64,000 nucleotides of DNA from Sulfurimonas hongkongensis (lineage in GTDB: Bacteria > Campylobacterota > Campylobacteria > Campylobacterales > Sulfurimonadaceae). A program made the position numbers and the translations under genes. Shown piece by piece: positions 1 to 64,000 of this stretch; the stretch's first letter is position 1; each line of letters starts with the position of its first letter. The stretch lies in the NCBI RefSeq assembly GCF_000445475.1, contig NZ_AUPZ01000004.1, positions 62,001 through 126,000 of the forward strand. The letters are read 5' to 3'. The notes beneath the pieces are model-generated. The model was not told the origin of the DNA, did not search any database, and saw nothing but the letters and a program-made list of their open reading frames with translations.

Positions 1-1
1 T

Positions 2-1423
2 TATTTTTTATCTGGTCAAATAGCAGAAAGTGATGGATATATAACTGATGTAGCTGCTAATCAGAAAGAAAATACTATCAAAAGAGGTGTTGAGAGAGAG
101 AATGCAAATATAAAGTTTACATATGACATTGACGACACTTCAGATATCACAGCTTCTTATATTTATTATCATAATCAAGATGTGGGTGGCTTAGATGTGC
201 CTAGTGGCTATAATCCATACGAAAAGACAATGCATACACTTCAAGCAACTTATGCAAAATTTTTTGACAATTTATCAGATATGAAAATTACTATCTACAG
301 TAAACCCGGTGAGAATTCGTATGACTCATTAAAATATAATGCGACTTATCAAACAGAATTGCAATATAAAGATGAAGGTAAAAACGATGATTATGGTGCA
401 ACTGCCCAATATACCATTCCAATAGAAGATCATATTATAACGGCTGGGGTTGATATGAAAAATAGTTATGCAGAAAAAAAAGATATTTACGCTACAGGTG
501 ATACTATATTTAAAAAAGGAAGTCAAGACTATTATGGAATATTTGCGCAAGATGAATGGTTTGTAAATAAACAATTTATTTTAAACATTGGTGCAAGAAT
601 AGATTACTATAAAAATCATAGCGGTGAAATGCATGATGAAGTCAATAGCATTGATACAAATTATAAGGAGAAAACATTTAATGCTTTTAGTCCTAAAATT
701 GGAGCAGTTTATCATGCAACTAAATCAACATCTTTAAGAGCCTCTATAGGTAAAGCATTTAGAGCACCAACTGTAAGTGACCTCTATAGTAATTGGGTAT
801 ATTATTCGAATGTGTATGCAGGAAATCCAAATTTAGATCCGGAGACCGTGATCTCTTATGAAATTGGAGTAGATCAAAAAATTGTAAATGGCAATATTCA
901 TATTACAGCGTATAGAAGTGATGCTGAGGATTTTATATATTCTATAGACCCGCTTGATCCCTCAAGTACAAATTATAAAGAGAAAACCAATGTGGGTGAA
1001 GTAGAGATTCAAGGGGTGGAGCTTGAAGTTGATTATACTTTTACAGATGCGTTAAAAGCAATGGCTAACTACACATACAATGAATCAAAAATCAAAAAAT
1101 TTGAGGCTAACAGTGCACTAGAGGGCAAATACTTAACATATGTTCCAAAAAATAAAGCTTCAGTTTCTATTGAGTATATGAACCCAAAAATTATTAATAT
1201 AATTGCTAGTGGAAGATATGTGGGAAAACGTTATAGTGATGATGCAAATACAGAATCTAGTGCATATGAGAGTTACACTCTGTTTGATTTAAAGTTATCA
1301 AGAAGCATAACTAAAAATAGCCAACTTGAAGTAAGTGTAGATGATTTGTTTGATAGAGGGTATATAGAATATCATAACTCCCCAGGAAGAGTTGTAATGG
1401 CAACTCTTAAAATAAGTTTTTAA
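2..1423 (+). CDS. TonB-dependent outer-membrane receptor, C-terminal part (5' end outside window)
   Basis: The frame is open from the left edge to a TAA at 1421, so this is the C-terminal ~473 residues of a receptor whose plug domain lies outside. The visible part is the beta-barrel: alternating polar/aromatic strands, the typical AFRAPTVSDLY segment followed by NPNLDPETVISYEIG, and a terminal Phe (KISF) as expected for BAM-assembled barrels. Such receptors import metal complexes, cobalamin or similar ligands using TonB energy. It is the first visible gene of a five-gene operon; the next start lies 2 nt after this stop. The substrate cannot be read from the barrel; the DUF4198-like neighbour hints at a metal (inference). 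Confidence 0.93.
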   Translation, partial: YFLSGQIAESDGYITDVAANQKENTIKRGVERENANIKFTYDIDDTSDITASYIYYHNQDVGGLDVPSGYNPYEKTMHTLQATYAKFFDNLSDMKITIYSKPGENSYDSLKYNATYQTELQYKDEGKNDDYGATAQYTIPIEDHIITAGVDMKNSYAEKKDIYATGDTIFKKGSQDYYGIFAQDEWFVNKQFILNIGARIDYYKNHSGEMHDEVNSIDTNYKEKTFNAFSPKIGAVYHATKSTSLRASIGKAFRAPTVSDLYSNWVYYSNVYAGNPNLDPETVISYEIGVDQKIVNGNIHITAYRSDAEDFIYSIDPLDPSSTNYKEKTNVGEVEIQGVELEVDYTFTDALKAMANYTYNESKIKKFEANSALEGKYLTYVPKNKASVSIEYMNPKIINIIASGRYVGKRYSDDANTESSAYESYTLFDLKLSRSITKNSQLEVSVDDLFDRGYIEYHNSPGRVVMATLKISF

Positions 1424-1425
1424 CG

Positions 1426-2352
1426 ATGAATCTTATAATAAATTTAAAAAGAGCTATCCTTATAGTGTCTCTATTTTTGCCCATAGTACTAAACGCTTCA
1501 ACATGGATTTATCAATATAAAAATAAAGAAACAAATGAAAAAGAGCTGTTAATAAAAAAAGGTAATTATCCTAATGGTAAGCAAATAGAGAGTTTTAATG
1601 ACTCAGAAATCTTTATACGGGACATGGATAATAGTGTAACAAGGACAAATGTTATAAATGGAAAAATACCTTTTGATGTGCCATACAAAGGAAGCTATCA
1701 TATTTTTTTTAAAAATCTATATTTAGAAGATGAAGTTTTAAATATAGAGTTATCTAGCATACGCATATATAATGTTTATGGTGACTTAAAAGATGCACTT
1801 GTAAAAGAGGTGCGTGGTAAAACGGTTGGTACTCACTATGCAAAAGAGCCGTTATCTGAAATACCATTTGAAGTAATCTTACAAAAACCTATAAGAAAGC
1901 ATCACATTAACTGCTGTTTATACTCTGGTGATATCTTGCCATTTAAGATCTATTTTAAGAGTAATATAAAAAAAGATATACCTTTAAGAGTCTATACTCA
2001 AAAAGGTTGGACAAACAAGATAAATCCAGATAGTGATGGAATTGTCTCTTTTGAAATACCAAGAAATACTTATGCTGATATAAAAACCAATAAAAGATAT
2101 AAAGAGTCTTTACTAGTGGAAGCTAGTTATGAAGAAAATATAAGTGGAATTTATAATGGCAAAGAGTATAAAAAGAGAGTTTATACAATGACTCTGCCAT
2201 TTGATTTTCACACTTCACCTCTTGAATACTCTTCTCAACTTTCTGGTTTTTATGTAGTTGTCGGTGTAATGCTTGTTTTTTCATTAGGCATCTATTACTA
2301 CAGACGAAAAAAGAAAAAAGAACCAAAAGACATATGGTTTGATGAAAAATAG
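1426..2352 (+). CDS. Secreted, C-terminally anchored DUF4198-like protein
   Basis: 308 residues. It has an N-terminal signal peptide (hydrophobic stretch ending about NASTW), a periplasmic body, one transmembrane helix near residues 272-292 and a basic tail (RRKKKKE) that would stay in the cytoplasm. Residues ~165-235 (a GD-LPFKIYF segment followed by strands and an SDGIVSFEIP segment) resemble the Ig-like DUF4198/NikM domain found with metal uptake systems. Two adjacent cysteines (HINCCLY) sit in the exported part. It lies 2 nt after the receptor and 25 nt before the polyferredoxin, so all are probably co-transcribed. The DUF4198 assignment comes from pattern only; function unknown, metal binding or delivery is an inference. 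Confidence 0.72.
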   Translation: MNLIINLKRAILIVSLFLPIVLNASTWIYQYKNKETNEKELLIKKGNYPNGKQIESFNDSEIFIRDMDNSVTRTNVINGKIPFDVPYKGSYHIFFKNLYLEDEVLNIELSSIRIYNVYGDLKDALVKEVRGKTVGTHYAKEPLSEIPFEVILQKPIRKHHINCCLYSGDILPFKIYFKSNIKKDIPLRVYTQKGWTNKINPDSDGIVSFEIPRNTYADIKTNKRYKESLLVEASYEENISGIYNGKEYKKRVYTMTLPFDFHTSPLEYSSQLSGFYVVVGVMLVFSLGIYYYRRKKKKEPKDIWFDEK

Positions 2353-2377
2353 AGAAGTTATATTTTAAGGAGTATTG

Positions 2378-3382
2378 GTGTCAAATTTAAAAAAGAAAAT
2401 CAATAATATGAATCTTGTAAGATTTCGTTTTTGGTTTCAAATAGTTGCATTTTTATTGATTGTTTATGGTGGATATATTGGGTTTGATTTGGGTGATAAA
2501 TTGCCTACATTTGCATGTGTGTATAACTCAGATGGAACAGGCGGAAAATGTTATCTTGGGATGCTTCAGCATGATTTAAATCACCATTGGGAAACTTTTT
2601 TAGGATTTGCCGGATATGCTTTTTCAATTTCATTAGGAATGTTTATAGTTTGGTTTTGGCTTTTAAATAAGGCTTGGTGTGGTTTTGTATGTCCGCTTGG
2701 TACAATGCAGGACTGGATTACAGCTTTTAGAAAAAAGTTAAAAATAAGATTTTCACAGTATGACTGGTCTAGCAGAGCAAAGATAAAATCGATTAAGTGG
2801 ATTTTATTGATTTTACTTTTGATAATTCCTGTCATGATTTCAAATTCTGTTTTTGGACTTCCAACACTTCCAAATGGACTATCAATGCCCTTTTGTGATA
2901 TTTGTCCGGGAAGGATGTTGATACCTGCTTTTACAGGTGATTTTGGTCAATTTTATATTGACTTTTCCTCTAAAACAGAGATTGTAATGACTACTTTGGG
3001 AATGATTATCGTTGGTCTATTTTTAGTTGGGTCTTTTATAAAAAAAAGATTTTTTTGTTATTTTTGTCCTATGGCCGCGTTGCAGTATACTTTTTCAAAA
3101 CCAGCACTTTTAAAGCTTTACAAAGATGGCAGCAAATGTACAAAATGCGGTGATTGTTATAGAGCATGTGATATGGATATTTTAGAAATAGCTGATGATG
3201 TTACAAGTAAAAATCTTGTAACCGAAGATTGTACATTGTGTTTAAAATGTGTTGCAGCTTGTCCAGAAGAGGGTTGTTTAGAAGCAAATTTTGTTGGAAA
3301 AACTATTTTTGAATCAACAAAAGAAGGATTTATAATTAGGATGGCTATGGATAAAAAAAGGGAATTAAATGAGCAACATTGA
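2378..3382 (+). CDS. Membrane polyferredoxin (NapH/NosR-C-terminal-like 4Fe-4S protein)
   Basis: About 334 residues with four or five transmembrane helices and two kinds of cysteine motif. Membrane-proximal motifs are WCGFVCPLG, FCDICPGR and CYFCPMA, and a C-terminal soluble 2x[4Fe-4S] ferredoxin carries CTKCGDCYRAC and CTLCLKCVAAC. The architecture matches the NapH/YccM/NosR family, which passes electrons across the inner membrane. A TTG at 2375 is possible, but the AAGGAG at 2367-2372 is correctly spaced only from the GTG at 2378, so that start is chosen. The 3' end overlaps the next gene by 14 nt, implying translational coupling. Context suggests it exchanges electrons with the cluster-bearing protein encoded next (inference). 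Confidence 0.88.
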   Translation: MSNLKKKINNMNLVRFRFWFQIVAFLLIVYGGYIGFDLGDKLPTFACVYNSDGTGGKCYLGMLQHDLNHHWETFLGFAGYAFSISLGMFIVWFWLLNKAWCGFVCPLGTMQDWITAFRKKLKIRFSQYDWSSRAKIKSIKWILLILLLIIPVMISNSVFGLPTLPNGLSMPFCDICPGRMLIPAFTGDFGQFYIDFSSKTEIVMTTLGMIIVGLFLVGSFIKKRFFCYFCPMAALQYTFSKPALLKLYKDGSKCTKCGDCYRACDMDILEIADDVTSKNLVTEDCTLCLKCVAACPEEGCLEANFVGKTIFESTKEGFIIRMAMDKKRELNEQH

Positions 3383-4643
3383 GCGCACAATTGAAACACC
3401 AAAAGAGAAACAAAACAGACATAAAGCTATGGAGGCAATAAAAGTTATAAATAGTATTAAAGATGATTTTAAATCCCCAATTGAAAGTATGAACTATTTT
3501 TATGATTTATTTGAAAGAGTTTACTGTAAAAATGAATCACTCCATAATGACAAAACAAAAGTAGGAACTATGTGTATACAGATACCCTCTGAAATTATTT
3601 ATGCTCTAGATGGAGTTCCTATAAGACTATGCAATGGATTTTACACAGATGATGAAATAGGAAGCGATTTATTACCGCAAAAGGCTTGTCCATTAGTAAA
3701 AGCTACTGTTGGACACTTTGCATCAAACAATTTTATTGATAAGCCTGATATTGTATTTTCTCCTACTACTTGTGATCAAAAAACAAAAGCTGGGACTATC
3801 ATAAGAAATTATGGATTTAAGGTCATTGATGTTGACTTTCCTCGTACAAAAGAGAGCGAAGGAAGTCGTGAATACTGGAGAAAAAGTATAAAACAATTTG
3901 CAGTTGAATTATCAAAGTTTAAAAACAAAAAACTTACAAAATCAAATTTAGAAGCTTCAATAAAAAAGATAGGATATGCACAATCACTTTATCATAAATT
4001 GTCAGAATATAGAAAAGAAGAAATTCTCCCTATTTTAGGGTTAGATATGTTCTTGATAACAAACGCTTTTTTCTTCGATAAGATAGATAGCTGGACTGAA
4101 GCTATGGAAATTTTACTCAAAGAGATGAAAATAAGAGTAGATAAAAAAATAACTGTTGCTGGAAAAAGAAGTCCAAGAATTGTTTTTACAGGCTCACCAC
4201 CTATCTTTCCAAACTATAAGATACCTCTTATTATAGAACAATCGGACGCTTTGATTGTAGCTGATGAAACTTGTAGTTCAAACAGAATGTTTAATGATAT
4301 GGTAGCTGTTGATGAGTGGAATTTATATGATATGATAGATTCCATTTCAGATAAGTATCTAAAAGCGTGTACCTGTCCAATTTTTACAACTAATGATGAT
4401 CGTATAAGAAGAATTATTGATCTTGTAAAAAATTATAAGGCTGATGCTGTTATATATCAAGCATTCGCAGGATGTACAGTATATGAGATGGAACAAAGAA
4501 GTGTGCTTGAAGCTATGGAAAAGGCAGGTATTGCTATTTTGTATATTGAGAGTGATTATAGTCCTTCTCAACAAGGACAGTTGAGCACAAGGATTGAAGC
4601 TTTTGTAGAATCAATAAAGAATAGACGAAGAAGGAAAAAATGA
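3369..4643 (+). CDS. 2-hydroxyacyl-CoA dehydratase / double-cubane Fe-S protein family (HgdB/BcrC superfamily)
   Basis: 424 residues. The HgdB-type fold is recognised from the N-terminal GTMCIQIPSEIIYALDGVP region, the TTCDQK segment, and the C-terminal ESDYSP...GQLSTRIEAFVE region. Cysteines at about residues 53, 69, 88, 107, 135, 302, 334, 336 and 369 could ligate one double-cubane or two [4Fe-4S] clusters. Relatives either dehydrate 2-hydroxyacyl-CoA, reduce benzoyl-CoA, or, as stand-alone double-cubane proteins, reduce small molecules using an ATP-dependent activator. No activator ATPase and no CoA-metabolism gene is adjacent, so acyl-CoA chemistry is doubtful. It overlaps the polyferredoxin gene and is followed 25 nt later by a CcdA-like gene. 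Substrate unknown. Confidence 0.85.
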   Translation: MSNIERTIETPKEKQNRHKAMEAIKVINSIKDDFKSPIESMNYFYDLFERVYCKNESLHNDKTKVGTMCIQIPSEIIYALDGVPIRLCNGFYTDDEIGSDLLPQKACPLVKATVGHFASNNFIDKPDIVFSPTTCDQKTKAGTIIRNYGFKVIDVDFPRTKESEGSREYWRKSIKQFAVELSKFKNKKLTKSNLEASIKKIGYAQSLYHKLSEYRKEEILPILGLDMFLITNAFFFDKIDSWTEAMEILLKEMKIRVDKKITVAGKRSPRIVFTGSPPIFPNYKIPLIIEQSDALIVADETCSSNRMFNDMVAVDEWNLYDMIDSISDKYLKACTCPIFTTNDDRIRRIIDLVKNYKADAVIYQAFAGCTVYEMEQRSVLEAMEKAGIAILYIESDYSPSQQGQLSTRIEAFVESIKNRRRRKK

Positions 4644-4668
4644 AATTATATATTTACGAGTATAATAG

Positions 4669-5307
4669 ATGATGTTTATTTCTATATTTTTTATGGGTCT
4701 ACAGCTAGGCGCAACTGCTTGCGCTATTAGTTGTATGCCTGTAATGAGTCCTATTTTACTAGCTAATGGAGAAGATAGATCAAGAACTATGAAAATTTTA
4801 GTTCAGTTTTTTGGAGCTAAAGTAGTTGCTTATACTCTCATAGCAGTTTTAGCCTTTTTTGGAGCTGGTTTAGTCAAATCTATGATTGAAAATTCTTTTT
4901 TTTCACAAATATTAGGTGCTTTTATTATTTTGCTTGGTAGTTGGCTTTTTTTCACAGCCCTAAGAGCTAAAAAATCCTGTATAAAAGGTTGCACAAATTC
5001 AAAGATATCTACTTTAGGATATCTAGGAATCGGATTTTTTAGCTCTTTTAGTTTTTGTGCTCCTTTGATGTCTCTTGTGCTACTAAGCTCTATAACTACT
5101 AATTTTAACACTTCGCTACTGTATGGGATTTCTTTTGGTTTGGGTGTAGTTTTAATACCATTTTTATTTTTTTACCTATTTATCTTTAAAATAAGTTCAA
5201 GTATTGCTGTGCAATTAGCAAAATATAAAAAGCATATAGAAATTTTTGCCTCATTATTATTAATTATTATAGGATTTTTAGTTTACTATCAACATTTGAA
5301 ACTGTAA
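4669..5307 (+). CDS. CcdA/DsbD-like membrane protein (DsbD_2 / sulfite exporter TauE-SafE-like)
   Basis: 212 residues, six predicted transmembrane helices. Helix 1 carries CAISCMP and a later helix carries FCAPLM. This spacing recalls the paired cysteine-proline sites with which CcdA/DsbD move reducing equivalents across the inner membrane. A further pair (SCIKGC) lies in the central loop. The family is often labelled sulfite exporter TauE/SafE or cytochrome c biogenesis protein. Two in-frame ATGs (4669, 4672) are possible and neither has a strong ribosome site. It is the last gene of the operon, after which 165 nt of non-coding DNA follow. Role inferred: reductant supply to, or metal handling in, the periplasm. 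Confidence 0.78.
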   Translation: MMFISIFFMGLQLGATACAISCMPVMSPILLANGEDRSRTMKILVQFFGAKVVAYTLIAVLAFFGAGLVKSMIENSFFSQILGAFIILLGSWLFFTALRAKKSCIKGCTNSKISTLGYLGIGFFSSFSFCAPLMSLVLLSSITTNFNTSLLYGISFGLGVVLIPFLFFYLFIFKISSSIAVQLAKYKKHIEIFASLLLIIIGFLVYYQHLKL

Positions 5308-5433
5308 ATATTTTATAACTAGTTCTCCTGATTAGTGGTATTTATAAAATTATGTTTTAAAAGAGGTAACTATATAAAATGTGCTACTAAGAGTTAGTTT
5401 TCAAAAAGTCATATAATTTTCCTCCAATGATTG

Positions 5434-5439
5434 TATAAT
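5434..5439 (+). promoter_or_regulatory. Putative -10 box (TATAAT) for the GNAT-nitrilase gene
   Basis: TGTATAAT lies 33 nt before the chosen ATG at 5473 in the gap after the redox operon. There is no recognisable -35, which is usual for sigma-70 promoters of Campylobacterota. Confidence 0.45.
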
Positions 5440-5472
5440 CACTAAAATAAAGATTTGAGGTTTAAACCAAAA

Positions 5473-6996
5473 ATGCAAGAGATTGAAAATATTGAACTAG
5501 AGTATTTAAAACTAGAGGATGTTAAAGAATTGCAAGAAGCGATGGTAATGTCTTATCCTAACTTGCCAGATTCATATTGGACAAAGAGTCAGATAAAAAC
5601 TTTAACTGAGAAGTTTCCTGATGGTCAGATCGTTATTAAAGTAAATAATGAGATAGCTGCTTGTGCACTTAGCATCATAGTTGATTATGATAAGTTTTCA
5701 GACCATCATACATATAGCCAAATCACAGGAGAGTACACTTTTAGTACGCATAATGATGATGGAGATATTTTATATGGCATCGATGTTTTTGTAAAACCGG
5801 AATTTAGAGGGCTTCGCTTAGGGCGTCGTTTGTATGATTATAGAAAAGAACTTTGTGAAAAACTAAATCTAAAAGGCATAGCATTTGGTGGAAGAATCCC
5901 AAACTATCATAAGTACGTGGATGAGATATCACCAAAAGAGTATATAGAAAAAGTAAAAAGAAAAGAGATTGATGATCCTGTACTAAACTTTCAAATCTCC
6001 AATGATTTTCATCCATCTAAAATCCTAAAAGGATACTTAGAGGGAGATTTAGACTCTGGAGAGTTTGCGGTACTGCTTGAGTGGGATAATATCTACTATG
6101 AACGCCCAAATAAAAAAGCTACAACAAAAAAGAAGATAGTTCGTTTAGGTTTGGTACAGTGGCAGATGAGACCTTACTCAAACTTGGACGAGCTGATGCA
6201 ACAAGCGGAGTATTTTTTAGATACAGTCTCAGGATATCGCTGTGACTTTGCTCTTTTCCCAGAGTTTTTCAACGCTCCGCTGATGGCGGAGAACAATCAT
6301 ATGTCAGAGCCTGATGCCATAAGAGAGTTGGCAAAACATACACAAACTATAGTTAAAAGATTTTCTGAACTCTCTATATCTTACAATATCAACATCATTA
6401 CAGGAAGCATGCCGGAGATGAAAGATGGAGATCTTTATAATGTTGGATATCTGTGTAGAAGAGATGGTAGTATAGAGAGATATGAAAAAATCCATGTAAC
6501 CCCAGATGAGGAAAGAATCTGGGGCATGCAAGGTGGAAGTAATCTTAAGACTTTTGACACTGACTGTGGAAAGATTGGGATACTTATCTGTTATGATGCT
6601 GAGTTTCCAGAACTTAGCCGTCTGCTTGCAGAAGAGGGAATGGATATTCTTTTTATACCATTTTTAACAGATACTCAAAATGGATACTCTCGTGTAAGAT
6701 TATGCTCACAAGCTCGTGCTATTGAAAATGAGTGTTATGTAGCTCTTGGGGGAAGTGTTGGAAACTTACCAAATGTGCACAATATGGATATGCAATTTGC
6801 TCAATCAGCAGTATTTACACCATGTGACTTTGCATTTGCTACTAATGGCATCAAAGCAGAAGCTATCGCAAATAGCGAGATGGTGCTTATAGCCGATGTT
6901 GATATAGACCTGCTTACAGAGCTAAATAAGTTTGGAAGTGTAAGAAACTTAAATGATAGAAGAAAGGATATCTATGAAGTGACTAAAAAATATTAA
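5473..6996 (+). CDS. GNAT acetyltransferase fused to carbon-nitrogen hydrolase (nitrilase superfamily)
   Basis: About 507 residues. The N-terminal ~215 residues form a GNAT domain with the acetyl-CoA loop region VKPEFRGLRLGRRLYDYR. The C-terminal ~290 residues form a nitrilase-type amidohydrolase with the Glu (LFPEFF), Lys (YEKIHVTPDE) and Cys (ILICYDAEFPE) triad all present. Both domains look intact. A TTG start at 5455 would add six residues, but it has no ribosome site; the GAGG at 5457-5460 serves the ATG at 5473, although 12 nt away. The fused family occurs widely in bacteria and its substrate is not established. It is followed 23 nt later by an SDR gene. Confidence 0.9.
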   Translation: MQEIENIELEYLKLEDVKELQEAMVMSYPNLPDSYWTKSQIKTLTEKFPDGQIVIKVNNEIAACALSIIVDYDKFSDHHTYSQITGEYTFSTHNDDGDILYGIDVFVKPEFRGLRLGRRLYDYRKELCEKLNLKGIAFGGRIPNYHKYVDEISPKEYIEKVKRKEIDDPVLNFQISNDFHPSKILKGYLEGDLDSGEFAVLLEWDNIYYERPNKKATTKKKIVRLGLVQWQMRPYSNLDELMQQAEYFLDTVSGYRCDFALFPEFFNAPLMAENNHMSEPDAIRELAKHTQTIVKRFSELSISYNINIITGSMPEMKDGDLYNVGYLCRRDGSIERYEKIHVTPDEERIWGMQGGSNLKTFDTDCGKIGILICYDAEFPELSRLLAEEGMDILFIPFLTDTQNGYSRVRLCSQARAIENECYVALGGSVGNLPNVHNMDMQFAQSAVFTPCDFAFATNGIKAEAIANSEMVLIADVDIDLLTELNKFGSVRNLNDRRKDIYEVTKKY

Positions 6997-7019
6997 AATT
7001 TAAAATAAAGGAAAAAAAA

Positions 7020-7730
7020 ATGGAAAATAAAGTTGTATTGGTAACAGGCGCAAACGGCGGTTTAGGAAGTGTTTTTGTAGAGAAGATTTTGGAGTTAAAT
7101 CCAAGTAAGATATATTGTACTGCTAGAGATATTAAGAGTTTACAAAACATCAAAGATTTGAGTGAGACAATAGAAGTAATAGAGTTAGATATTGCATCAA
7201 AAGAGTCTATAGATAAAGCAGTAACAAAGATAGACAAGCTTGATGTGCTTATAAATAATGCTGGAGTTAATTCAAACACTAAACTATTTGATGATAGTTT
7301 TATGGACATAGAAGTGAATCTAAAGGGAACTAGCAACCTAACAAAAGCACTTTTTGAAAAACTAAAAAGCTCAAAAGGAACAGTTGTAAATGTCACTTCG
7401 GTATTGGCTATAATCAACCTCCCCATAATGGCAAACTATTGCGTTTCTAAAAGTGCACTACACTCATTTACACAAGCACTTAGAGCTGAGTTTGGACTCT
7501 TTGGTGGTGAGGTTTATGAGGTGCTCCCTGGGCCGATTGAGACTAGGATGACAGAGGGTTCACCGATGCCAAAAACAAGTCCGCAAGATATAGTAGATGT
7601 AACGTTAGAGTCAATGAAAAACAAAGTATATGAGATATATCCTGATGTATTTGCACAGATGGTTAAAAAAAGACTTGAAGATGAGCCTAAAAAACTTATA
7701 GAAGAGTTTGCTATGAGTATTCAAAGATAG
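7020..7730 (+). CDS. Short-chain dehydrogenase/reductase (SDR) family protein
   Basis: 236 residues, the usual length for a classical SDR. The Rossmann nucleotide motif TGANGGLG is at residues ~9-16, NNAG in the middle, and the catalytic YxxxK as YCVSK with a preceding Ser in NVTSV. A C-terminal PGPIETRM segment follows. It probably reduces or oxidises a carbonyl/alcohol with NAD(P)(H); the substrate cannot be read from sequence. AAAGGA lies just before the ATG. It is the second gene of a probable pair with the GNAT-nitrilase fusion. Confidence 0.92.
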   Translation: MENKVVLVTGANGGLGSVFVEKILELNPSKIYCTARDIKSLQNIKDLSETIEVIELDIASKESIDKAVTKIDKLDVLINNAGVNSNTKLFDDSFMDIEVNLKGTSNLTKALFEKLKSSKGTVVNVTSVLAIINLPIMANYCVSKSALHSFTQALRAEFGLFGGEVYEVLPGPIETRMTEGSPMPKTSPQDIVDVTLESMKNKVYEIYPDVFAQMVKKRLEDEPKKLIEEFAMSIQR

Positions 7731-7835
7731 GAAAAAGTTCTTTAAAAAATATCAAGAATTATAATTAGATTTTAATAGCATCATAATTTAAAATTAAGAT
7801 ACTGTAGTATGTCAAAAAATAAATCGGAGTGAGTC

Positions 7836-8339
7836 ATGAAAAAAATAATAGTTGGATTATTTGTATCAATATTTTTTATTGGATGTAGTTCAACAGCCGC
7901 ACCAGAACAGGCAATCGAACCAAAGTTAGTTGTTGGAAAGAGTCTATCAGATGTGGCTCTAAGCGATCAGTTTGAAAAAGTACATAAAATAGAAGCATCT
8001 ACAAAAAAAGTGATATTTGCATTTTCAAAAGATGTCGCACATACTTGTAATGATTTTTTTGTAACGCAGTCCCCTACATATTTAAGCCAAAATCATACAC
8101 AGTTTGTTGCAGATGTAAGCGCAGCCCCATCACTAATTAGAAGTATGTTTATACTACCTGGGCTCAAGGATTTTAAGCACACTGTTTTATTGCTTGACGA
8201 TAAAAAAAAGGCAGCACCTTACAGAGCAGAGATAAATAATGAGCAAATTGTTGTTGTCTATATCGATGATGGTTTAATTACAAAAATTAAAACTATTGAC
8301 TCAGAGGATGAGTTAAAAAAAGTCATAGAAGCTAAATAA
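7836..8339 (+). CDS. Lipoprotein, thioredoxin-fold-like, unknown function
   Basis: 167 residues. A lipobox (FFIGCSS) follows a short hydrophobic signal, so the mature protein should begin at the Cys and be membrane anchored in the periplasm. The rest alternates strands and helices (KKVIFAFSKDVAHTC, HTVLLLDD, QIVVVYIDDGLITK) in a way that suggests a thioredoxin-like or cytosolic-reductase-like fold, but no CxxC is present. The gene stands alone between the SDR gene and two small genes. Function not recognised. Confidence 0.8.
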   Translation: MKKIIVGLFVSIFFIGCSSTAAPEQAIEPKLVVGKSLSDVALSDQFEKVHKIEASTKKVIFAFSKDVAHTCNDFFVTQSPTYLSQNHTQFVADVSAAPSLIRSMFILPGLKDFKHTVLLLDDKKKAAPYRAEINNEQIVVVYIDDGLITKIKTIDSEDELKKVIEAK

Positions 8340-8461
8340 GCTTCTATATTATGCCCCTTTAGCGAAGTTTTTAAAATCCAAGCCTATTGTTTAAAAGAGT
8401 GAAGTAAAGATTATAATTTTTGTGATAGAATTATATAGATATAAAATATATAGGAATCTTT

Positions 8462-8689
8462 ATGCAAAATCAGACAAACTTAGACAAACTAAATGATAAA
8501 ATATCCCAAATATTACAAAGCTATAACTCTTTAAAAGAAGAAAATAAAACTTTTCGTACAGATCTCATAACGCTTAGAGCCGAAAATCAAGCTAAAGATG
8601 CAGAGATAGAAAAATTGGTAGAAGCAAACCTGATGAAAGATTTGGAGATAGAAGAGATAGTTGAAAAAATAGAAAGCATCTTAGAGTAG
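8462..8689 (+). CDS. Small coiled-coil protein
   Basis: 75 residues, almost wholly heptad-patterned (Leu/Ile spaced with Lys/Glu), with no membrane segment. It resembles small division or SlyX/ZapB-like coiled-coil proteins in character only. AGGAA lies 6-7 nt before the ATG. The next small gene starts 6 nt after its stop, so the two are probably co-translated and may interact. Confidence 0.72.
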   Translation: MQNQTNLDKLNDKISQILQSYNSLKEENKTFRTDLITLRAENQAKDAEIEKLVEANLMKDLEIEEIVEKIESILE

Positions 8690-8695
8690 GGTTGT

Positions 8696-8914
8696 ATGAG
8701 TAAAAAAATAGGGTTACTTATAGGAGGTCGCCGTTTTGATGTTGATGTAGAGGATAGTTTTGCTCCTTTTTTAGAAAAAAATATGGCAAACGACTTTAAC
8801 AAAGATGGAAACAATGACTTAAAAAAACTACTTCAGGCTTATGTGAGAAGAACGCATGAGCTCTACTTACAAGAGAAAAAAATAGAAGATTTACTGAGTA
8901 AAACTAAGCTCTAA
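8696..8914 (+). CDS. Small conserved protein, possibly ZapA-like
   Basis: 72 residues. The N-terminus (KIGLLIGGRRFDVDV) has the strand-turn-strand character of ZapA (which starts with a strand and an FG/GR turn), followed by helices rich in Lys/Glu. It lies 6 nt downstream of a small coiled-coil gene, a pairing that would fit a ZapA/ZapB-like division module. The similarity is weak and the protein is shorter than ZapA, so the name is only a suggestion. Translation of the frame is supported by tight coupling and typical codon use. Confidence 0.62.
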   Translation: MSKKIGLLIGGRRFDVDVEDSFAPFLEKNMANDFNKDGNNDLKKLLQAYVRRTHELYLQEKKIEDLLSKTKL

Positions 8915-8957
8915 CTTTAAATAGTTGCTATTTTATAATAGTATAAGTTAAGGTAGA

Positions 8958-8963
8958 TATAAT
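8958..8963 (+). promoter_or_regulatory. -10 box (TATAAT) for tRNA-Arg
   Basis: TATAAT 27 nt before the tRNA 5' end, in the 76-nt gap after the small protein gene. No clear -35. Confidence 0.5.
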
Positions 8964-8990
8964 TTCATCCTCTTTAAACAGAGATGGTGT

Positions 8991-9067
8991 GCGCTCGTAG
9001 CTCAGCTGGATAGAGCACTGGTTTGCGGTACCAGCGGTCACATGTTCGAATCATGTCGGGCGCACCA
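8991..9067 (+). tRNA. tRNA-Arg (anticodon GCG)
   Basis: A full cloverleaf with encoded CCA. The acceptor stem is GCGCTCG/CGGGCGC, the D arm GCTC/GAGC, the anticodon stem CTGGT/ACCAG, and the T arm ACATG/CATGT around TTCGAAT. The seven-base anticodon loop TTGCGGT gives anticodon GCG (9025-9027), which reads CGC and CGU. Most bacteria read this box with an ACG tRNA modified to inosine, so the anticodon is worth noting. Confidence 0.95.
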
Positions 9068-9289
9068 TACTTAAACTTCCTCAACAACGAATTTTCAAAG
9101 ACTTTTTCAAAAAAACTATCTATACTTGAATTAATAGAAGTATCACTACGCCCATTCTAATATCTAATGCAAATTTTTATAAACGTGGATTAAAGGTTAA
9201 CTGAGGATAGTTGCAATAATCTTTTTAGTGACACTTTAAAAAAAGAAGATTTCAATCAAATTAGAAAGTTTGCATTTAGAGGGTTTGGA

Positions 9290-9366
9290 TGGTGTCAAGA
9301 GGGAGACTTGAACTCCCGACCTCCGGCTTATGAGACCAGCGCTCTAACCAGCTGAGCTACCTTGAC
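9290..9366 (-). tRNA. tRNA-Met (anticodon CAT), elongator-type
   Basis: Reverse-strand cloverleaf with acceptor GTCAAGG/TCTTGAC, D arm GCTC/GAGC, anticodon stem CTGGT/GCCGG and loop CTCATAA, T arm around TTCAAGT, and encoded ACCA. The G1-C72 pair excludes an initiator. Elongator Met is the best call. A tRNA-Ile2 whose C34 is lysidine-modified would have the same CAT anticodon and cannot be wholly excluded. Confidence 0.92.
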
Positions 9367-9446
9367 ATCCGTTTTGTAGGTCGGAATTATATAACTTGAA
9401 AACTTTAAGTTTGCTTTTGTGGAAAAAGAATTGCTTGTAATGGCAT

Positions 9447-9490
9447 AGACTAAATAACATTTATAACATTTTGTAAGTAAAGTTTAGTCT
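9447..9490. promoter_or_regulatory. Inverted repeat upstream of groES promoter
   Basis: AGACTAAA (9447-9454) and TTTAGTCT (9483-9490) are perfect 8-nt inverted arms separated by 28 nt, ending 16 nt before the -35 box of groES. They are not the CIRCE element (TTAGCACTC-N9-GAGTGCTAA) bound by HrcA, which I do not find. Could be an operator for another heat-shock regulator or the tail hairpin of an unseen transcript. Confidence 0.45.
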
Positions 9491-9505
9491 GTGTTACTAA
9501 ACTTA

Positions 9506-9534
9506 TTGACTTTGTTACCTTTTTTTTGTAATAT
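9506..9534 (+). promoter_or_regulatory. Strong sigma-70 promoter of groES-groEL
   Basis: TTGACT (9506-9511) and TATA-type TAATAT (9529-9534) are separated by exactly 17 nt, with a T-run in the spacer. The likely start of transcription is near 9541, giving a ~30 nt leader that contains AAAGGAG before the groES ATG. A recognisable -35 is unusual for this phylum. Confidence 0.75.
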
Positions 9535-9570
9535 TACTATCTCAAATCATAAACTTTAAAAGGAGAATTA

Positions 9571-9831
9571 ATGAACTTTCAACCATTAGGCAAAAGGGTC
9601 TTAGTAAAAAGACAAGACGAATCAAATACAACAGCATCTGGTATTATCATCCCAGACAATGCGACGGAAAAACCATTACAAGGAACTGTTGTAGCCATTA
9701 GCAAAGAAGTTAGCGATATTAGCGTGGGTAGCGTTGTTGTATTTGGTAAATTCTCAGGAAATGAGATTACACTAGATTCACAGAAGTATATAGTGATAGA
9801 TACAGAAGATATTTTTGGAATCATTGGATAA
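9571..9831 (+). CDS. groES: Co-chaperonin GroES
   Basis: 86 residues, the normal size for Campylobacterota GroES. It starts with [12 protein letters not shown], has the mobile loop around [15 protein letters not shown], and ends with the beta-strand region that forms the heptameric lid. It caps the GroEL cage in the cytoplasm during ATP-dependent folding. A near-consensus promoter and an AAAGGAG site precede it, in line with high expression. groEL follows after 143 nt that hold three small hairpins. Confidence 0.97.
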
Positions 9832-9860
9832 ATCAAACAAGTAAAACACCTTTTAATTCT

Positions 9861-9938
9861 CGAAAATTTATTTTCGTAGCTTTAGGGGGTTGTAGGGACA
9901 TTTTTCCCTGCTGCTAAAACGGACTAGTTTGTTTTAGC
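9861..9938 (+). promoter_or_regulatory. Three tandem hairpins between groES and groEL
   Basis: CGAAAA/TTTTCG (9861-9876), AGGGA/TCCCT (9894-9909) and the 8-bp GCTAAAAC/GTTTTAGC (9913-9938) can form in the transcript. Such structures may set the groES:groEL mRNA ratio by processing, pausing or partial termination. Seen in sequence; role inferred. Confidence 0.45.
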
Positions 9939-9974
9939 ATATAAATCAAATAAAAGTAAAAGGAATTAATAAAC

Positions 9975-11615
9975 ATGGCAAAAGAGATAATTTTTTCAGA
10001 TAGTGCTAGAAATGCACTGGCTCGTGGTGTTGAAAAACTAACAGATGCAGTAAAAGTTACAATGGGACCTCGTGGTCGTAATGTGCTGATCCAAAAAAGT
10101 TACGGTTCTCCTATCATAACAAAAGATGGTGTGTCTGTTGCGCGTGAGATAGAACTAAAAGACAAACTAGAAAATATGGGTGCTGGACTTGTAAAAGAAG
10201 TAGCATCTAACACTGCTGATGAAGCGGGTGATGGAACTACTACTGCTACAGTTTTAGCGAACTCTATCTTTAGTGAGGGGCTAAGAAACATTACAGCAGG
10301 GGCTAATCCAGTTGAAGTTAAACGAGGGATGGACAAGGCTTGTGAGGCAATATTAGCAAACCTAAAAACATCAAGCAAAGCAATAAGTGGCAAACAAGAC
10401 ATAGCTCAAGTCGCTACAATTTCTGCAAACTCTGATACTTCTATTGGCGATATGATAGCTGAGGCTATGGAGAGAGTTGGTCAAGATGGTGTTATTACAG
10501 TTGAAGAAGCTAAGGGAATTTCTGATGAGTTAGAGGTTGTTGAGGGTATGCAGTTTGACCGTGGATACTTAAGTCCTTACTTTATTACAAACACTGAAAA
10601 AATGACTGCTGAGATCGAAAATCCTTGGATTTTACTAGTCGATAGCAAAATATCTTCACTAAAAGATCTTCTACCAGTTTTAGAACAAGTTCAAAAGACT
10701 TCTCGTCCACTTCTTATTATCGCTGAAGATGTCGAAGGTGAGGCTCTTTCAACTCTAGTTGTAAACAAACTTCGTGGCGTTTTAAATATCTCTGCTGTTA
10801 AAGCTCCAGGTTTTGGCGACAGAAGAAAAGCGATGCTTCAAGATATCGCAACTCTTACCAATGGAACTGTTATAGCACAAGAGACAGGACACACTTTAGA
10901 GGGTACTGATATCTCTTTGCTAGGTGAAGCATCTCGCGTAGTTATTGATAAAGACAACACAGTTATAGTAAACGGTGCAGGAACTAAAGAAGCAGTAGAC
11001 GCTAGAATCTCTGAGATAAAAACTCAACTTGAAGCTACGAGTAGTGAGTATGACAAAGAGAAACTTCAAGAGAGACTTGCAAAACTTAGTGGCGGTGTAG
11101 CGGTTATAAAGGTTGGAGCTGCAACTGAAACTGAGATGAAAGAGAAAAAAGATAGAGTAGATGACGCGCTATCAGCTACAAAAGCAGCAGTAGAAGAGGG
11201 CATCATCATAGGTGGTGGTGCTGCTCTTATACGTGCTGCTGCAAAAGTTAAACTTAATGATCTTGAGGGTGACCAACTAATAGGTTGTGAGATTATTCTC
11301 CGTGCTGTAAAAGCTCCTATAAAACAAATAGCTAAAAATGCAGGTTATGATGCTGGTGTAGTTGTAAATGCGGTAGAGATTGCCGAAAATCCAAACATTG
11401 GTTTTAATGCAGCAACTGGTGAGTATGTAGATATGTTTGAAGCGGGAATCATAGACCCACTAAAAGTAGCTCGTGTTGCTCTTACAAACGCAACATCAGT
11501 GTCAAGTTTACTTCTAACGACAGAAGCGGCTATATATGAAATAAAAGAAGAGAGTGATGCAGACATGGGCGGAGGAATGCCTCCACAAATGGGCGGAATG
11601 CCAGGTATGATGTGA
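9975..11615 (+). CDS. groEL: Chaperonin GroEL (Hsp60)
   Basis: 546 residues, full length. The nucleotide site shows the [10 protein letters not shown] and [12 protein letters not shown] blocks. The apical domain holds the GYLSPYF segment, and the equatorial C-terminal part includes VVEEG-type and GGGAAL sequences ([15 protein letters not shown]). The tail ends in the usual Gly-Met repeat ([15 protein letters not shown]). It folds proteins as a tetradecamer with GroES. AAAGGAATTAATAAAC precedes the ATG. An 11-bp hairpin follows the stop by 12 nt. Confidence 0.98.
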
Positions 11616-11626
11616 GAAAAGGATTA

Positions 11627-11652
11627 GCAAAAGCAAATTTCTTTGCTTTTGC
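11627..11652 (+). terminator. Terminator-like hairpin after groEL
   Basis: GCAAAAGCAAA, a TTTC loop and TTTGCTTTTGC make a perfect 11-bp stem 12 nt after the groEL stop. It is followed by CCCTTTTCG, so the T-run is short. The hairpin overlaps the first copy of a 47-bp direct repeat. Confidence 0.6.
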
Positions 11653-11677
11653 CCTTTTCGAATCAAAGTTCGATGTC
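11631..11677 (+). repeat. 47-bp direct repeat, copy 1
   Basis: Identical to 11706-11752 over 47 nt. The unit holds the inverted pairs AGCAAA/TTTGCT and TCGAA/TTCGA. Between the copies lies a G/A-rich palindromic stretch (GTCCGAAGGACCGAAC...GAAGGAC). Confidence 0.85.
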
Positions 11678-11705
11678 CGAAGGACCGAACTGCGAAGGAC
11701 CTCTT

Positions 11706-11752
11706 AAGCAAATTTCTTTGCTTTTGCCCTTTTCGAATCAAAGTTCGATGTC
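11706..11752 (+). repeat. 47-bp direct repeat, copy 2
   Basis: Second identical copy of the 47-bp unit. It starts 75 nt after the first and ends 52 nt before tonB. The two copies could give tandem terminators protecting tonB from groEL read-through (inference). Confidence 0.85.
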
Positions 11753-11804
11753 TCCCCTCTTCATTTAACTCTTATATAACATATAATTTGATATTATCAG
11801 CACT

Positions 11805-12596
11805 ATGATTAGACATAGTAGCTCATTTTTTCTATCTTTAGCATTTCATACTCTTATAGCAATTTTAGTTGTTTTTACATATAAAAGTGTAGTTTCGACC
11901 AAAGAAGAGATAGCGGAGAAAAAAGTTTGTATAGAGTTGTGCAATGTAGTTGTGCAAAAACCTGTAATCCTTCCAAAACCAAAACCTATAGCAAAACCCA
12001 AATCTATCATTAAAAAACTAGAACCTATATTAGAACCTAAACCCGTTCTTCCAAAAGCTAAACCTACAGTAGAACCTAAGCCAATTATTAAAAGGCCAGA
12101 ACCAAAACCTATACCAAAACCAGTTGTTAAAAAAGAGATTGCTAAAGAAGTTCCTGTAGTGATGCCAAAACCTATAGTAGAGCAAGAAATTGCAAAAGAT
12201 AAAAAAGTCATAGAAGAGAGTTTTGAGAAAACTGATAAACAGAGCATAAAAGAAGTACCCAAGGCTACACAAGAGCAAAAAGTTCAAGATATTGAGAATA
12301 AAAAAGCAAAACTTGAGAGAGAGTATATGCAAGAACATCTTGCAAAAATAGTACAACTCTTAAGAGATAATCTTTACTATCCAAGAAGAGCAAGAGCGAT
12401 GCAAGAAGAGGGAGAAGTCATAGTGAAGTTTGTACTCTCTAAAGATGCAAAAGTTCACTCTATTGAAATTATATCTTCAAAGAGTAAGATACTAAGCCGT
12501 TCGGCAATTAAGACTATAGAAGATCTATCTGGAAAATTTCCAAAGCCAAAAGAAGATTTGACTTTGAATGTTCCCATCGACTACTCTTTGAGATAA
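11805..12596 (+). CDS. tonB: Energy transducer TonB
   Basis: 263 residues. It has a short cytoplasmic N-terminus and one signal-anchor helix (residues ~8-28). A long periplasmic linker is built of Lys-Pro repeats (PKPKPIAKPK, EPKPIIKRPEPKP) that becomes Lys/Glu-rich. The C-terminal domain (LYYPRRARAMQEEGEVIVKF ... SAIKTI) is typical of TonB. It couples the proton-driven ExbB-ExbD motor to outer-membrane receptors such as the one at the left edge. exbB and exbD are not next to it. No ribosome site is obvious before the ATG. It converges on the rubredoxin gene with 3 nt between stops. Confidence 0.93.
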   Translation: MIRHSSSFFLSLAFHTLIAILVVFTYKSVVSTKEEIAEKKVCIELCNVVVQKPVILPKPKPIAKPKSIIKKLEPILEPKPVLPKAKPTVEPKPIIKRPEPKPIPKPVVKKEIAKEVPVVMPKPIVEQEIAKDKKVIEESFEKTDKQSIKEVPKATQEQKVQDIENKKAKLEREYMQEHLAKIVQLLRDNLYYPRRARAMQEEGEVIVKFVLSKDAKVHSIEIISSKSKILSRSAIKTIEDLSGKFPKPKEDLTLNVPIDYSLR

Positions 12597-12599
12597 ATT

Positions 12600-12761
12600 T
12601 TACTCTAAGGGTTTGAAGTACTCTTTAGCTGAACCACAATTTGGACAAACCCAATCATCTGGTAAATCTTCAAAAGAAGTTCCGGGAGCTATCCCTCCCT
12701 TAGGATCACCTACTTTTGGATCATAAATATATCCACAAAATGAACACTTATATTTTTTCAT
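12600..12761 (-). CDS. Rubredoxin
   Basis: 53 residues, read from the complement: the start codon is at 12761-12759 and TAA at 12602-12600. The two iron-binding motifs are complete, [10 protein letters not shown] near the N-terminus and CPNCGSAK near the C-terminus, with the conserved DDWVC between them. It carries one electron in the cytoplasm, commonly to peroxide or superoxide reductases or to oxygen-consuming enzymes in microaerophiles. GGAGAT precedes the start. The gene appears monocistronic, with its 3' end 3 nt from that of tonB. Confidence 0.96.
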
Positions 12762-12883
12762 ATCTATCTCCTTTAATTAGGGTTGGTTTACTATTATACT
12801 GAATTTATACAGATTTTAAAAATTTAGGCTGTAAGTTTTGAAAGTTGACGATTCCAAAACATATAAAGCCATCCGTTTTTACT

Positions 12884-13255
12884 TTATTTAACTGTATTGT
12901 TCTGTCGAGATTTTTGAAATGCTTTAGCATTTTTAATTTGTTGTTTTTTTATTTCTTCTATTTCTTGTTCTAATTGAGCTCTCTTTTTAACTAGTTTAGC
13001 TCTATCTTCACCTAACGCAGTTTGGGCAATCTTTTTCTCAAGAGTGGCTATTTTGGCTTCTATTGCTGAAATCTTATTTAGCAAACTTTTATTTTTATCT
13101 GTGACTTCTTTAGAAGAAATAACTGAATCCTTCTTCTCTTTAACAGTTTTTGTTGTTTTTTTATCTGGTGCTTTAGCTTTGTGTGAACTACAACCTGTCA
13201 TGAGCAAGGTTCCAATTAAAAGTGTTGCTGTTAATAGTGTATACTTACTTTTCAT
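12884..13255 (-). CDS. Small coiled-coil lipoprotein
   Basis: 123 residues. The signal peptide ends in a lipobox (LLMTGCSS). The mature part begins with a Lys-rich stretch and then forms one long coiled coil with heptads of Ile/Leu (SAIEAKIATLEKKIAQ... QLEQEIEEIKKQQ). The frame stays open 10 codons upstream, but AAAGGA directly precedes the ATG at 13255, which gives a proper signal peptide, so this start is chosen. Function unknown; an Lpp-like or periplasmic spacer role is a guess. Confidence 0.82.
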   Translation of the reverse strand: MKSKYTLLTATLLIGTLLMTGCSSHKAKAPDKKTTKTVKEKKDSVISSKEVTDKNKSLLNKISAIEAKIATLEKKIAQTALGEDRAKLVKKRAQLEQEIEEIKKQQIKNAKAFQKSRQNNTVK

Positions 13256-13604
13256 ATCTATTCCTTTTGGATAATTTATAAGCATAATAAGATTATGTTA
13301 TTTCAGAAGTTTATCATGTTAAAGTTAATGAAAAGAAATGTATAACCGTTTGTTATGATTGAAGAAAATTGCAATCATATTGCATGTCAAATAGTAATAT
13401 CATAGACCTAGAAAAGTACTAAACTATAAAATTTTGTATGAAGTATTTTTTAGTGAAATGAGTAAAAGATTGACAAGTTAGATTGCCGCACTTAGTTGTT
13501 GAATGGGAGATAAAAAAGTTGTATACAATGTTATATATTTGTTGTATTTTTCTTAAAGTTACTTTTTGAAAGTCTTGGAAGTACCTAAAATAGGGGAGTA
13601 TAAG
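13256..13604. other. Intergenic region, no gene seen
   Basis: About 350 nt between the lipoprotein start and the 3' end of tRNA-Glu. Apart from the lipoprotein's ribosome site next to 13255 I see no convincing frame, hairpin or repeat. It should contain the lipoprotein promoter and the tRNA terminator. Confidence 0.5.
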
Positions 13605-13679
13605 TGGTGACCCCAAGGAGAATTGAACTCCTGTAACATGGATGAAAACCATGGATCCTAACCGCTAGACGATGGGGCC
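13605..13679 (-). tRNA. tRNA-Glu (anticodon TTC)
   Basis: Reverse-strand cloverleaf of 75 nt with acceptor GGCCCCA, the D arm typical of Glu (TCGTCTAGCGGTTAGGA), anticodon stem CATGG/CCATG with loop TTTTCAT, T arm AGGAG/CTCCT around TTCAATT, and encoded CCA. Confidence 0.96.
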
Positions 13680-13891
13680 ACTTTTGTTTTGTAAAGTTTT
13701 GTATGCTGTTATCAAAATCGAACTATTTCGATGAGTTTTACGCTGAGTAAAACCTAGTGTTAACGTAGTAAAAACGGGCTTTTGCTCGTTTTGCGTACAA
13801 AATAATTTGTTTTTAATTAGTTGTGCCGAAGTTTTTAGCGAAGTGTACTAAAGTACATGAGCTTAAAGCTGAGGTGCAAATAATCAAAAAA

Positions 13892-13967
13892 TGGTGTCCT
13901 GTGATGGATTCGAACCATCGGCCACATCATTAAAAGTGACGTGCTCTACCAGCTGAGCTAACAAGAC
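13892..13967 (-). tRNA. tRNA-Lys (anticodon TTT)
   Basis: Reverse-strand cloverleaf of 76 nt with acceptor GTCTTGT/ACAGGAC, anticodon stem CGTCA/TGATG with loop CTTTTAA, T arm around TTCGAAT, and encoded CCA. It lies 212 nt from tRNA-Glu in the same direction. The spacer between them holds small hairpins but no gene. Confidence 0.96.
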
Positions 13968-14110
13968 GAAATACAAACAATTTGTTTGTGAGCCGAAATT
14001 ATAGGCAAATAGTTTTTCTATGTCAAGACAATTGCTATGAAATTGTTAAAAGTTTTAAAAGAGTTGCAATAACTCATGAAAAAATCTCTTTTTTAGGTAA
14101 AATACATCTA

Positions 14111-15034
14111 ATGAATTATTATAGTTTTGAGTATCCTTATCTTATTTTTTTACTATTTCCAATAATCTACTGTCTATATAAATGTAAAGAGCAGATACAA
14201 AGCAGATATTTTGTGCATTTGGAGTTCTTAAGGGCTAAAAAAAACTTCTTTAAGAGAGAGTGGATAGTAAAGATACTTATCTTTATCTCTCTTTGTGTGG
14301 CTCTTGCATCCCCTATCGTAGTTGATAGAGACAATCCTTATAACCGAGAGGGAAAGGATATAGTACTAGCCATTGATGCGAGCGGGTCTATGAATTCATC
14401 TGGTTTTGATGTTGATGATGAGCTTAGTGATGGAAAAAGATTAAGCAGGTTTGAACTTACAAAGACAATTGCAGCAGAATTTATAAAAAAAAGACTAGGA
14501 GATAATGTTGGAGTTGTGATTTATGGAGATTTTGCTTTTATAGCATCTCCTATAACCTATGAAAAAGAGATAGTTTCAGAGATGCTAAGCTACACTAACC
14601 AAGGAATGGCTGGACAAAACACAGCAATAGGCGAAGCGATAGCTATGAGTGTGCGTGCATTTGAGACATCAGGTGCTAAGAGTAAGATTATCGTTTTACT
14701 AAGTGATGGGGAACATAACAGCGGAAGTATCTCGCCAAAAGATGCTATAAAACTAGCAAATGAAAAAAATATAAAAATATATACAATAGCTGTAGGACAT
14801 GAGGGTGAGGCAGATGAGGCACTCTTAGAGATGATAGCAAAAGAGTCTGATGGAGAGTTTTTTAGAGCTGCAACTGCTAAAGAGTTAAAAGATGTTTATG
14901 AACAGATAGATAAGCTTGAATCCTCAAAGATTAAGAGTAGAGACTATCTTTTAAAAGAGTACTACTATGAGATATTTTTACTCTTAGCATCTATACTTTT
15001 ACTCTATCTAATCTATAGAGAGATTAAGAGATGA
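14111..15034 (+). CDS. BatA-like VWA membrane protein (first Bat trio)
   Basis: 307 residues. Two transmembrane helices lie near the N-terminus, then comes a von Willebrand A domain with the MIDAS motif DASGS and a later LLSDGEHNSG, and a C-terminal helix (residues ~285-302). This is the Bat (Bacteroides aerotolerance) A layout, in which the VWA domain faces the periplasm. The frame is open upstream to 13982, but that extension runs through the tRNA-Lys flank and the protein homology begins at the ATG at 14111. The stop overlaps the next start by 4 nt. It is the paralogue of the gene at 21868. Confidence 0.88.
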   Translation: MNYYSFEYPYLIFLLFPIIYCLYKCKEQIQSRYFVHLEFLRAKKNFFKREWIVKILIFISLCVALASPIVVDRDNPYNREGKDIVLAIDASGSMNSSGFDVDDELSDGKRLSRFELTKTIAAEFIKKRLGDNVGVVIYGDFAFIASPITYEKEIVSEMLSYTNQGMAGQNTAIGEAIAMSVRAFETSGAKSKIIVLLSDGEHNSGSISPKDAIKLANEKNIKIYTIAVGHEGEADEALLEMIAKESDGEFFRAATAKELKDVYEQIDKLESSKIKSRDYLLKEYYYEIFLLLASILLLYLIYREIKR

Positions 15035-16467
15035 CCTTTTTATCAGCCCAGTACTTTTGGCTCTTTTTGTTTTTAGTGGCATTAATAGCAAAGGGCGATT
15101 TTAAGAGCTTTAGTTTTAGAGCTTATGGATATGTCCTCACATTTGTATTTATAATAGTTGCACTTACAAAGCCTGTAATACTTCAAGAACCTGTAAAAAA
15201 AGAGATGGTGTTAAGTGATGTGATAATTGCAGTTGATCTATCTTTTTCTATGCAAGCAAGAGATATCTATCCATCAAGACTTATAAAAGCAAAAGGGACG
15301 CTAAAGAGTCTTATACGAGCCCATGAGAAGAGCAGGTTTGGAGTGGTTGGTTTTACTACTAATGCCATTATTTTATCACCACTAACTCAAGATAGAGAGC
15401 TGCTTGAACATCTCTTTGGTTCTCTTGATGAGAATATGATTGTAACCAAAGGTAGCTCTGTTATGAGCGCCTTAGAACTTATGGCAAAGATGTCAAAGTC
15501 AAAAAACCCAAGTGTAGTGATACTTAGTGATGGAGCAGATGAGTCAAACTATGCAAAAGAAGCCGAGTTTGCCAAAAAGAGAGGCTTAGTTGTAAATATT
15601 TTTATGTTAGCTACAAAGATGGGTGATAGTATAGCCCTAGAGAGTGGCGAGTTTTTAAAAGATGCGGCGGGAAATATTGTAGTGAGTAGGGAAAATGAAG
15701 CCATCAAAGAACTAAGCGAAGCGACTGATGGTGTATATACTAAGAGTTTTGATGAGCTACTAAATGCACTGAGATCTCAAAGAGGTGAAGATGAGAAAAG
15801 TGAGCAGAGTGTAGTTGAGAATATCGAGCTTTTTTATTATTTTGTTTTTTTAGCAATAGTTATTTTTTTGGTGAGCAACACAACTCTAAAGAGATATGTT
15901 ATAGCTTTTTTGCTTCTCTTTGGGGTTAGTTTAGATGCAAGCATCTTAGACTACTTTGCAGATAAAAACATTAAAGAGTTTAAGCTCGCTAACGCCCACT
16001 ACAAAAATGGCGAATTTGAATCGGCTCTTAGCTCTTATGAGATGGTAAAATCTTCAGATGCTGAGTTTAAATCTATAGTTTTTTACAACATGGCAAACTC
16101 ACTTGTAAAACTAAAAGAGTATAAAAGAGCAAAAGAAGCCTATATGAAATCACTCACTCTTAGTTACTCAAAAGAGGCTGATGACAACCTAAGATATGTA
16201 AAGAGCTTAAAAGAGCAGAAGCAAGCAGAGTTTAAAAAGAGTTCTAAAAAAGCATCTCTATCAAAAGGTAAAAAAAAGAAGAAAAAAAAAGAGGGTGGAG
16301 GCTCAAATATGAACGTAAGTGCTAGTAGTGGAAGTTCAGATGCCAAAGATGCTAAAAAAACATCCGCTCAAAAAAAGATAGACCTAAACTCAAACAAAAC
16401 AAAATTAAGCTCAAAGGCATATGAGCTTATAAACAAGAGGCAAGTAGATGAAAAACAACCTTGGTAA
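15031..16467 (+). CDS. BatB/BatC-like VWA-TPR fusion (first Bat trio)
   Basis: 478 residues. N-terminal helices are followed by a VWA domain with MIDAS DLSFS and VILSDGADES, then a transmembrane helix near residue 270-290. A TPR-like part (NAHYKNGEFESALSSYEMV, NMANSLVKLKEYKRAKEAY) and a Lys/Ser-rich low-complexity tail follow. This corresponds to BatB fused to BatC. The last codons (DEKQPW) overlap the start of the BatD-like gene by 20 nt. The paralogue at 22794 ends with the same DEKPW, imposed by the same overlap. Confidence 0.87.
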   Translation: MTFLSAQYFWLFLFLVALIAKGDFKSFSFRAYGYVLTFVFIIVALTKPVILQEPVKKEMVLSDVIIAVDLSFSMQARDIYPSRLIKAKGTLKSLIRAHEKSRFGVVGFTTNAIILSPLTQDRELLEHLFGSLDENMIVTKGSSVMSALELMAKMSKSKNPSVVILSDGADESNYAKEAEFAKKRGLVVNIFMLATKMGDSIALESGEFLKDAAGNIVVSRENEAIKELSEATDGVYTKSFDELLNALRSQRGEDEKSEQSVVENIELFYYFVFLAIVIFLVSNTTLKRYVIAFLLLFGVSLDASILDYFADKNIKEFKLANAHYKNGEFESALSSYEMVKSSDAEFKSIVFYNMANSLVKLKEYKRAKEAYMKSLTLSYSKEADDNLRYVKSLKEQKQAEFKKSSKKASLSKGKKKKKKKEGGGSNMNVSASSGSSDAKDAKKTSAQKKIDLNSNKTKLSSKAYELINKRQVDEKQPW

Positions 16468-17551
16468 AGTATTTTTAATTTTGCTCTTAAGCTTAAAACT
16501 TTTTGCATCTACTTATGAGTGGAGCGTTGAGGCCAATAAGAGAAGTGCGATGACAAATGAACCGATACATCTAACATACACTTGTAATTTTAGTGACAGT
16601 GCACAGACATACACTATAGAGTTTAATCCAGTTGTGGACAATGAAGAGCATAGAATTTTGCTTTTTAGTGAAGATGAGAGCATAGTAGATGAAAAAAGAG
16701 TTAATACTTATGAGTATCTGCTCTATGTAAAAAAAGCACAAGATTTGAAACTTTTTTTTGATACTATGATGAAAAAAACAAATAAAGACTCCATCCAAAA
16801 TAGCGTTATAGGGCGAGATAATGTTGAGCGTGAAGATTATAGTGTAAAGATTATCAGACAAAAAGGTGTAGAGCTTGAGATAAAAGATGCTAAAAGCAAT
16901 CTTGTAGGAAGACTGAGTGCTGATGTAAAAAAGGATAAGAGTAGCATTATGTCTTATGAGCCTTATCATTTAGAGATAAAGATAGATGGTAGTGCAAATT
17001 TTGATGCAATAAAAGCAATTCATTTTGACATAGATGGAGTTAAAGTTATAGAAGAAAAACCCATAAAAAATCTAGAACTTACAAAAGATGGGTATGTAGG
17101 TTCATGGAGTCAAAAGTTTGCTTTTGTGAGCGATAGTAACTTTACTATCCCTAGCATTGAGATAGAGTACTTCGACTTAGAGGAGAAAAAACTTAAATCT
17201 TTGAACTTTGACAAAGTGGCTGTTGAGGTTAAAAAGCTTTATAAAAAAGAGGAACTTTTAGAAAAAGAAGAAAAAGACTTTGAGATAGAGTATGAGTATA
17301 TCTACTATCTGTTAGCATTTTTAGCGGGGTTTCTTTTTGCTAAAATCAAGTTTAAAAAAAAGGTTAAACTCTCATCCGCCGAGATGCTTATGAATAAAAA
17401 GATAGATGAGGCTAAGTCCTTAGAAGAGTTAGTTTTTCTTTTGGCTTTAAGTGATGCAAAAAAATATAATGAGATTATAGAGAGTATTGAGAAAAAAGAG
17501 ATAAAGTCTTTGAAAAATGCCAAAGAGAAGAGCAAGTTCAAGATAAGTTAA
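16448..17551 (+). CDS. BatD-like protein (first Bat trio)
   Basis: 367 residues. It has a signal peptide (LILLLSLKLFASTYEW), a periplasmic part with repeated beta-rich domains of BatD type, one transmembrane helix near residues 280-298 and a charged cytoplasmic tail. BatD proteins act with the VWA proteins BatA/BatB in envelope stress or aerotolerance; the biochemical role is unsettled. The ATG lies inside the end of the upstream gene, so translation is coupled. It is shorter than the second copy at 24604 (471 residues) and diverged from it. Confidence 0.8.
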   Translation: MKNNLGKVFLILLLSLKLFASTYEWSVEANKRSAMTNEPIHLTYTCNFSDSAQTYTIEFNPVVDNEEHRILLFSEDESIVDEKRVNTYEYLLYVKKAQDLKLFFDTMMKKTNKDSIQNSVIGRDNVEREDYSVKIIRQKGVELEIKDAKSNLVGRLSADVKKDKSSIMSYEPYHLEIKIDGSANFDAIKAIHFDIDGVKVIEEKPIKNLELTKDGYVGSWSQKFAFVSDSNFTIPSIEIEYFDLEEKKLKSLNFDKVAVEVKKLYKKEELLEKEEKDFEIEYEYIYYLLAFLAGFLFAKIKFKKKVKLSSAEMLMNKKIDEAKSLEELVFLLALSDAKKYNEIIESIEKKEIKSLKNAKEKSKFKIS

Positions 17552-17597
17552 ATGCTTTTTAACTAAAATTTGTGAGATTTTAAAGAGGAAAAATTAT

Positions 17598-18647
17598 ATG
17601 AAAATATCATCTAAGCTAATGTTTTGGATATTTATCACTGTTTTGTTTATGAGTGGATGTGCTCAAAAAATTAAGATAAAAGCACTACAGCCTGCTGAAG
17701 TAGAAGAGATGGCTATAAAGAAAAAAATAGCAATAAGTGACTTTAAAAATGACAGTTATGGTCTCTCAGGAAAGATAGAGTCTCAAATAGCTAAGCACAA
17801 ACTAGATCAAAAGAGATATTTTACAGTTGTAAGTAGAAAAGACTTAGACAAGATTATGGCTGAGCAAAAGTTACAATCATCTGAGCTAATGGATGAGACA
17901 ACTGCTACGAGGGTTGGTAAGCTCATAGGTGCTCAAGCGGTTATAAATGGTGAGATAGCATCTGCTAGTGGCAAGTCAGGCAGATATAAAAAAGATGCAA
18001 AGGAGTGTCTAAACTATACTAAAAAAGGGTGTACTAAATGGCGTTACTATAAAGTAACTTGCCATACTACAAAAGCCTCAGTTTCTGCAAATATTAATAT
18101 AGTAGATGTTGAGACAGGTTCTATAATCTATGGAGATACTATTAGTAAAGAATATTCTGCTGATTCTTGTAAACCTATTATGCTTGGTTATTTTAGTCTT
18201 GGAGGCTCCACTGAAATTTTATCAAAAGGACAAGCACTAAATAGACTAACTTCGGCAATAGCAAGTGAATTTGTATATAAACTCACTCCTAACTATATCT
18301 ACTTTGAAATAGCACTTCTTGATGAGATAGAAATTGATAATGTAACTGATAGGCAAGAAGATATTTTTGAGTACGCTTTAGAGTATATCAAGGCTGGTCG
18401 CATGGACAAAGCAGAGTCAATGCTTCAAGAACTTTTAGATGAGCTTGATGGTAGGTCTTATGTGGTTGCATATGTTTATGGAGTAGTTCAAGAAGCCCAA
18501 GGAAAACTAGAGCATGCAAAAAAAGCATATACTTTGGCTGATGACTTGACTATGGGACCAGTAGAAGAGATAAACTTAGCTCTTAGAAGGATAGATAACT
18601 CGATCGATAAAAAAGAGAGAGCAAAGAGGCAAATAAGTGCTAAGTAG
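17598..18647 (+). CDS. CsgG-like lipoprotein with C-terminal helical repeat
   Basis: 349 residues. The lipobox is LFMSGCAQ. Residues ~35-215 form a CsgG/LpoB-type domain (KKIAISDFKN, FTVVSRKDLDKIMAEQKL, VGKLIGAQAVINGEI). The C-terminal ~90 residues look like TPR helices (YALEYIKAGRMDKAESMLQEL; VYGVVQEAQGKLEHAKKAY). CsgG-family lipoproteins build outer-membrane pores or regulate envelope enzymes. The cysteines in AKECLNYTKKGCTKW and KVTCH are unusual for CsgG. It lies in the Bat region and overlaps an LPP20-like gene by 11 nt, so the two lipoproteins probably work together. Confidence 0.82.
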   Translation: MKISSKLMFWIFITVLFMSGCAQKIKIKALQPAEVEEMAIKKKIAISDFKNDSYGLSGKIESQIAKHKLDQKRYFTVVSRKDLDKIMAEQKLQSSELMDETTATRVGKLIGAQAVINGEIASASGKSGRYKKDAKECLNYTKKGCTKWRYYKVTCHTTKASVSANINIVDVETGSIIYGDTISKEYSADSCKPIMLGYFSLGGSTEILSKGQALNRLTSAIASEFVYKLTPNYIYFEIALLDEIEIDNVTDRQEDIFEYALEYIKAGRMDKAESMLQELLDELDGRSYVVAYVYGVVQEAQGKLEHAKKAYTLADDLTMGPVEEINLALRRIDNSIDKKERAKRQISAK

Positions 18648-19644
18648 ATATATTAAAACTCTGATTTTGTCACTATTGGCTCTATTTCTTTTAAATGGGT
18701 GCCTAGGTTCTTCTACTCCGATGCCACAAGCAAAATCACTGCCAGCTTGGATAAATGCACCACTTCCTAGCGATAATAGTAAGTTTATGTATGGAATGGC
18801 TATAGCAAAGGATAGAGAGAGTGCTATAAAAGCAGCTCTAAGCGATATGGTTGCAAAGCTTGGAACTACTATAGAATCCTCTTATGAGTCAAATGAAGAG
18901 GTTCGTGGTGGATTTGTAAACTCAAGTGTTAAAAATCAGATAAAGTCAGATGTCTCAAAGATTAGCATAAACAATTATGAGGTTATCAAGTCTCACAAAG
19001 TTAGCTATAGAGAGTTTGCAGTGATGCTACGAAGCGATAAAGTAAAGTTTATAAAAGGGCTTAAAGAAAGCCTAGAGACACAAAAAAGAGAGATAACACA
19101 AAAGTATGACTCACTAAAAGATTTAGACGCACTAAGTAGATACAACACAAAAAAAGAGCTATCTCTTAAGTCTAGTGAGTTACTCTCAAATGTTCTTATA
19201 GTCTCAGAATTAGATAAGAGTTTTGATAAAAAAGGGAATTTAAATTTTATAGAGATAAAACAAAAAGAGTTTTTAAAAGAAGCAAAGAGTTTGAAATTTT
19301 CTGTAAAAGGGGATGCTAAATCTTCAAAGTTTATAAAAAGTATAAAAAACTATCTTGCACAAAATGGTTTTAATGTAGTAGATACAAAAGATGCTATAGA
19401 GATAAAAATTAAAACTAGTGATAATATAAATCGTAGTAGTTTTATAAAGATAGCCGTTATTACTTTAGACATCGGTGTTTATGATAAAAACCAAAGAATT
19501 GGTGGAAAGAGCAAAATACTAAAAGAGAGATATAATGGTTCAAAGGAGAGTGTATATAAAAATGCTTCAATTCATCTTGAACAGGATATAAAGTCTCAAG
19601 GTATAAACGAGGTCATTGGAATTAATTTAGTAGAAAATCATTAA
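18637..19644 (+). CDS. LPP20-like lipoprotein
   Basis: 335 residues. A GTG start lies inside the end of the CsgG-like gene, followed by a signal with lipobox LLNGCLG. The segment PAWINAPLPSD...YGMAIAKDRESAIKAALSDM (residues ~33-75) is the LPP20 signature: a W-x-N-P-like start followed by an Ala-rich helix. The C-terminal half (from ~residue 210) has a second alpha/beta domain of unknown type. It is probably outer-membrane associated, in a pair with the preceding CsgG-like lipoprotein, as seen for several outer-membrane lipoprotein clusters. Confidence 0.78.
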   Translation: MLSRYIKTLILSLLALFLLNGCLGSSTPMPQAKSLPAWINAPLPSDNSKFMYGMAIAKDRESAIKAALSDMVAKLGTTIESSYESNEEVRGGFVNSSVKNQIKSDVSKISINNYEVIKSHKVSYREFAVMLRSDKVKFIKGLKESLETQKREITQKYDSLKDLDALSRYNTKKELSLKSSELLSNVLIVSELDKSFDKKGNLNFIEIKQKEFLKEAKSLKFSVKGDAKSSKFIKSIKNYLAQNGFNVVDTKDAIEIKIKTSDNINRSSFIKIAVITLDIGVYDKNQRIGGKSKILKERYNGSKESVYKNASIHLEQDIKSQGINEVIGINLVENH

Positions 19645-19693
19645 CCACGCTTAGATATACTTCTCTACACATTTAACATAAGGTCATTTTAGT

Positions 19694-20641
19694 ATGGTTT
19701 CGAAGATACAAAAGATTAAAAAAGAAGTCTCAAAAGTAGTTGTAGGACAAGAAAAGATGATAGATGGTATGCTTATCGCACTTTTGTGTGATGGACATAT
19801 CCTCATAGAAGGCGTCCCTGGACTTGCAAAAACTACAACAGTTAATGCATTAGCATCCTCACTTGGACTTGGTTTTAAGAGAGTCCAATTTACTCCAGAT
19901 CTGCTTCCATCAGATATTTTGGGAGCTGAGATTTATGATCCACAAAACAATAGCTTTAAAATCAAAAAAGGTCCTATCTTTACTAACCTGTTACTAGCCG
20001 ATGAGATAAACCGAGCACCGGCAAAGGTTCAATCAGCACTCCTTGAGGTGATGCAGGAGAAGCAGGTGACACTAGGCGATGCATCGTTTAAGTTAGACCT
20101 TCCTTTCTTCGTTATGGCTACGCAAAATCCAGTTGAACAAGAGGGTGTTTATCAACTCCCCGAAGCTCAACTAGATAGATTTATGCTAAAGATTGTAGTT
20201 GATTACAACACCAAAGATGAAGAGTTGGAAATTGCAAGACGTATCTCTAGTGGTGCATTTGAGAAAATCTCAGCGGTCATAGACGCAAGTGAACTCCAAG
20301 AGTTAAAAGAGGCAATAAAGAGTGTTCATATAGATGAAGAGGTTGAAAAGTATATCATAGAGCTTGTCAGTGCTACAAGAAATCCTAAAGATTATGGACT
20401 TGAAGAACTTGAAGATTTTATACAGTTTGGAGCATCTCCTCGTGTGAGTATCGATATGTTTAAAGCTGTAAAGGCTATGGCATATCTCAGAGCAAAAGAG
20501 TTTGTAACTCCTATTGATGTTGCATATGTAGCAAAAGAAGTTATGCGCCATCGCATTGTACTCTCTTATGAGGCTGAGGCTGAGGGTATTACCACTGATG
20601 AGATTATTCAAAAAGTCTTAGAGACAGTAGCTATCCCTTAA
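19694..20641 (+). CDS. MoxR-family AAA+ ATPase
   Basis: 315 residues. Walker A GVPGLAKTT, Walker B LLADEINRAP, sensor 1 ATQNPVEQEG and the arginine-finger region LDRFMLKI are all present, and the C-terminal lid matches MoxR. MoxR ATPases act as chaperones that mature or activate VWA-domain proteins encoded nearby. Here DUF58, BatA- and BatB/C-like genes follow, the standard MoxR-Bat order. The first Bat trio upstream has no MoxR of its own and may share this one. Confidence 0.95.
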   Translation: MVSKIQKIKKEVSKVVVGQEKMIDGMLIALLCDGHILIEGVPGLAKTTTVNALASSLGLGFKRVQFTPDLLPSDILGAEIYDPQNNSFKIKKGPIFTNLLLADEINRAPAKVQSALLEVMQEKQVTLGDASFKLDLPFFVMATQNPVEQEGVYQLPEAQLDRFMLKIVVDYNTKDEELEIARRISSGAFEKISAVIDASELQELKEAIKSVHIDEEVEKYIIELVSATRNPKDYGLEELEDFIQFGASPRVSIDMFKAVKAMAYLRAKEFVTPIDVAYVAKEVMRHRIVLSYEAEAEGITTDEIIQKVLETVAIP

Positions 20642-20651
20642 GGCGTGGATT

Positions 20652-21482
20652 TTGAGTAAACTTCAAAAGATTTTGGTTCGAGCTAGACGACAAGTCTTCA
20701 GTGAAATGATTGGAAACAATCCATCTATATTTCACGGTGAGGGCTATGACTTTATAGAGCTTCGTGAGTATATGCATGGTGATGATATTCGTCATATCGA
20801 CTGGAATATTACGGCTAAGATGCAGCGCCCATATATAAAAGTTTTTCGTGAAGAGAGAGAACTAAATGTTGTTTTAGTATCTGTTTTAAATGGAAGCGTA
20901 CACTTTGGCTCAAAGAAGTTTAAACAAGATAGCATTGCTGAGGTAAATGCACTTTTGGGCTATTCAACTCTAAAAAATGGCGACTTACTAAGTTCATATA
21001 TCTTTACAGATAAGCTAATTTCAAGCTCAAAGCCTAGCAAAAAACTCCACCAGGTTCAAAAAACTACACAAGAGATACTTGATTTTGATGCATTAAACCA
21101 AAAGCTTGACTTTAAAGTTATCACCGATACGCTTTATAAAAGACTAAAAAGAAAGTCACTCATCGTAATCATAGGAGATTTTTTTGAGATACCAGACTTT
21201 AATGTTTTAGCAAAAAAGCATGAAGTTATAGCGATAATAGTTAGAGATATCTTAGAAGAAAAACCTCCCAAAATGGGCTTTGCATCTCTAGTTGATCCAC
21301 AAAGCGGAGCTACATTAGAGGGAGATTTTAATGCTTCAAGTGTTGAGTCTTACGCAAAAAAAGTGGCTGCACATGATCATAAGCTCTTTGATACTCTTAA
21401 AAAGCACAGAGTGAGATTTACTAAAGTTTATACACATAAGAGTGCTAGCGTAGAGCTTCGCAGACTCTTTGAGGGTAGATAG
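20652..21482 (+). CDS. DUF58 domain protein
   Basis: 276 residues, TTG start 8 nt after AAGG and 10 nt after the moxR stop. The diagnostic region (GEGYDFIELREYMHGDDIRH followed by IDWNITAKMQRPYIKVFREER) is the DUF58 signature. DUF58 proteins form part of MoxR-Bat operons; this one lacks N-terminal membrane helices, so it is probably cytoplasmic. Position between MoxR and the VWA genes supports a role in that complex. Confidence 0.93.
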   Translation: MSKLQKILVRARRQVFSEMIGNNPSIFHGEGYDFIELREYMHGDDIRHIDWNITAKMQRPYIKVFREERELNVVLVSVLNGSVHFGSKKFKQDSIAEVNALLGYSTLKNGDLLSSYIFTDKLISSSKPSKKLHQVQKTTQEILDFDALNQKLDFKVITDTLYKRLKRKSLIVIIGDFFEIPDFNVLAKKHEVIAIIVRDILEEKPPKMGFASLVDPQSGATLEGDFNASSVESYAKKVAAHDHKLFDTLKKHRVRFTKVYTHKSASVELRRLFEGR

Positions 21483-21875
21483 ATGCAAGATATAGAACTT
21501 CATGACATAAAGACTATAGTTGAGATAGAAGAGTACTCATTTTTTTACCTCTTAGGTACTATTTTTATAGTTGCGATGATTCTTTTAGCGCTTGTTTATC
21601 TTCTTGTAAGATATATAAAAAACAAAAATGCTTATAACCAACGGGCAGAGCATTACAAGCTGATGGCTTCGCAAGATTTAAGTAAAACAAAAGAAGCGGC
21701 TTATGCTATCACTCATTTTGGGTTTACTTTTAGAGATGATTCGCCTAGACACTTTAAGATGTATGAAAACCTAATTAAAAGACTTGAACCATATAAGTAT
21801 AAAAAAGAGGTAGAGGCTTTTGATGATGAAGTCAAAAGTTATATAGAACTATATCGAGGTATGATTGATGTTTGA
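21483..21875 (+). CDS. Small membrane protein of MoxR-Bat operon (DUF4381-like)
   Basis: 130 residues with one N-terminal transmembrane helix (residues ~18-40) and a helical cytoplasmic domain (YAITHFGFTF...HFKMYENLIKRLEPYKYKKEV). In MoxR-Bat operons a DUF4381-type protein usually occupies this place between DUF58 and the VWA genes. It starts immediately after the DUF58 stop and overlaps the next gene's start by 8 nt. Confidence 0.75.
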   Translation: MQDIELHDIKTIVEIEEYSFFYLLGTIFIVAMILLALVYLLVRYIKNKNAYNQRAEHYKLMASQDLSKTKEAAYAITHFGFTFRDDSPRHFKMYENLIKRLEPYKYKKEVEAFDDEVKSYIELYRGMIDV

Positions 21876-22797
21876 GGACATCTATTTTGAGTATCCATTA
21901 TTAGCTTTTTTAATCGTTTTTTTTATAGCTTGTGCCTTTTTTTGCAAGCAAAGAGCTTCTGCTATATACTTTCCTCATACAAAAGACTTTATGCACAATT
22001 CTGTCTCCGCCTCAAGGGTGCTTTTTTTTCTAAAGTGGCTTGGTGTTATTATGCTCATAACAGCTATGATGTCGCCTATAAAAGATGAACCTTATGAGTT
22101 AGAGCCAAAAGATGGTTATGAGATAGCACTTATACTAGATGCTTCTCAGTCGATGCAAGCACAGGGTTTTGACAATGCAAATCCATACTCCACAAGATTT
22201 GATGTAGTAAAAGAGATAGTTAGCTCATTTATCAAAGAGAGAAAAAATGACAATATTGGTCTTGTTGTTTTTGGTGCCTACTCTTTTATAGCATCTCCAC
22301 TTACTTATGATGAAAACATTCTAAACAAGATAGTCTCTCAGCTACAAATTGGCATGGCAGGGCAATATACAGCACTATACACATCTCTTGCTCAAGGGGT
22401 AAATCTTCTAAAGATGAGTGAGTCAAAAAGTAAGGTTGCAATTTTACTAACTGATGGATATAGTACACCACAGATAGACAAAGTTCCTCTTGACGTAGCC
22501 TTAGATATGGCAAAAAAAGAGAGTGTAAAAGTCTACCCTATTGGCATCGGGATGCCTCATGAGTATAATAGTGAGGTTTTGGTGAAGATTGCACAAGAGA
22601 CTGGAGGAAAAGCTTTTGGAGCTGCAAGTGCTAGTGAGCTTGAGAGAGTTTATAAAAAGATAGATGAACTAGAGACCTCAGAGATAAAAGCTCAAACATT
22701 TTCATATACTAAATATTATTACTTTTATCCGCTTTTTATTGCACTTCTTAGTCTAATGTTATATGTTTTTTTAAAAAACAAAAGAGGTAGTTTATGA
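21868..22797 (+). CDS. BatA-like VWA membrane protein (second Bat trio)
   Basis: 309 residues. N-terminal membrane helices precede a VWA domain with MIDAS DASQS (Gln replaces the Gly of the first copy) and LLTDGYSTP, and a C-terminal helix follows. Start choice: GAGG at 21856-21859 is 8 nt from the ATG at 21868, so the TTG at 21865 is less likely. It overlaps the following gene by 4 nt, exactly as in the first trio. It is the paralogue of the gene at 14111 with clear sequence divergence. Confidence 0.9.
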   Translation: MFEDIYFEYPLLAFLIVFFIACAFFCKQRASAIYFPHTKDFMHNSVSASRVLFFLKWLGVIMLITAMMSPIKDEPYELEPKDGYEIALILDASQSMQAQGFDNANPYSTRFDVVKEIVSSFIKERKNDNIGLVVFGAYSFIASPLTYDENILNKIVSQLQIGMAGQYTALYTSLAQGVNLLKMSESKSKVAILLTDGYSTPQIDKVPLDVALDMAKKESVKVYPIGIGMPHEYNSEVLVKIAQETGGKAFGAASASELERVYKKIDELETSEIKAQTFSYTKYYYFYPLFIALLSLMLYVFLKNKRGSL

Positions 22798-24620
22798 GTT
22801 TTTTACATCCTGAATTTTTATACTATATGCTTCCTCCACTTATCATTCTTTTTGGGTTACTACTCACTCAAAAAGAGTCCGAGGCTCAATTTTTTTCACA
22901 AGAGGTTATGGATAAGCTAAGAGTAAGCGCAAATTCAATGACACAAAGAGCTAGAAATGCTCTGTTTTTACTTATAGGAATTTTTATGATTTTAGCATTA
23001 GCCGAGCCAGTTTTTGATGAAGGCAAGGTCTTGGTAAAAGCAAAGAGTGCAGATGTGATGATAGCTCTTGATATAAGTGACTCAATGTTAGCACAAGATG
23101 TTTATCCAAATCGCTTAGAGCTAGCAAAACAAAAGGCTTTAATGTTTTTAGATGAGATGAGTGATGAGAGAGTTGGAGTGATGGCATTTGCTAAAAGCTC
23201 TTACCTTGTTTCGCCTCTTAGTTTTGATAGTAGTGCGGTTAGTTTTTTACTTAAACAACTAGATACTAGCTCCATAACTCAAAAGGGGACTGACTTTTTA
23301 TCCATCTTAGAAGCATTTGCAAAAACTAATGAGAATAGAGATGAAAAATATCTTTTAATTCTTAGTGATGGCGGAGATGCAATAGATTTCAGAGATGAGA
23401 TAGAGTTTGCTCAAAAAAACAAGATAGTGGTCTTTGTTCTTGGCATAGCAACAAAAGAGGGTGCACCCGTAAAAAAAGAAGATGGAAACTTTATAAAGCA
23501 AAATAGTAAAATAATCATCTCAAAACTAAATAAAGAGATATCTTCTCTGGCTACAGAGAGTGGTGGAGTCTATATAAAGTCCTCACTCTCAAACACAGAT
23601 GTTAAAGCGATGTTAAAAGAGATAAAGTCCATCTCAAAAGAAAAAGAGCTTAAGAGCGAAGAGATAAATAAGTATGAGCCACTCTTTTACTATCCTCTAG
23701 CACTAGCACTTTTTTTACTTCTTATAGCTACTAGCTCTATCTCAAAAAGGGGAAAAACTGAGCTTCCAACTCTGCTACTCTTTTGTCTACTTATCTCTTT
23801 TAGTGTTGAGACAAGAGCTTCTATGCTTGACTTTATAGAGCTTGAGGATGCAAAAGAGGCTTATGAAAAGAAAGAGTATAAAAAATCTGCAGAGATCTAT
23901 GAAAACTATGCGAACAAGTCTCAGCTGGGCGAGGGATACTTTAATGCAGGAAATGCTTTTTACAAGCAAAAAAATTATAAAAAAGCTATAGAAGCTTATG
24001 AGAGAGCTATGTTTGATAGAGATGAGATGAGGGCTAAAAATCTCTCAAATCTTGGTAACGCTTATGCAAAATCATCAGAGCTTCAAAAGGCTGTAGAGGC
24101 TTATGAGAACTCTTTAGAGATAGAAGAGGACAGAGAGACTAGGGAGAATTTAGAAAGAGTCAAAAAACTGCTCAAAGAACAAGAAAAAAAACAAGATGAG
24201 CAAAAACAAGATGAGCAAAAAGAAGACGAGAAAAAAGAAGATAAAGAAAAATCTGATGATGCTAGTGAAAATTCAGATGAAAAAGATGATAATAGCCAAG
24301 ATGAGTCAAGCTCTAAAAGTAGCCAAAATGATGAAGAAAAAAAGAGCGATGAGACAAAAGCTAAAGAAGAAGAAAATAACAAACAAGATAAGCAAGATGC
24401 AAAAGAAAAGAAAAAAGAGCAGTTAGATGAACTCAAAGAGGATGAAAAGAGTAGCGATGAAAACTCAGATACAAGCCAAAAAGAGCAACAAGAGACACAA
24501 ATGAGTGATGCAGAGCAAAAAAAATGGCTAGATGAGATAAACACACAAAACAGTAGTTTTATGTATAAACTAAGTGATGAAAAACCTACAAAGAGGATGA
24601 GTGATGAGAAACCTTGGTAA
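22794..24620 (+). CDS. BatB/BatC-like VWA-TPR fusion (second Bat trio)
   Basis: 608 residues. A VWA domain has MIDAS DISDS and ILSDGGDA. Transmembrane segments lie near residues 60 and 310-345. Three TPR-like repeats follow (YEKKEYKKSAEIYENYA, GNAFYKQKNYKKAIEAYERA, LGNAYAKSSELQKAVEAYENS), then a ~120-residue Glu/Lys/Asp/Gln/Ser tail predicted to be disordered. The tail is much longer than in the first copy. The last residues (DEKPW) overlap the BatD start by 17 nt. Confidence 0.9.
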   Translation: MSFLHPEFLYYMLPPLIILFGLLLTQKESEAQFFSQEVMDKLRVSANSMTQRARNALFLLIGIFMILALAEPVFDEGKVLVKAKSADVMIALDISDSMLAQDVYPNRLELAKQKALMFLDEMSDERVGVMAFAKSSYLVSPLSFDSSAVSFLLKQLDTSSITQKGTDFLSILEAFAKTNENRDEKYLLILSDGGDAIDFRDEIEFAQKNKIVVFVLGIATKEGAPVKKEDGNFIKQNSKIIISKLNKEISSLATESGGVYIKSSLSNTDVKAMLKEIKSISKEKELKSEEINKYEPLFYYPLALALFLLLIATSSISKRGKTELPTLLLFCLLISFSVETRASMLDFIELEDAKEAYEKKEYKKSAEIYENYANKSQLGEGYFNAGNAFYKQKNYKKAIEAYERAMFDRDEMRAKNLSNLGNAYAKSSELQKAVEAYENSLEIEEDRETRENLERVKKLLKEQEKKQDEQKQDEQKEDEKKEDKEKSDDASENSDEKDDNSQDESSSKSSQNDEEKKSDETKAKEEENNKQDKQDAKEKKKEQLDELKEDEKSSDENSDTSQKEQQETQMSDAEQKKWLDEINTQNSSFMYKLSDEKPTKRMSDEKPW

Positions 24621-26019
24621 GATAATTTTAGTTTTATTTCTTTTAAAACTTAGTTTAGATGCTAGTGTCAGAGCTAGTGTAGATGCTACAAGTGTGGAGC
24701 TTGGTGAGATGGTAACTTACTCTTTGCACCTAAGCTCAACCAATGCAAGCAGACCAGTCATACAAACACTTTGTGGTGTAAATGTAATCTCAACAAGTTC
24801 TCAAAGTTCCATAGAGATGATAAATGGTAAAATCTCAAGAAACAATACATTTAGCTACAAGTTTATACCGCAAAAAGATTGTGTTATAGAGCCTATTGAG
24901 ATAGAAGTTGATGGAGTGATGCATAAAAGTAATGCAGTTGAGATAAAAGTGACACAAGGAAAGGCAAATGCTGATGCTGACTTTGTTTTGTCACTACAGA
25001 GCAGTACAAAAGAGGTTTATGTAGGAGAGCCCTTTGAAGTCACTCTTTTGTTTAAGCAAAAGTTAGGGGCTGAGGCAGTTGATAGTAAGTTTGAAGCACC
25101 AGAGTTAAAAGGTTTTTGGATAAAGAGCGAATCACAACCACAAAAAGTGCAAAAGGAAGGGTATATAGTCACAAAGGTAGTTTACAAGATGGCAGCTCAA
25201 AGAGCAGGAGCATTAACTATCTCAAAGGCACAGATGAGTGTAGCTTCAAGAAGTCATGCAAGAGATAGTTGGGGTTCGTGGGTACCAAAAATCAAGTGGA
25301 AAACATACTATTCAAACGAGTTGAACATAGATGTAAAGCCACTTCCTAGTGGTGTTGAACTTGTTGGTAACTTTAGCATTAAAGCAAATGTTGACAAAGA
25401 TGAGATAAATGCAAATGAAGCACTAAATCTTACTTTAGAAGTCTTAGGAGATGGAAATCTAGAGGATATAAAAAGTTTTAAACCATATATAGATTCAGTT
25501 AATGTTTTTGAAGAAGATATCTCCATTGATGGCAATAAACTCACTCAAAAAATAGCTTTTGTAGCCCAAGATGACTTTACTATAGAACCATTTACCTTGA
25601 AATATTTTGACCCTAAAACAAAAGAGATAAAAATAATAAAAACTAAAAGACAAAAGATAAAAGTTAATAACTCAAAGCCAAAAGAAGAGCTAGTTATAAA
25701 AAAAGAGTCAAGTGAACAAGTCTTAGTGGAAAGTGGTCAAAGTATGTCAACTCTATGGGCACTACTTGTTTTTGTGCTAGGGTTGATCTTAGGACTTGTT
25801 ATTGGGATAGTAAAACCATGGAAGATACTAAAAAAGCAAAAGGGCTTATCTCTAAAGGATGAGAGAGTACTTTTAGTAAAACTACTTCCATACAAATACG
25901 ATGAAAAGGTTAAGAAAATCATAGAAACAATAGAGCAAAATATCTACTCAGATACAAAGATAGAGATAGATAAAAAGCTCTTAAGAGAGGTAGTTAGGAA
26001 GTATATTACAGCTTCATAA
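24604..26019 (+). CDS. BatD-like protein (second Bat trio)
   Basis: 471 residues. The signal peptide (ILVLFLLKLSLDASV) is followed by a periplasmic region of repeated BatD beta-domains, one transmembrane helix at ~380-400 and a cytoplasmic helical tail. The ATG at 24604 aligns with the start of the first copy (both begin M-(K)-N-LGK), and GAGG at 24593-24596 is well spaced, so it is preferred over the GTG at 24601. It is the last gene of the long Bat block. Confidence 0.87.
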   Translation: MRNLGKIILVLFLLKLSLDASVRASVDATSVELGEMVTYSLHLSSTNASRPVIQTLCGVNVISTSSQSSIEMINGKISRNNTFSYKFIPQKDCVIEPIEIEVDGVMHKSNAVEIKVTQGKANADADFVLSLQSSTKEVYVGEPFEVTLLFKQKLGAEAVDSKFEAPELKGFWIKSESQPQKVQKEGYIVTKVVYKMAAQRAGALTISKAQMSVASRSHARDSWGSWVPKIKWKTYYSNELNIDVKPLPSGVELVGNFSIKANVDKDEINANEALNLTLEVLGDGNLEDIKSFKPYIDSVNVFEEDISIDGNKLTQKIAFVAQDDFTIEPFTLKYFDPKTKEIKIIKTKRQKIKVNNSKPKEELVIKKESSEQVLVESGQSMSTLWALLVFVLGLILGLVIGIVKPWKILKKQKGLSLKDERVLLVKLLPYKYDEKVKKIIETIEQNIYSDTKIEIDKKLLREVVRKYITAS

Positions 26020-26362
26020 CTACATGTTTATACCCTCTATGATTAATTTTTTTATTAGTTTGCGATCATCTTCTCTTTTACTTTGAGTATCTTTAAAATA
26101 TTGATCTTTATTAAAAGTTTAAGAATCTAATTTTTAATATGCAATTCATGGCAAAGCTGATATACTTTTTAAGTTGCACAAAAGAACCCTTTACAATATT
26201 TTAGTATTAAAATAAATAGTAAAGGAAGAGCTGTTCTTTTTGCGATTAATTATTAAACTTTAAGCTGTGGTTTATTGAAATTTGTGTGTGAAAGTTTAGA
26301 AATAAATAAAAAAACTGAAGGACTAATAATATAATAAACCTTTAAGTAAAAAGGAATTTATT
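26020..26362. other. Intergenic region with long imperfect hairpin before the nos genes
   Basis: 343 nt with no credible frame. At 26181-26239 nested inverted repeats occur: AAAGAAC/GTTCTTT outside and CCTTTAC/GTAAAGG inside, with ATTTTA/TAAAAT at the tip and a 7-nt bulge on the right side. It could be the terminator of the Bat operon or an operator region of the nos genes. AAAAAGGAA at ~26348 is the ribosome site for the next gene. Confidence 0.55.
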
Positions 26363-27646
26363 GTGAATATCTACTCTTTGATGTCAAGAATCTTTGCCGG
26401 CATTGCCTTAGTCGCTTTGTTGTATGGCTTTATCATTCCTTCTGTTGGTTTCAATGGAACCTTAGAGCGCATCAAAGATAACAAAGTTGAGGATATACCG
26501 TCATATGTTTATCCGCTTTGGAATTTCTATCAAAAAGATAGATATATTAGTGTCAATACTCAAAAAGAAGCAAGAGCTAACTTAAAAAAAATGATTGAAA
26601 TATCTGAAGAGATAGGAGTCCCATCACTGCCGGTATGGAATTTTTCTTTAGAAGCACCTAATTATCCTAAAAAAGCTTTTCCTTATGGACTTCCTGTATA
26701 TATTCATTTTGATGGTTTAAGTGGAGAGGTTCATGAAATGAACACTATTAACCATTATGTAGGAATGGCCCCTATGGAAAGAGGAGGGATATACGAAAGT
26801 ACCCTTGCTCCTTACGCGCTTATTCTCTTGGGGATGATTTTTATGTTTTTTATCACTTATAACAATAAATTTGTCAACCGACTTATGATTATTCCTGTGC
26901 TTTTACCTTTTATTTTTTTAGGAATCTATGCCTATTGGCTCTATTGGTTTGGACATAACCTCCATGAGGGAGCTATTACGATTGAACCGTTTACTCCAGT
27001 TATTTTAGGAGATGGCAAAGTAGCACAATTTACTACGCACGCCTATCCTGTTATTGGTTTTTGGGTATTAGTAGCTATTAGTATTTTGTCCCTGATAGCG
27101 TGGTGGCTAAAATCAAAATCGTTAAAAAAACAACCGTTTAAGAAAACAACAATTTTGCAGCACTCTATTTTCATAGCTACTTTACTGATAGGTATAGGTA
27201 CAGGTGCATATGTTTTAAAAACAGATATAGAAGTAGATACATTGGCAAAAGTATCTAGTCTAATAGATGCTACAAAAGTTACAATACCAATAACTATAGA
27301 AGAACAAGAGCCCACAAAAGAAGAAAAAGAAGTGATTGAACAAAAGAGAGAAAATGAGAGAAAAGAACAAGAGTTAAAGATAAAAACTTTAGAAAAAAGA
27401 GCTGGATCTGCTGGAAAATTTAAAGTAAGTTCAATGTATAAAAGTAATTGTGCCCCATGTCATGGAGCTAGTGGAGAGGGGAGTATGGGAAGTAAACTTA
27501 TTGGTTTAAGCAAAGAGGAGTTGCTAAGAAAATCACTTGAATATAAAGCAAATGAAGAAGAGATGCATATAGCTGTCTTTGGATATTTATCAGATGAGGA
27601 ATTGGAAAAACTTGCTGAAGAGATAGCCACTTTTGGAGATCAATAA
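26363..27646 (+). CDS. NosB-like membrane protein fused to a C-terminal cytochrome c
   Basis: 427 residues, GTG start. Transmembrane helices lie near residues 8-28, 147-168, 172-195, 223-245 and 262-282. The periplasmic part between the first two has the segment NTINHYVGMAPM, which I associate with NosB-type proteins of clade II nos clusters. After a charged linker (residues ~300-350) comes a class I cytochrome c domain with CAPCHGASGEG and a short distal part. It lies 53 nt upstream of nosZ and probably hands electrons to it. The NosB name is from context and recall; the CxxCH haem site is certain. Confidence 0.72.
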   Translation: MNIYSLMSRIFAGIALVALLYGFIIPSVGFNGTLERIKDNKVEDIPSYVYPLWNFYQKDRYISVNTQKEARANLKKMIEISEEIGVPSLPVWNFSLEAPNYPKKAFPYGLPVYIHFDGLSGEVHEMNTINHYVGMAPMERGGIYESTLAPYALILLGMIFMFFITYNNKFVNRLMIIPVLLPFIFLGIYAYWLYWFGHNLHEGAITIEPFTPVILGDGKVAQFTTHAYPVIGFWVLVAISILSLIAWWLKSKSLKKQPFKKTTILQHSIFIATLLIGIGTGAYVLKTDIEVDTLAKVSSLIDATKVTIPITIEEQEPTKEEKEVIEQKRENERKEQELKIKTLEKRAGSAGKFKVSSMYKSNCAPCHGASGEGSMGSKLIGLSKEELLRKSLEYKANEEEMHIAVFGYLSDEELEKLAEEIATFGDQ

Positions 27647-27699
27647 AAACATTATACTCTTTGGTTGAGATGTTTAGATAACAAAGTATAGGAAAAGAT

Positions 27700-30294
27700 A
27701 TGAAAAGATATTTACAAACAACTTCTAGCGTAGTTTTGGGGCTGTTTTTAATGACGCAAACTTTAGTAGCTCAGTCAGAATTTAAAAAGGTTATGAAAAA
27801 ACGCGGATTGACTGAAAAAGATGCACTTGCTGCACTAAAAGTTTACAATCCTAGTGGCAAACTTGATGAATATTATGCATTTGTTAGTGGAGGGCAGTCA
27901 GGTCAAGTTTTAGTCTATGGTATTCCCTCTATGAGAATTCTAAAATATATCGGAGTTTTTACTCCAGAGCCATGGCAAGGGTATGGTTTTGATACTGATT
28001 CAAAAAAAGTTTTGAGACAAGGAAATGTTAGAGGAAGAGAGATAAATTGGGGAGATACACATCATCCTGCACTCTCTGAAACTGATGGTAAATATGATGG
28101 AAAACATCTCTTTATAAACGACAAGGCAAATGCCAGAATCGCTGTAATAGATTTAGAATACTTTGAAACTTCGCAAATTGTAGTAAATCCTATCTTTAAA
28201 TCGAGCCACGGAGGTGCATTTGTCACTCCAAATACGGAGTATATACTTGAATCTTGCCAATATCCGGCTCCTTTTACAAATGACTACTATCCTATGGAAG
28301 CCTATGAAGATGTTTATCGAGGTGGAGTAACATTTTGGAAGTTCAACAGAGAGAAAGGGAAGATTTTAAAAGAAGAATCTTTTACTCTTGAATTTCCTCC
28401 CTATATGCAAGATTTGACAGATGTAGGCAAGGGTATTTCGGATGGTTGGGCATTTACAAACTCTTTTAACTCAGAACTTTATACGGGAGGAATAGAAAAA
28501 GGTCTGCCTCCGTTTGAAGCTGGATGTAGTCGAAATGACACGGATTTTTTACATGTGTATAACTGGAAGAAATTGGCCAAACTTGCAAAAGATAAAAAAA
28601 ATGTTAAAGTAATCAATGGACACAAAATAATACCTATAGAAGTAGCTGTTAAAAATAATGCACTCTTCTTAATACCTGAAAATAAATCTCCTCACGGACT
28701 CGATGTAAGTCCAGATGGTCAACTTATTATTGTCTCTGGTAAGCTAGATACTCATGCATCTGTATTTGATTTTAAGAAAATTTTAAATCAAATAAAAAAC
28801 AAAGAGTATATTGGAAGAGATACTTATGGTATACCAATATTGGATATGAAAAAATCTTTGCATGGACAGTTGGAGCTTGGGCTTGGGCATCTACATAACT
28901 CTTTTGGTAAAGAAGATGGCATAGTCTATAGTTCTTTATATGTAGATTCACAAATTGTAAAGTGGGATTATAAAAAACTCAAACTTATTGATAGAGTAAA
29001 TGTGCACTATAATGTTGGGCATATTGAAGCTATGGAGGGAAAATCTGCAGACCCTCAGGGAGAATACCTTATATCTCTTAATAAACTTTCTATTGATAGA
29101 TTCTTACCCGTAGGACCATTACATCCGCAAAACAATCAACTTATAGAAATTGGTGCAAAGAAGATGGAACTTCTTTATGATATGCCTGTTCCACTTGGAG
29201 AACCGCATCAAGCCGCTTCTATTCGTGCAAGTAAAATTCATACAAAAGTTAGATACAACATAGGAACCAATTCAAAAACAGGAAAACCTCATATTGGAAA
29301 AACGCTTGCTGGAGAAGAGCGGATTGAGAGAAAAGGAAACCATGTATATGTTTACTCTACTATGGTTCGTTCACATATTAATCCTGAGCACATAACGGTC
29401 AATAAAGGTGATAAAGTTACTATGTATATAACCAATGTTGAAAGGGCTCAGGATGAGACACATGGATTTACAATTGACCATCATGATATACATGTTTCTA
29501 CAGAACCAGGCAGGACAGTCCAGATAGATTTTGTGGCAGACATTGAAGGAGTTTTTCCTTACTATTGTACAGAATTTTGTTCTGCTTTACACATAGAGAT
29601 GCTGGGATATCTTCTAGTTAAAGATCCAAATAAAAACTATGATTGGATACAAAAAACTAAAATAAAAGGCTTGTCTATAGAAGAGTTGCAAAAACAATAC
29701 CGAAAAATTACAGCCAACAATGAGGCGACTAATAATGTTATTGAATCACTCTTCATTTTTTTTGAAGATAAAGAATATACAAAGTATTCTACGGTTAAAA
29801 ATCTAGTAGACGATGCAAAAGACCAATATTCAAAAATTGCTCTTGAAAAAGAAAAAGCAATAAAAGCATACAACGAGAAAAATTTTGAAAATGCAATTCT
29901 TTTTGAAAATATGATCTGGCAATATATGATTAAAACTGCCGATTCTGCTATTAGGGCTAAAGATCTTCTTGTAGCCCATTTGGCTACACCTAAATCGGAA
30001 AAAGCTAAAAAAGGAGAAGAAGCCTTTCGTGAAGGAGGATGCTCGGGATGCCATGTTATTGGAAGAGTCAGTTCTGGTCCAGATTTAATAGGTGTTCTTA
30101 AACGACATAGAAACGCAGAACAATGGGTTGCGGAGTATATTAAAAATCCTACAAGCAAGTTTCATGAACCGTATATGAAAAGAATGATAGAGTTTTTTAA
30201 CCTAAAAATGCCCAATCAGAACATGAAAGATCAAGAGATAAAAGACATAATAGAGTATTTTAAATGGATAGATGAAAACGCTGATTTGTTTTAA
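27700..30294 (+). CDS. nosZ: Nitrous oxide reductase NosZ, clade II, with C-terminal cytochrome c
   Basis: 864 residues. A Sec-type signal (no twin Arg) marks the clade II enzyme. CuZ ligands are visible along the propeller: DTHHPALSETDG, SSHGGAF, SPHGLDVSPDG, LGHLHNSF, GHIEAMEG, EPHQAAS. The CuA site CTEFCSALHIEMLGY lies in the cupredoxin domain. After a helical linker, a monohaem c domain carries GCSGCHVIG. It reduces N2O to N2 in the periplasm as the last step of denitrification. The maturation genes nosD, F, Y, L are not downstream in this window, where a repeat element and unrelated genes follow. Confidence 0.97.
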   Translation: MKRYLQTTSSVVLGLFLMTQTLVAQSEFKKVMKKRGLTEKDALAALKVYNPSGKLDEYYAFVSGGQSGQVLVYGIPSMRILKYIGVFTPEPWQGYGFDTDSKKVLRQGNVRGREINWGDTHHPALSETDGKYDGKHLFINDKANARIAVIDLEYFETSQIVVNPIFKSSHGGAFVTPNTEYILESCQYPAPFTNDYYPMEAYEDVYRGGVTFWKFNREKGKILKEESFTLEFPPYMQDLTDVGKGISDGWAFTNSFNSELYTGGIEKGLPPFEAGCSRNDTDFLHVYNWKKLAKLAKDKKNVKVINGHKIIPIEVAVKNNALFLIPENKSPHGLDVSPDGQLIIVSGKLDTHASVFDFKKILNQIKNKEYIGRDTYGIPILDMKKSLHGQLELGLGHLHNSFGKEDGIVYSSLYVDSQIVKWDYKKLKLIDRVNVHYNVGHIEAMEGKSADPQGEYLISLNKLSIDRFLPVGPLHPQNNQLIEIGAKKMELLYDMPVPLGEPHQAASIRASKIHTKVRYNIGTNSKTGKPHIGKTLAGEERIERKGNHVYVYSTMVRSHINPEHITVNKGDKVTMYITNVERAQDETHGFTIDHHDIHVSTEPGRTVQIDFVADIEGVFPYYCTEFCSALHIEMLGYLLVKDPNKNYDWIQKTKIKGLSIEELQKQYRKITANNEATNNVIESLFIFFEDKEYTKYSTVKNLVDDAKDQYSKIALEKEKAIKAYNEKNFENAILFENMIWQYMIKTADSAIRAKDLLVAHLATPKSEKAKKGEEAFREGGCSGCHVIGRVSSGPDLIGVLKRHRNAEQWVAEYIKNPTSKFHEPYMKRMIEFFNLKMPNQNMKDQEIKDIIEYFKWIDENADLF

Positions 30295-30299
30295 TAATA

Positions 30300-30471
30300 G
30301 AACCCTCTGGTTAGTTTGCAAACTAGATTCCGTGTCAAGCACGGAATGACAGGATACGTGTCATTCTGAACAAACAAACCGTCATCCTGAACTCTAAAGA
30401 AACATTTTTGCATAGCAAAAAGCGATTCTCTTGTTTTGATTAGGGATCTAATTTTATAATTGTTCAGAACA
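30300..30471 (-). repeat. MITE-like element, copy A
   Basis: 172 nt starting 5 nt after the nosZ stop. Read on the minus strand it matches copies B (51476-51752) and C (56475-56626). It runs from TGTTCTGAACAATTA at the left end through an internal GTTCAGGATGACGGTTTG segment and an ATTCCGTG/CACGGAAT hairpin to CAGAGGGTTC at the right end. No coding capacity. It probably also serves as the nosZ terminator. Confidence 0.85.
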
Positions 30472-30549
30472 CCCAATAAAAATTATTTCCATAAAAGCTT
30501 ATTTTATAGTAGAATTTTCTCTTATGATTGAGAAAGATTAGGAGATGGG

Positions 30550-31851
30550 ATGCGGGTTGTTTTTTTAGTGTTTATTTTGTTTGCATCACTTGTGGCATCC
30601 GATGCAAAGATAAAGTATGAAAAGGTTCTTTTTAATATTGAAAAACACTATTTTAAGCCCTTTAGTAAAGATGAACTTATCTCTAAAAGTATAGATGGAC
30701 TTTTAAAAAATACACCATATCTCATAAAATCTGAAAAACAAAAAATAAAACAAAAGCTCTACTCATTAAAAAGTGAAGATAAAAAACTTGAACTTTTAGT
30801 TGAATATTTGATAAAAAAAGAGCTCTCTAAGGGCGAGATTTATGAGATGCTTATAAGCTCTTGCATGGACTCGCTTGATGCTCACTCTCGCTATCTTGAT
30901 AAAGAGCAGATGCAAGAGCTAAGGATAAAAACTGAGGGTATTTTTGTTGGATTTGGAATCAGTTTAAGCAAAGTAGAAAACTCCCTTGTTGTAGTAAAAG
31001 TTCTAAAAAATTCACCTGCATCTAAAACTGGGATAAAGGTCTCAGATATTGTACTTAAGATTGATGGTGTCGATTGTGAAAAAATCTCGCTAGATAAAGC
31101 CATAGAGCTTTTACGTAAAGATGTTGGAGAATTTGTAAATTTAAGCATAAAAAGAGATGACATATATATAAATTTTGAGCTAAAAAGAGAGACTATTAAG
31201 ATAGAGACTTTAGAGTTTGAGAGACTAAAAAACAAGATACTTTACTTTAAAATATCAAGTTTTGATGCTAATATAGCTGAAAAAATATCTAGTAAAATAA
31301 AAGAGTATCAAAACTCTAGTAAAGCCATCATTTTAGATCTTAGAGGAAACCCTGGCGGGCTTGTGTCTCAAGCAGTTGAAGTAGCTGATATGTTCTTAAA
31401 TAGAGGAAATATTATAACTCAAATCGGTAGAGTTGAGAGTGATAAAAAGTATTTTGATGCTTCAAAACAAAAGACTCTCACAGAGCTACCTTTAGCAGTT
31501 TTAGTGGACTCAAATACAGCATCTTCGGCTGAGATTTTAAGCGGAGCTCTGCAAGTCCATCATCGTGCTACACTCTTTGGAGAGAAAACTTTTGGAAAAG
31601 GGAGCGTTGAATCGTTATATAGCATTAGCAAAGATGAGTCCTTAAGCCTTACAGTTGCACACTACTTTTTAGCAGATTCAAGCACTATAGAGGGTGTTGG
31701 AATTTTGCCAGACTATGAGGTAAACACTCAAATTATTGATGGGAGAGATAAATGTTTAGCTTCAGCAGAAGAATTTCTTAACAATAAAGAGAGCTTTACT
31801 AAAAAACACTCCTCACAGACGAGTGGTGTCTGTACAAAAGAAGAGAAGTAG
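30550..31851 (+). CDS. C-terminal processing protease, S41 family (CtpA-like)
   Basis: 433 residues. A signal peptide is followed by a PDZ domain (residues ~125-215, EGIFVGFGISL ... DIVLKIDG). The S41 core has the DLRGNPGG substrate-binding segment, catalytic Ser in SNTASSAEIL and Lys in GEKTFGKGS. These proteases trim or degrade periplasmic proteins. TAGGAG lies 5 nt before the ATG. The next gene starts 2 nt after the stop. Confidence 0.94.
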   Translation: MRVVFLVFILFASLVASDAKIKYEKVLFNIEKHYFKPFSKDELISKSIDGLLKNTPYLIKSEKQKIKQKLYSLKSEDKKLELLVEYLIKKELSKGEIYEMLISSCMDSLDAHSRYLDKEQMQELRIKTEGIFVGFGISLSKVENSLVVVKVLKNSPASKTGIKVSDIVLKIDGVDCEKISLDKAIELLRKDVGEFVNLSIKRDDIYINFELKRETIKIETLEFERLKNKILYFKISSFDANIAEKISSKIKEYQNSSKAIILDLRGNPGGLVSQAVEVADMFLNRGNIITQIGRVESDKKYFDASKQKTLTELPLAVLVDSNTASSAEILSGALQVHHRATLFGEKTFGKGSVESLYSISKDESLSLTVAHYFLADSSTIEGVGILPDYEVNTQIIDGRDKCLASAEEFLNNKESFTKKHSSQTSGVCTKEEK

Positions 31852-31853
31852 AG

Positions 31854-33644
31854 ATGTTTAAAAGCTTGATGCTTTTTTTGTTTTTACTTCTTTGGTTTTT
31901 ACTAGCCGAGAGCTCTTCATGCTTAGTTTTTCTCTTCTATCTATTTGTCCTTACCCCTCTTTTAATGCTCTCTCTTATAGAGATGCCACTTATTAAAAAG
32001 CTTGCAGTTGCTAGTGCTATTTTTCATGAGAGTAGCTCTCTTTTTAGTATTTTTAAAAGTGTTTGGCTAAATCTTTTCATCTCTTTAATACTTGCTTTTG
32101 TAGTAGCAACTTTGATGCTAGTAAGTAGCCTCTACTTTGACGCTTTTATATTTTTTATCTTAGGTTTTGACATCTTAGTGCTATGGGGAATCTACGCAAA
32201 AACAAAAAAGTATTTAGCAACTAGAGTTAAAGAGGAGTTTTTGTTTGCAGTCTCAAGAAGATGGAGCATATATATAAATACACTTTTTTTAGTTTTAGTT
32301 TTTGTTGTTTATGCTTACTTTAGCACCCCAAGCATCGAGATAAAAACCTTTAACTGCGAGATACTAAACTTTATATCAATAAACCTAAGATACAAAGAAC
32401 TTCTAGAATATAAGCTTATAAGCACTTCCTTAGAGGCACTAGATTACTCAAAAAACATCTACATTTGGCTATTTTATCTTCTTGTGTCTCAAGGTGTTTT
32501 TGCTTGGGGTTACTCAAGATTACTCTTTTGTTTTGAGTCAGTAGATGCCATCTTAAAGACAAAGCAGAGATATAAAAACTACTTCTTGTTTGGTTTTATC
32601 TCTACTATAATCTTGCTTTTTATAATCAGCTCAAGCATAAATTATTTATATGAAAAACACCATATCAAGAAATCTCAAGCAAAGATTGACAAGTTTTACA
32701 AAGATGTAGATAGAGTGATAGACTCAAAGCTAAACACATCTCTTGAGTTGTTACTTCAAAAGGTAGATGCAGATATAGATAAGCATGTAGATGGAGTCTT
32801 TGTAAAAGTCTATGATGGAGTGCCGGGTCTTAGCGCGTACTACTACTCCATCAAAGGTGAATACAGCAGAATCTTTTTAAAAGCTTATAGTCTTTACTGC
32901 GGATATAAAAACGATTACTTAGCCCCATACTACAACCAGTATTTACCAAAAAAATTTCAACTAAAAGATTGTAATACTGAGGCTTTAGAAGATGAGATAA
33001 TGACAAAAATAAACTACTACCTTTTTGATCAAAACGACTTCTCTACAAGAGTAGATGAGGCTTCAAGAGATATAGATAAAAGTATAAAAAAAACAATGCA
33101 AGAGTTTCAGAGCCAACTAAGACAAACTGTTAGTTTGCTTGAGATTGAACATGACATAAAGCCAAACTCATTGGAGTTAAACTTTAGAGACATATTTGAA
33201 GCAAACTCAAGAGATATGGCAAAAAAAGGACTTAGTGCTACGGGAACCCTGCTTATTAGTGGTGCCATCTCAAAGAGCATAATGAGTAAGATGCTACTAA
33301 AGTTTGGAGCAAAAGGAGCCATAAAAGCATCTTCGTTTTTTGGTGCATCTATGGGTGGAATCGCCCTTTGTGCGCCTAGTGGTCCGTGGGCTCTGCTTTG
33401 TGGAGTTGTGACTGGGACTGCTAGTTGGGTCGGAGTTGATGCTGCTATGACTGAGGTTGATCAAGCATTTAATGAAGAGGATTTTAAAAAGAGTGTAGTT
33501 ATGATGATAGATGCACAAAAAAACTCTCTAAAAAACCTTATGAAAGACTCTTACAAAGAGTGGATAAGAAAGGTCTTTAAAGAGTTAAGAGATGATGCAA
33601 ACAAACTAAAATCTCCATACGAACAGAGTTTTTCTAAGGGTTGA
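31854..33644 (+). CDS. Large polytopic membrane protein of unknown function
   Basis: 596 residues. The N-terminal half has about six hydrophobic helices. The central part is charged and helical (residues ~270-440). The region ~455-520 is Gly/Ala-rich and hydrophobic (TGTLLISGAISK, GAKGAIKASSFFGAS, GPWALLCGVVTGTASW) and resembles membrane-inserting hairpins. It is probably co-transcribed with the CtpA-like protease, so it may be its partner or substrate (inference). Its last ~23 codons are repeated at 34974-35036 as a detached fragment. Not assigned to a family. Confidence 0.78.
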   Translation: MFKSLMLFLFLLLWFLLAESSSCLVFLFYLFVLTPLLMLSLIEMPLIKKLAVASAIFHESSSLFSIFKSVWLNLFISLILAFVVATLMLVSSLYFDAFIFFILGFDILVLWGIYAKTKKYLATRVKEEFLFAVSRRWSIYINTLFLVLVFVVYAYFSTPSIEIKTFNCEILNFISINLRYKELLEYKLISTSLEALDYSKNIYIWLFYLLVSQGVFAWGYSRLLFCFESVDAILKTKQRYKNYFLFGFISTIILLFIISSSINYLYEKHHIKKSQAKIDKFYKDVDRVIDSKLNTSLELLLQKVDADIDKHVDGVFVKVYDGVPGLSAYYYSIKGEYSRIFLKAYSLYCGYKNDYLAPYYNQYLPKKFQLKDCNTEALEDEIMTKINYYLFDQNDFSTRVDEASRDIDKSIKKTMQEFQSQLRQTVSLLEIEHDIKPNSLELNFRDIFEANSRDMAKKGLSATGTLLISGAISKSIMSKMLLKFGAKGAIKASSFFGASMGGIALCAPSGPWALLCGVVTGTASWVGVDAAMTEVDQAFNEEDFKKSVVMMIDAQKNSLKNLMKDSYKEWIRKVFKELRDDANKLKSPYEQSFSKG

Positions 33645-33677
33645 TTTCACTTTTGATGATTTTGCTAATTCATTACA
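33576..33677 (+). repeat. ~102-bp direct repeat, left copy, flanking an inserted segment
   Basis: It covers the 3' end of the membrane-protein gene and a remnant of the trpA 3' end. Read on the minus strand the remnant still encodes KIIKSEINP and a stop. It is about 90 percent alike with 34974-35077; many differences are at synonymous positions. Confidence 0.88.
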
Positions 33678-33722
33678 ACTGATGTTATTGCTAGGTCACA
33701 CATTTTTTAAATTTTATTGTTT

Positions 33723-34745
33723 CTATACTCCAAGATTTAACAACTTACCTGAAGTTGGTAATTTTGCATTTTTAAGTGTCTGATAGGCTGATGAAGGTGT
33801 GTTATTATCATTTTTACTTAGAATTGAATCTTTAGCAATGCTTTGTCCTGAGAGATAACTACTGTAGTTTTCTTTTGTATGACGATCTATTTCTTTCATT
33901 AATGTATCGAACATATCAGGATCATCAAAATGTATATTCATCCCATCTGCTAGATTTGTTACATAATCGGCTCCGAATTTATCTGTTAGATAAGATTCGA
34001 AATCTTGTCCAGTTTCTAAAAATTTATAATAAGCTTTTGTAGCATTATATGTAGCTTGATCTGTTCCACCTATAGTTTGTGTGCAAAAAGCTCCAAAAAG
34101 CTCACCTACACTAATTTGATCTTTAGATTCACTTGAATTATAATTAGGAGAAATATAGTTTTGATATATACTCTTAATATTTTGAAGATTATCTCCAACA
34201 GCAATATTTTCACCAAAAAATGATCTAAAACCTGTTTCAAAAGTATTTTCCGACATACCTTGAATGTCACCAGATATTTTACTTACTTGAAGATATTCTT
34301 TTTGTGTTTGTTGTATGCTAATTGGGTTATCAAATAAACTGCCAGTAAATTCAAAACTTCTAGGCATTTTACTAACTTGTTCAATGCTCATACTTCCATC
34401 AGAATCAAGAGTGTTTCCAGCTACTTTAGCAAAGAAATCCCAAACTTTACCAAGTGCTTTAACAGGGTCATCGTTTGAACCAACTATTTTAGCATATTGT
34501 TCGACAGTATCCATTTGCTGCTTATGGATTTTGATATTATCAGGAATCCCTGCCGCTTTATTAAAATCAGTACTAAAAAAACCGTTTTCATCGACTTTAA
34601 ATCCCCATTTGGTTGAGATAGTAGCACTATCGCTACTTACAGCTGATAAACTAATCGCATCAGTAGATATTTCAGAAGTCTCTGATCTTTTTTTAACGAT
34701 AGATGCAGAATAAAGTGAAGATGATGTGACACTAGCTATGGACAT
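33723..34745 (-). CDS. Hypothetical protein, possibly secreted, encoded in inserted segment
   Basis: 340 residues. AAGGAG before the ATG at 34745 makes that start better than the longer frame to 34784. The N-terminus (SIASVTSSSLYSAS) is Ser-rich and lacks a Sec signal, like substrates of the flagellar export route. LDSDGSMSIEQV around residue ~115 resembles an EF-hand loop. There is one cysteine and no membrane helix. It is the only gene inside the segment bounded by ~100-bp direct repeats, which points to acquisition. Family not recognised. Confidence 0.78.
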   Translation of the reverse strand: MSIASVTSSSLYSASIVKKRSETSEISTDAISLSAVSSDSATISTKWGFKVDENGFFSTDFNKAAGIPDNIKIHKQQMDTVEQYAKIVGSNDDPVKALGKVWDFFAKVAGNTLDSDGSMSIEQVSKMPRSFEFTGSLFDNPISIQQTQKEYLQVSKISGDIQGMSENTFETGFRSFFGENIAVGDNLQNIKSIYQNYISPNYNSSESKDQISVGELFGAFCTQTIGGTDQATYNATKAYYKFLETGQDFESYLTDKFGADYVTNLADGMNIHFDDPDMFDTLMKEIDRHTKENYSSYLSGQSIAKDSILSKNDNNTPSSAYQTLKNAKLPTSGKLLNLGV

Positions 34746-34973
34746 AATAAGCTCCTTATATAATGGTAACAAATTTAATAACACTAAAAAAACAAATATT
34801 GTTCCATTTATTTTGTTTATATTGGTTAGTTTTTCAAAAGCTTAAATGGATTAAAGGAGTAGTATAGTTACAAAGCGTGCTGGCGAAAGTGATGATTTGT
34901 TATGCTTTTTTTAAAGTATCTCATTTTTTTGTTCTTTTAAAAAAGCTAAAAAGATTCGGCTCAAGCTCTTGTA

Positions 34974-35036
34974 TTTAAAGAGCTAAGAGATGATGCTAAC
35001 AAGCTAAAATCTCCATACGAGCAGAGTTTTTCTTAA
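34974..35036 (+). pseudogene. Detached 3' fragment of the 596-residue membrane-protein gene
   Basis: Reads FKELRDDANKLKSPYEQ SFS and a stop, matching the last residues of the gene ending at 33644 with several silent changes. It has no start and lies inside the right direct repeat. Its stop codon overlaps the trpA stop on the other strand. Confidence 0.85.
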
Positions 35037-35077
35037 GGGTTGATTTCACTTTTTATGATTTTAGCTAACTCATTACA
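34974..35077 (+). repeat. ~104-bp direct repeat, right copy, flanking an inserted segment
   Basis: Counterpart of 33576-33677. It includes the intact trpA 3' end on the minus strand and the fragment of the membrane-protein gene. Upstream of it (34746-34973) I see no gene. Confidence 0.88.
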
Positions 35078-35773
35078 TTTTTGAATTTTTTGTTGATAAT
35101 TTAAGTCATCTCTTAGAAGTATCTCTATAAAAGCACTTCCTACGATAACACCATCGGCACCTTGTGCTTTATCTTTTGCAGTTTTTGCATTTACTCCAAA
35201 ACCTACATAAATGGGCGTTTTTGAGAACTCTTTTATGGAGTTTATAAAAGGCTGTAAGTCTTCTGCTATCCCTGAACCTGTGATGCCAGCGTATGCTACC
35301 ATATAGATAAATTTTTGTGCATCGCTTGTTATCTCTTTTATACGCTCTTTAGAGTCTGTTGGTGCTACAAAACTAATATTACTTATAGAGTTTGCTCTAA
35401 ATAGATCACTGTATTTGAGTGATTCTTCATATGGTAAGTCGGGGATGATAAGTCCACTTACTCCAAGTTTAGATGCAAGTGGTAAAAGTTTGTTCATATC
35501 TTGTTGGTAAAAGCTGTTGAAGTAACCCATCCAAAGAGTATCAACTTTTGGGGCTATTATCTGGGATATCTCCAATAATTCTTTAAACTTAAAACCACTC
35601 TTTAGCGCTATATGGTTTGCTTTTTCTATAAGAGGACCATCTGCTACTGGGTCTGAAAATGGAACGCCAAGTTCAACCATATCAACTCCATGCTCGCCAA
35701 GTGATAGACTTAAATCTACTGTAAATGATTTTTCAGGATAGGTTGTTGTTATATATGCTACTAATTTTTTCAA
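35033..35773 (-). CDS. trpA: Tryptophan synthase alpha subunit
   Basis: 246 residues, slightly short for TrpA (~268 in E. coli). The catalytic Glu lies in VELGVPFSDP and the catalytic Asp in the following SDPVADGP. The phosphate-binding end GADGVIVGSAF is present. It cleaves indole-3-glycerol phosphate and passes indole to TrpB. No other trp gene is in the window. The HPt gene starts upstream with 16 nt between them, so they may be co-transcribed. Its 3' end has been duplicated at 33640-33677. Confidence 0.96.
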   Translation of the reverse strand: MKKLVAYITTTYPEKSFTVDLSLSLGEHGVDMVELGVPFSDPVADGPLIEKANHIALKSGFKFKELLEISQIIAPKVDTLWMGYFNSFYQQDMNKLLPLASKLGVSGLIIPDLPYEESLKYSDLFRANSISNISFVAPTDSKERIKEITSDAQKFIYMVAYAGITGSGIAEDLQPFINSIKEFSKTPIYVGFGVNAKTAKDKAQGADGVIVGSAFIEILLRDDLNYQQKIQKCNELAKIIKSEINP

Positions 35774-35789
35774 TTTTTTTCCAAATATT

Positions 35790-36191
35790 TTATTTTTCTA
35801 AAGAGGGCAGTTTTAAGAGCTCAAATTTTATGTGAGTTAGCTCATTATCAGCTCTTAAATCCTCTAACCACTGAGCGTATGTGTCACTGATGGCAAGAAG
35901 CCAAGAGACGACTTCACTGCTTGCCAACTCCTCAGTCCCTCTTAGTTCTTCTAAGGCATCTTCAACAAAGGCTGAGAGCTTTGACATAGAAGTAATTTTT
36001 AGGTAACCTGATGCGGATTTTATATTGTGAAAAACACGGAAAAGTTCATCTACACTTCTCTTATATCTGTTAGGTTTTTCAAGATCCATAATCATAACCT
36101 CCATGCTCTCAACCATCATAGTGTAGTGGTCTAGAAACTCATCTACGATTTCAAAATCAAAGTTAGCATCTAACTCACTTCTTACGCCCAT
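35790..36191 (-). CDS. Stand-alone histidine phosphotransfer (HPt) protein
   Basis: 133 residues, all helical. The phosphorylatable His sits in FRVFHNIKSASGYL, matching the HxxKG/S-A-x-x-hydrophobic HPt motif as in CheA P1 domains. There is no kinase or receiver domain, so it would relay phosphate between other proteins. GGAGA precedes the ATG. It is divergent from panB with 54 nt between starts. Confidence 0.85.
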   Translation of the reverse strand: MGVRSELDANFDFEIVDEFLDHYTMMVESMEVMIMDLEKPNRYKRSVDELFRVFHNIKSASGYLKITSMSKLSAFVEDALEELRGTEELASSEVVSWLLAISDTYAQWLEDLRADNELTHIKFELLKLPSLEK

Positions 36192-36245
36192 AAAGTAATT
36201 CTCCTATTTAGTGCAATTGTATCAGTTTTTGGTTAAAATACTTTT

Positions 36246-37037
36246 ATGAATAAAAAAATGACAATTACTTCCATACAAAAAACAAAAGGTGTGCGTCCTT
36301 TAGTGATGATAACGGCTTATGATGCACTATTTGCTAGGCTTTTTGAATCAAGTTCAGACATGATTTTAGTAGGAGACAGTCTAAATATGAGCTTTGCTGG
36401 CAAAAGTGATACTCTTAGTGCAACAATGGAGCAGATGCTCTACCACACAAACGCAGTTTGTGAGGGAGCAAAGAGTAGCTTTGTGGTGTGTGATATGCCT
36501 TTTGGAACTTATGATAACAAAGACGATGCTCTTAAAAATGCTATGAGAGTCTATAAAGAGACACAAGCGGACTCTGTAAAGATAGAAGGCGGAGAGAGTA
36601 GAGCTGACATAATCGAGTATCTAACGACTCATGGCATCGCCGTTTGCGGACACATAGGACTTTTGCCACAATCTGTAAGAAGTGAGGGTGGTTATAAAGT
36701 AAAAGGAAAAGATAGTATCCAAAGAGAGCATTTGTTAAGAGATGCAAAAGCTGTGCAAAAAGCTGGAGCGTTTTGTATGGTTATAGAGGGTGTAAAAGCT
36801 GAGGTGGCAGCTGAAGTGGCCCAGAGTGTTGATATCCCTGTTATTGGCATTGGAGCTGGTACTGGAGTTGATGGTCAGGTTTTGGTTTTCTCAGATATGC
36901 TAGGATTGTTTGAAGAGTTTACTCCTAAATTTGTAAAAAAATATATGGATGGTGCATCTTTGATAAGAAGTGCTGTGAAAAACTACGCTGATGAGGTTTT
37001 AAAAAAGGAGTTTCCAAAAGAGGAACATACTTACTGA
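36246..37037 (+). CDS. panB: 3-methyl-2-oxobutanoate hydroxymethyltransferase
   Basis: 263 residues, normal length. Typical blocks are MITAYDALFARLFE, LVGDSLNM (Mg/ketoacid site), VKIEGG, GHIGLLPQS and VIGIGAGTGVDGQVLV. It transfers the hydroxymethyl group from methylene-THF to 2-oxoisovalerate, the first step of pantothenate synthesis. ruvB follows after 27 nt, an order common in this phylum. Confidence 0.97.
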   Translation: MNKKMTITSIQKTKGVRPLVMITAYDALFARLFESSSDMILVGDSLNMSFAGKSDTLSATMEQMLYHTNAVCEGAKSSFVVCDMPFGTYDNKDDALKNAMRVYKETQADSVKIEGGESRADIIEYLTTHGIAVCGHIGLLPQSVRSEGGYKVKGKDSIQREHLLRDAKAVQKAGAFCMVIEGVKAEVAAEVAQSVDIPVIGIGAGTGVDGQVLVFSDMLGLFEEFTPKFVKKYMDGASLIRSAVKNYADEVLKKEFPKEEHTY

Positions 37038-37064
37038 TGGTAAAGTTGCTAATGGTAGAGATAG

Positions 37065-38078
37065 ATGGATAGAATAGTGGAAATCGAGACTTTTTCAGCT
37101 GAAGAAGATAGTATTGAACGCACTTTGCGTCCCGATGCTTGGAGCGAGTATATAGGTCAAGAGCAGATTAAAAAAAACCTTAGTGTGTTTATAGAGGCCA
37201 GCAAAAAACGCCAAGAAGCGCTTGATCATGTCCTCTTTTATGGACCTCCTGGACTTGGTAAAACTACACTAGCACTTATAGTTGCAAATGAGATGCATGC
37301 AAACATCAAAGTAACAGCGGCTCCGATGATAGAAAAAAGCGGAGATTTAGCGGCACTTTTAACAAACCTAGAAGAGGGCGATATCCTTTTTATAGATGAG
37401 ATTCATAGGCTCTCACCTGCAGTTGAAGAGATACTCTACTCATCGATGGAAGACTTTCGTATAGATATCATTATAGGAAGCGGTCCGGCCGCTCAAACTG
37501 TAAAGATAGACCTGCCACGGTTTACTCTCATAGGCGCAACGACAAGAGCTGGAATGCTCTCAAACCCTCTTAGAGACAGGTTTGGTATGAGCTTTAGGAT
37601 GCAGTTTTATAACCCAATAGAGTTAGCCCAAATCATCTCTCAAGCCTCCCTAAAGCTAAACAAAGAAATACTCCATAGTGCGGCCAAAGAGATAGCAAAA
37701 AGAAGCAGAGGGACTCCTCGTATAGCACTTCGTCTTTTGCGTCGTGTAAGAGACTTTGCTGAGGTAGCTCACGAAAATGATATAGGACATGAGAGAACTC
37801 AATATGCACTAGATGAGCTTGGCATCAACTCTCATGGTTTTGATGAGATGGACTTAAGACTATTAAACCTCTTAGCATCAGCAAATGGAAGAGCTATGGG
37901 ACTTAGTACAATAGCTGCGGCTTTGAGCGAGGATGAGGGGACAGTTGAAGATGTGCTAGAGCCTTACCTTATAGCAAATGGTTACCTAGAGAGAACTGCA
38001 AAGGGCAGAAAAGCTACAAGAAATACTTATGAGATACTAAACTTATCTTTACCACAACAAGATGGAAGTTTGTTTTGA
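37065..38078 (+). CDS. ruvB: Holliday junction branch-migration helicase RuvB
   Basis: 337 residues. Walker A is [11 protein letters not shown], Walker [12 protein letters not shown], sensor 1 IGATTRAG, the arginine region NPLRDRFG, and the C-terminal winged helix contains RTAKGRKAT. With RuvA it drives branch migration during recombination repair. It follows panB in the same direction. A REP-like element lies 60 nt after its stop. Confidence 0.98.
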
Positions 38079-38138
38079 AAATTACACCTACACCTATGAG
38101 AGGAATTGAAGAGGAACTTGTTCAAATAGTTTTCTACT

Positions 38139-38223
38139 GGAAGTGGGACTTTTGGGAACGCAAACAAATGGCGTTCTCCACGATGCGTCCCGCAAAAAAG
38201 GCGAGGCTGAAGCCTCACTTCCG
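38139..38223 (+). repeat. REP/REPIN-like hairpin element, copy 1
   Basis: Long unit: outer stem GTGGGAC/GTCCCGC (38143-38149/38187-38193) around inner stem GAACGC/GCGTTC (38156-38161/38171-38176) with a 9-nt loop. Short unit: GCGAGGCT/AGCCTCAC (38201-38218) followed by CTTCCG. The whole is bounded by GGAAG and CTTCC. Stems covary with copy 2 at 55580-55697. Confidence 0.8.
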
Positions 38224-38256
38224 AGTTATTTCACAGTCTCAAGGAGACAGATAATA

Positions 38257-39333
38257 ATGAAACCACAGTACTTTGTAGCCATACTTTTTGCTACGTCTCT
38301 TTATTGGATGTATCTGCTTTATGCCCCTTTTTTACTTACGATGACTATAGCTGCACTACTAGCAATTTCAACTTCAGATATTCAAGGTTTTTTTTATAAA
38401 CTCTTTAAAAATCGTCTTGTTGCAGCTCTTGTATCTAGTTTTTTACTAGCAGTTCTATTCTTTGCTCCTCTAGGTTACTTTTTGGCAACTCTTACTATGA
38501 AGTTAAAAAACATTGATCCACAAGTTTATCTAGGTCTTGAAGCCTATGTAAAAGAGTTTATCGCAAATCCTCCAAGCTATCTTGCATTTTTAGAACCATA
38601 TTCCAAAGATATTTTAAAAGAGTGGAATGTAAGTTCATTTGCAACAAAAATCATATCTATGACCGGTACCATAGGTGCTTTTAGTGCAGGGTTTTTAAAG
38701 AATGCATTTTTAACTATTATCTTTTATTTTTTTGCTCAATATAACGGTGCATATATAGTAGAGTTTTTAAAGCGAGTAGTTCAGATGTCAGTCCATGAAA
38801 CAAGTCTTATAGCCAAAGAGATATCCTCAGTTATGAGTGTTGTTTTTTACTCCATCATCATAACTGCTATGTTTGAGGGAGTTTTGTTTGGTTTGGCCGT
38901 ATCTTTTATAGGATACAATGGACTTCTTTTTGGCATTATGTATGGTTTTGCATCTCTTATACCTGTGGTTGGCGGGATTTTAATGTGGCTTCCATTTATG
39001 ATTTATGAGTTCTCCATAGGAGAGACATCAAATGCTATTTTTATAGCAATTTACTCCATCTTAGTTATCTCAGTTATCGCAGATACCTTTGTAAAACCAC
39101 TCATCATAAAAGAGATAAATAACAGACTCTTAAAAGAGGATGATACAAGAATAAATGAGCTTATAATCTTTTTTGCAATCATAGCAGGACTAGCAACATT
39201 TGGTTTTTGGGGGATGATACTTGGACCTGCAATTACCGCATTTTTCTTAACTATCTTAAAACTGTTTGAGGCTAGAACAAAAGAGTGTGAAGATTCTTCT
39301 AGCTCTTATAAATCTCAGGATAATCATTCTTAA
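38257..39333 (+). CDS. AI-2E family transporter (PerM/YhhT-like permease)
   Basis: 358 residues, about eight transmembrane helices. The C-terminal GLATFGFWGMILGPAITAFF and internal GLLFGIMYGFASLIPVVGG match the AI-2E transporter family signature. Members export a range of solutes, some autoinducer-2 or Na+/H+, and the substrate here is unknown. The frame continues 38 codons upstream through the REP-like element, but AAGGAG at 38241-38246 and the hydrophobic start support the ATG at 38257. The 3' end overlaps the convergent lpxL-like gene by 35 nt. Confidence 0.9.
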   Translation: MKPQYFVAILFATSLYWMYLLYAPFLLTMTIAALLAISTSDIQGFFYKLFKNRLVAALVSSFLLAVLFFAPLGYFLATLTMKLKNIDPQVYLGLEAYVKEFIANPPSYLAFLEPYSKDILKEWNVSSFATKIISMTGTIGAFSAGFLKNAFLTIIFYFFAQYNGAYIVEFLKRVVQMSVHETSLIAKEISSVMSVVFYSIIITAMFEGVLFGLAVSFIGYNGLLFGIMYGFASLIPVVGGILMWLPFMIYEFSIGETSNAIFIAIYSILVISVIADTFVKPLIIKEINNRLLKEDDTRINELIIFFAIIAGLATFGFWGMILGPAITAFFLTILKLFEARTKECEDSSSSYKSQDNHS

Positions 39334-40186
39334 ATCTTCTATGTAACCAAAACCAAGGTTTAGGATCTTTTAGTATCTCTTGTGTGAGCCAATCGGTTTG
39401 CATCTGAGTTGAGACCCTTATGTCTTGCTCTTCATCATCTGTTTTTGGTGGGATTATCTCATCATAAAACTCTATAACAAAGTTTTCATCATCTATGGCG
39501 TGAACAAGGATAGGGATCAAAGCCGCATCAAATTTTCGTGCTAAGTACGCAGTAGTTTTTACTTGGCTTGTTGGTTTACCTAAAAAATCAACTGTGATGG
39601 CCTCTTTTTTGTTTACATTTGTATCTATTAAGAGAAGAACGGACTTGTTAGCACGAAGATGTTTTAAGAGGCTTCTTGTCGCACCCTTTTTCTCAACATA
39701 TTTCATGCGAGATTTTGAGCGAGAACTTAGTAAGTACTTCTCAAAATATTTGTTTTTCATCTTTTTATAGACTGTCATAAATGGTTCACGCAAAGCACCA
39801 AGCATAGCCCCTGCTAGTTCCCAAGAGCCATAGTGTCCACTTATAAAAATTATGGGTCTATTTTGTTCTTGTGCTTTTCTTACAACTTCATCATTTTTGA
39901 AGCTAACCTTTGTTGCAAGCTCCTCAATGCTATAGTATCTTATCTCCATAGTGTGAAGGAGATTTAACAGTAATTGCCTAAAGGAGGCTTTTGCAATATC
40001 TTGTATAAACTCTTCACTAACATCATCTCCATAAACAAACTTTAGATTATCTCTTATAACTTTGTTATATCTTTTTGAGAGCTTAAAGGCAATAAAACTA
40101 AGTGCTATAAAAAAAGAGCGTCTAAGTTTTTTTGGAAGAAGCATCAAAATTTTTTCTAAAATTAAAAAAGCGTAAAATCCTATCAT
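39299..40186 (-). CDS. lpxL: Lipid A biosynthesis acyltransferase (LpxL/HtrB family)
   Basis: 295 residues. One N-terminal membrane segment is followed by the HX4E catalytic motif (GHYGSWE) and a later DTNVNKKEAITVDFLG segment typical of the family. It adds a secondary acyl chain to Kdo-lipid A at the inner membrane. Its start overlaps the waaC stop by 4 nt, so it is in the LPS operon waaC-lpxL, the order found in Campylobacterota. Confidence 0.92.
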   Translation of the reverse strand: MIGFYAFLILEKILMLLPKKLRRSFFIALSFIAFKLSKRYNKVIRDNLKFVYGDDVSEEFIQDIAKASFRQLLLNLLHTMEIRYYSIEELATKVSFKNDEVVRKAQEQNRPIIFISGHYGSWELAGAMLGALREPFMTVYKKMKNKYFEKYLLSSRSKSRMKYVEKKGATRSLLKHLRANKSVLLLIDTNVNKKEAITVDFLGKPTSQVKTTAYLARKFDAALIPILVHAIDDENFVIEFYDEIIPPKTDDEEQDIRVSTQMQTDWLTQEILKDPKPWFWLHRRFKNDYPEIYKS

Positions 40187-41178
40187 ATTAATAACTCCCG
40201 AGCCTTTTTTGTAATACTTTTTACTTCAATATCTCCTATGGAGAAATCATTTTTGTCTATCTTGTATATATTTACTTTTGAGTGTGATTTTACAAATAGA
40301 TTTTTAGAAGTTACATATATCATTCTCTTTGTAGTTGGACCAAAAAGAGTTATTGATGGAATATTTTGCGCCCATGCAATGTGGGTTGGACCTGTGTCAT
40401 TTCCTATAAGAAGATCGACGCTAGAGATAAATGAGACTAACTCAAACAGAGATAATTTTGGTGCAAGTATGGCAGATGAAGAATTTTTGCAAATCCACAA
40501 AGCCTCTTCTCTCTCTTTATCATTTCCCCAAATGATATAACAGTTTTGTCCTAGTTCACTACACAGCTCGGCTACCCTTTCTTTTGGATACTTCTTTGAC
40601 TCCCAGGAGGCACCAATAACTATGGCTATATTTTTTTCCCCACTTTTGTTTAGTGGATAGAGTTGAGTTTCAAAAACTCTCTTTTTTTTGAGTAGCATCA
40701 AGTCATTTATCTTAAATCCAAGTCCATCAGAGGCTAAAAAAGTATTTCTTTTTACTATATTTTCATCATACTCTATATAAGAAGTTGTGTTATAAAAAAA
40801 TCTTGAGAGTGACTCTCTTGAAGAATTTTTATCAAAACCGTGTGTTTTTTTGCCAATGAGTCTTGAAACTATGGCTGATTTTAGTAGTCCTTGCATATCT
40901 ATGATGATATCAAATTTACCTAAAGAGCAAAGCTTTGAGATAGTTTTAAAAAGTTCTGTAAGACTTTTTGATTTTTTAAGCTCTTTTAGATTTATGGTGT
41001 GGACTTTATGCAATAAGGGGTGATTTTGCAGTAGTGGTGCAAAGATCTCTTCTGTTATCCAATCTATCTTTGCATTTGGGTATTTTTGATGAATAAACTG
41101 TAGTATGACTGCACTATTTACGATGTCTCCAAGGGCAGAGAGCCGCACTATGGCTATGTGTTTTATATCTTTTTTCAT
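40183..41178 (-). CDS. waaC: LPS heptosyltransferase I
   Basis: 331 residues. A GT-B fold of family 9: the N-terminus IAIVRLSALGDIVNS, IDMQGLLKSA, and the C-terminal GNDTGPTHIAWA with LFGPTTK are all standard. It adds the first heptose to Kdo in the LPS inner core. Coupled to the lpxL-like gene by a 4-nt overlap. The GGDEF/PilZ-like gene lies upstream in the same direction, 14 nt away. Confidence 0.93.
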   Translation of the reverse strand: MKKDIKHIAIVRLSALGDIVNSAVILQFIHQKYPNAKIDWITEEIFAPLLQNHPLLHKVHTINLKELKKSKSLTELFKTISKLCSLGKFDIIIDMQGLLKSAIVSRLIGKKTHGFDKNSSRESLSRFFYNTTSYIEYDENIVKRNTFLASDGLGFKINDLMLLKKKRVFETQLYPLNKSGEKNIAIVIGASWESKKYPKERVAELCSELGQNCYIIWGNDKEREEALWICKNSSSAILAPKLSLFELVSFISSVDLLIGNDTGPTHIAWAQNIPSITLFGPTTKRMIYVTSKNLFVKSHSKVNIYKIDKNDFSIGDIEVKSITKKARELLI

Positions 41179-41192
41179 TGGCGCTATTATAG

Positions 41193-42743
41193 CTAATTTC
41201 GCATGATATTTTGTTTTTTAAGCTCCGATATAATCTCTTTTTGCCGATCATAGACATATTCCATCAAGATTGACTCATGTGATTGGGTCTCTTTTAGCTC
41301 CACAACTAACTTACAATACTTTTCACTACACTTTACCAAAATAACTTTAGCATCTAGCTTTAGTTTCATATATCCATCTTCAGAACTTCTGATGGGTAGA
41401 GTAAATTTTAGTTCAACATCTGTTGAGTTTAGCTCTTGTGCTTGCTTAGAAGTTCTTGTTTTTATAGCTATGGAGTGCATAGAAATATCTAAAATCTCAC
41501 CACTTAAAGAGCCTTTGTTATTTACGACAGATATAGGCGTTCTTTGAGAGGAGGTGACTCTACTGTTTTTTCTGCTAATTGCACTTCCATCAACAAATCT
41601 AAAATTTTTTAAAAGTGCTACTCTTTTTTTTAAGTCGATGAGTTTTACATCTGCTTCTATATCTTTTGTAAAGCTTGCAGATTGAATAACAGTCTTTTTT
41701 TCAAAGTTCATAACAGTACCTTGAAGTTGTTCAAAACTAACATATATCTCTTCTTGAGTCTTTTTGATAATCATAGAAGGGTTGTTTATACATAAACCCT
41801 TGTAGATATTTAGAAGTTTTATGGGCGTTTTGTTTGTAAATGTGGTTTGTAAAAGTATGTCTATGACTTTTTCATCATCAAGCTCACTATCTAAGTTGAT
41901 GACTCTGTGTATTTTTTGAGTCTCTATATCTTTGCTTGAAATTTTTTCTTTTGCAATATCTGAAATAATTTTTAGTGCATCATTTAATTCAAAATCATTT
42001 ACGTCAAAAACATGCAAGCTAACGATGGGTTTAATCTTCTCTTTAGAAGTGTATGCCAATATGTGCTTTTGAATGGCGTTGGCTTTTTGTTTTGTAGCTT
42101 CAAAGTCGAGCCCCTCAAAAAGTGCTATGTAGAATTTATCGCTATATTGAGCAAGAAGAGTGCGTTCATCTATATCTAATTTGATTTGCAAAAGTAGATC
42201 ACCAATAGCCATCTCTATCTCATACTCACTCCAAAATTTACTCAAAGTACTCATATTTTCGATGTTTAAGGTTATGATAGAGCAGGTGCCTGTAGACAAA
42301 GGCTTCTTAAGAAGCTTCTCTTTTAGTACTTCTATAAAGTAGATGCGGTTTTTTATAAAGTCAACACTTGTATGTTCTCTCTGCTCATTTTGTGCAGTTG
42401 TTTTTTTTAAAAAAATATCTGCTTTTATCTCAGATATAACTTTTGAGGTTTCACTTTTTGGAGTAAAAATATTTTTTACACTTAAAATAAATGCTAGTTG
42501 AAATAGCGCTAGATTAGGAGACTCATCTATAAAAAAGTAGATCAAAGAGTTCTTTTTGTTGTTTAGAAGTTTTTTTATGCGCAGAAGTAGAGTTTTTTCT
42601 ATCTTTTGTATCTCTACAAGATAGACATCTGCATATTTGACTTTATCTATTTTACTTATATCAAGTGCCTCACAAAAGTCAAATGACTTGGCAACATCTG
42701 ATATCTGTTTAGACGCAGCAGTCTTATAGTAAAGATGGAACAA
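41193..42743 (-). CDS. Degenerate GGDEF-like plus PilZ-like protein
   Basis: 516 residues. Residues ~145-265 follow the fold of a diguanylate cyclase domain, but the active-site GGDEF is replaced (QYSDKFYIALFE), so cyclase activity is not expected. Residues ~385-500 look like a PilZ domain: an Arg-rich start (SRKNSRVTSSQRTPIS) and DISMHSIAI in place of the D/NxSxxG motif. It may sense or mimic c-di-GMP rather than make it. No membrane helix. It may share a transcript with waaC and lpxL. Confidence 0.72.
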   Translation of the reverse strand: MFHLYYKTAASKQISDVAKSFDFCEALDISKIDKVKYADVYLVEIQKIEKTLLLRIKKLLNNKKNSLIYFFIDESPNLALFQLAFILSVKNIFTPKSETSKVISEIKADIFLKKTTAQNEQREHTSVDFIKNRIYFIEVLKEKLLKKPLSTGTCSIITLNIENMSTLSKFWSEYEIEMAIGDLLLQIKLDIDERTLLAQYSDKFYIALFEGLDFEATKQKANAIQKHILAYTSKEKIKPIVSLHVFDVNDFELNDALKIISDIAKEKISSKDIETQKIHRVINLDSELDDEKVIDILLQTTFTNKTPIKLLNIYKGLCINNPSMIIKKTQEEIYVSFEQLQGTVMNFEKKTVIQSASFTKDIEADVKLIDLKKRVALLKNFRFVDGSAISRKNSRVTSSQRTPISVVNNKGSLSGEILDISMHSIAIKTRTSKQAQELNSTDVELKFTLPIRSSEDGYMKLKLDAKVILVKCSEKYCKLVVELKETQSHESILMEYVYDRQKEIISELKKQNIMRN

Positions 42744-42870
42744 TATAAATACCCCTTAACTTTTTTAAAAAATTATAGCATATGTTTTTAAGTGTCTAAT
42801 ATACTTACAGCAAGATATTTTAATATGATGAAAATTCTACAATTATGAGCATATGTTATGTAGCCTTTGG

Positions 42871-42876
42871 TATAAT
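42871..42876 (+). promoter_or_regulatory. Putative extended -10 box (TGGTATAAT)
   Basis: TATAAT preceded by TTGG, 32 nt before the ATG at 42909. It probably drives the PglG-like gene, hisH and hisA. No clear -35. Confidence 0.5.
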
Positions 42877-42908
42877 TGCAAAAATTTAAACACAAGGCTT
42901 GTCAATAG

Positions 42909-43814
42909 ATGGTTGCATCCGATATTCAAGATTTTGCAGAAGGTCGTACTAAAGTAAGAGCCTATCTTTGCTATCTCTTCTCTAAAAATATTCCAAATAA
43001 ACTCCCCTCGCTCACACAGGAGATGATAGTTCCCCGTCTTTTAAAGATAAAAGCAGATTTACAAAACTGTGAGGGCATCTATCTCTTAGACTATAAAGGG
43101 GTTCAGGTATCCCCAACATTTACATCTCAAAAAGAAGAAGAGGAGGATATAGGCAAGATTAGAGCTGATCGTGCCTACTACTATCGTGCAGTAAGGGAGG
43201 AGAGATGTACCATAACAGACCCATATCCGTCCCTTATAACTCAGGATTTAACAGTTACAGCATCACAACCTATCTATAATGAAAAGAGTGAACTTCTCTA
43301 TGTAGCGTGTTTAGACATGCCCCTTAGTGAGGTTTTAAAGATAGCTCAGTTAAACACTTCTGATGCTTTTTTTACAAGACTTTTTAAATACTCTTATGTA
43401 ATGTTTGCTTTTGCACTAATAGCAGTTGCAATCCTTCTTTTTTCTCATGGTGTTAAGAGCTTTTTTACAAATGAGATAACACTTTCGCATTTAGTTATAG
43501 ATGATATGTTTAAAGCCACCATTTTACTTACTTTATCTTTGGCTATTTTTGATTTGGCAAAGACTCTTATAGAAGAGGAGATTATGGGGCGAAACAAAGA
43601 GCAAGATATCTCAAGGCCACATAAAACTATGGTTAAGTTTTTAGGTTCTATCATCATCGCACTCTCCATTGAAGCCTTGATGTTAGTCTTTAAGTTTGCC
43701 ATAACAGACCCGCAAATGCTTATGTATGCGATGTTTATTATTGGTGGGGTTGCACTTTTGATAATAAGTTTAGCTGTTTATATAAAATTTACAAAAGCAG
43801 TGAGTGAAATATGA
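42909..43814 (+). CDS. PDC/Cache-sensor membrane protein (PglG-like)
   Basis: 301 residues. The N-terminal ~155 residues form a Cache/PDC-type ligand domain (GIYLLDYKGVQVSP, RADRAYYYRAV, TVTASQPIYNE, YVACLDMPL). Four transmembrane helices follow, with no kinase or methyl-accepting part. Its length and its place near cheY and prmA recall PglG of Campylobacter, an accessory gene of the glycosylation locus with unknown function; this link is from recall. It overlaps hisH by 4 nt. Confidence 0.75.
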   Translation: MVASDIQDFAEGRTKVRAYLCYLFSKNIPNKLPSLTQEMIVPRLLKIKADLQNCEGIYLLDYKGVQVSPTFTSQKEEEEDIGKIRADRAYYYRAVREERCTITDPYPSLITQDLTVTASQPIYNEKSELLYVACLDMPLSEVLKIAQLNTSDAFFTRLFKYSYVMFAFALIAVAILLFSHGVKSFFTNEITLSHLVIDDMFKATILLTLSLAIFDLAKTLIEEEIMGRNKEQDISRPHKTMVKFLGSIIIALSIEALMLVFKFAITDPQMLMYAMFIIGGVALLIISLAVYIKFTKAVSEI

Positions 43815-44422
43815 TAGGAATTGTTGATTATAACATGGGAAATTTAGCAAGTGTTCAAAATGCTTTTTCGATACTTGGAGAAAAAACAGTAGTAGTGTCT
43901 AATCCAGATAGGTTTAAGGAGTATGACAAGCTCTTACTACCGGGTGTTGGTGCATTTGGAGATGCGATGCAACATCTAAACCAAAGAGGCATGATTGATG
44001 CTTTAAAAGAGTATGCAACAAGTGGAAACTATATGTTTGGCATCTGTTTGGGGATGCAACTGCTCTTTGAGAGTAGTGAAGAGTTTGGGGATAGTAGAGG
44101 ATTAGGACTTATAAAAGGGGGCGTAAAAGCTTTTAATAAAAGTAGGTTTGAAGAGAATCTAAAAGTCCCTCATATGGGATGGAATAGAGTCTTTACAAAA
44201 GAGCATCCACTCTTTACTGGCTTAGATGCAAACCACTACCTATATTTTGTTCACTCATATCATGTTGAGTGTACAAATAAAGAAGATATTATAGGTACTA
44301 CAAACTATGGCTATGATTTTACATCAGCGGTATCGCATGAAAATATACTAGGCATACAGCCACATCCAGAAAAAAGCCATACAAATGGACTTAAAATTTT
44401 GGAAAATTTTATTAAACTCTAA
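43811..44422 (+). CDS. hisH: Imidazole glycerol phosphate synthase, glutaminase subunit
   Basis: 203 residues. Class I amidotransferase with nucleophile Cys in GICLGMQLLFE and the His-Glu pair in IQPHPEKS. The oxyanion region PGVGAFGDAM is present. It supplies ammonia to HisF for imidazole ring formation in histidine synthesis. hisA follows after 30 nt; hisF is not in the window. Confidence 0.96.
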   Translation: MIGIVDYNMGNLASVQNAFSILGEKTVVVSNPDRFKEYDKLLLPGVGAFGDAMQHLNQRGMIDALKEYATSGNYMFGICLGMQLLFESSEEFGDSRGLGLIKGGVKAFNKSRFEENLKVPHMGWNRVFTKEHPLFTGLDANHYLYFVHSYHVECTNKEDIIGTTNYGYDFTSAVSHENILGIQPHPEKSHTNGLKILENFIKL

Positions 44423-44452
44423 ATATATAAAATAAATTAAAGGAAAATTATT

Positions 44453-45163
44453 GTGACTTTATATCCAGCAATTGATTTAAAAGATGGAAAGGCTGTAAGA
44501 CTTACAAAAGGACTTATGGATAGTGCTAAAATCTATTCAGATGAGCCTTGGCTTTTAGTTAAGAAGTTTGAAGAGATGGGAGCCAAGTGGGTTCATTTAG
44601 TTGATTTAAATGGTGCTTTTGCAGGAGAGCCTAAAAACTTAGAGCAGATTGTAAAGATACGACAAAATTGTAGTGTTAAACTTGAGCTTGGTGGTGGCAT
44701 CCGCGATGAAGAGACTATCAAAAAGATGTTAGATATTGGGATAGATAGAGTGATCCTTGGTTCAATAGCAGTTAAAAAACCTGAATTTGTAAAAGAGATG
44801 GCTGCAAAATATCCCATAGCAGTTGGTATAGATGCTATAGATGGATTTGTAGCAGTTGAGGGCTGGGGAGAGGTAAGCACAATGCGTGCAACTGAACTTG
44901 CAAAAGAGTTTGCAAATGCTGGTGTTGAAGCTATAATATGCACAGATGTTGGTAAAGATGGAACACTTAGCGGTGTAAATTTTGAGTTTACACTTGATAT
45001 TGCAAGAGCTAGTGGCATCAGCACAATTGCTAGTGGTGGTGTAAAAGATGTAGGAGATATTGAGGCATTAATAGCAACTAAAGAAGTTGATGGTGTTATC
45101 ATAGGAAAAGCTTACTATGAGGGAACTATAGATTTGCCAAAGCTATTTAAAAGCCTCACTTAA
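44453..45163 (+). CDS. hisA: ProFAR isomerase HisA
   Basis: 236 residues, TIM barrel. Catalytic Asp near the start in [15 protein letters not shown] and the second in [12 protein letters not shown]; phosphate sites [10 protein letters not shown] and [10 protein letters not shown]. It isomerises ProFAR to PRFAR in histidine synthesis. The gene uses GTG or ATG near GTGACTTTATATCC: the GTG at 44453 follows AAAGGAAAA and is taken as the start. Confidence 0.96.
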
Positions 45164-45236
45164 TAGTAAAAAAACAAAAATTTAGATATTATTTGATTAT
45201 AAATTTTGCAAAATATATTTTAAAAAAGGATTTCAA

Positions 45237-45611
45237 TTGAAATTACTTGTAGTTGATGATAGTTCTACAATGCGTCGTATTATAAAAAATACTTTAGCTC
45301 GCTTGGGATACAAAGATATTCTAGAAGGGGCTGATGGCGTTGAGGGTTGGAGTCAAATGGACTCTAATCCAGATATTGATATGCTAATTACTGACTGGAA
45401 TATGCCAGAGATGAATGGACTGGAGTTAGTTAAAAAAGTTAGAGCTGATAATCGTTTTAAAGACACACCAATTATCATGGTAACAACAGAGGGTGGTAAG
45501 TCAGAGGTTATCACTGCTTTAAAAGCTGGTGTAAATAACTACATCGTAAAACCATTTACTCCTCAAGTACTAAAAGAAAAACTTGGTGCTGTTATGGGGA
45601 TTGCTGAGTAA
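45237..45611 (+). CDS. cheY: Chemotaxis response regulator CheY
   Basis: 124 residues, one receiver domain. Acidic pair in VVDDSS, phospho-Asp in ITDWNMPEMNG, Thr in VTTEGG, and Lys in NYIVKPF. It binds the flagellar switch when phosphorylated by CheA. TTG start 7 nt after AAAAAGGA. The last base of its stop is the first base of the prmA ATG. Confidence 0.95.
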   Translation: MKLLVVDDSSTMRRIIKNTLARLGYKDILEGADGVEGWSQMDSNPDIDMLITDWNMPEMNGLELVKKVRADNRFKDTPIIMVTTEGGKSEVITALKAGVNNYIVKPFTPQVLKEKLGAVMGIAE

Positions 45612-46438
45612 TGCAAGATTACTACTACGAGTTAGTAGTTAAAGTTTCATCACACAAAGAACTTTTTGCAGACTTTCTCTTAGATACCATCGATGTTGGA
45701 TTTGAAGAGTCTGAGGACGGTTTTACTATCAGAAGTGAGGATGAACTTGAAACTATTGCTTGGGGATTGGAACAGTTTTGCGAAGCTTTACAAAAGGCTT
45801 TAGGTGAGATTATAGAGCTTGAATATAAACATAAAAAACTTAAAAATAGCGACTGGGTTGAACTCTATCAAAAAAGTATAACCCCTATAAAAATCGATAA
45901 GTTTTATATACATCCAACATGGGACGCTCAAAACCCAGACCTTATAAACATTGCGATTGACCCAGCTCTTGCTTTTGGAACAGGACATCATCCAACTACG
46001 GCTTCATCGCTTAGAGCTATCTCTAAGTATGTAAAAAAAGGTGACACTCTTATAGATATAGGCTGTGGAAGTGGCATACTCGCTATTGGAGCTATTAAGC
46101 TTGGCGCTATTGTGGATGCTTGCGATACTGATGCGGTCTCAGTAGAGAACTCAAAAGAGAATGCACAGCTAAACGGAGTTGAATTTGCTAATATTTGGGA
46201 AGGTTCGTGCTCGCTAAGTGAAAAAAAATACAACGTAGTTGTAGCAAATATAGTTGCAGATGTACTTACATTTATAGCAAAAGACTTAAAAAATGCTCTT
46301 AAGAGTGATGGAGTGCTAATTTTGTCAGGTATCTTAGATAAGTATGAGAACAAGGTTTTAAGCTTTTACAAGGATTGTGATATCTTAGAGAGAATCGCAG
46401 AGGGTGAGTGGGTAACGCTTGTCTTAAAAAGAAAATAA
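45611..46438 (+). CDS. prmA: Ribosomal protein L11 methyltransferase
   Basis: 275 residues. An N-terminal substrate-recognition domain is followed by a class I SAM fold with AFGTGHHPTT, DIGCGSGILAIGA and the NIVADVL motif. It methylates L11 using S-adenosylmethionine. It is fused by a 1-nt overlap to cheY, the order conserved in Campylobacter (cheY-prmA-ftsH). Confidence 0.95.
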   Translation: MQDYYYELVVKVSSHKELFADFLLDTIDVGFEESEDGFTIRSEDELETIAWGLEQFCEALQKALGEIIELEYKHKKLKNSDWVELYQKSITPIKIDKFYIHPTWDAQNPDLINIAIDPALAFGTGHHPTTASSLRAISKYVKKGDTLIDIGCGSGILAIGAIKLGAIVDACDTDAVSVENSKENAQLNGVEFANIWEGSCSLSEKKYNVVVANIVADVLTFIAKDLKNALKSDGVLILSGILDKYENKVLSFYKDCDILERIAEGEWVTLVLKRK

Positions 46439-46452
46439 AAAAAGAGATAATA

Positions 46453-48438
46453 ATGGCAAACAACAATTCAAACAATAACGATAATAAAAATAACAATTTT
46501 TTTAATAATAACCCCCTAATAGCGTTTGCTATTTTTTCAGTAGTCATCATTTTGCTCTTTAAAGCTCTTGTTGGTGATGGTGGAGGACTTGAAGATGCAG
46601 GAAATTCAAATAGAAAGACAAAACAAGTAAGTTATTCTGAACTTAAATCTTTAGTTGAGTCAAAGTCACTAAAAGAGGTGAGTATTGGACAAACTTATAT
46701 AAAAGCAGTAGGAAATGAAGGCACTATATATACGACTAGAATCGTAAAAGGCGATACAAAGCTTGTAGAGCTTCTTGATAAGCAAGGCATAGAATATACT
46801 GGATTTAGTGAGACAAACTGGTTTACTGAGATGTTTGGTTGGCTATTTCCTTTTCTTATAATCATAGCTATTTGGATGTTTTTTGCGGGAAGAATGCAAA
46901 AAAGTATGGGTGGTGGTCTTTTAGGCATTGGTAACTCTAAAAAGATGGTCAATTCCGAAAAACCCGACACAAAGTTTGATGATGTAGCAGGTGTTGAAGA
47001 GGCAAAAGAAGAGGTTCAAGAGATAGTTGACTTTTTAAAATATCCAGCTCGTTATGTAGAGATTGGTGCAAAAATCCCTAAAGGTGTGCTCTTGGTAGGC
47101 TCACCTGGTACTGGTAAAACACTTTTAGCTAAAGCTGTAGCTGGAGAAGCTGATGTTCCATTTTTCTCAGTCAGTGGCTCTAGTTTTATAGAGATGTTTG
47201 TGGGAGTTGGTGCAGCTCGTGTTCGTGACTTGTTTGAGCAGGCAAAAAAGGATGCACCGAGTATCATTTTTATAGATGAGATAGATGCTATAGGAAAGAG
47301 CCGTGCAGCTGGCGGGATGATGGGCGGAAATGATGAGAGAGAGCAGACTCTAAATCAACTTTTAGCAGAGATGGATGGTTTTGGAACAGATACACCTGTT
47401 ATCATCTTAGCAGCTACAAATAGACCAGAAGTACTTGACCAAGCATTGCTTCGTCCAGGTCGTTTTGATAGACAAGTCTTGGTTGATAAGCCAGATTTTG
47501 AAGGACGTATAAAAATCCTAAAAGTACATATGAAAAATGTAAAAATGGATGAAGATGTTGAGGTAGCAGAGGTAGCTCGTCTAACTGCTGGTTTGGCTGG
47601 TGCAGATCTAGCAAACATTGTAAATGAAGCCGCACTTTTAGCTGGAAGAAAGAGTCAAAAAACTGTTAAGCAAAAAGATCTATACGAAGCAGTTGAGAGA
47701 GCCTTAGCTGGACTTGCTAAAAAATCTCGCAGAATCAATCCTAAAGAGAAAAAAATAGTAGCTTATCATGAGAGTGGTCATGCACTTATGGCTGAGACAA
47801 CAAAAGGAGCTAAAAAAGTTTCTAAAGTTTCTATAGTTCCTCGTGGACTTGCTGCCTTAGGTTATACTCTAAACAAGCCAGAAGAGGACAAGTTTATGAT
47901 GCAACGCCATGAATTGTGGGCTGAGGTTGATGTTCTTTTAGGTGGTCGAGCTGCCGAAGAGGTCTTTTTAGGCGAAATATCAACTGGTGCTGGCAATGAT
48001 CTTGAAAGGGCAACTGACATCGTAAAATCTATGGTTCAAACATATGGAATGAGTGATGTAGCGGGACTTATGGTGCTTGAGAAGAGCAGGCAGTCATTTT
48101 TGGGTAGCGGACAACAAGCTACTCGTGAATATAGCGATAAGATGGCCCAAAACATGGATGAGTTTATAAAACTATCTCTAGAAAAGAGATATGAAGAAGT
48201 TAAAGCTAGACTACAAGAGTATAAAGATGCCATAGAAGAGATGGTAAAACTTCTTTATAAAAAAGAGAATATCACAGGTGAAGAGGTAAGAGAGATTATT
48301 ATCAAGTTTGAAAAAGATAATAACATAGACTCAAAAGTAGAAGTTGCAGTTGATGATATAGAAGAAGAGTTAAAAGAGGATGCTAAGATGTCTAAAAATA
48401 ACATAAATAAAAACAATGAGAATAGTGATGAACAATAA
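46453..48438 (+). CDS. ftsH: ATP-dependent zinc metalloprotease FtsH
   Basis: 661 residues. Two transmembrane helices (~residues 20-40 and 130-150) flank the periplasmic part. The AAA+ module has Walker A GSPGTGKT, Walker [13 protein letters not shown] and the SRH region [19 protein letters not shown]. The protease has the zinc motif HESGH and a distal [11 protein letters not shown] segment. It removes misfolded membrane proteins and specific regulators. The GTG at 46408 would add 15 residues, but the Asn-rich MANNNSNN start is typical. It overlaps the next gene by 23 nt. Confidence 0.97.
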
Positions 48439-49060
48439 TCTCCTACCAATAGCAAAAGAGGGCTTCAACCATATAGGTTTTGCTTTTTTAGCATTTGTTT
48501 TTTTTAGCATCTTTGATTTTGAATTTTTTGAATTTCTCGCTTTTGTAATGGTTATTTTTTTACTTTTTGTATATAGAAATCCTGAGAGAATGTCTCCAAA
48601 CTTTGAAGCAAAGAGCGTAGTCTCTCCTGTAGATGGTACTGTTTTATCTATAGAAGAGTTTGATGATAGTGAATATGCTTATAAGGTGGAGATAAACAGT
48701 AATTACTTTGATACCTCATTACTTCGCTCACCGCTTAGTGCTACCATCAAGTCTATAGATATGAAGCATGGTGCTAGGCTCTCAAAAGATTCGTCACTAT
48801 CAAGAGACTTAAATGAGAGAGTTGAGATAGTTTTTGAAGATAGTTTTAAAAACGTTGTAAAAGTAAAACATATGTTAAAGCAGAGTTTTGATAATATCAA
48901 AGTAGATTTAAATGCAAAACAAAAGACTCTTCAAGGGGCTAGGTATGGTCTAATGATAAATGGAGTTACAACTATATATTTACCTCAAAACTTTAGAATA
49001 AATCTTAGTATCGGACAAGAAGTTAATGCGTCACAATCATTAGTAGGGTATTTTTCATAA
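48416..49060 (+). CDS. Phosphatidylserine decarboxylase-related protein lacking the Gly-Ser cleavage site
   Basis: 214 residues. Two N-terminal membrane helices are followed by the PSD fold (YRNPERMSP, SPVDGTVLSIEE, RSPLSATI). In active short PSDs the C-terminal part contains a GS pair that self-cleaves to form the pyruvoyl cofactor; here the matching place reads INGVTTIYLP with no Ser. It may therefore be inactive as a decarboxylase. It follows ftsH with overlap, the same order as in Campylobacter, where pssA comes next; here a TPR gene on the other strand takes that place. An in-frame ATG at 48428 is an alternative start. Confidence 0.8.
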   Translation: MRIVMNNNLLPIAKEGFNHIGFAFLAFVFFSIFDFEFFEFLAFVMVIFLLFVYRNPERMSPNFEAKSVVSPVDGTVLSIEEFDDSEYAYKVEINSNYFDTSLLRSPLSATIKSIDMKHGARLSKDSSLSRDLNERVEIVFEDSFKNVVKVKHMLKQSFDNIKVDLNAKQKTLQGARYGLMINGVTTIYLPQNFRINLSIGQEVNASQSLVGYFS

Positions 49061-51397
49061 TTTTAATTTTTGTTCTTTTTGAAAAAGAAGCTTATCTAGG
49101 TCAATATCAAAGTTAAAATACTCAGAAGAAAATCCACTGTCGTCTATCCTTGAAAACTGTATAGCTGCACCTTGATTGTTCTGCACTTCAAGATATAATA
49201 GTCCAAGGGCGTATCGACTCTCTGTAAAACTTCCATCTTTCATCTTAGATAGTTCTAGAAGGGCTATGGCATTTGCATGGTGCTCTGCAGCGGTAGATGC
49301 AACTGCTCCTAAAAACAGAGTATAAGCATCTCTTACCTTTAAGTCATCTATGAGATGATTATATAGAGTATAAGACTCCTCATAAGCACCATCATAAAGA
49401 GATGCAAGAGCTAGGGCTGCTACTATCTCATGTGTGTCGCCTTTAGTTGTCTCTAAGACACGTCTTAGCTGTTTTCTAAGAAAAAATAGTTTACCTGTTA
49501 TAAGATTTTGCTGAGTGTAGAGATATCTTGTTAGGTATGGACCATAGTATAGATCATTAAAATTAAATTTTTGTACCTTTAGATAGTTTAAAACTTCACT
49601 TGCATACTCTTTTGGTTTTAGGTCTATGAAATGTGCACCAATGTATATCATATGTGGGACTATCTCATTTGGTAACAGTAGAGTTAGTTTGTGTGATGCT
49701 TTTTTTGCTTTATCTTGGTTGTTTAACTTTAGTGCTATTATGGTATCAAGTGCGAGATAGAGAGGCTTGTTTTCATAATCTTTATCTAGCCAATCCGAGA
49801 TAGAGAGAATATTATCATCACTGATGGCTAAAAGTATGTTATATAGGTCTAACTCTTCGCTAGGTTCTTCTAACATAATGGAGTCTTTTAGTATAGTAAC
49901 TAACGTTGTGTTTTCTTTGTTTGTCAGTTGAGCTGTCATTGTAGCATAGATGCCAGAGAGATAGTTTTTTGCATCTAGATGGTAGGAGCGTAAAAAGTGC
50001 TCATGTGCTTTGTCAATGTTTCCCATTTGTGCATAAGTTAGAGCTAAGTTGTATTGTAAGATGGAGTGTTTTGGCTGGATTTGTGCTAATCTTTGAAGCT
50101 CTTCATTTGCGTCTCTTAGTTTGAAGTCCATCGCATCTTTTATAGCTTTTACTATTCCTTGATTTACACTCGATGAGGAGGCACTCCTTTGTAGATACTC
50201 CTTTGCACTTGAGATATTGTCTATATATATATTTGCATTTCCTTTTTGGATGTTGCTAATAGTCTGATCAGCATTAAAAATCTTGTATGGAGAGAAGTAA
50301 AATATTTTAAGATAGGTAAACTCTTTAGAGTTTCTGAGTTTATTTCTATACCTAATCTGAGCTTTAAGTGGATCAAAAAGAGACTCTTTAAGCTCAACTC
50401 TGAGAGGATAAGGCTTATAAACTTCCTCTGGGAACATATCTGTGATGTTTTTTAACTGCTTGCCCGCTGTGTTTATGCGACCAGCTTTTAAGTTTATATA
50501 GACCTGTGCAATAGATGCTTTTACTGGTTCTATATTTCTTATGATGGCTTCTTCTAAGTGCTTTAGTGCTAGAGTTAAATCTCCGATTCTTGCATAAAGC
50601 AGAGCTATACTAAAAGAGTCATCAGCATCAAAATCCTCCTCCATAGCCTCTATAGCTTTGTCGTTGTTAGAAAAAAGAGCGTTTATCTTTGCTCTTAGAT
50701 GTTTTTGAGTCGTAGCGTATTCGTTACTAGTTGGATTCTCTAGAGCACTTAGAGCCTCTAAGTAATTGTTCTTATAGTAGTTTATAAGTGCATAGTAGTA
50801 GGAGTATTGGTCAGAATTTTTTTCTCTTGGAAGATAAGCATAAGCTAAATCTATATAGTATTCAAAGCTCTCTTTATCTTTTAGATGTAAAGAGCAAACT
50901 GCCGCATTGATGGCACTTACACATCTCTTTTCATCATTTACTATAGCCTTTTTGAAAGTTTGCAAAGCCAAGTTATAAGCTCCATCTTTTAGTTGAGCTA
51001 CCCCGAGATTATAAACAGAGATAGCCTCGCTATACATCGCAATTTTTTCATATAAAAATAGAGCTTCATCTTTTGAACCAGTTGAGTATAAATAGTTCGC
51101 TTTTGCAATCATATTTTCAAGCTTTGTAGTCTCTATGGGTTGTATTGTTTTTTCTTTAAGCTTAGTTTCAATAGGGTCAAAAGAGAGACTCTTCTCAACT
51201 TTAGATGGTCTTAGTATAAAAAAAAGTGTAATTGCTGTGATAAGAATGATTATAAGAGCACCAACTGCTAAAATGATAATCTTTTGTTTTTGTGAAGCTT
51301 TAAGTCCATCAGACTCTTCTTCTTGAACAATTTTCGACTCTACTTGGGCAGCATCATCTTCTTCAATAATAATAATATCATCAAAATTCTCAGCCAT
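49055..51397 (-). CDS. Membrane-anchored TPR protein
   Basis: 780 residues. A short acidic cytoplasmic N-terminus precedes one transmembrane helix (residues ~42-65), then about 700 residues of TPR-like helices (ANYLYSTGSKDEALFLYEKIA, YNLGVAQLKDGAYNLALQTF, YNLALTYAQMGNIDKAHEHF). This would be a periplasmic scaffold for protein contacts. The ATG at 51397 is preferred over the GTG at 51400. It converges on the psd-like gene with a 6-nt overlap. Family not identified further. Confidence 0.85.
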   Translation of the reverse strand: MAENFDDIIIIEEDDAAQVESKIVQEEESDGLKASQKQKIIILAVGALIIILITAITLFFILRPSKVEKSLSFDPIETKLKEKTIQPIETTKLENMIAKANYLYSTGSKDEALFLYEKIAMYSEAISVYNLGVAQLKDGAYNLALQTFKKAIVNDEKRCVSAINAAVCSLHLKDKESFEYYIDLAYAYLPREKNSDQYSYYYALINYYKNNYLEALSALENPTSNEYATTQKHLRAKINALFSNNDKAIEAMEEDFDADDSFSIALLYARIGDLTLALKHLEEAIIRNIEPVKASIAQVYINLKAGRINTAGKQLKNITDMFPEEVYKPYPLRVELKESLFDPLKAQIRYRNKLRNSKEFTYLKIFYFSPYKIFNADQTISNIQKGNANIYIDNISSAKEYLQRSASSSSVNQGIVKAIKDAMDFKLRDANEELQRLAQIQPKHSILQYNLALTYAQMGNIDKAHEHFLRSYHLDAKNYLSGIYATMTAQLTNKENTTLVTILKDSIMLEEPSEELDLYNILLAISDDNILSISDWLDKDYENKPLYLALDTIIALKLNNQDKAKKASHKLTLLLPNEIVPHMIYIGAHFIDLKPKEYASEVLNYLKVQKFNFNDLYYGPYLTRYLYTQQNLITGKLFFLRKQLRRVLETTKGDTHEIVAALALASLYDGAYEESYTLYNHLIDDLKVRDAYTLFLGAVASTAAEHHANAIALLELSKMKDGSFTESRYALGLLYLEVQNNQGAAIQFSRIDDSGFSSEYFNFDIDLDKLLFQKEQKLKL

Positions 51398-51475
51398 CAC
51401 CTACCCTGTTTTAATACTTTGTGTAGCAAAAATAGTACCATAATCTTTAGTGAAAAAAGTATTTATAAAATTGAG

Positions 51476-51752
51476 TGCTCTGAACAATTATTAAGGTAGA
51501 TCCTGAATCAAGTTCAGGATGACGGTTTGTTTGTTCAGGATGACGGTTTGTTTGTTCAGGATGACGGTTTGTTTGTTCAGGATGACGGTTTGTTTGTTCA
51601 GGGTGACGGTTTGTTTGTTCAGGATGACAGTTTGTTTGTTCAGGATGACAGTTTGTTTGTTCAGGTTGACAGTTTGTTTGTTCAGGTTGATGCGTGCCCG
51701 TCATTCCGTGCTTGACACGGAATCTATTTTTTTGGATTAATCAGAGGGTTCA
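51476..51752 (+). repeat. MITE-like element, copy B, with expanded tandem array
   Basis: It runs from TGCTCTGAACAATTATTA at the left to TCAGAGGGTTCA at the right. The left part has an ATCCTGAA/TTCAGGAT hairpin, and the right part an ATTCCGTG/CACGGAAT hairpin. Between them lie eight 21-bp units. Related to copies A and C. It fills most of the 500-nt gap between the TPR gene and the VWA-metallopeptidase gene. Confidence 0.88.
51521..51688 (+). repeat. Tandem repeat, 8 x 21 bp
   Basis: Unit GACGGTTTGTTTGTTCAGGAT, repeated head to tail from 51521 with starts every 21 nt. Later units drift to GACAG... and end in GGTT. As 21 is a multiple of 3, all frames stay open and spurious ORFs appear on both strands. 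Confidence 0.97.
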
Positions 51753-51881
51753 ATTATATTATTTATAGAGATTTATCTTTAGTTTATTGCTTTTACTTGT
51801 GCTGCCTTTATCCATAATTTTAACAATGTAGGTGGATTACTTATAAGAGTTAACCTTTATAAACCTATAATAAGCAACTGA

Positions 51882-51887
51882 TATAAT
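51882..51887 (+). promoter_or_regulatory. Putative -10 box (TATAAT) for the VWA-metallopeptidase gene
   Basis: TGATATAAT 23 nt before the ATG at 51911, after the MITE-like element. No clear -35. Confidence 0.5.
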
Positions 51888-51910
51888 AGCTTTAAAAAAG
51901 GGATAGCAGG

Positions 51911-53017
51911 ATGTCTAAAATTGACAATAAAATTTCTCAGGCGAAGTCTAAACTCTTAGTGGAGTATCCTTTTTTTGGAACTCTTGCCTCAAAGCTTGAA
52001 CTCTTACAAAGTGATGATATACAAGCTTTTAAAAGTAATGGTAAAACTCTTGAGTACAGTGATGACTTTTTTAAAGAGATTAGTTTAGCTGAGATGGAGT
52101 TTGTTTTAGCAAATGCTGCCATGCACGCATCACTTGCACATGAGTCTCGCAAAAACTCTAGAAGTGGCTGGCTATGGCAGTTGGCAACTGACTATGCTAT
52201 AAATGACATGTTGGTTGAAAATGGACTCTATCGTCCAGATTTGGCACACTATTCTAAAAGATTTAGTGGACTTTATGCTGAGGAGATTTATGCCCAGCTT
52301 AAAGAGGAGTTTTTGCGCGATGAGCTAGAGTATGAGGCTGAGGATGCAGATGATATTCAGAGGCAAGAAGAACAAAAAGTTAAAGAGATTGAGAACCAAA
52401 TAGTAGAAGAAGAGTTGTTTGATGAGTTTGCAAAGGCTATCTTAGAAAAGGAAGAAAAAAATTCGCAACTTCCAACAAGTTTAGAGCGTTTTTTTACCCT
52501 AAAGTCTAGCTCAAAAATAGATTGGCGAGATGAACTTAGGGTTGCACTTGATAGATTTAGCAGGGATGATTATACTCAGATGCCACCAAACAAAAAACTC
52601 CTGCATCTTGGACTCTACTTACCATCAGCTACGAGTGAGAAGTTTAAACTTGTTGTTGCCATAGATAGTTCAGGCTCAGTTGATGAAGAGCTTTTGGGTG
52701 AGTTTTTAAGCGAGTTGGGTTTTTTAATGAATACTATAGCATCTTATGAGATAGACCTCTTGGTTTGTGATGATAAAATTCGTTCCCATACTACTTTTTA
52801 TGGTGGAGATATCTTAGAAGCAAAAGTTTTTGGTGGCGGTGGAACTGATTTTAGACCTGTTTTTGAGTTTGTAAAAGAAAATCTTCAAGATTCAAAACTG
52901 CTTTTGTACTTTAGTGACCTTGATGGAGCCTTTCCTGATGAAGAGCCTAGTTATAGTGTAAAATGGATAACTCCAAAAGAGAGCAAAGTCCCTTTTGGAG
53001 AGTTGCTAGTTTTATAG
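51911..53017 (+). CDS. VWA-like domain / putative metallopeptidase protein (DUF2201-type)
   Basis: 368 residues. The N-terminal domain has the zincin-like pattern HASLAHESR near residues 76-84, as in the metallopeptidase half of DUF2201 proteins. A charged coiled segment (~135-180) follows. The C-terminal VWA-like domain has AIDSSGSVD and YFSDLDGAFPDE. Such genes usually follow an AAA+ ATPase of the MoxR type; none is next to this one. Substrate unknown. Confidence 0.85.
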   Translation: MSKIDNKISQAKSKLLVEYPFFGTLASKLELLQSDDIQAFKSNGKTLEYSDDFFKEISLAEMEFVLANAAMHASLAHESRKNSRSGWLWQLATDYAINDMLVENGLYRPDLAHYSKRFSGLYAEEIYAQLKEEFLRDELEYEAEDADDIQRQEEQKVKEIENQIVEEELFDEFAKAILEKEEKNSQLPTSLERFFTLKSSSKIDWRDELRVALDRFSRDDYTQMPPNKKLLHLGLYLPSATSEKFKLVVAIDSSGSVDEELLGEFLSELGFLMNTIASYEIDLLVCDDKIRSHTTFYGGDILEAKVFGGGGTDFRPVFEFVKENLQDSKLLLYFSDLDGAFPDEEPSYSVKWITPKESKVPFGELLVL

Positions 53018-53030
53018 AGTTTACAAATTT

Positions 53031-54278
53031 TTAACCAAAGTTTACTTGATTTCTTCCGTTTTGTTTTGCGTTATATAGGTTCATATCTGCTTGGTTTATT
53101 GTCTCTTCTAGCGTGTCAGAGTCATCATGATAGGTTGCTCCTATGGAGATAGTAAACTTAACTTCACTCTCATCATCAAGCACAAAGACAAACTCTTCAA
53201 TCTCCTCTCTAAGTCTTTCTAAAATCTCAGGTACACTATACTGGTTTATATTTTTTAGAGCTATACAAAACTCTTCACCGCCAAATCTAGCTACTATATC
53301 TCTGTAGCTTGTGTTTGATCTTAAAACCTCTGAGATTGCAACTATAACTTTGTCGCCAATATCGTGTCCATAAGTATCGTTTATCTTTTTAAAGAAGTCA
53401 ATATCTAACATGGCTATAGCAAACTTCTCGCCACTTAACTTTATATCTTCTATATACTCATTCATATTTTGAAAAAAGTATCTACGATTATAAAGACCTG
53501 TTAAAAAGTCTCTGTTTGCATGATTTGTTATGTATTGGATGTTTTCTAGTGCTTCTATGGAGTTGTTGATGCGACAAGAAAATTCTTCTTTTGAGAATGG
53601 TTTTTTAATGTAGTCATTTGCACCTTGTTTTAAAAACAGAGCATTTATCTCTTCATCGTTGATTGAAGAGATGGCTATGATGCAAAGTTCAGTTTTGGTA
53701 TAGTTTTTTCTTATTTCATTTGTTAGTTCAAGTCCGTTCATAACTGGCATATTATAATCCGTGATAACCATAGAGATGTTTAGATGTGAGTTTAACATTC
53801 CAAGTGCTTCTTCGCCATGAGCGACAGTTATAACCTCGTAAAATAGATTTTCAAGCATTGTCTTCATCTGGTTTCTAAAAACCATAGAGTCATCAACAAC
53901 TAAGACTTTGTGGTTTTGGTTTTTCTCAAGTCTTGCAAGTGTGTGGATGATGTAATTTATGTCGTTAACTCCACCTTTATTTACATAGTCGATGATATTT
54001 TTTGCAAGCATTTTTTTTCTAAATTCTTTATCTATATTTGCACTAAGTATCATAGTGCGTAAGCCTTTATTTAGTACATAATCAACGATTTCACCATTTG
54101 GTGCATCTGGAAGATTAATGTCAAGAAGTGCTATGAAGTAGTTGTATTTTTTTATAAAAAGCTTTGCTTCTGAGAACTTATAAGCTATATCTACTTCATA
54201 TTTTAGAGAGAATTTTATTTTTTTTGCTAATAACTTTGCTAATGTTTTGTTGTCTTCAACGATTAATATTCTTTTCAT
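53031..54278 (-). CDS. Response regulator with two receiver domains and diguanylate cyclase (GGDEF) output
   Basis: 415 residues. Receiver 1 (residues ~1-120: LIVEDN, LLDINLPD) and receiver 2 (~125-245: VVDDSMVF, ITDYNMPVMNG, DYIKKPFS) precede a GGDEF domain with FGGEEFCIAL. The RxxD inhibitory site is not evident. Phosphorylation should control c-di-GMP synthesis. The start used is the ATG at 54278: a TATAAT ends 6 nt before it, so the mRNA may be leaderless. An ATG at 54293 is an alternative. Confidence 0.9.
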   Translation of the reverse strand: MKRILIVEDNKTLAKLLAKKIKFSLKYEVDIAYKFSEAKLFIKKYNYFIALLDINLPDAPNGEIVDYVLNKGLRTMILSANIDKEFRKKMLAKNIIDYVNKGGVNDINYIIHTLARLEKNQNHKVLVVDDSMVFRNQMKTMLENLFYEVITVAHGEEALGMLNSHLNISMVITDYNMPVMNGLELTNEIRKNYTKTELCIIAISSINDEEINALFLKQGANDYIKKPFSKEEFSCRINNSIEALENIQYITNHANRDFLTGLYNRRYFFQNMNEYIEDIKLSGEKFAIAMLDIDFFKKINDTYGHDIGDKVIVAISEVLRSNTSYRDIVARFGGEEFCIALKNINQYSVPEILERLREEIEEFVFVLDDESEVKFTISIGATYHDDSDTLEETINQADMNLYNAKQNGRNQVNFG

Positions 54279-54284
54279 GGTGTA

Positions 54285-54290
54285 ATTATA
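54285..54290 (-). promoter_or_regulatory. -10 box (TATAAT) immediately upstream of the GGDEF regulator start
   Basis: TATAAT on the minus strand with only 6 nt to the ATG at 54278, which would place the transcription start at or next to the A of ATG. Confidence 0.5.
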
Positions 54291-54299
54291 CATTTTTAG

Positions 54300-54305
54300 T
54301 ATAAT
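54300..54305 (+). promoter_or_regulatory. -10 box (TATAAT) immediately upstream of the helicase start
   Basis: TATAAT on the plus strand with 6 nt to the ATG at 54312. It mirrors the divergent promoter 9 nt away, so both transcripts may be leaderless. Confidence 0.5.
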
Positions 54306-54311
54306 TTCTTC

Positions 54312-55577
54312 ATGAATCAAGCCAAGCAAATAACAACAAAACTACTGCAAAAACAAAATGTCTTTTTAACTGGTGGTGCTGGTGTTGGTAAAACTACAAT
54401 AACAAGAGAAGTGATAAGTCTCTTTGAAGAGGATGCTAAAAAGGTAGCGAAACTCGCATCTACTGGAATGGCAGCTACTTTAATAGAGGGGCAGACACTT
54501 CATAGTTTCTTTGATTTAGGCATCGCATCTAGCATAGCAGAGCTAAAATTAAACGCCAAACTAGAACCAAAAAGCAAAATTAAAAAACTCATATCTAGTA
54601 TGGATCTAGTCGTAATAGATGAGATTTCAATGGTGAGTGATTCACTTTTAGAGATGATAGAACTAAGGTTAAGTCAAGCAAACTTTAGAGGAAGCCTCTT
54701 AGTTGTTGGAGATTTTTTGCAACTTCCACCAGTTGTGCGCGGCTCTAATGAGGTGAGATTTGCATTTGAGTCACCACTTTGGGATGAGTTTGAGTTTCTC
54801 AGAGTTGAACTTACTCATATCTATAGAACCGATGACAAGGATTTTATAGAGTTGCTAAGCTTTGTTAGAGAGGGTTTTATAAATGAGAGTGTTCATAACT
54901 CTCTAAATGAGTTTATAAAACCGCTCCCAAGAGACTTAAGCGAGTTTACCTTTTTGTTTGGTAAAAATAACTCAGCATCTACGCACAACAAAAAAGAGTT
55001 GCAAAACATAGACTCAGAACTCTTTATAAAAGAGGCTCAAATTATAAAACACTCTAAAAATATAAGTGATGCACAAGTCGCGAGATTTATGGATGATTCT
55101 CGCATCGAGAGTGAGCTAGGGTTAAAAGTGGGTGCACCAGTGCTTTTTACTAGAAACTCATGGAACTATTTTAATGGCGAAAGAGGCATTGTAGTTGGTA
55201 TAGATGCAACATTTGTTTATGTGCAAAAAAGAGATTCTAAAGTTATAAAGCTTGAGGCGGTTGCACATACAAAGTACAGATGGGATGAGAGAGTAAAAAG
55301 CGGTAAAAAAGAGATGCAAGAAGTTGAAGAGCTTAGCATCTATCAGTTTCCTATAAAGCTGGCATTTGCTATAACTATACACAAGTCTCAAGGAATGTCT
55401 ATAGAAGACCTTATCATTGAGACAAATGAGATTTTTGCCCCATCACAGTTTTATGTAGCACTCTCAAGAAGTTCAAATCCAAAAAGATTAAATCTTATAG
55501 CTCCATCATATCAATGGCACAAAATAGTCTTTGTAAATCATAAGGCTTTGGAGTTTGTCAAAGAGGGTGTGAAGTAG
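54312..55577 (+). CDS. Pif1/RecD-like SF1B DNA helicase
   Basis: 421 residues. Motif I GGAGVGKTTI, motif II VIDEISMVSD, motif III GDFLQLPPV, and motifs V/VI AITIHKSQGMSIED and YVALSRSSNPKRL. All helicase motifs are intact. Pif1-family enzymes unwind DNA 5' to 3' and clear stalled forks, G-quadruplexes and R-loops. It is divergent from the GGDEF regulator with 33 nt between starts and has no ribosome site. REP-like elements follow its stop. Confidence 0.92.
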   Translation: MNQAKQITTKLLQKQNVFLTGGAGVGKTTITREVISLFEEDAKKVAKLASTGMAATLIEGQTLHSFFDLGIASSIAELKLNAKLEPKSKIKKLISSMDLVVIDEISMVSDSLLEMIELRLSQANFRGSLLVVGDFLQLPPVVRGSNEVRFAFESPLWDEFEFLRVELTHIYRTDDKDFIELLSFVREGFINESVHNSLNEFIKPLPRDLSEFTFLFGKNNSASTHNKKELQNIDSELFIKEAQIIKHSKNISDAQVARFMDDSRIESELGLKVGAPVLFTRNSWNYFNGERGIVVGIDATFVYVQKRDSKVIKLEAVAHTKYRWDERVKSGKKEMQEVEELSIYQFPIKLAFAITIHKSQGMSIEDLIIETNEIFAPSQFYVALSRSSNPKRLNLIAPSYQWHKIVFVNHKALEFVKEGVK

Positions 55578-55579
55578 TT

Positions 55580-55697
55580 CGGAAGCAAGGACTCTAGGCG
55601 GGACTAAAGTCCCACTTCCGGAAAAGAGTGTGAAATAATTCGGAAGCGAGGCTTCTAGGAATGCTAACCAATGGCATTCCCCACGATGAGCCTCGCC
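55580..55697 (+). repeat. REP/REPIN-like hairpin element, copy 2
   Basis: Short unit: CGGAAG ... GCGGGACT/AGTCCCAC (55598-55615) ... CTTCCG. Long unit: outer stem GCGAGGCT/AGCCTCGC (55646-55653/55689-55696) around GGAATGC/GCATTCC (55658-55664/55674-55680) with a 9-nt loop. Same architecture as copy 1 with compensated base changes. The units come in the opposite order. Confidence 0.8.
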
Positions 55698-55739
55698 TTA
55701 TAACTATTTAACAATCTCAAAGTGTGAGAGTTAAAAAGG

Positions 55740-56336
55740 TTATAATTTATCTTCGTTTTTACCAAGATACTCAGCAACACCTTCAGTTGTAGCTTTCATA
55801 CCTTCGTCGCCTTTTTGCCAACCAGCTGCACAAACTTCGCCATGCTCATCAGTAAACTGCATTGCATCTACCATTCTGATCATCTCATCTATGTTACGAC
55901 CTAGTGGTAAGTCGTTGATAACTGCGTGGCGAACTATACCTTTACCATCTATCAAAAATGAGCCACGAAGTGCTACTGACTCGCCAAAAAGTACATCATA
56001 ATCTCTTGAGATTTGCTTTGTAAGGTCAGCCACTAGAGGGTATTTTATACGACCGATACCACCTTCATTTACTGGAGTCTCTCTCCATGCAAAGTGAGAA
56101 AATTGGCTATCAACTGATACACCGATAACATTTACACCACGTTTTTTAAACTCTTCTATTCTATGAGAAAAGGCGATAATCTCTGATGGACATACAAAAG
56201 TAAAGTCTAGTGGATAGAAGAAAAGCACAGTACCCTTTTCGCCAAAGTTTTCTGAAAGTTTGAAGTTTTCATCTATAGTGCCATCTGCTAAAACTGTTGT
56301 AGCTGTGAAGTCTGGAGCTGGGTTTGTTACTAACAT
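55740..56336 (-). CDS. 2-Cys peroxiredoxin (AhpC/TSA family)
   Basis: 198 residues. Peroxidatic Cys in DFTFVCPSE and resolving Cys in GEVCAAGW. The GG(L)G-like and YF motifs of sensitive peroxiredoxins are not clear. It reduces peroxides with thioredoxin in the cytoplasm. The frame is open 14 codons upstream, but AAGGAT sits right before the ATG at 56336 and the protein starts MLVTNPAPDF as is usual. Confidence 0.96.
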   Translation of the reverse strand: MLVTNPAPDFTATTVLADGTIDENFKLSENFGEKGTVLFFYPLDFTFVCPSEIIAFSHRIEEFKKRGVNVIGVSVDSQFSHFAWRETPVNEGGIGRIKYPLVADLTKQISRDYDVLFGESVALRGSFLIDGKGIVRHAVINDLPLGRNIDEMIRMVDAMQFTDEHGEVCAAGWQKGDEGMKATTEGVAEYLGKNEDKL

Positions 56337-56474
56337 ATAATTATCCTTAAGTTTGTTTTGATGTCGAGAGTTTAACACATTAAGATTAATGTTAATTATC
56401 TCATGGCAAGTAGTAAATTTATTTAAGGATAATTTTTATCTTTTAGATGTAATTTAGTGCTCTGTATAATTGAA

Positions 56475-56626
56475 TGCTCTGAATAACTATTAGGTTGGAT
56501 CTCCAATCAAAACAAGAGAATCGCTTTTTGCTATGCAAAAATGTTTCTTTAGAGTTCAGGATGACGCGTGTCTCGTCATTTGGTGCTTGATATAGAATCT
56601 AGTTTATAGATTAATCAGAGGGTTCA
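56475..56626 (+). repeat. MITE-like element, copy C
   Basis: 152 nt, TGCTCTGAATAACTATTA to TCAGAGGGTTCA, in the gap between the peroxiredoxin and serS. It shares a central 50-nt block (AAACAAGAGAATCGC, GCAAAAATGTTTC) with copy A but has no complete 21-bp unit. A short second copy of the left end (TGCTCTGTATAATT) lies just before it. Confidence 0.82.
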
Positions 56627-56687
56627 CTTAGTATATATGGATTGTAGCTTAAAAAGTTACAATGAAAAAAATTCCTATTATTAGAAC

Positions 56688-57938
56688 TTACATCCCCAAG
56701 TAGGGTTTTAAAACCTCTGGGATAGTTATACTTCCATCTTCTTGTTGGTTGTTCTCCATGATGGCTACCAAGGTTCGCCCAACTGCTAAGGCACTTCCAT
56801 TTAGTGTGTGAACCATTGAGTTTTTCTTGCCATCTTTGAAGCGGATTTTGGCGCGTCTGGCTTGAAACTCTCTTGTGTTGCTTATAGATGAGATTTCGCG
56901 GTAGGTGTTTTGTCCTGGTAGCCATACTTCTAGGTCTATGGTCTTTGCCGCACTAAAACCCAAATCTCCAGTACAGAGATTTACTAGGCGGTGCGGAAGT
57001 TCTAATGCTGTTAGTATGTCTGATGCACACTCAACCATCTCGTCAAAGATCTCATCACTTTTATCGGGATGAGATATAGCTACAAGCTCAACTTTGTGAA
57101 ACTGATGCTGTCTTATCATTCCTCTTGTGTCACGTCCTGCCGCTCCTGCTTCTTTTCTAAAGCAAGAGGTATATGCAGTCATTTTTACGGGGAGTGTTTG
57201 AGATGCCAGTATCTCATCTTGAAAAAGATTTGTTAGAGGAACTTCTGCTGTTGGAATCAAAAAGAGTTCTTGGTCTTCTATCTTGTATAGGTCATCTTCA
57301 AACTTTGGAAGTTGCCCAGTTCCCTCTAGTGCAGTTCTGTTTACAAGTGCTGGAACACTTACCTCAGAAAACCCACGAGAGCGGTTAAAGTCAAGCATAA
57401 AGTTTATAAGTGCGCGCTCTAGTCTTGCACCCATTTTAAAGCTTACAGAAAATCTTGAAGTTGCGAGTTTTACACCTCTCTCAAAGTCTATCCAACCATT
57501 TTGTTCAGCCAGTTCCCAATGCTCTTTTGGAGTAAAACTAAACTCTCTTGGAGTTAGAACTTTTTTTATCTCTTCGTTGTCACTCTCATCAGCTCCATCA
57601 GCAACATCATCATCAGGGATATTTGGGATTGACATCGCTATGGCTTCAAGCTCGGCATCTGCAACCCTTTGAATCTCTAAGGCTTCACTTATAACGATTT
57701 TGTTTGCATCTACTCTTCGTTTTAGTTCGCTTATATCTTTGCCTTCTCTTTTATAGATGCCAAACTCCTTACTCATAGAGTTTTGTAGTGCTTGGAGTGT
57801 TTCAAAGTTTGCTTTTGCTCTTTTTAGCTCTTGGCTCTTTTCTTTTAGTTTTTCTATAAGCTCAAGGTCTACACCCTTACGGATAAGTTTAGTACTTATA
57901 GTCTCAAAATCTTTTTGTAGTAGTTTTAAATCAATCAT
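56688..57938 (-). CDS. serS: Seryl-tRNA synthetase
   Basis: 416 residues. The N-terminal long coiled-coil arm (residues ~30-100) binds the tRNA-Ser variable arm. The class II core shows motif 2 ([16 protein letters not shown]) and motif 3 ([16 protein letters not shown]). It charges tRNA-Ser and tRNA-Sec with serine. Divergent from the HD-GYP gene with 87 nt between. Confidence 0.98.
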
Positions 57939-58025
57939 AATATTCCTAGTATCTTCTAAATCAAGAGATGCAATTATAGCAAAAATTATTGTACAATACG
58001 TAGTAGTAACATTTAAAGGACTTTT

Positions 58026-59768
58026 GTGGGGTATAAAGCTAAGTTTATAAATAAAATTGTTTGCTTGCTTATAATCTCTTGGAGTGCCTTAATGCTTCTT
58101 GCAGCACTTCTTTCTATGTATAGAGACTATGCATATGCAACTATTTTAGCAAAAAACGAAGCTGTCGTTAGTGTTAAAAAAGATTTGGCGTATCGCAAAT
58201 GGATAGCATCTCATGGTGGTATTTATGTGCCAATCACTAAAAGAACACCTCCAAATCCATACTTATCGCATATTAAAAATCGTGATGTAAACACATCAGC
58301 ATCACAACAACTAACTCTTATGAATCCAGCATATTCACTTTCACAAATGATGAAAGATTATAGTGAACTCTATGGAACAAAAGGGCATATTACAAGCACA
58401 ATACTAATGAATCCAAAAAATAAGCCAGATGCTTGGGAAGAAGAAGCTCTCAAACAGATAGAAAAAACACAAGAGCCAATATATACAAAGACTGAAATTA
58501 ATGGAGAAGAACATTTTCGCTATATACAACCACTAAAAACTGAACAATCATGTCTAAAATGTCACGCTTTTCAAGGCTATAAAGTTGGAGATATAAGAGG
58601 GGGAGTTTCTGTCTCTATACCTATGAAGTGGTACTATAATGAAGCTTTTAAAACTATAGTGCTAAATATTGGGATCATAATTATAGTATATCTTATAGGT
58701 TTAGGTGTGATTTTATATGGTAGGAAAAAAGCTAAAGAGATAGTTGAGAAAAAAGTCAAAGATTATGAGCAACATATTTTCTCTTTTGTAAATATCATAG
58801 AAAAAAGAGATAGTTATACAGCTGGACACACTCAAAGAGTAGCAAAATACTCAGTTCTAATAGCAAAAGAGATGGGCTTTAATGATGAGAAGGTAGATGA
58901 CCTTTATAGAGCTTGTATGCTTCATGATATAGGTAAAATCTCTACGCCTGACTCTATTTTGTTAAAACCAGGCAAACTAAATAACTTAGAGTATGAGATC
59001 ATTAAAGAACATGTTGTGGTTAGTTATGAGTTACTTAACAGTGTTGATATCTACAAAGATATAGCTGAGATAGTTCGCCATCATCATGAGCATTTCGATG
59101 GAGGTGGCTATCCACAAGGGCTAAAAGGTGACCAGATTCCTATTCTTTCACAGATAATGACTGTTGCTGACGCCTTTGATGCAATGACAACAAACAGAAT
59201 ATATAAAGCTAGAAAAAGCGTTGTAAAAGCTATAGAAGAGTTAAATGAGTTAGCTTCTAAACAGTTTAACGCTCAAGTTGCTAAAGCAGCTAGCGTAGCA
59301 CTAAAAGATGTAATAATAGAGCATAATATTACTCAATTACCAAAGAGTAAGATAGAAAAAGAGAGATTTGTTTATTTTTATAAAGACCAAATAACAGGCA
59401 TTTATAACAAAGAGTATTTAGACTTTGTTTTAGCATACAATAGTTCGGATGAGTTTAATATGAAGCATCTCTACATAGTATACCTGCATAACTTTAGTCA
59501 GTACAATACCACTCATGGTTGGGTAAATGGAGATGAACTTTTAAGCAAAGTGGCTAACAAGCTTGACTCTATAAATACAAATGATTTGATTTTTAGAATC
59601 TATGGAGATGATTTTGTAATTCTTAGCGAAAAAGAGTTTGATATAGAGTCTCACATAAGTGAACTTGAAGAGATTTTAGCGGGGAGTAACATCTCTATAT
59701 CATACAAAAAGTTTGATATAGAGCAAGAAGATATCACTAGCACAGAAGAGTTAGAAAAACTATTTTAA
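58026..59768 (+). CDS. Haem-binding sensor (DUF3365) with HD-GYP and GGDEF-like domains
   Basis: 580 residues, GTG start 5 nt after AAAGGA. A membrane helix (~8-30) and a periplasmic DUF3365 domain with a haem c site CLKCHAF (~170) are followed by a second helix (~205-228). An HD-GYP phosphodiesterase has [31 protein letters not shown]. The C-terminal GGDEF-like domain reads YGDDF, so cyclase activity is doubtful. The layout suggests that haem redox state or a gas (NO, O2) controls c-di-GMP breakdown. Confidence 0.9.
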
Positions 59769-60671
59769 TATCTCTTTTGCTAGGTTAAACTGGTTTGCAC
59801 TCATAAGATGTATCTTTGGGTGGAGCTCTTTTATGGATTCAAAAAGAGTTTTACTAAGTTCAAAACCAACTTTGTACTCTTCTTCTTCGCCTCTTTTGTT
59901 TGCAACTCTTAGAAGTTCTATCCATCTATCTGGAACATTTATACCTGGCACATGAGCAGATAAAAACTGAGCTGTACGAAGTTTAGTGATGGGAAAGATG
60001 CCCAAAACCAGCTCAGCTTCTTTGTACTTTGGCAAAGAGTCTCTGTTGGCAGCTTCAATCAAATCTAAGAGCATCTTTGCATTTTCTATGTCATAAACGG
60101 GTTGAGTTATGATGCCTAAAGCTCCGTGCTTTATCTTCTTTTGCATCTTCTTTTGAAGAGTTTTTGGGTTTTTAGCATAGGAGTTTACAACTGCAAAAGG
60201 GTAAATCTCTCTAGGCTTATGTCCTAAAGATTTTCCAGCATAACTCATCCCGGAGTTAAAAGCACTAATGATATCTAGCAAAAGTGTGCTGTCTGCTTCA
60301 AAAACTCCCTTTGAATGAGGCTGGTCGGAGATATTCGCAGGGTCGCCTGTAAGGGCTAAAATGGCTCTTACATCTACTTCATTTGCACCTAGGAGGTCCG
60401 ACTGTAAGGCTATTTTGTTTCTATCTCTCATAGTCATAGTGGCTAGTACTGGTTTGTTAAATCTATCTTGAAGCATTTTTGCAGCAAAGAGTGAGTTGTA
60501 CTTTAGTTTTGCTAGAGGGTTATCTGTGGTTGAAAAAGCATCTACTAAGTTATGTAGCCCTAGTGCTTCTATCTTGTCAATGATGGGTGCAAACTGTGGT
60601 GAGTTTGGGGGAGTAGTCTCTAGCGTTATATATGTGTCGTTTTTCAATTTATCTATGAGTTTTGCAAACAA
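59760..60671 (-). CDS. metF: Methylenetetrahydrofolate reductase family protein
   Basis: 303 residues, TIM barrel. The conserved ALTGDPAN segment (residues ~104-112) and QPVYDIENAKMLLD match the MetF family, while the N-terminal TLETTPPNS replaces the more usual SxEFFPP motif. It should reduce 5,10-methylene-THF to 5-methyl-THF using FAD. The 3' end overlaps the convergent HD-GYP gene by 9 nt. Divergent from serB with 54 nt between. Confidence 0.87.
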   Translation of the reverse strand: MFAKLIDKLKNDTYITLETTPPNSPQFAPIIDKIEALGLHNLVDAFSTTDNPLAKLKYNSLFAAKMLQDRFNKPVLATMTMRDRNKIALQSDLLGANEVDVRAILALTGDPANISDQPHSKGVFEADSTLLLDIISAFNSGMSYAGKSLGHKPREIYPFAVVNSYAKNPKTLQKKMQKKIKHGALGIITQPVYDIENAKMLLDLIEAANRDSLPKYKEAELVLGIFPITKLRTAQFLSAHVPGINVPDRWIELLRVANKRGEEEEYKVGFELSKTLFESIKELHPKIHLMSANQFNLAKEILK

Positions 60672-60725
60672 AAAAAATCCTAAGTGGGTATAATTGCGAT
60701 ATTATAACAAAAGAGAGTGATATAG

Positions 60726-61364
60726 ATGCTAAAGTTAGCGATTTTTGATTTTGACTCTACTCTTATGGATGGTGAAACTATTGATTTTTTTGCCGAGGAG
60801 TTGGGTTTGGGTAAAGAGGTAAGTTTTATAACAGAAGAAGCGATGTCTGGACGACTTGATTTTTTTGAATCACTGCAACAAAGAGTTAAGCTTTTAGAGG
60901 GGTTAGAGTACAGTGTGGTTGAGAAAATCAGCCATAACTTACCATATATGAAGGGTGCGATTGAGACTATTGGTGAGCTTAAAAAAAGAGGTATGAGAGT
61001 AGTCTGCTTTAGCGGTGGCTTTAGAAGTGCTACTTCATATGCAAAAGATATACTCGGCTATGATGCAGACTTCTCAAATGTGCTACATCAAAAAGATAAA
61101 AAGCTCACAGGACTTGTTGGTGGAGATATGATGTTTGGCTTCTCAAAAGGTGATATGCTACAAAGACTTCAAAACCTTTTAGGTGTCAAAGAAGATGAGA
61201 CTCTAGTTTGTGGAGATGGAGCAAATGACCTTAGTATGTTTGCTCACGCAGGAGTGAGAGTGGCTTTTTGTGCAAGAGAGATTTTACAAAAAGAAGCAAA
61301 TATAATTATAAAAGAAAAAAATTTAACAAGAATACTCGATGAGTTAGAGAAGGAAAAACAATAA
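60726..61364 (+). CDS. serB: Phosphoserine phosphatase
   Basis: 212 residues, HAD superfamily. Motif I DFDSTLMDGETI (DxDxT-type), motif II CFSGGF, and motif III with Lys...GDGANDLSM. It hydrolyses phosphoserine in serine synthesis. The stop overlaps the next ATG by 1 nt. Confidence 0.95.
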   Translation: MLKLAIFDFDSTLMDGETIDFFAEELGLGKEVSFITEEAMSGRLDFFESLQQRVKLLEGLEYSVVEKISHNLPYMKGAIETIGELKKRGMRVVCFSGGFRSATSYAKDILGYDADFSNVLHQKDKKLTGLVGGDMMFGFSKGDMLQRLQNLLGVKEDETLVCGDGANDLSMFAHAGVRVAFCAREILQKEANIIIKEKNLTRILDELEKEKQ

Positions 61365-61684
61365 TGCTATTAAATACCGTCTGGAGACAGTACAACAAAG
61401 AGAACAATTTTAGAGAACTACTAGCTAGATTTTGCAAGATGGAGATAGAGTCACTTATAGAAGATGATAAAGTTCTATATGCAACTCTAAAGTCTAAACT
61501 TACAAAAAAAGAGCTAAGACTCTTTGCAATGGATAGCGCACAAATGTCAAACGAAGAGCTAAAAATAGGCTTAGAACTTGATGATGAAGAGTTAGAAAAA
61601 GCAAAGTACAAACTATACAAAAAACTAAAACAAGACAAAGTCCGCCTGAGCTTTAGAGAGTCAGCGCTTGGGTTTGATACTTAA
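61364..61684 (+). CDS. Small helical protein of unknown function
   Basis: 106 residues, wholly helical, no membrane segment. The middle (LTKKELRLFAMDSAQMSNEELKI followed by LDDEELEKAKYKLYKKL) has the rhythm of a helix-turn-helix similar to sigma region 4, but key residues cannot be confirmed. Translationally coupled to serB. Its 3' end overlaps the convergent nuclease gene by 24 nt. Confidence 0.75.
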   Translation: MLLNTVWRQYNKENNFRELLARFCKMEIESLIEDDKVLYATLKSKLTKKELRLFAMDSAQMSNEELKIGLELDDEELEKAKYKLYKKLKQDKVRLSFRESALGFDT

Positions 61685-62422
61685 GGGTTTGACTTGAGCA
61701 AATTTTGCGATGATGGGGTTGTGGTCTGATATTTTTTTTGTATCAATCGCTTTAGCATTTAGCAGTTCTAGATTTTTGTAAAATATATGGTCAATTGGTT
61801 TATTGAAAAACTGCTTTATGTGTTTTGCATCTTCTATGATGGCTCTTTGGTAACCTAAAGAGTATTCAAATGTTTCTAAATCACGAATCCTTTTGCTTGA
61901 CCAGTTGTTAAAATCCCCACTTACAATTACTGCACAGTCTAATCCATATAGAAGCTCATATAGCATATCAAGCTCTGCTTTAAACATCTTTGCATTTACA
62001 AAATTTATGGCATGTAGGTTTACAATGATGAGCAGTGAGCCATCCTCAAAGTAGTGGTGAGTGGTAAGGTTTGCTTTTTTTGTTGCTAAAAAAAACTCTT
62101 TAGTTTTTGATAAGTGAGCTCTTTGGTGTGCAATGGTTGCCTTTGAAGCGGTTAAGACTCCATAGAGATGGTTTTTTGTCTCTATATTTGGAGCTATTGT
62201 GTAGTTATATGGGTCTATTATGATGTCGTAAGATTTGTTTATCTTGTACTCTTGAAAGAGCAAAAAATCAACAGAGTTTTCATCTAAGAGCTCTTTAAGA
62301 GTGAGTTGAAAATTTGGATTTAGATTTTCTTTATGAATATTCCAACTTAGAAGCGAGAACTCTTCTTGGAGTGTGGCTTCTTGGAAAAATCCCTCTAGTG
62401 GTTTGCTCTTTGGATAAAACAT
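61661..62422 (-). CDS. Endonuclease/exonuclease/phosphatase (EEP) family protein
   Basis: 253 residues without a signal peptide. Family motifs: SWNIHKEN near the start, FQEYK (metal Glu), SGDFNNWS and SDHNPI (catalytic Asp-His). Members cut DNA, phosphoinositides or other phosphodiesters; the substrate here is unknown. It lies 3 nt downstream of the cardiolipin synthase gene and is probably co-transcribed with it, an arrangement seen in many proteobacteria. Confidence 0.9.
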   Translation of the reverse strand: MFYPKSKPLEGFFQEATLQEEFSLLSWNIHKENLNPNFQLTLKELLDENSVDFLLFQEYKINKSYDIIIDPYNYTIAPNIETKNHLYGVLTASKATIAHQRAHLSKTKEFFLATKKANLTTHHYFEDGSLLIIVNLHAINFVNAKMFKAELDMLYELLYGLDCAVIVSGDFNNWSSKRIRDLETFEYSLGYQRAIIEDAKHIKQFFNKPIDHIFYKNLELLNAKAIDTKKISDHNPIIAKFAQVKPLSIKPKR

Positions 62423-62425
62423 AGA

Positions 62426-63787
62426 TTACAACTGTGAAGCAAAGATTCTAGCAGAGTTTTCAAAAATACGACGCATTCTACCTGCATCTGCTAGCTTTGT
62501 ATGTTTTGTATCTATCAAAGACTCCATCCATGTTTGCATCTGCTCTATATGCTCTGGTGCATAGGAGATGGTCACGATTTCATAATTTAGTAGTAAGCTT
62601 CTGTAATCAAGGTTACTGGAACCGAGGATTAGTGTTTCATCATCAAAAAGCATAGCTTTTGCGTGAATCATCTTACCCTCAAACAAAACCACATCTATAC
62701 CAAACTCATAAAGATTTCTAATGTAACCAGTACGTGCAAAGTCTGCTATGGCGTGGTTTGATTTTCTAGGCGTGATTATCTTTACATCTACACCTTTATG
62801 TGAGGCAATTTTCATGGCTTGAAGAATAAACTCATCAGGGATGAAGTAGGGTGTGATTATCCAGATTCTTCTTTTGGCTGTATAGATGGAGTCTAAAACT
62901 ACTTCAAGCAGAGCATCGCCTTTTACATCAGGTCCACTAGGAAGTGCTTGGAGTGAATGTTGCCCAGCTCTACTTTGTACAGGGTCTAAGAGTATGGTTT
63001 TTTGATTGTGCATATAAGCAATATCTGAGTTAAAGACATCTACATAGCTCTTAACAACATCTCCTTTTGCCTCAAACATTAAATCGAGCCAGCGGTCTTG
63101 CTCATATGTCTCACCCATATACTCACTGCTTAAGTTCATTCCACCGCTAAAGAGAGTTTCGTTATCTATGATAAATATCTTTCTGTGATAGCGAAGGTTT
63201 AGCTTTGTGATGTTTTTTAAAGAGAAAATTGGAGCAAAAAAATCAATAATAACACCAGCATCTCTGAGCTCTTTTAGAGGCTTTTGCCACAAATAAAGTT
63301 TGTATGAACCAAAGGCATCTACGATAAGTCGAACCTTTACACCATTTTTTGCTTTTTGTAATAAAAGAGCAAAAATGACTTCTGTAACATCATCAATCTT
63401 GACCACATAAGCTGCCAAATCAATAGACTTTTTTGCACCGCTTAGAGCTTTTATAAAGGCAAAATAAGCATCTTGTGAGTTTGTATAAAGAGCTAGTTTG
63501 TTGTTGTTCGTAGCAGGTGCGATATTGTGTGCAAAACTAAGTCTGTCTATGGGATGTGAAGATGGAGTTTGTTGTGGTTTTTTTAAGTTAAGACTGTTTT
63601 TTTTATTTTTACTAGAGTGCTTTCGTACTCCAAAGAAGTAGTAAAAAATGACAAAGATATATGGAAAAATAATCATAAGTAAAAGCCATACTATCATAGA
63701 AGTAGGAGAGCGTCTAGAGTGGAGCATATGCAAAAGTGTGATTAAAATTGCCAAAGCACTAGAGAGATAAAAAATATAAGAAAACAA
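62426..63787 (-). CDS. cls: Cardiolipin synthase (PLD family)
   Basis: 453 residues. Two N-terminal transmembrane helices (~2-22, 30-52) are followed by two HKD motifs, YHRKIFIIDNETLFSGGMN and IHAKAMLFDDETLILGSSN. It condenses two phosphatidylglycerols, or PG with another lipid, to cardiolipin at the inner membrane. Length and layout match bacterial Cls. The EEP nuclease gene starts 3 nt after its stop. Confidence 0.95.
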   Translation of the reverse strand: MFSYIFYLSSALAILITLLHMLHSRRSPTSMIVWLLLMIIFPYIFVIFYYFFGVRKHSSKNKKNSLNLKKPQQTPSSHPIDRLSFAHNIAPATNNNKLALYTNSQDAYFAFIKALSGAKKSIDLAAYVVKIDDVTEVIFALLLQKAKNGVKVRLIVDAFGSYKLYLWQKPLKELRDAGVIIDFFAPIFSLKNITKLNLRYHRKIFIIDNETLFSGGMNLSSEYMGETYEQDRWLDLMFEAKGDVVKSYVDVFNSDIAYMHNQKTILLDPVQSRAGQHSLQALPSGPDVKGDALLEVVLDSIYTAKRRIWIITPYFIPDEFILQAMKIASHKGVDVKIITPRKSNHAIADFARTGYIRNLYEFGIDVVLFEGKMIHAKAMLFDDETLILGSSNLDYRSLLLNYEIVTISYAPEHIEQMQTWMESLIDTKHTKLADAGRMRRIFENSARIFASQL

Positions 63788-63877
63788 AATATCTTGAAGT
63801 TCTATGTTATAGCCTTTAAATAAGTAGTAAAGAGAAGTTATTATAGCGTGTTTAGATTATTTTAAAGTATAAATAAG

Positions 63878-63899
63878 GTTGCGGAGCAAAGTCCGCAAC
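63878..63899 (-). terminator. Terminator-like hairpin
   Basis: GTTGCGGA/TCCGCAAC, an 8-bp perfect stem with a 6-nt loop, 21 nt beyond the stop of the gene entering from the right edge on the minus strand. The T-run after it is broken. Confidence 0.6.
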
Positions 63900-63920
63900 A
63901 AGAGAGATAGTTAGTAAATC

Positions 63921-64000
63921 CTATAAAAGCTCAGCTCTAAGCTCATGTGCAGACTTGATAGAGAGAAGTCCTGGCGCTACATCAAAAGCAGTTTTTGCTC
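63921..64000 (-). CDS. 3' end of an unidentified gene (start outside window)
   Basis: The last 25 codons of a minus-strand frame entering from the right edge (AKTAFDVAPGLLSIKSAHEL RAELL, stop at 63923-63921), followed by a terminator-like hairpin. Too short to name. Confidence 0.55.
   Translation of the reverse strand, partial: AKTAFDVAPGLLSIKSAHELRAELL

What the first reader, a model, noticed from the sequence alone, without database searches (positions are those of the whole stretch)
33576..35077. 1.3-kb segment inserted at the membrane-protein/trpA junction, with ~100-bp duplicated flanks
Both flanks contain the end of the membrane-protein gene and the end of trpA on the other strand. The left one keeps a trpA remnant (KIIKSEINP), the right one a remnant of the membrane-protein gene. 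Flanks differ mainly at silent sites, so they are not a fresh target duplication. A likely path is transfer of a fragment from a relative with one-sided recombination. The cargo is one gene for a possibly secreted protein.
Basis: partly seen in the sequence, partly recalled or inferred. Interest (0 to 1): 0.6.

Follow-up and report, generated by a model that had tools for sequence, protein, structure and literature searches.

The report
Imported secreted-protein gene between duplicated flanks
A gene for a probable flagellum-exported protein has been added between two ordinary neighbouring genes of a Sulfurimonas bacterium, leaving about 100 letters of their junction in two copies; a sister species shares the scar but carries extra genes in it, other relatives lack it, and the ends of the gene have recently been exchanged between species while its middle has not.

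Summary
The membrane-protein/trpA junction occurs twice (33576-33677 and 34974-35077, about 90% identical), with one gene between the copies. Three same-genus genomes have the two genes directly convergent with no cargo. The nearest relative, G060 (Sulfurimonas sp. STCSWMC_194), has the same duplicated junction, including the same one-base deletion in the left copy, but 3.4 kb of cargo: the same gene plus a C39 peptidase, an outer-membrane protein and a small leader-bearing protein. The duplication is therefore neither an assembly error nor fresh. The cargo gene is a remote relative of the Campylobacter Cj0814 flagellum-dependent secreted proteins. It lies behind a sigma-54 flagellar-type promoter, degenerate at -12 here. 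Between the two species its ends show pS 0.04-0.06, against about 0.5 in neighbouring genes, while its middle shows 0.61: clear evidence of recent lateral exchange of the ends around a divergent middle. The scar fits single-crossover integration of a fragment carrying the cargo plus a divergent copy of the junction, but the original event and donor are not seen. No integrase or transposase is present. It is an ordinary class of event, nicely preserved; the mosaic cargo and its Campylobacter-plasmid connection are the more interesting parts.

The parts
31854..33644 (+). intact 596-aa membrane-protein gene; its 3' end lies in the left copy of the junction and reads SFSKG-stop after loss of one T
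   Evidence: relatives at 81% (G060) to 48% (G009)
33576..33677 (.). left copy of the membrane-protein/trpA junction
   Evidence: same copy with the same 1-T deletion in G060 (L047:3610-3694)
33634..33677 (-). decaying remnant of the last ~14 codons of trpA inside the left copy (KIIKSEINP, TAG stop, 1-nt deletion upstream)
   Evidence: sequence reading
33723..34745 (-). cargo gene, 340 aa, remote relative of the Cj0814 family of flagellar-dependent secreted proteins
   Evidence: NCBIfam NF046095 E 1.9e-16, 60.6 bits against a cut-off of 80; no Pfam match
33723..33995 (-). 3' end of the cargo gene, 97-100% identical to G060 (pS 0.055)
33996..34522 (-). divergent middle of the cargo gene (pS 0.61, pN 0.30 against G060)
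34523..34996 (-). 5' end of the cargo gene and its upstream region, 95-100% identical to G060 (N-terminal codons pS 0.04); the identity stops inside the right junction copy
34792..34806 (-). sigma-54-type promoter TGGAAC-N5-TTGT, 46 nt before the start codon; TTGC in G060, G004 and G063
34974..35077 (.). right copy of the membrane-protein/trpA junction
34974..35036 (+). remnant of the last 20 codons and stop of the membrane-protein gene inside the right copy
   Evidence: (E 1.2e-6)
35033..35773 (-). intact trpA (tryptophan synthase alpha chain), TTG start
   Evidence: Pfam PF00290 E 3.2e-61

Best explanation
An ancestor of this genome and G060 acquired, by lateral transfer, a DNA segment carrying a flagellar-regulon secreted-protein gene joined to a diverged copy of the membrane-protein/trpA junction. 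Integration by a single homologous crossover inside the ~100-bp junction, as for a circularised fragment, placed the cargo between two junction copies without damaging either gene. The locus then kept recombining. The two ends of the cargo gene were exchanged between lineages, the middle stayed or became allele-specific, and either G060 gained or this genome lost a C39-peptidase/outer-membrane-protein block. The cargo protein is most likely exported through the flagellar export apparatus when the sigma-54 flagellar genes are expressed. Shown: duplication, empty sites, shared scar, lateral exchange of the ends, promoter motif. Inferred: circular intermediate, donor, export route, function.
For: Empty sites in G025, G144 and G145. 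Same diverged left/right pair in G060 with different cargo size. Cargo in only 4 of 135 genus genomes, two of them at a different, mutually syntenic locus. Synonymous divergence 0.04-0.055 at the cargo ends against 0.45-0.55 in neighbours and 0.61 in the middle. Left/right differences 5 synonymous:0 non-synonymous in this genome. Competence genes comEC and dprA present. Single-crossover integration of recircularised molecules is reported to give 109-950 bp duplications (PMC3240628). Export: Cj0814-family match; sigma-54 motif that in the same genome also precedes flagellin, a flagellin-N/FlgL-like gene and two rod-protein genes. C. jejuni CJM1_0791/CJJ81176_0835, probably the founding gene (equation not checked), is flagellum-dependent in supernatants (PMC5223770).
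Against: No donor with cargo next to a lone membrane-gene 3' end was found in 135 genomes. A circular intermediate leaves no trace of its own. Two sites are shared by both copies within each genome, so gene conversion has blurred the age and source of the copies. The family score is below NCBIfam's cut-off, and the -12 element here is TTGT, so the promoter may be weak. The structure model was too poor (pLDDT 56) to help.
Confidence: 0.55

Rival explanations
1. The junction was duplicated in place (staggered break or replication accident with captured filler DNA carrying the cargo). The two copies stayed alike through gene conversion, which explains the mostly silent differences.
For: Two sites are shared by both copies within a genome but differ between genomes, the signature of conversion between copies.
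Against: Several left/right differences and an indel are fixed in both genomes. The functionless parts have accumulated very few non-silent changes, more easily explained if each came from a working gene in another lineage.
Confidence: 0.25
2. Homology-facilitated illegitimate recombination of a linear fragment: a homologous crossover on the trpA side and an end joined without homology on the other.
For: Competence genes present. The left edge of the cargo differs between G000 and G060.
Against: In reported cases this pathway generally deletes recipient DNA at the joint (PMC3240628); here nothing is visibly deleted and ~100 bp are doubled.
Confidence: 0.12
3. A site-specific mobile element (integrase-borne island or transposon) that uses the 3' end of the membrane-protein gene as attachment site and restores it.
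For: Island-like anatomy: direct repeats restoring a gene's 3' end. In G078 a decayed 3' end of the same gene abuts a tyrosine-recombinase-like remnant.
Against: No integrase or transposase in either cargo, no viral or phage relative, and the 199-aa insert of G086 at this spot has no duplication.
Confidence: 0.05
4. Assembly artefact or chimera.
For: None beyond draft status.
Against: The same arrangement and the same 1-T deletion occur in an independent assembly.
Confidence: 0.01

Closest known systems
Cj0814 family flagellar-dependent secreted proteins (NCBIfam NF046095)
   Same: Alignable over residues 44-223 (E 1.9e-16); flagellar sigma-54-type promoter in front.
   Different: 60.6 bits against a curated cut-off of 80; the C-terminal part lies outside the match; found in Sulfurimonas; export not tested.
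Single-crossover (Campbell-type) integration duplicating 109-950 bp of the target, as in PMC3240628
   Same: Insert flanked by direct copies of the target, of similar size, both target genes kept intact.
   Different: Copies here differ by about 10% and the circular molecule is not observed.
C39-peptidase/outer-membrane-protein block on Campylobacter plasmids (pFORC46.1, pSH89, pCCON16)
   Same: G060's cargo has the same pair (37% and 43% identity); on those plasmids Cj0814-like genes lie next to or near the pair.
   Different: The block is absent from the window's cargo; it is chromosomal in G060 and in G062, where no cargo-gene match was found.

Membership tests
Cj0814 family (NF046095) | score above the curated cut-off (80 bits) | tested here: not met
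   60.6 bits, E 1.9e-16: remote relative only
Cj0814 family (NF046095) | release into medium depends on the flagellum | not testable with these tools
   needs a flagellar mutant and a tagged protein
Sigma-54 flagellar regulon | TGGAAC-N5-TTGC promoter a short way before the start, as before other flagellar genes of the genome | tested here: inconclusive
   Motif present but TTGT at -12; perfect in G060, G004 and G063; same motif before flagellin, flagellin-N/FlgL-like and two rod genes
Integrase-borne island or transposon | recombinase gene or terminal inverted repeats | tested here: not met
   No such gene in either cargo; only weak, unrelated inverted repeats
Single-crossover insertion | direct repeats of the target on both sides, target genes intact, empty sites in relatives | tested here: met
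Single-crossover insertion | circular donor molecule | not testable with these tools
   no donor found in 135 genus genomes

The most novel reading that the evidence does not exclude
The locus is a small exchange station for flagellum-secreted proteins. A constant 5' end (sigma-54 promoter and export signal) and a constant 3' end serve as homologous handles with which lineages swap the divergent middle of the protein, while the duplicated junction lets the whole cassette be lost or replaced.
Probability: 0.2. Interest if true: 0.5.

Novelty: new member of a known kind. Interest (0 to 1): 0.34.

Why it matters
It is a well-preserved example of a bacterium gaining an accessory gene without breaking either neighbour, with empty, one-gene and four-gene states in relatives. 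It links a Sulfurimonas chromosomal insert to secreted-protein and C39-peptidase genes carried by Campylobacter plasmids. The constant-ends/divergent-middle pattern suggests that flagellum-secreted proteins may be diversified by recombination even in environmental Campylobacterota.

Tried and rejected
Relatives in viral contigs and phage records: none. Rfam: one sub-threshold chance match; no tRNA nearby. Short matches of the cargo's upstream region in many genus genomes proved to be AT-rich chance matches inside unrelated sequence. AlphaFold2 model of the cargo protein: mean pLDDT 56, not used for fold searches. PDB sequence searches of cargo and membrane protein: no match. PADLOC: none for the cargo. 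A scan of what lies next to trpA in other genomes mixed orientations and was not used.

Full report
Place and genome. The window is bases 62001-126000 of contig 4 of a 2.30-Mb genome.

Observation. The end of the 596-aa membrane-protein gene and the end of trpA occur together twice, at 33576-33677 and 34974-35077, 1398-1399 bases apart and about 90% identical. The left copy completes the membrane-protein gene and contains a broken trpA tail; the right copy completes trpA and contains the last 20 codons of the membrane-protein gene. In the right copy the two genes end on overlapping stop codons (TTAA). In the left copy one T is missing, which extends the membrane protein by two residues. A genome search recovers only these two copies as real matches (E 4e-21 for the second).

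Relatives. Three same-genus genomes have the two genes directly convergent with at most about 35 bases between the stops and no cargo: G025, G144 and G145. G086 has an unrelated 199-aa gene between them and no duplication. G060 has the same duplicated junction, with the same one-base deletion in the left copy, but 3.4 kb between the copies. The duplication is therefore real, shared and old. Most genus genomes lack a full-length membrane-protein gene (8 of 135 have one), and only 4 of 135 have the cargo gene. In G004 and G063 the cargo gene lies at another locus, with the same neighbours in both.

Divergence of the copies. In this genome the in-frame parts compared differ at five silent sites and no replacement site, while random change would be silent about 18% of the time. 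In G060 the picture is similar apart from one codon of the functionless right remnant. Several differences and the indel separate left from right in both genomes, so they predate the split of the two loci. Two further sites are alike in both copies of one genome and differ between genomes, which suggests some conversion between copies. The silent pattern thus favours copies from two lineages but does not prove it.

Lateral exchange. Along the alignment to G060, identity is about 75-90% in most of the flanking genes, 97-100% in the last 270 bases of the cargo gene, about 50-75% in its middle, and 95-100% from its first ~74 codons through the upstream region into the right junction copy. Synonymous divergence is 0.040 and 0.055 at the two ends and 0.607 in the middle, against 0.554 (first 440 codons of the membrane gene), 0.485 (trpA), 0.455 and 0.480 in other neighbours. 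The first 100 codons of panB show a similar dip (0.100), so exchange between these lineages is not confined to the cargo. The two ends were exchanged or homogenised recently; the middle was not.

Cargo. No Pfam, PHROG or PADLOC family matches the window's cargo. NCBIfam gives Cj0814 family flagellar-dependent secreted protein at E 1.9e-16, below its cut-off. C. jejuni CJM1_0791/CJJ81176_0835 depends on the flagellum for its presence in supernatants (PMC5223770); that this is the Cj0814 gene is my inference. Upstream lies TGGAAC-N5-TTGT, which is TGGAAC-N5-TTGC in G060, G004 and G063. In this genome the motif with up to one mismatch has 15 matches; four besides the cargo precede flagellar structural genes. 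The protein is therefore placed in the flagellar regulon by inference.

G060's extra genes. They encode a C39 peptidase (Pfam E 1.1e-22), a 284-aa beta-barrel-like protein and a 156-aa protein with a signal-like start followed by LNDDEMKNVVAG; the G062 counterpart reads LNDAEMKEVVGG, resembling a double-glycine leader (my reading). The barrel protein has relatives on 47 Campylobacter plasmid records, in the listed ones beside a C39 peptidase. On pFORC46.1 and pSH89 Cj0814-like genes are adjacent to the pair, and on pCCON16 they are on the same plasmid. Whether G060 gained this block or G000 lost it is open.

Mechanism. No recombinase or transposase is present. Experiments in E. coli found that integration of a recircularised molecule by a single crossover leaves duplications of 109-950 bp, while homology-facilitated illegitimate recombination generally replaces recipient DNA (PMC3240628). 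The anatomy fits the former better. comEC and dprA are present, compatible with uptake of DNA but not proof of competence. Donor and intermediate remain unseen.

Verdict. The event is of a known kind. The most interesting open point is the divergent middle between recently exchanged ends of a probable flagellum-secreted protein.

Noticed in passing
window 36027-36526 (panB): Identity to G060 rises to 95-100% against about 85% around it; pS of the first 100 codons is 0.10 against 0.41 for the rest: another recombination patch.
   Followed up: partly
L047:3726-5684: C39 peptidase, outer-membrane-barrel-like protein and a small protein with a double-glycine-like leader form a block also found in G062 and, as the peptidase/barrel pair, on Campylobacter plasmids.
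   Followed up: partly
window 31854-33644: C-terminal third of the membrane protein weakly matches PADLOC LeoBC and LeoA (E 1.8e-6 and 2.2e-5).
   Followed up: no
L049:3683-4163: In G078 a second, partly decayed 3' end of the membrane-protein gene (82% to the full copy in that genome) abuts the C-terminal remnant of a tyrosine-recombinase-like protein, about 10 kb from the full copy and inverted.
   Followed up: partly
L052:3325-3924: 199-aa gene with a weak, sub-cut-off CagS match sits between the membrane-protein gene and trpA in G086 without duplicated flanks.
   Followed up: no
L065:4258-4875 and L104:4226-4900: A related 205-224-aa protein (MYxHQxG...) lies beside the cargo relative in one genome and within the C39 block in another, hinting at a wider recurring gene set (similarity by eye).
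   Followed up: no
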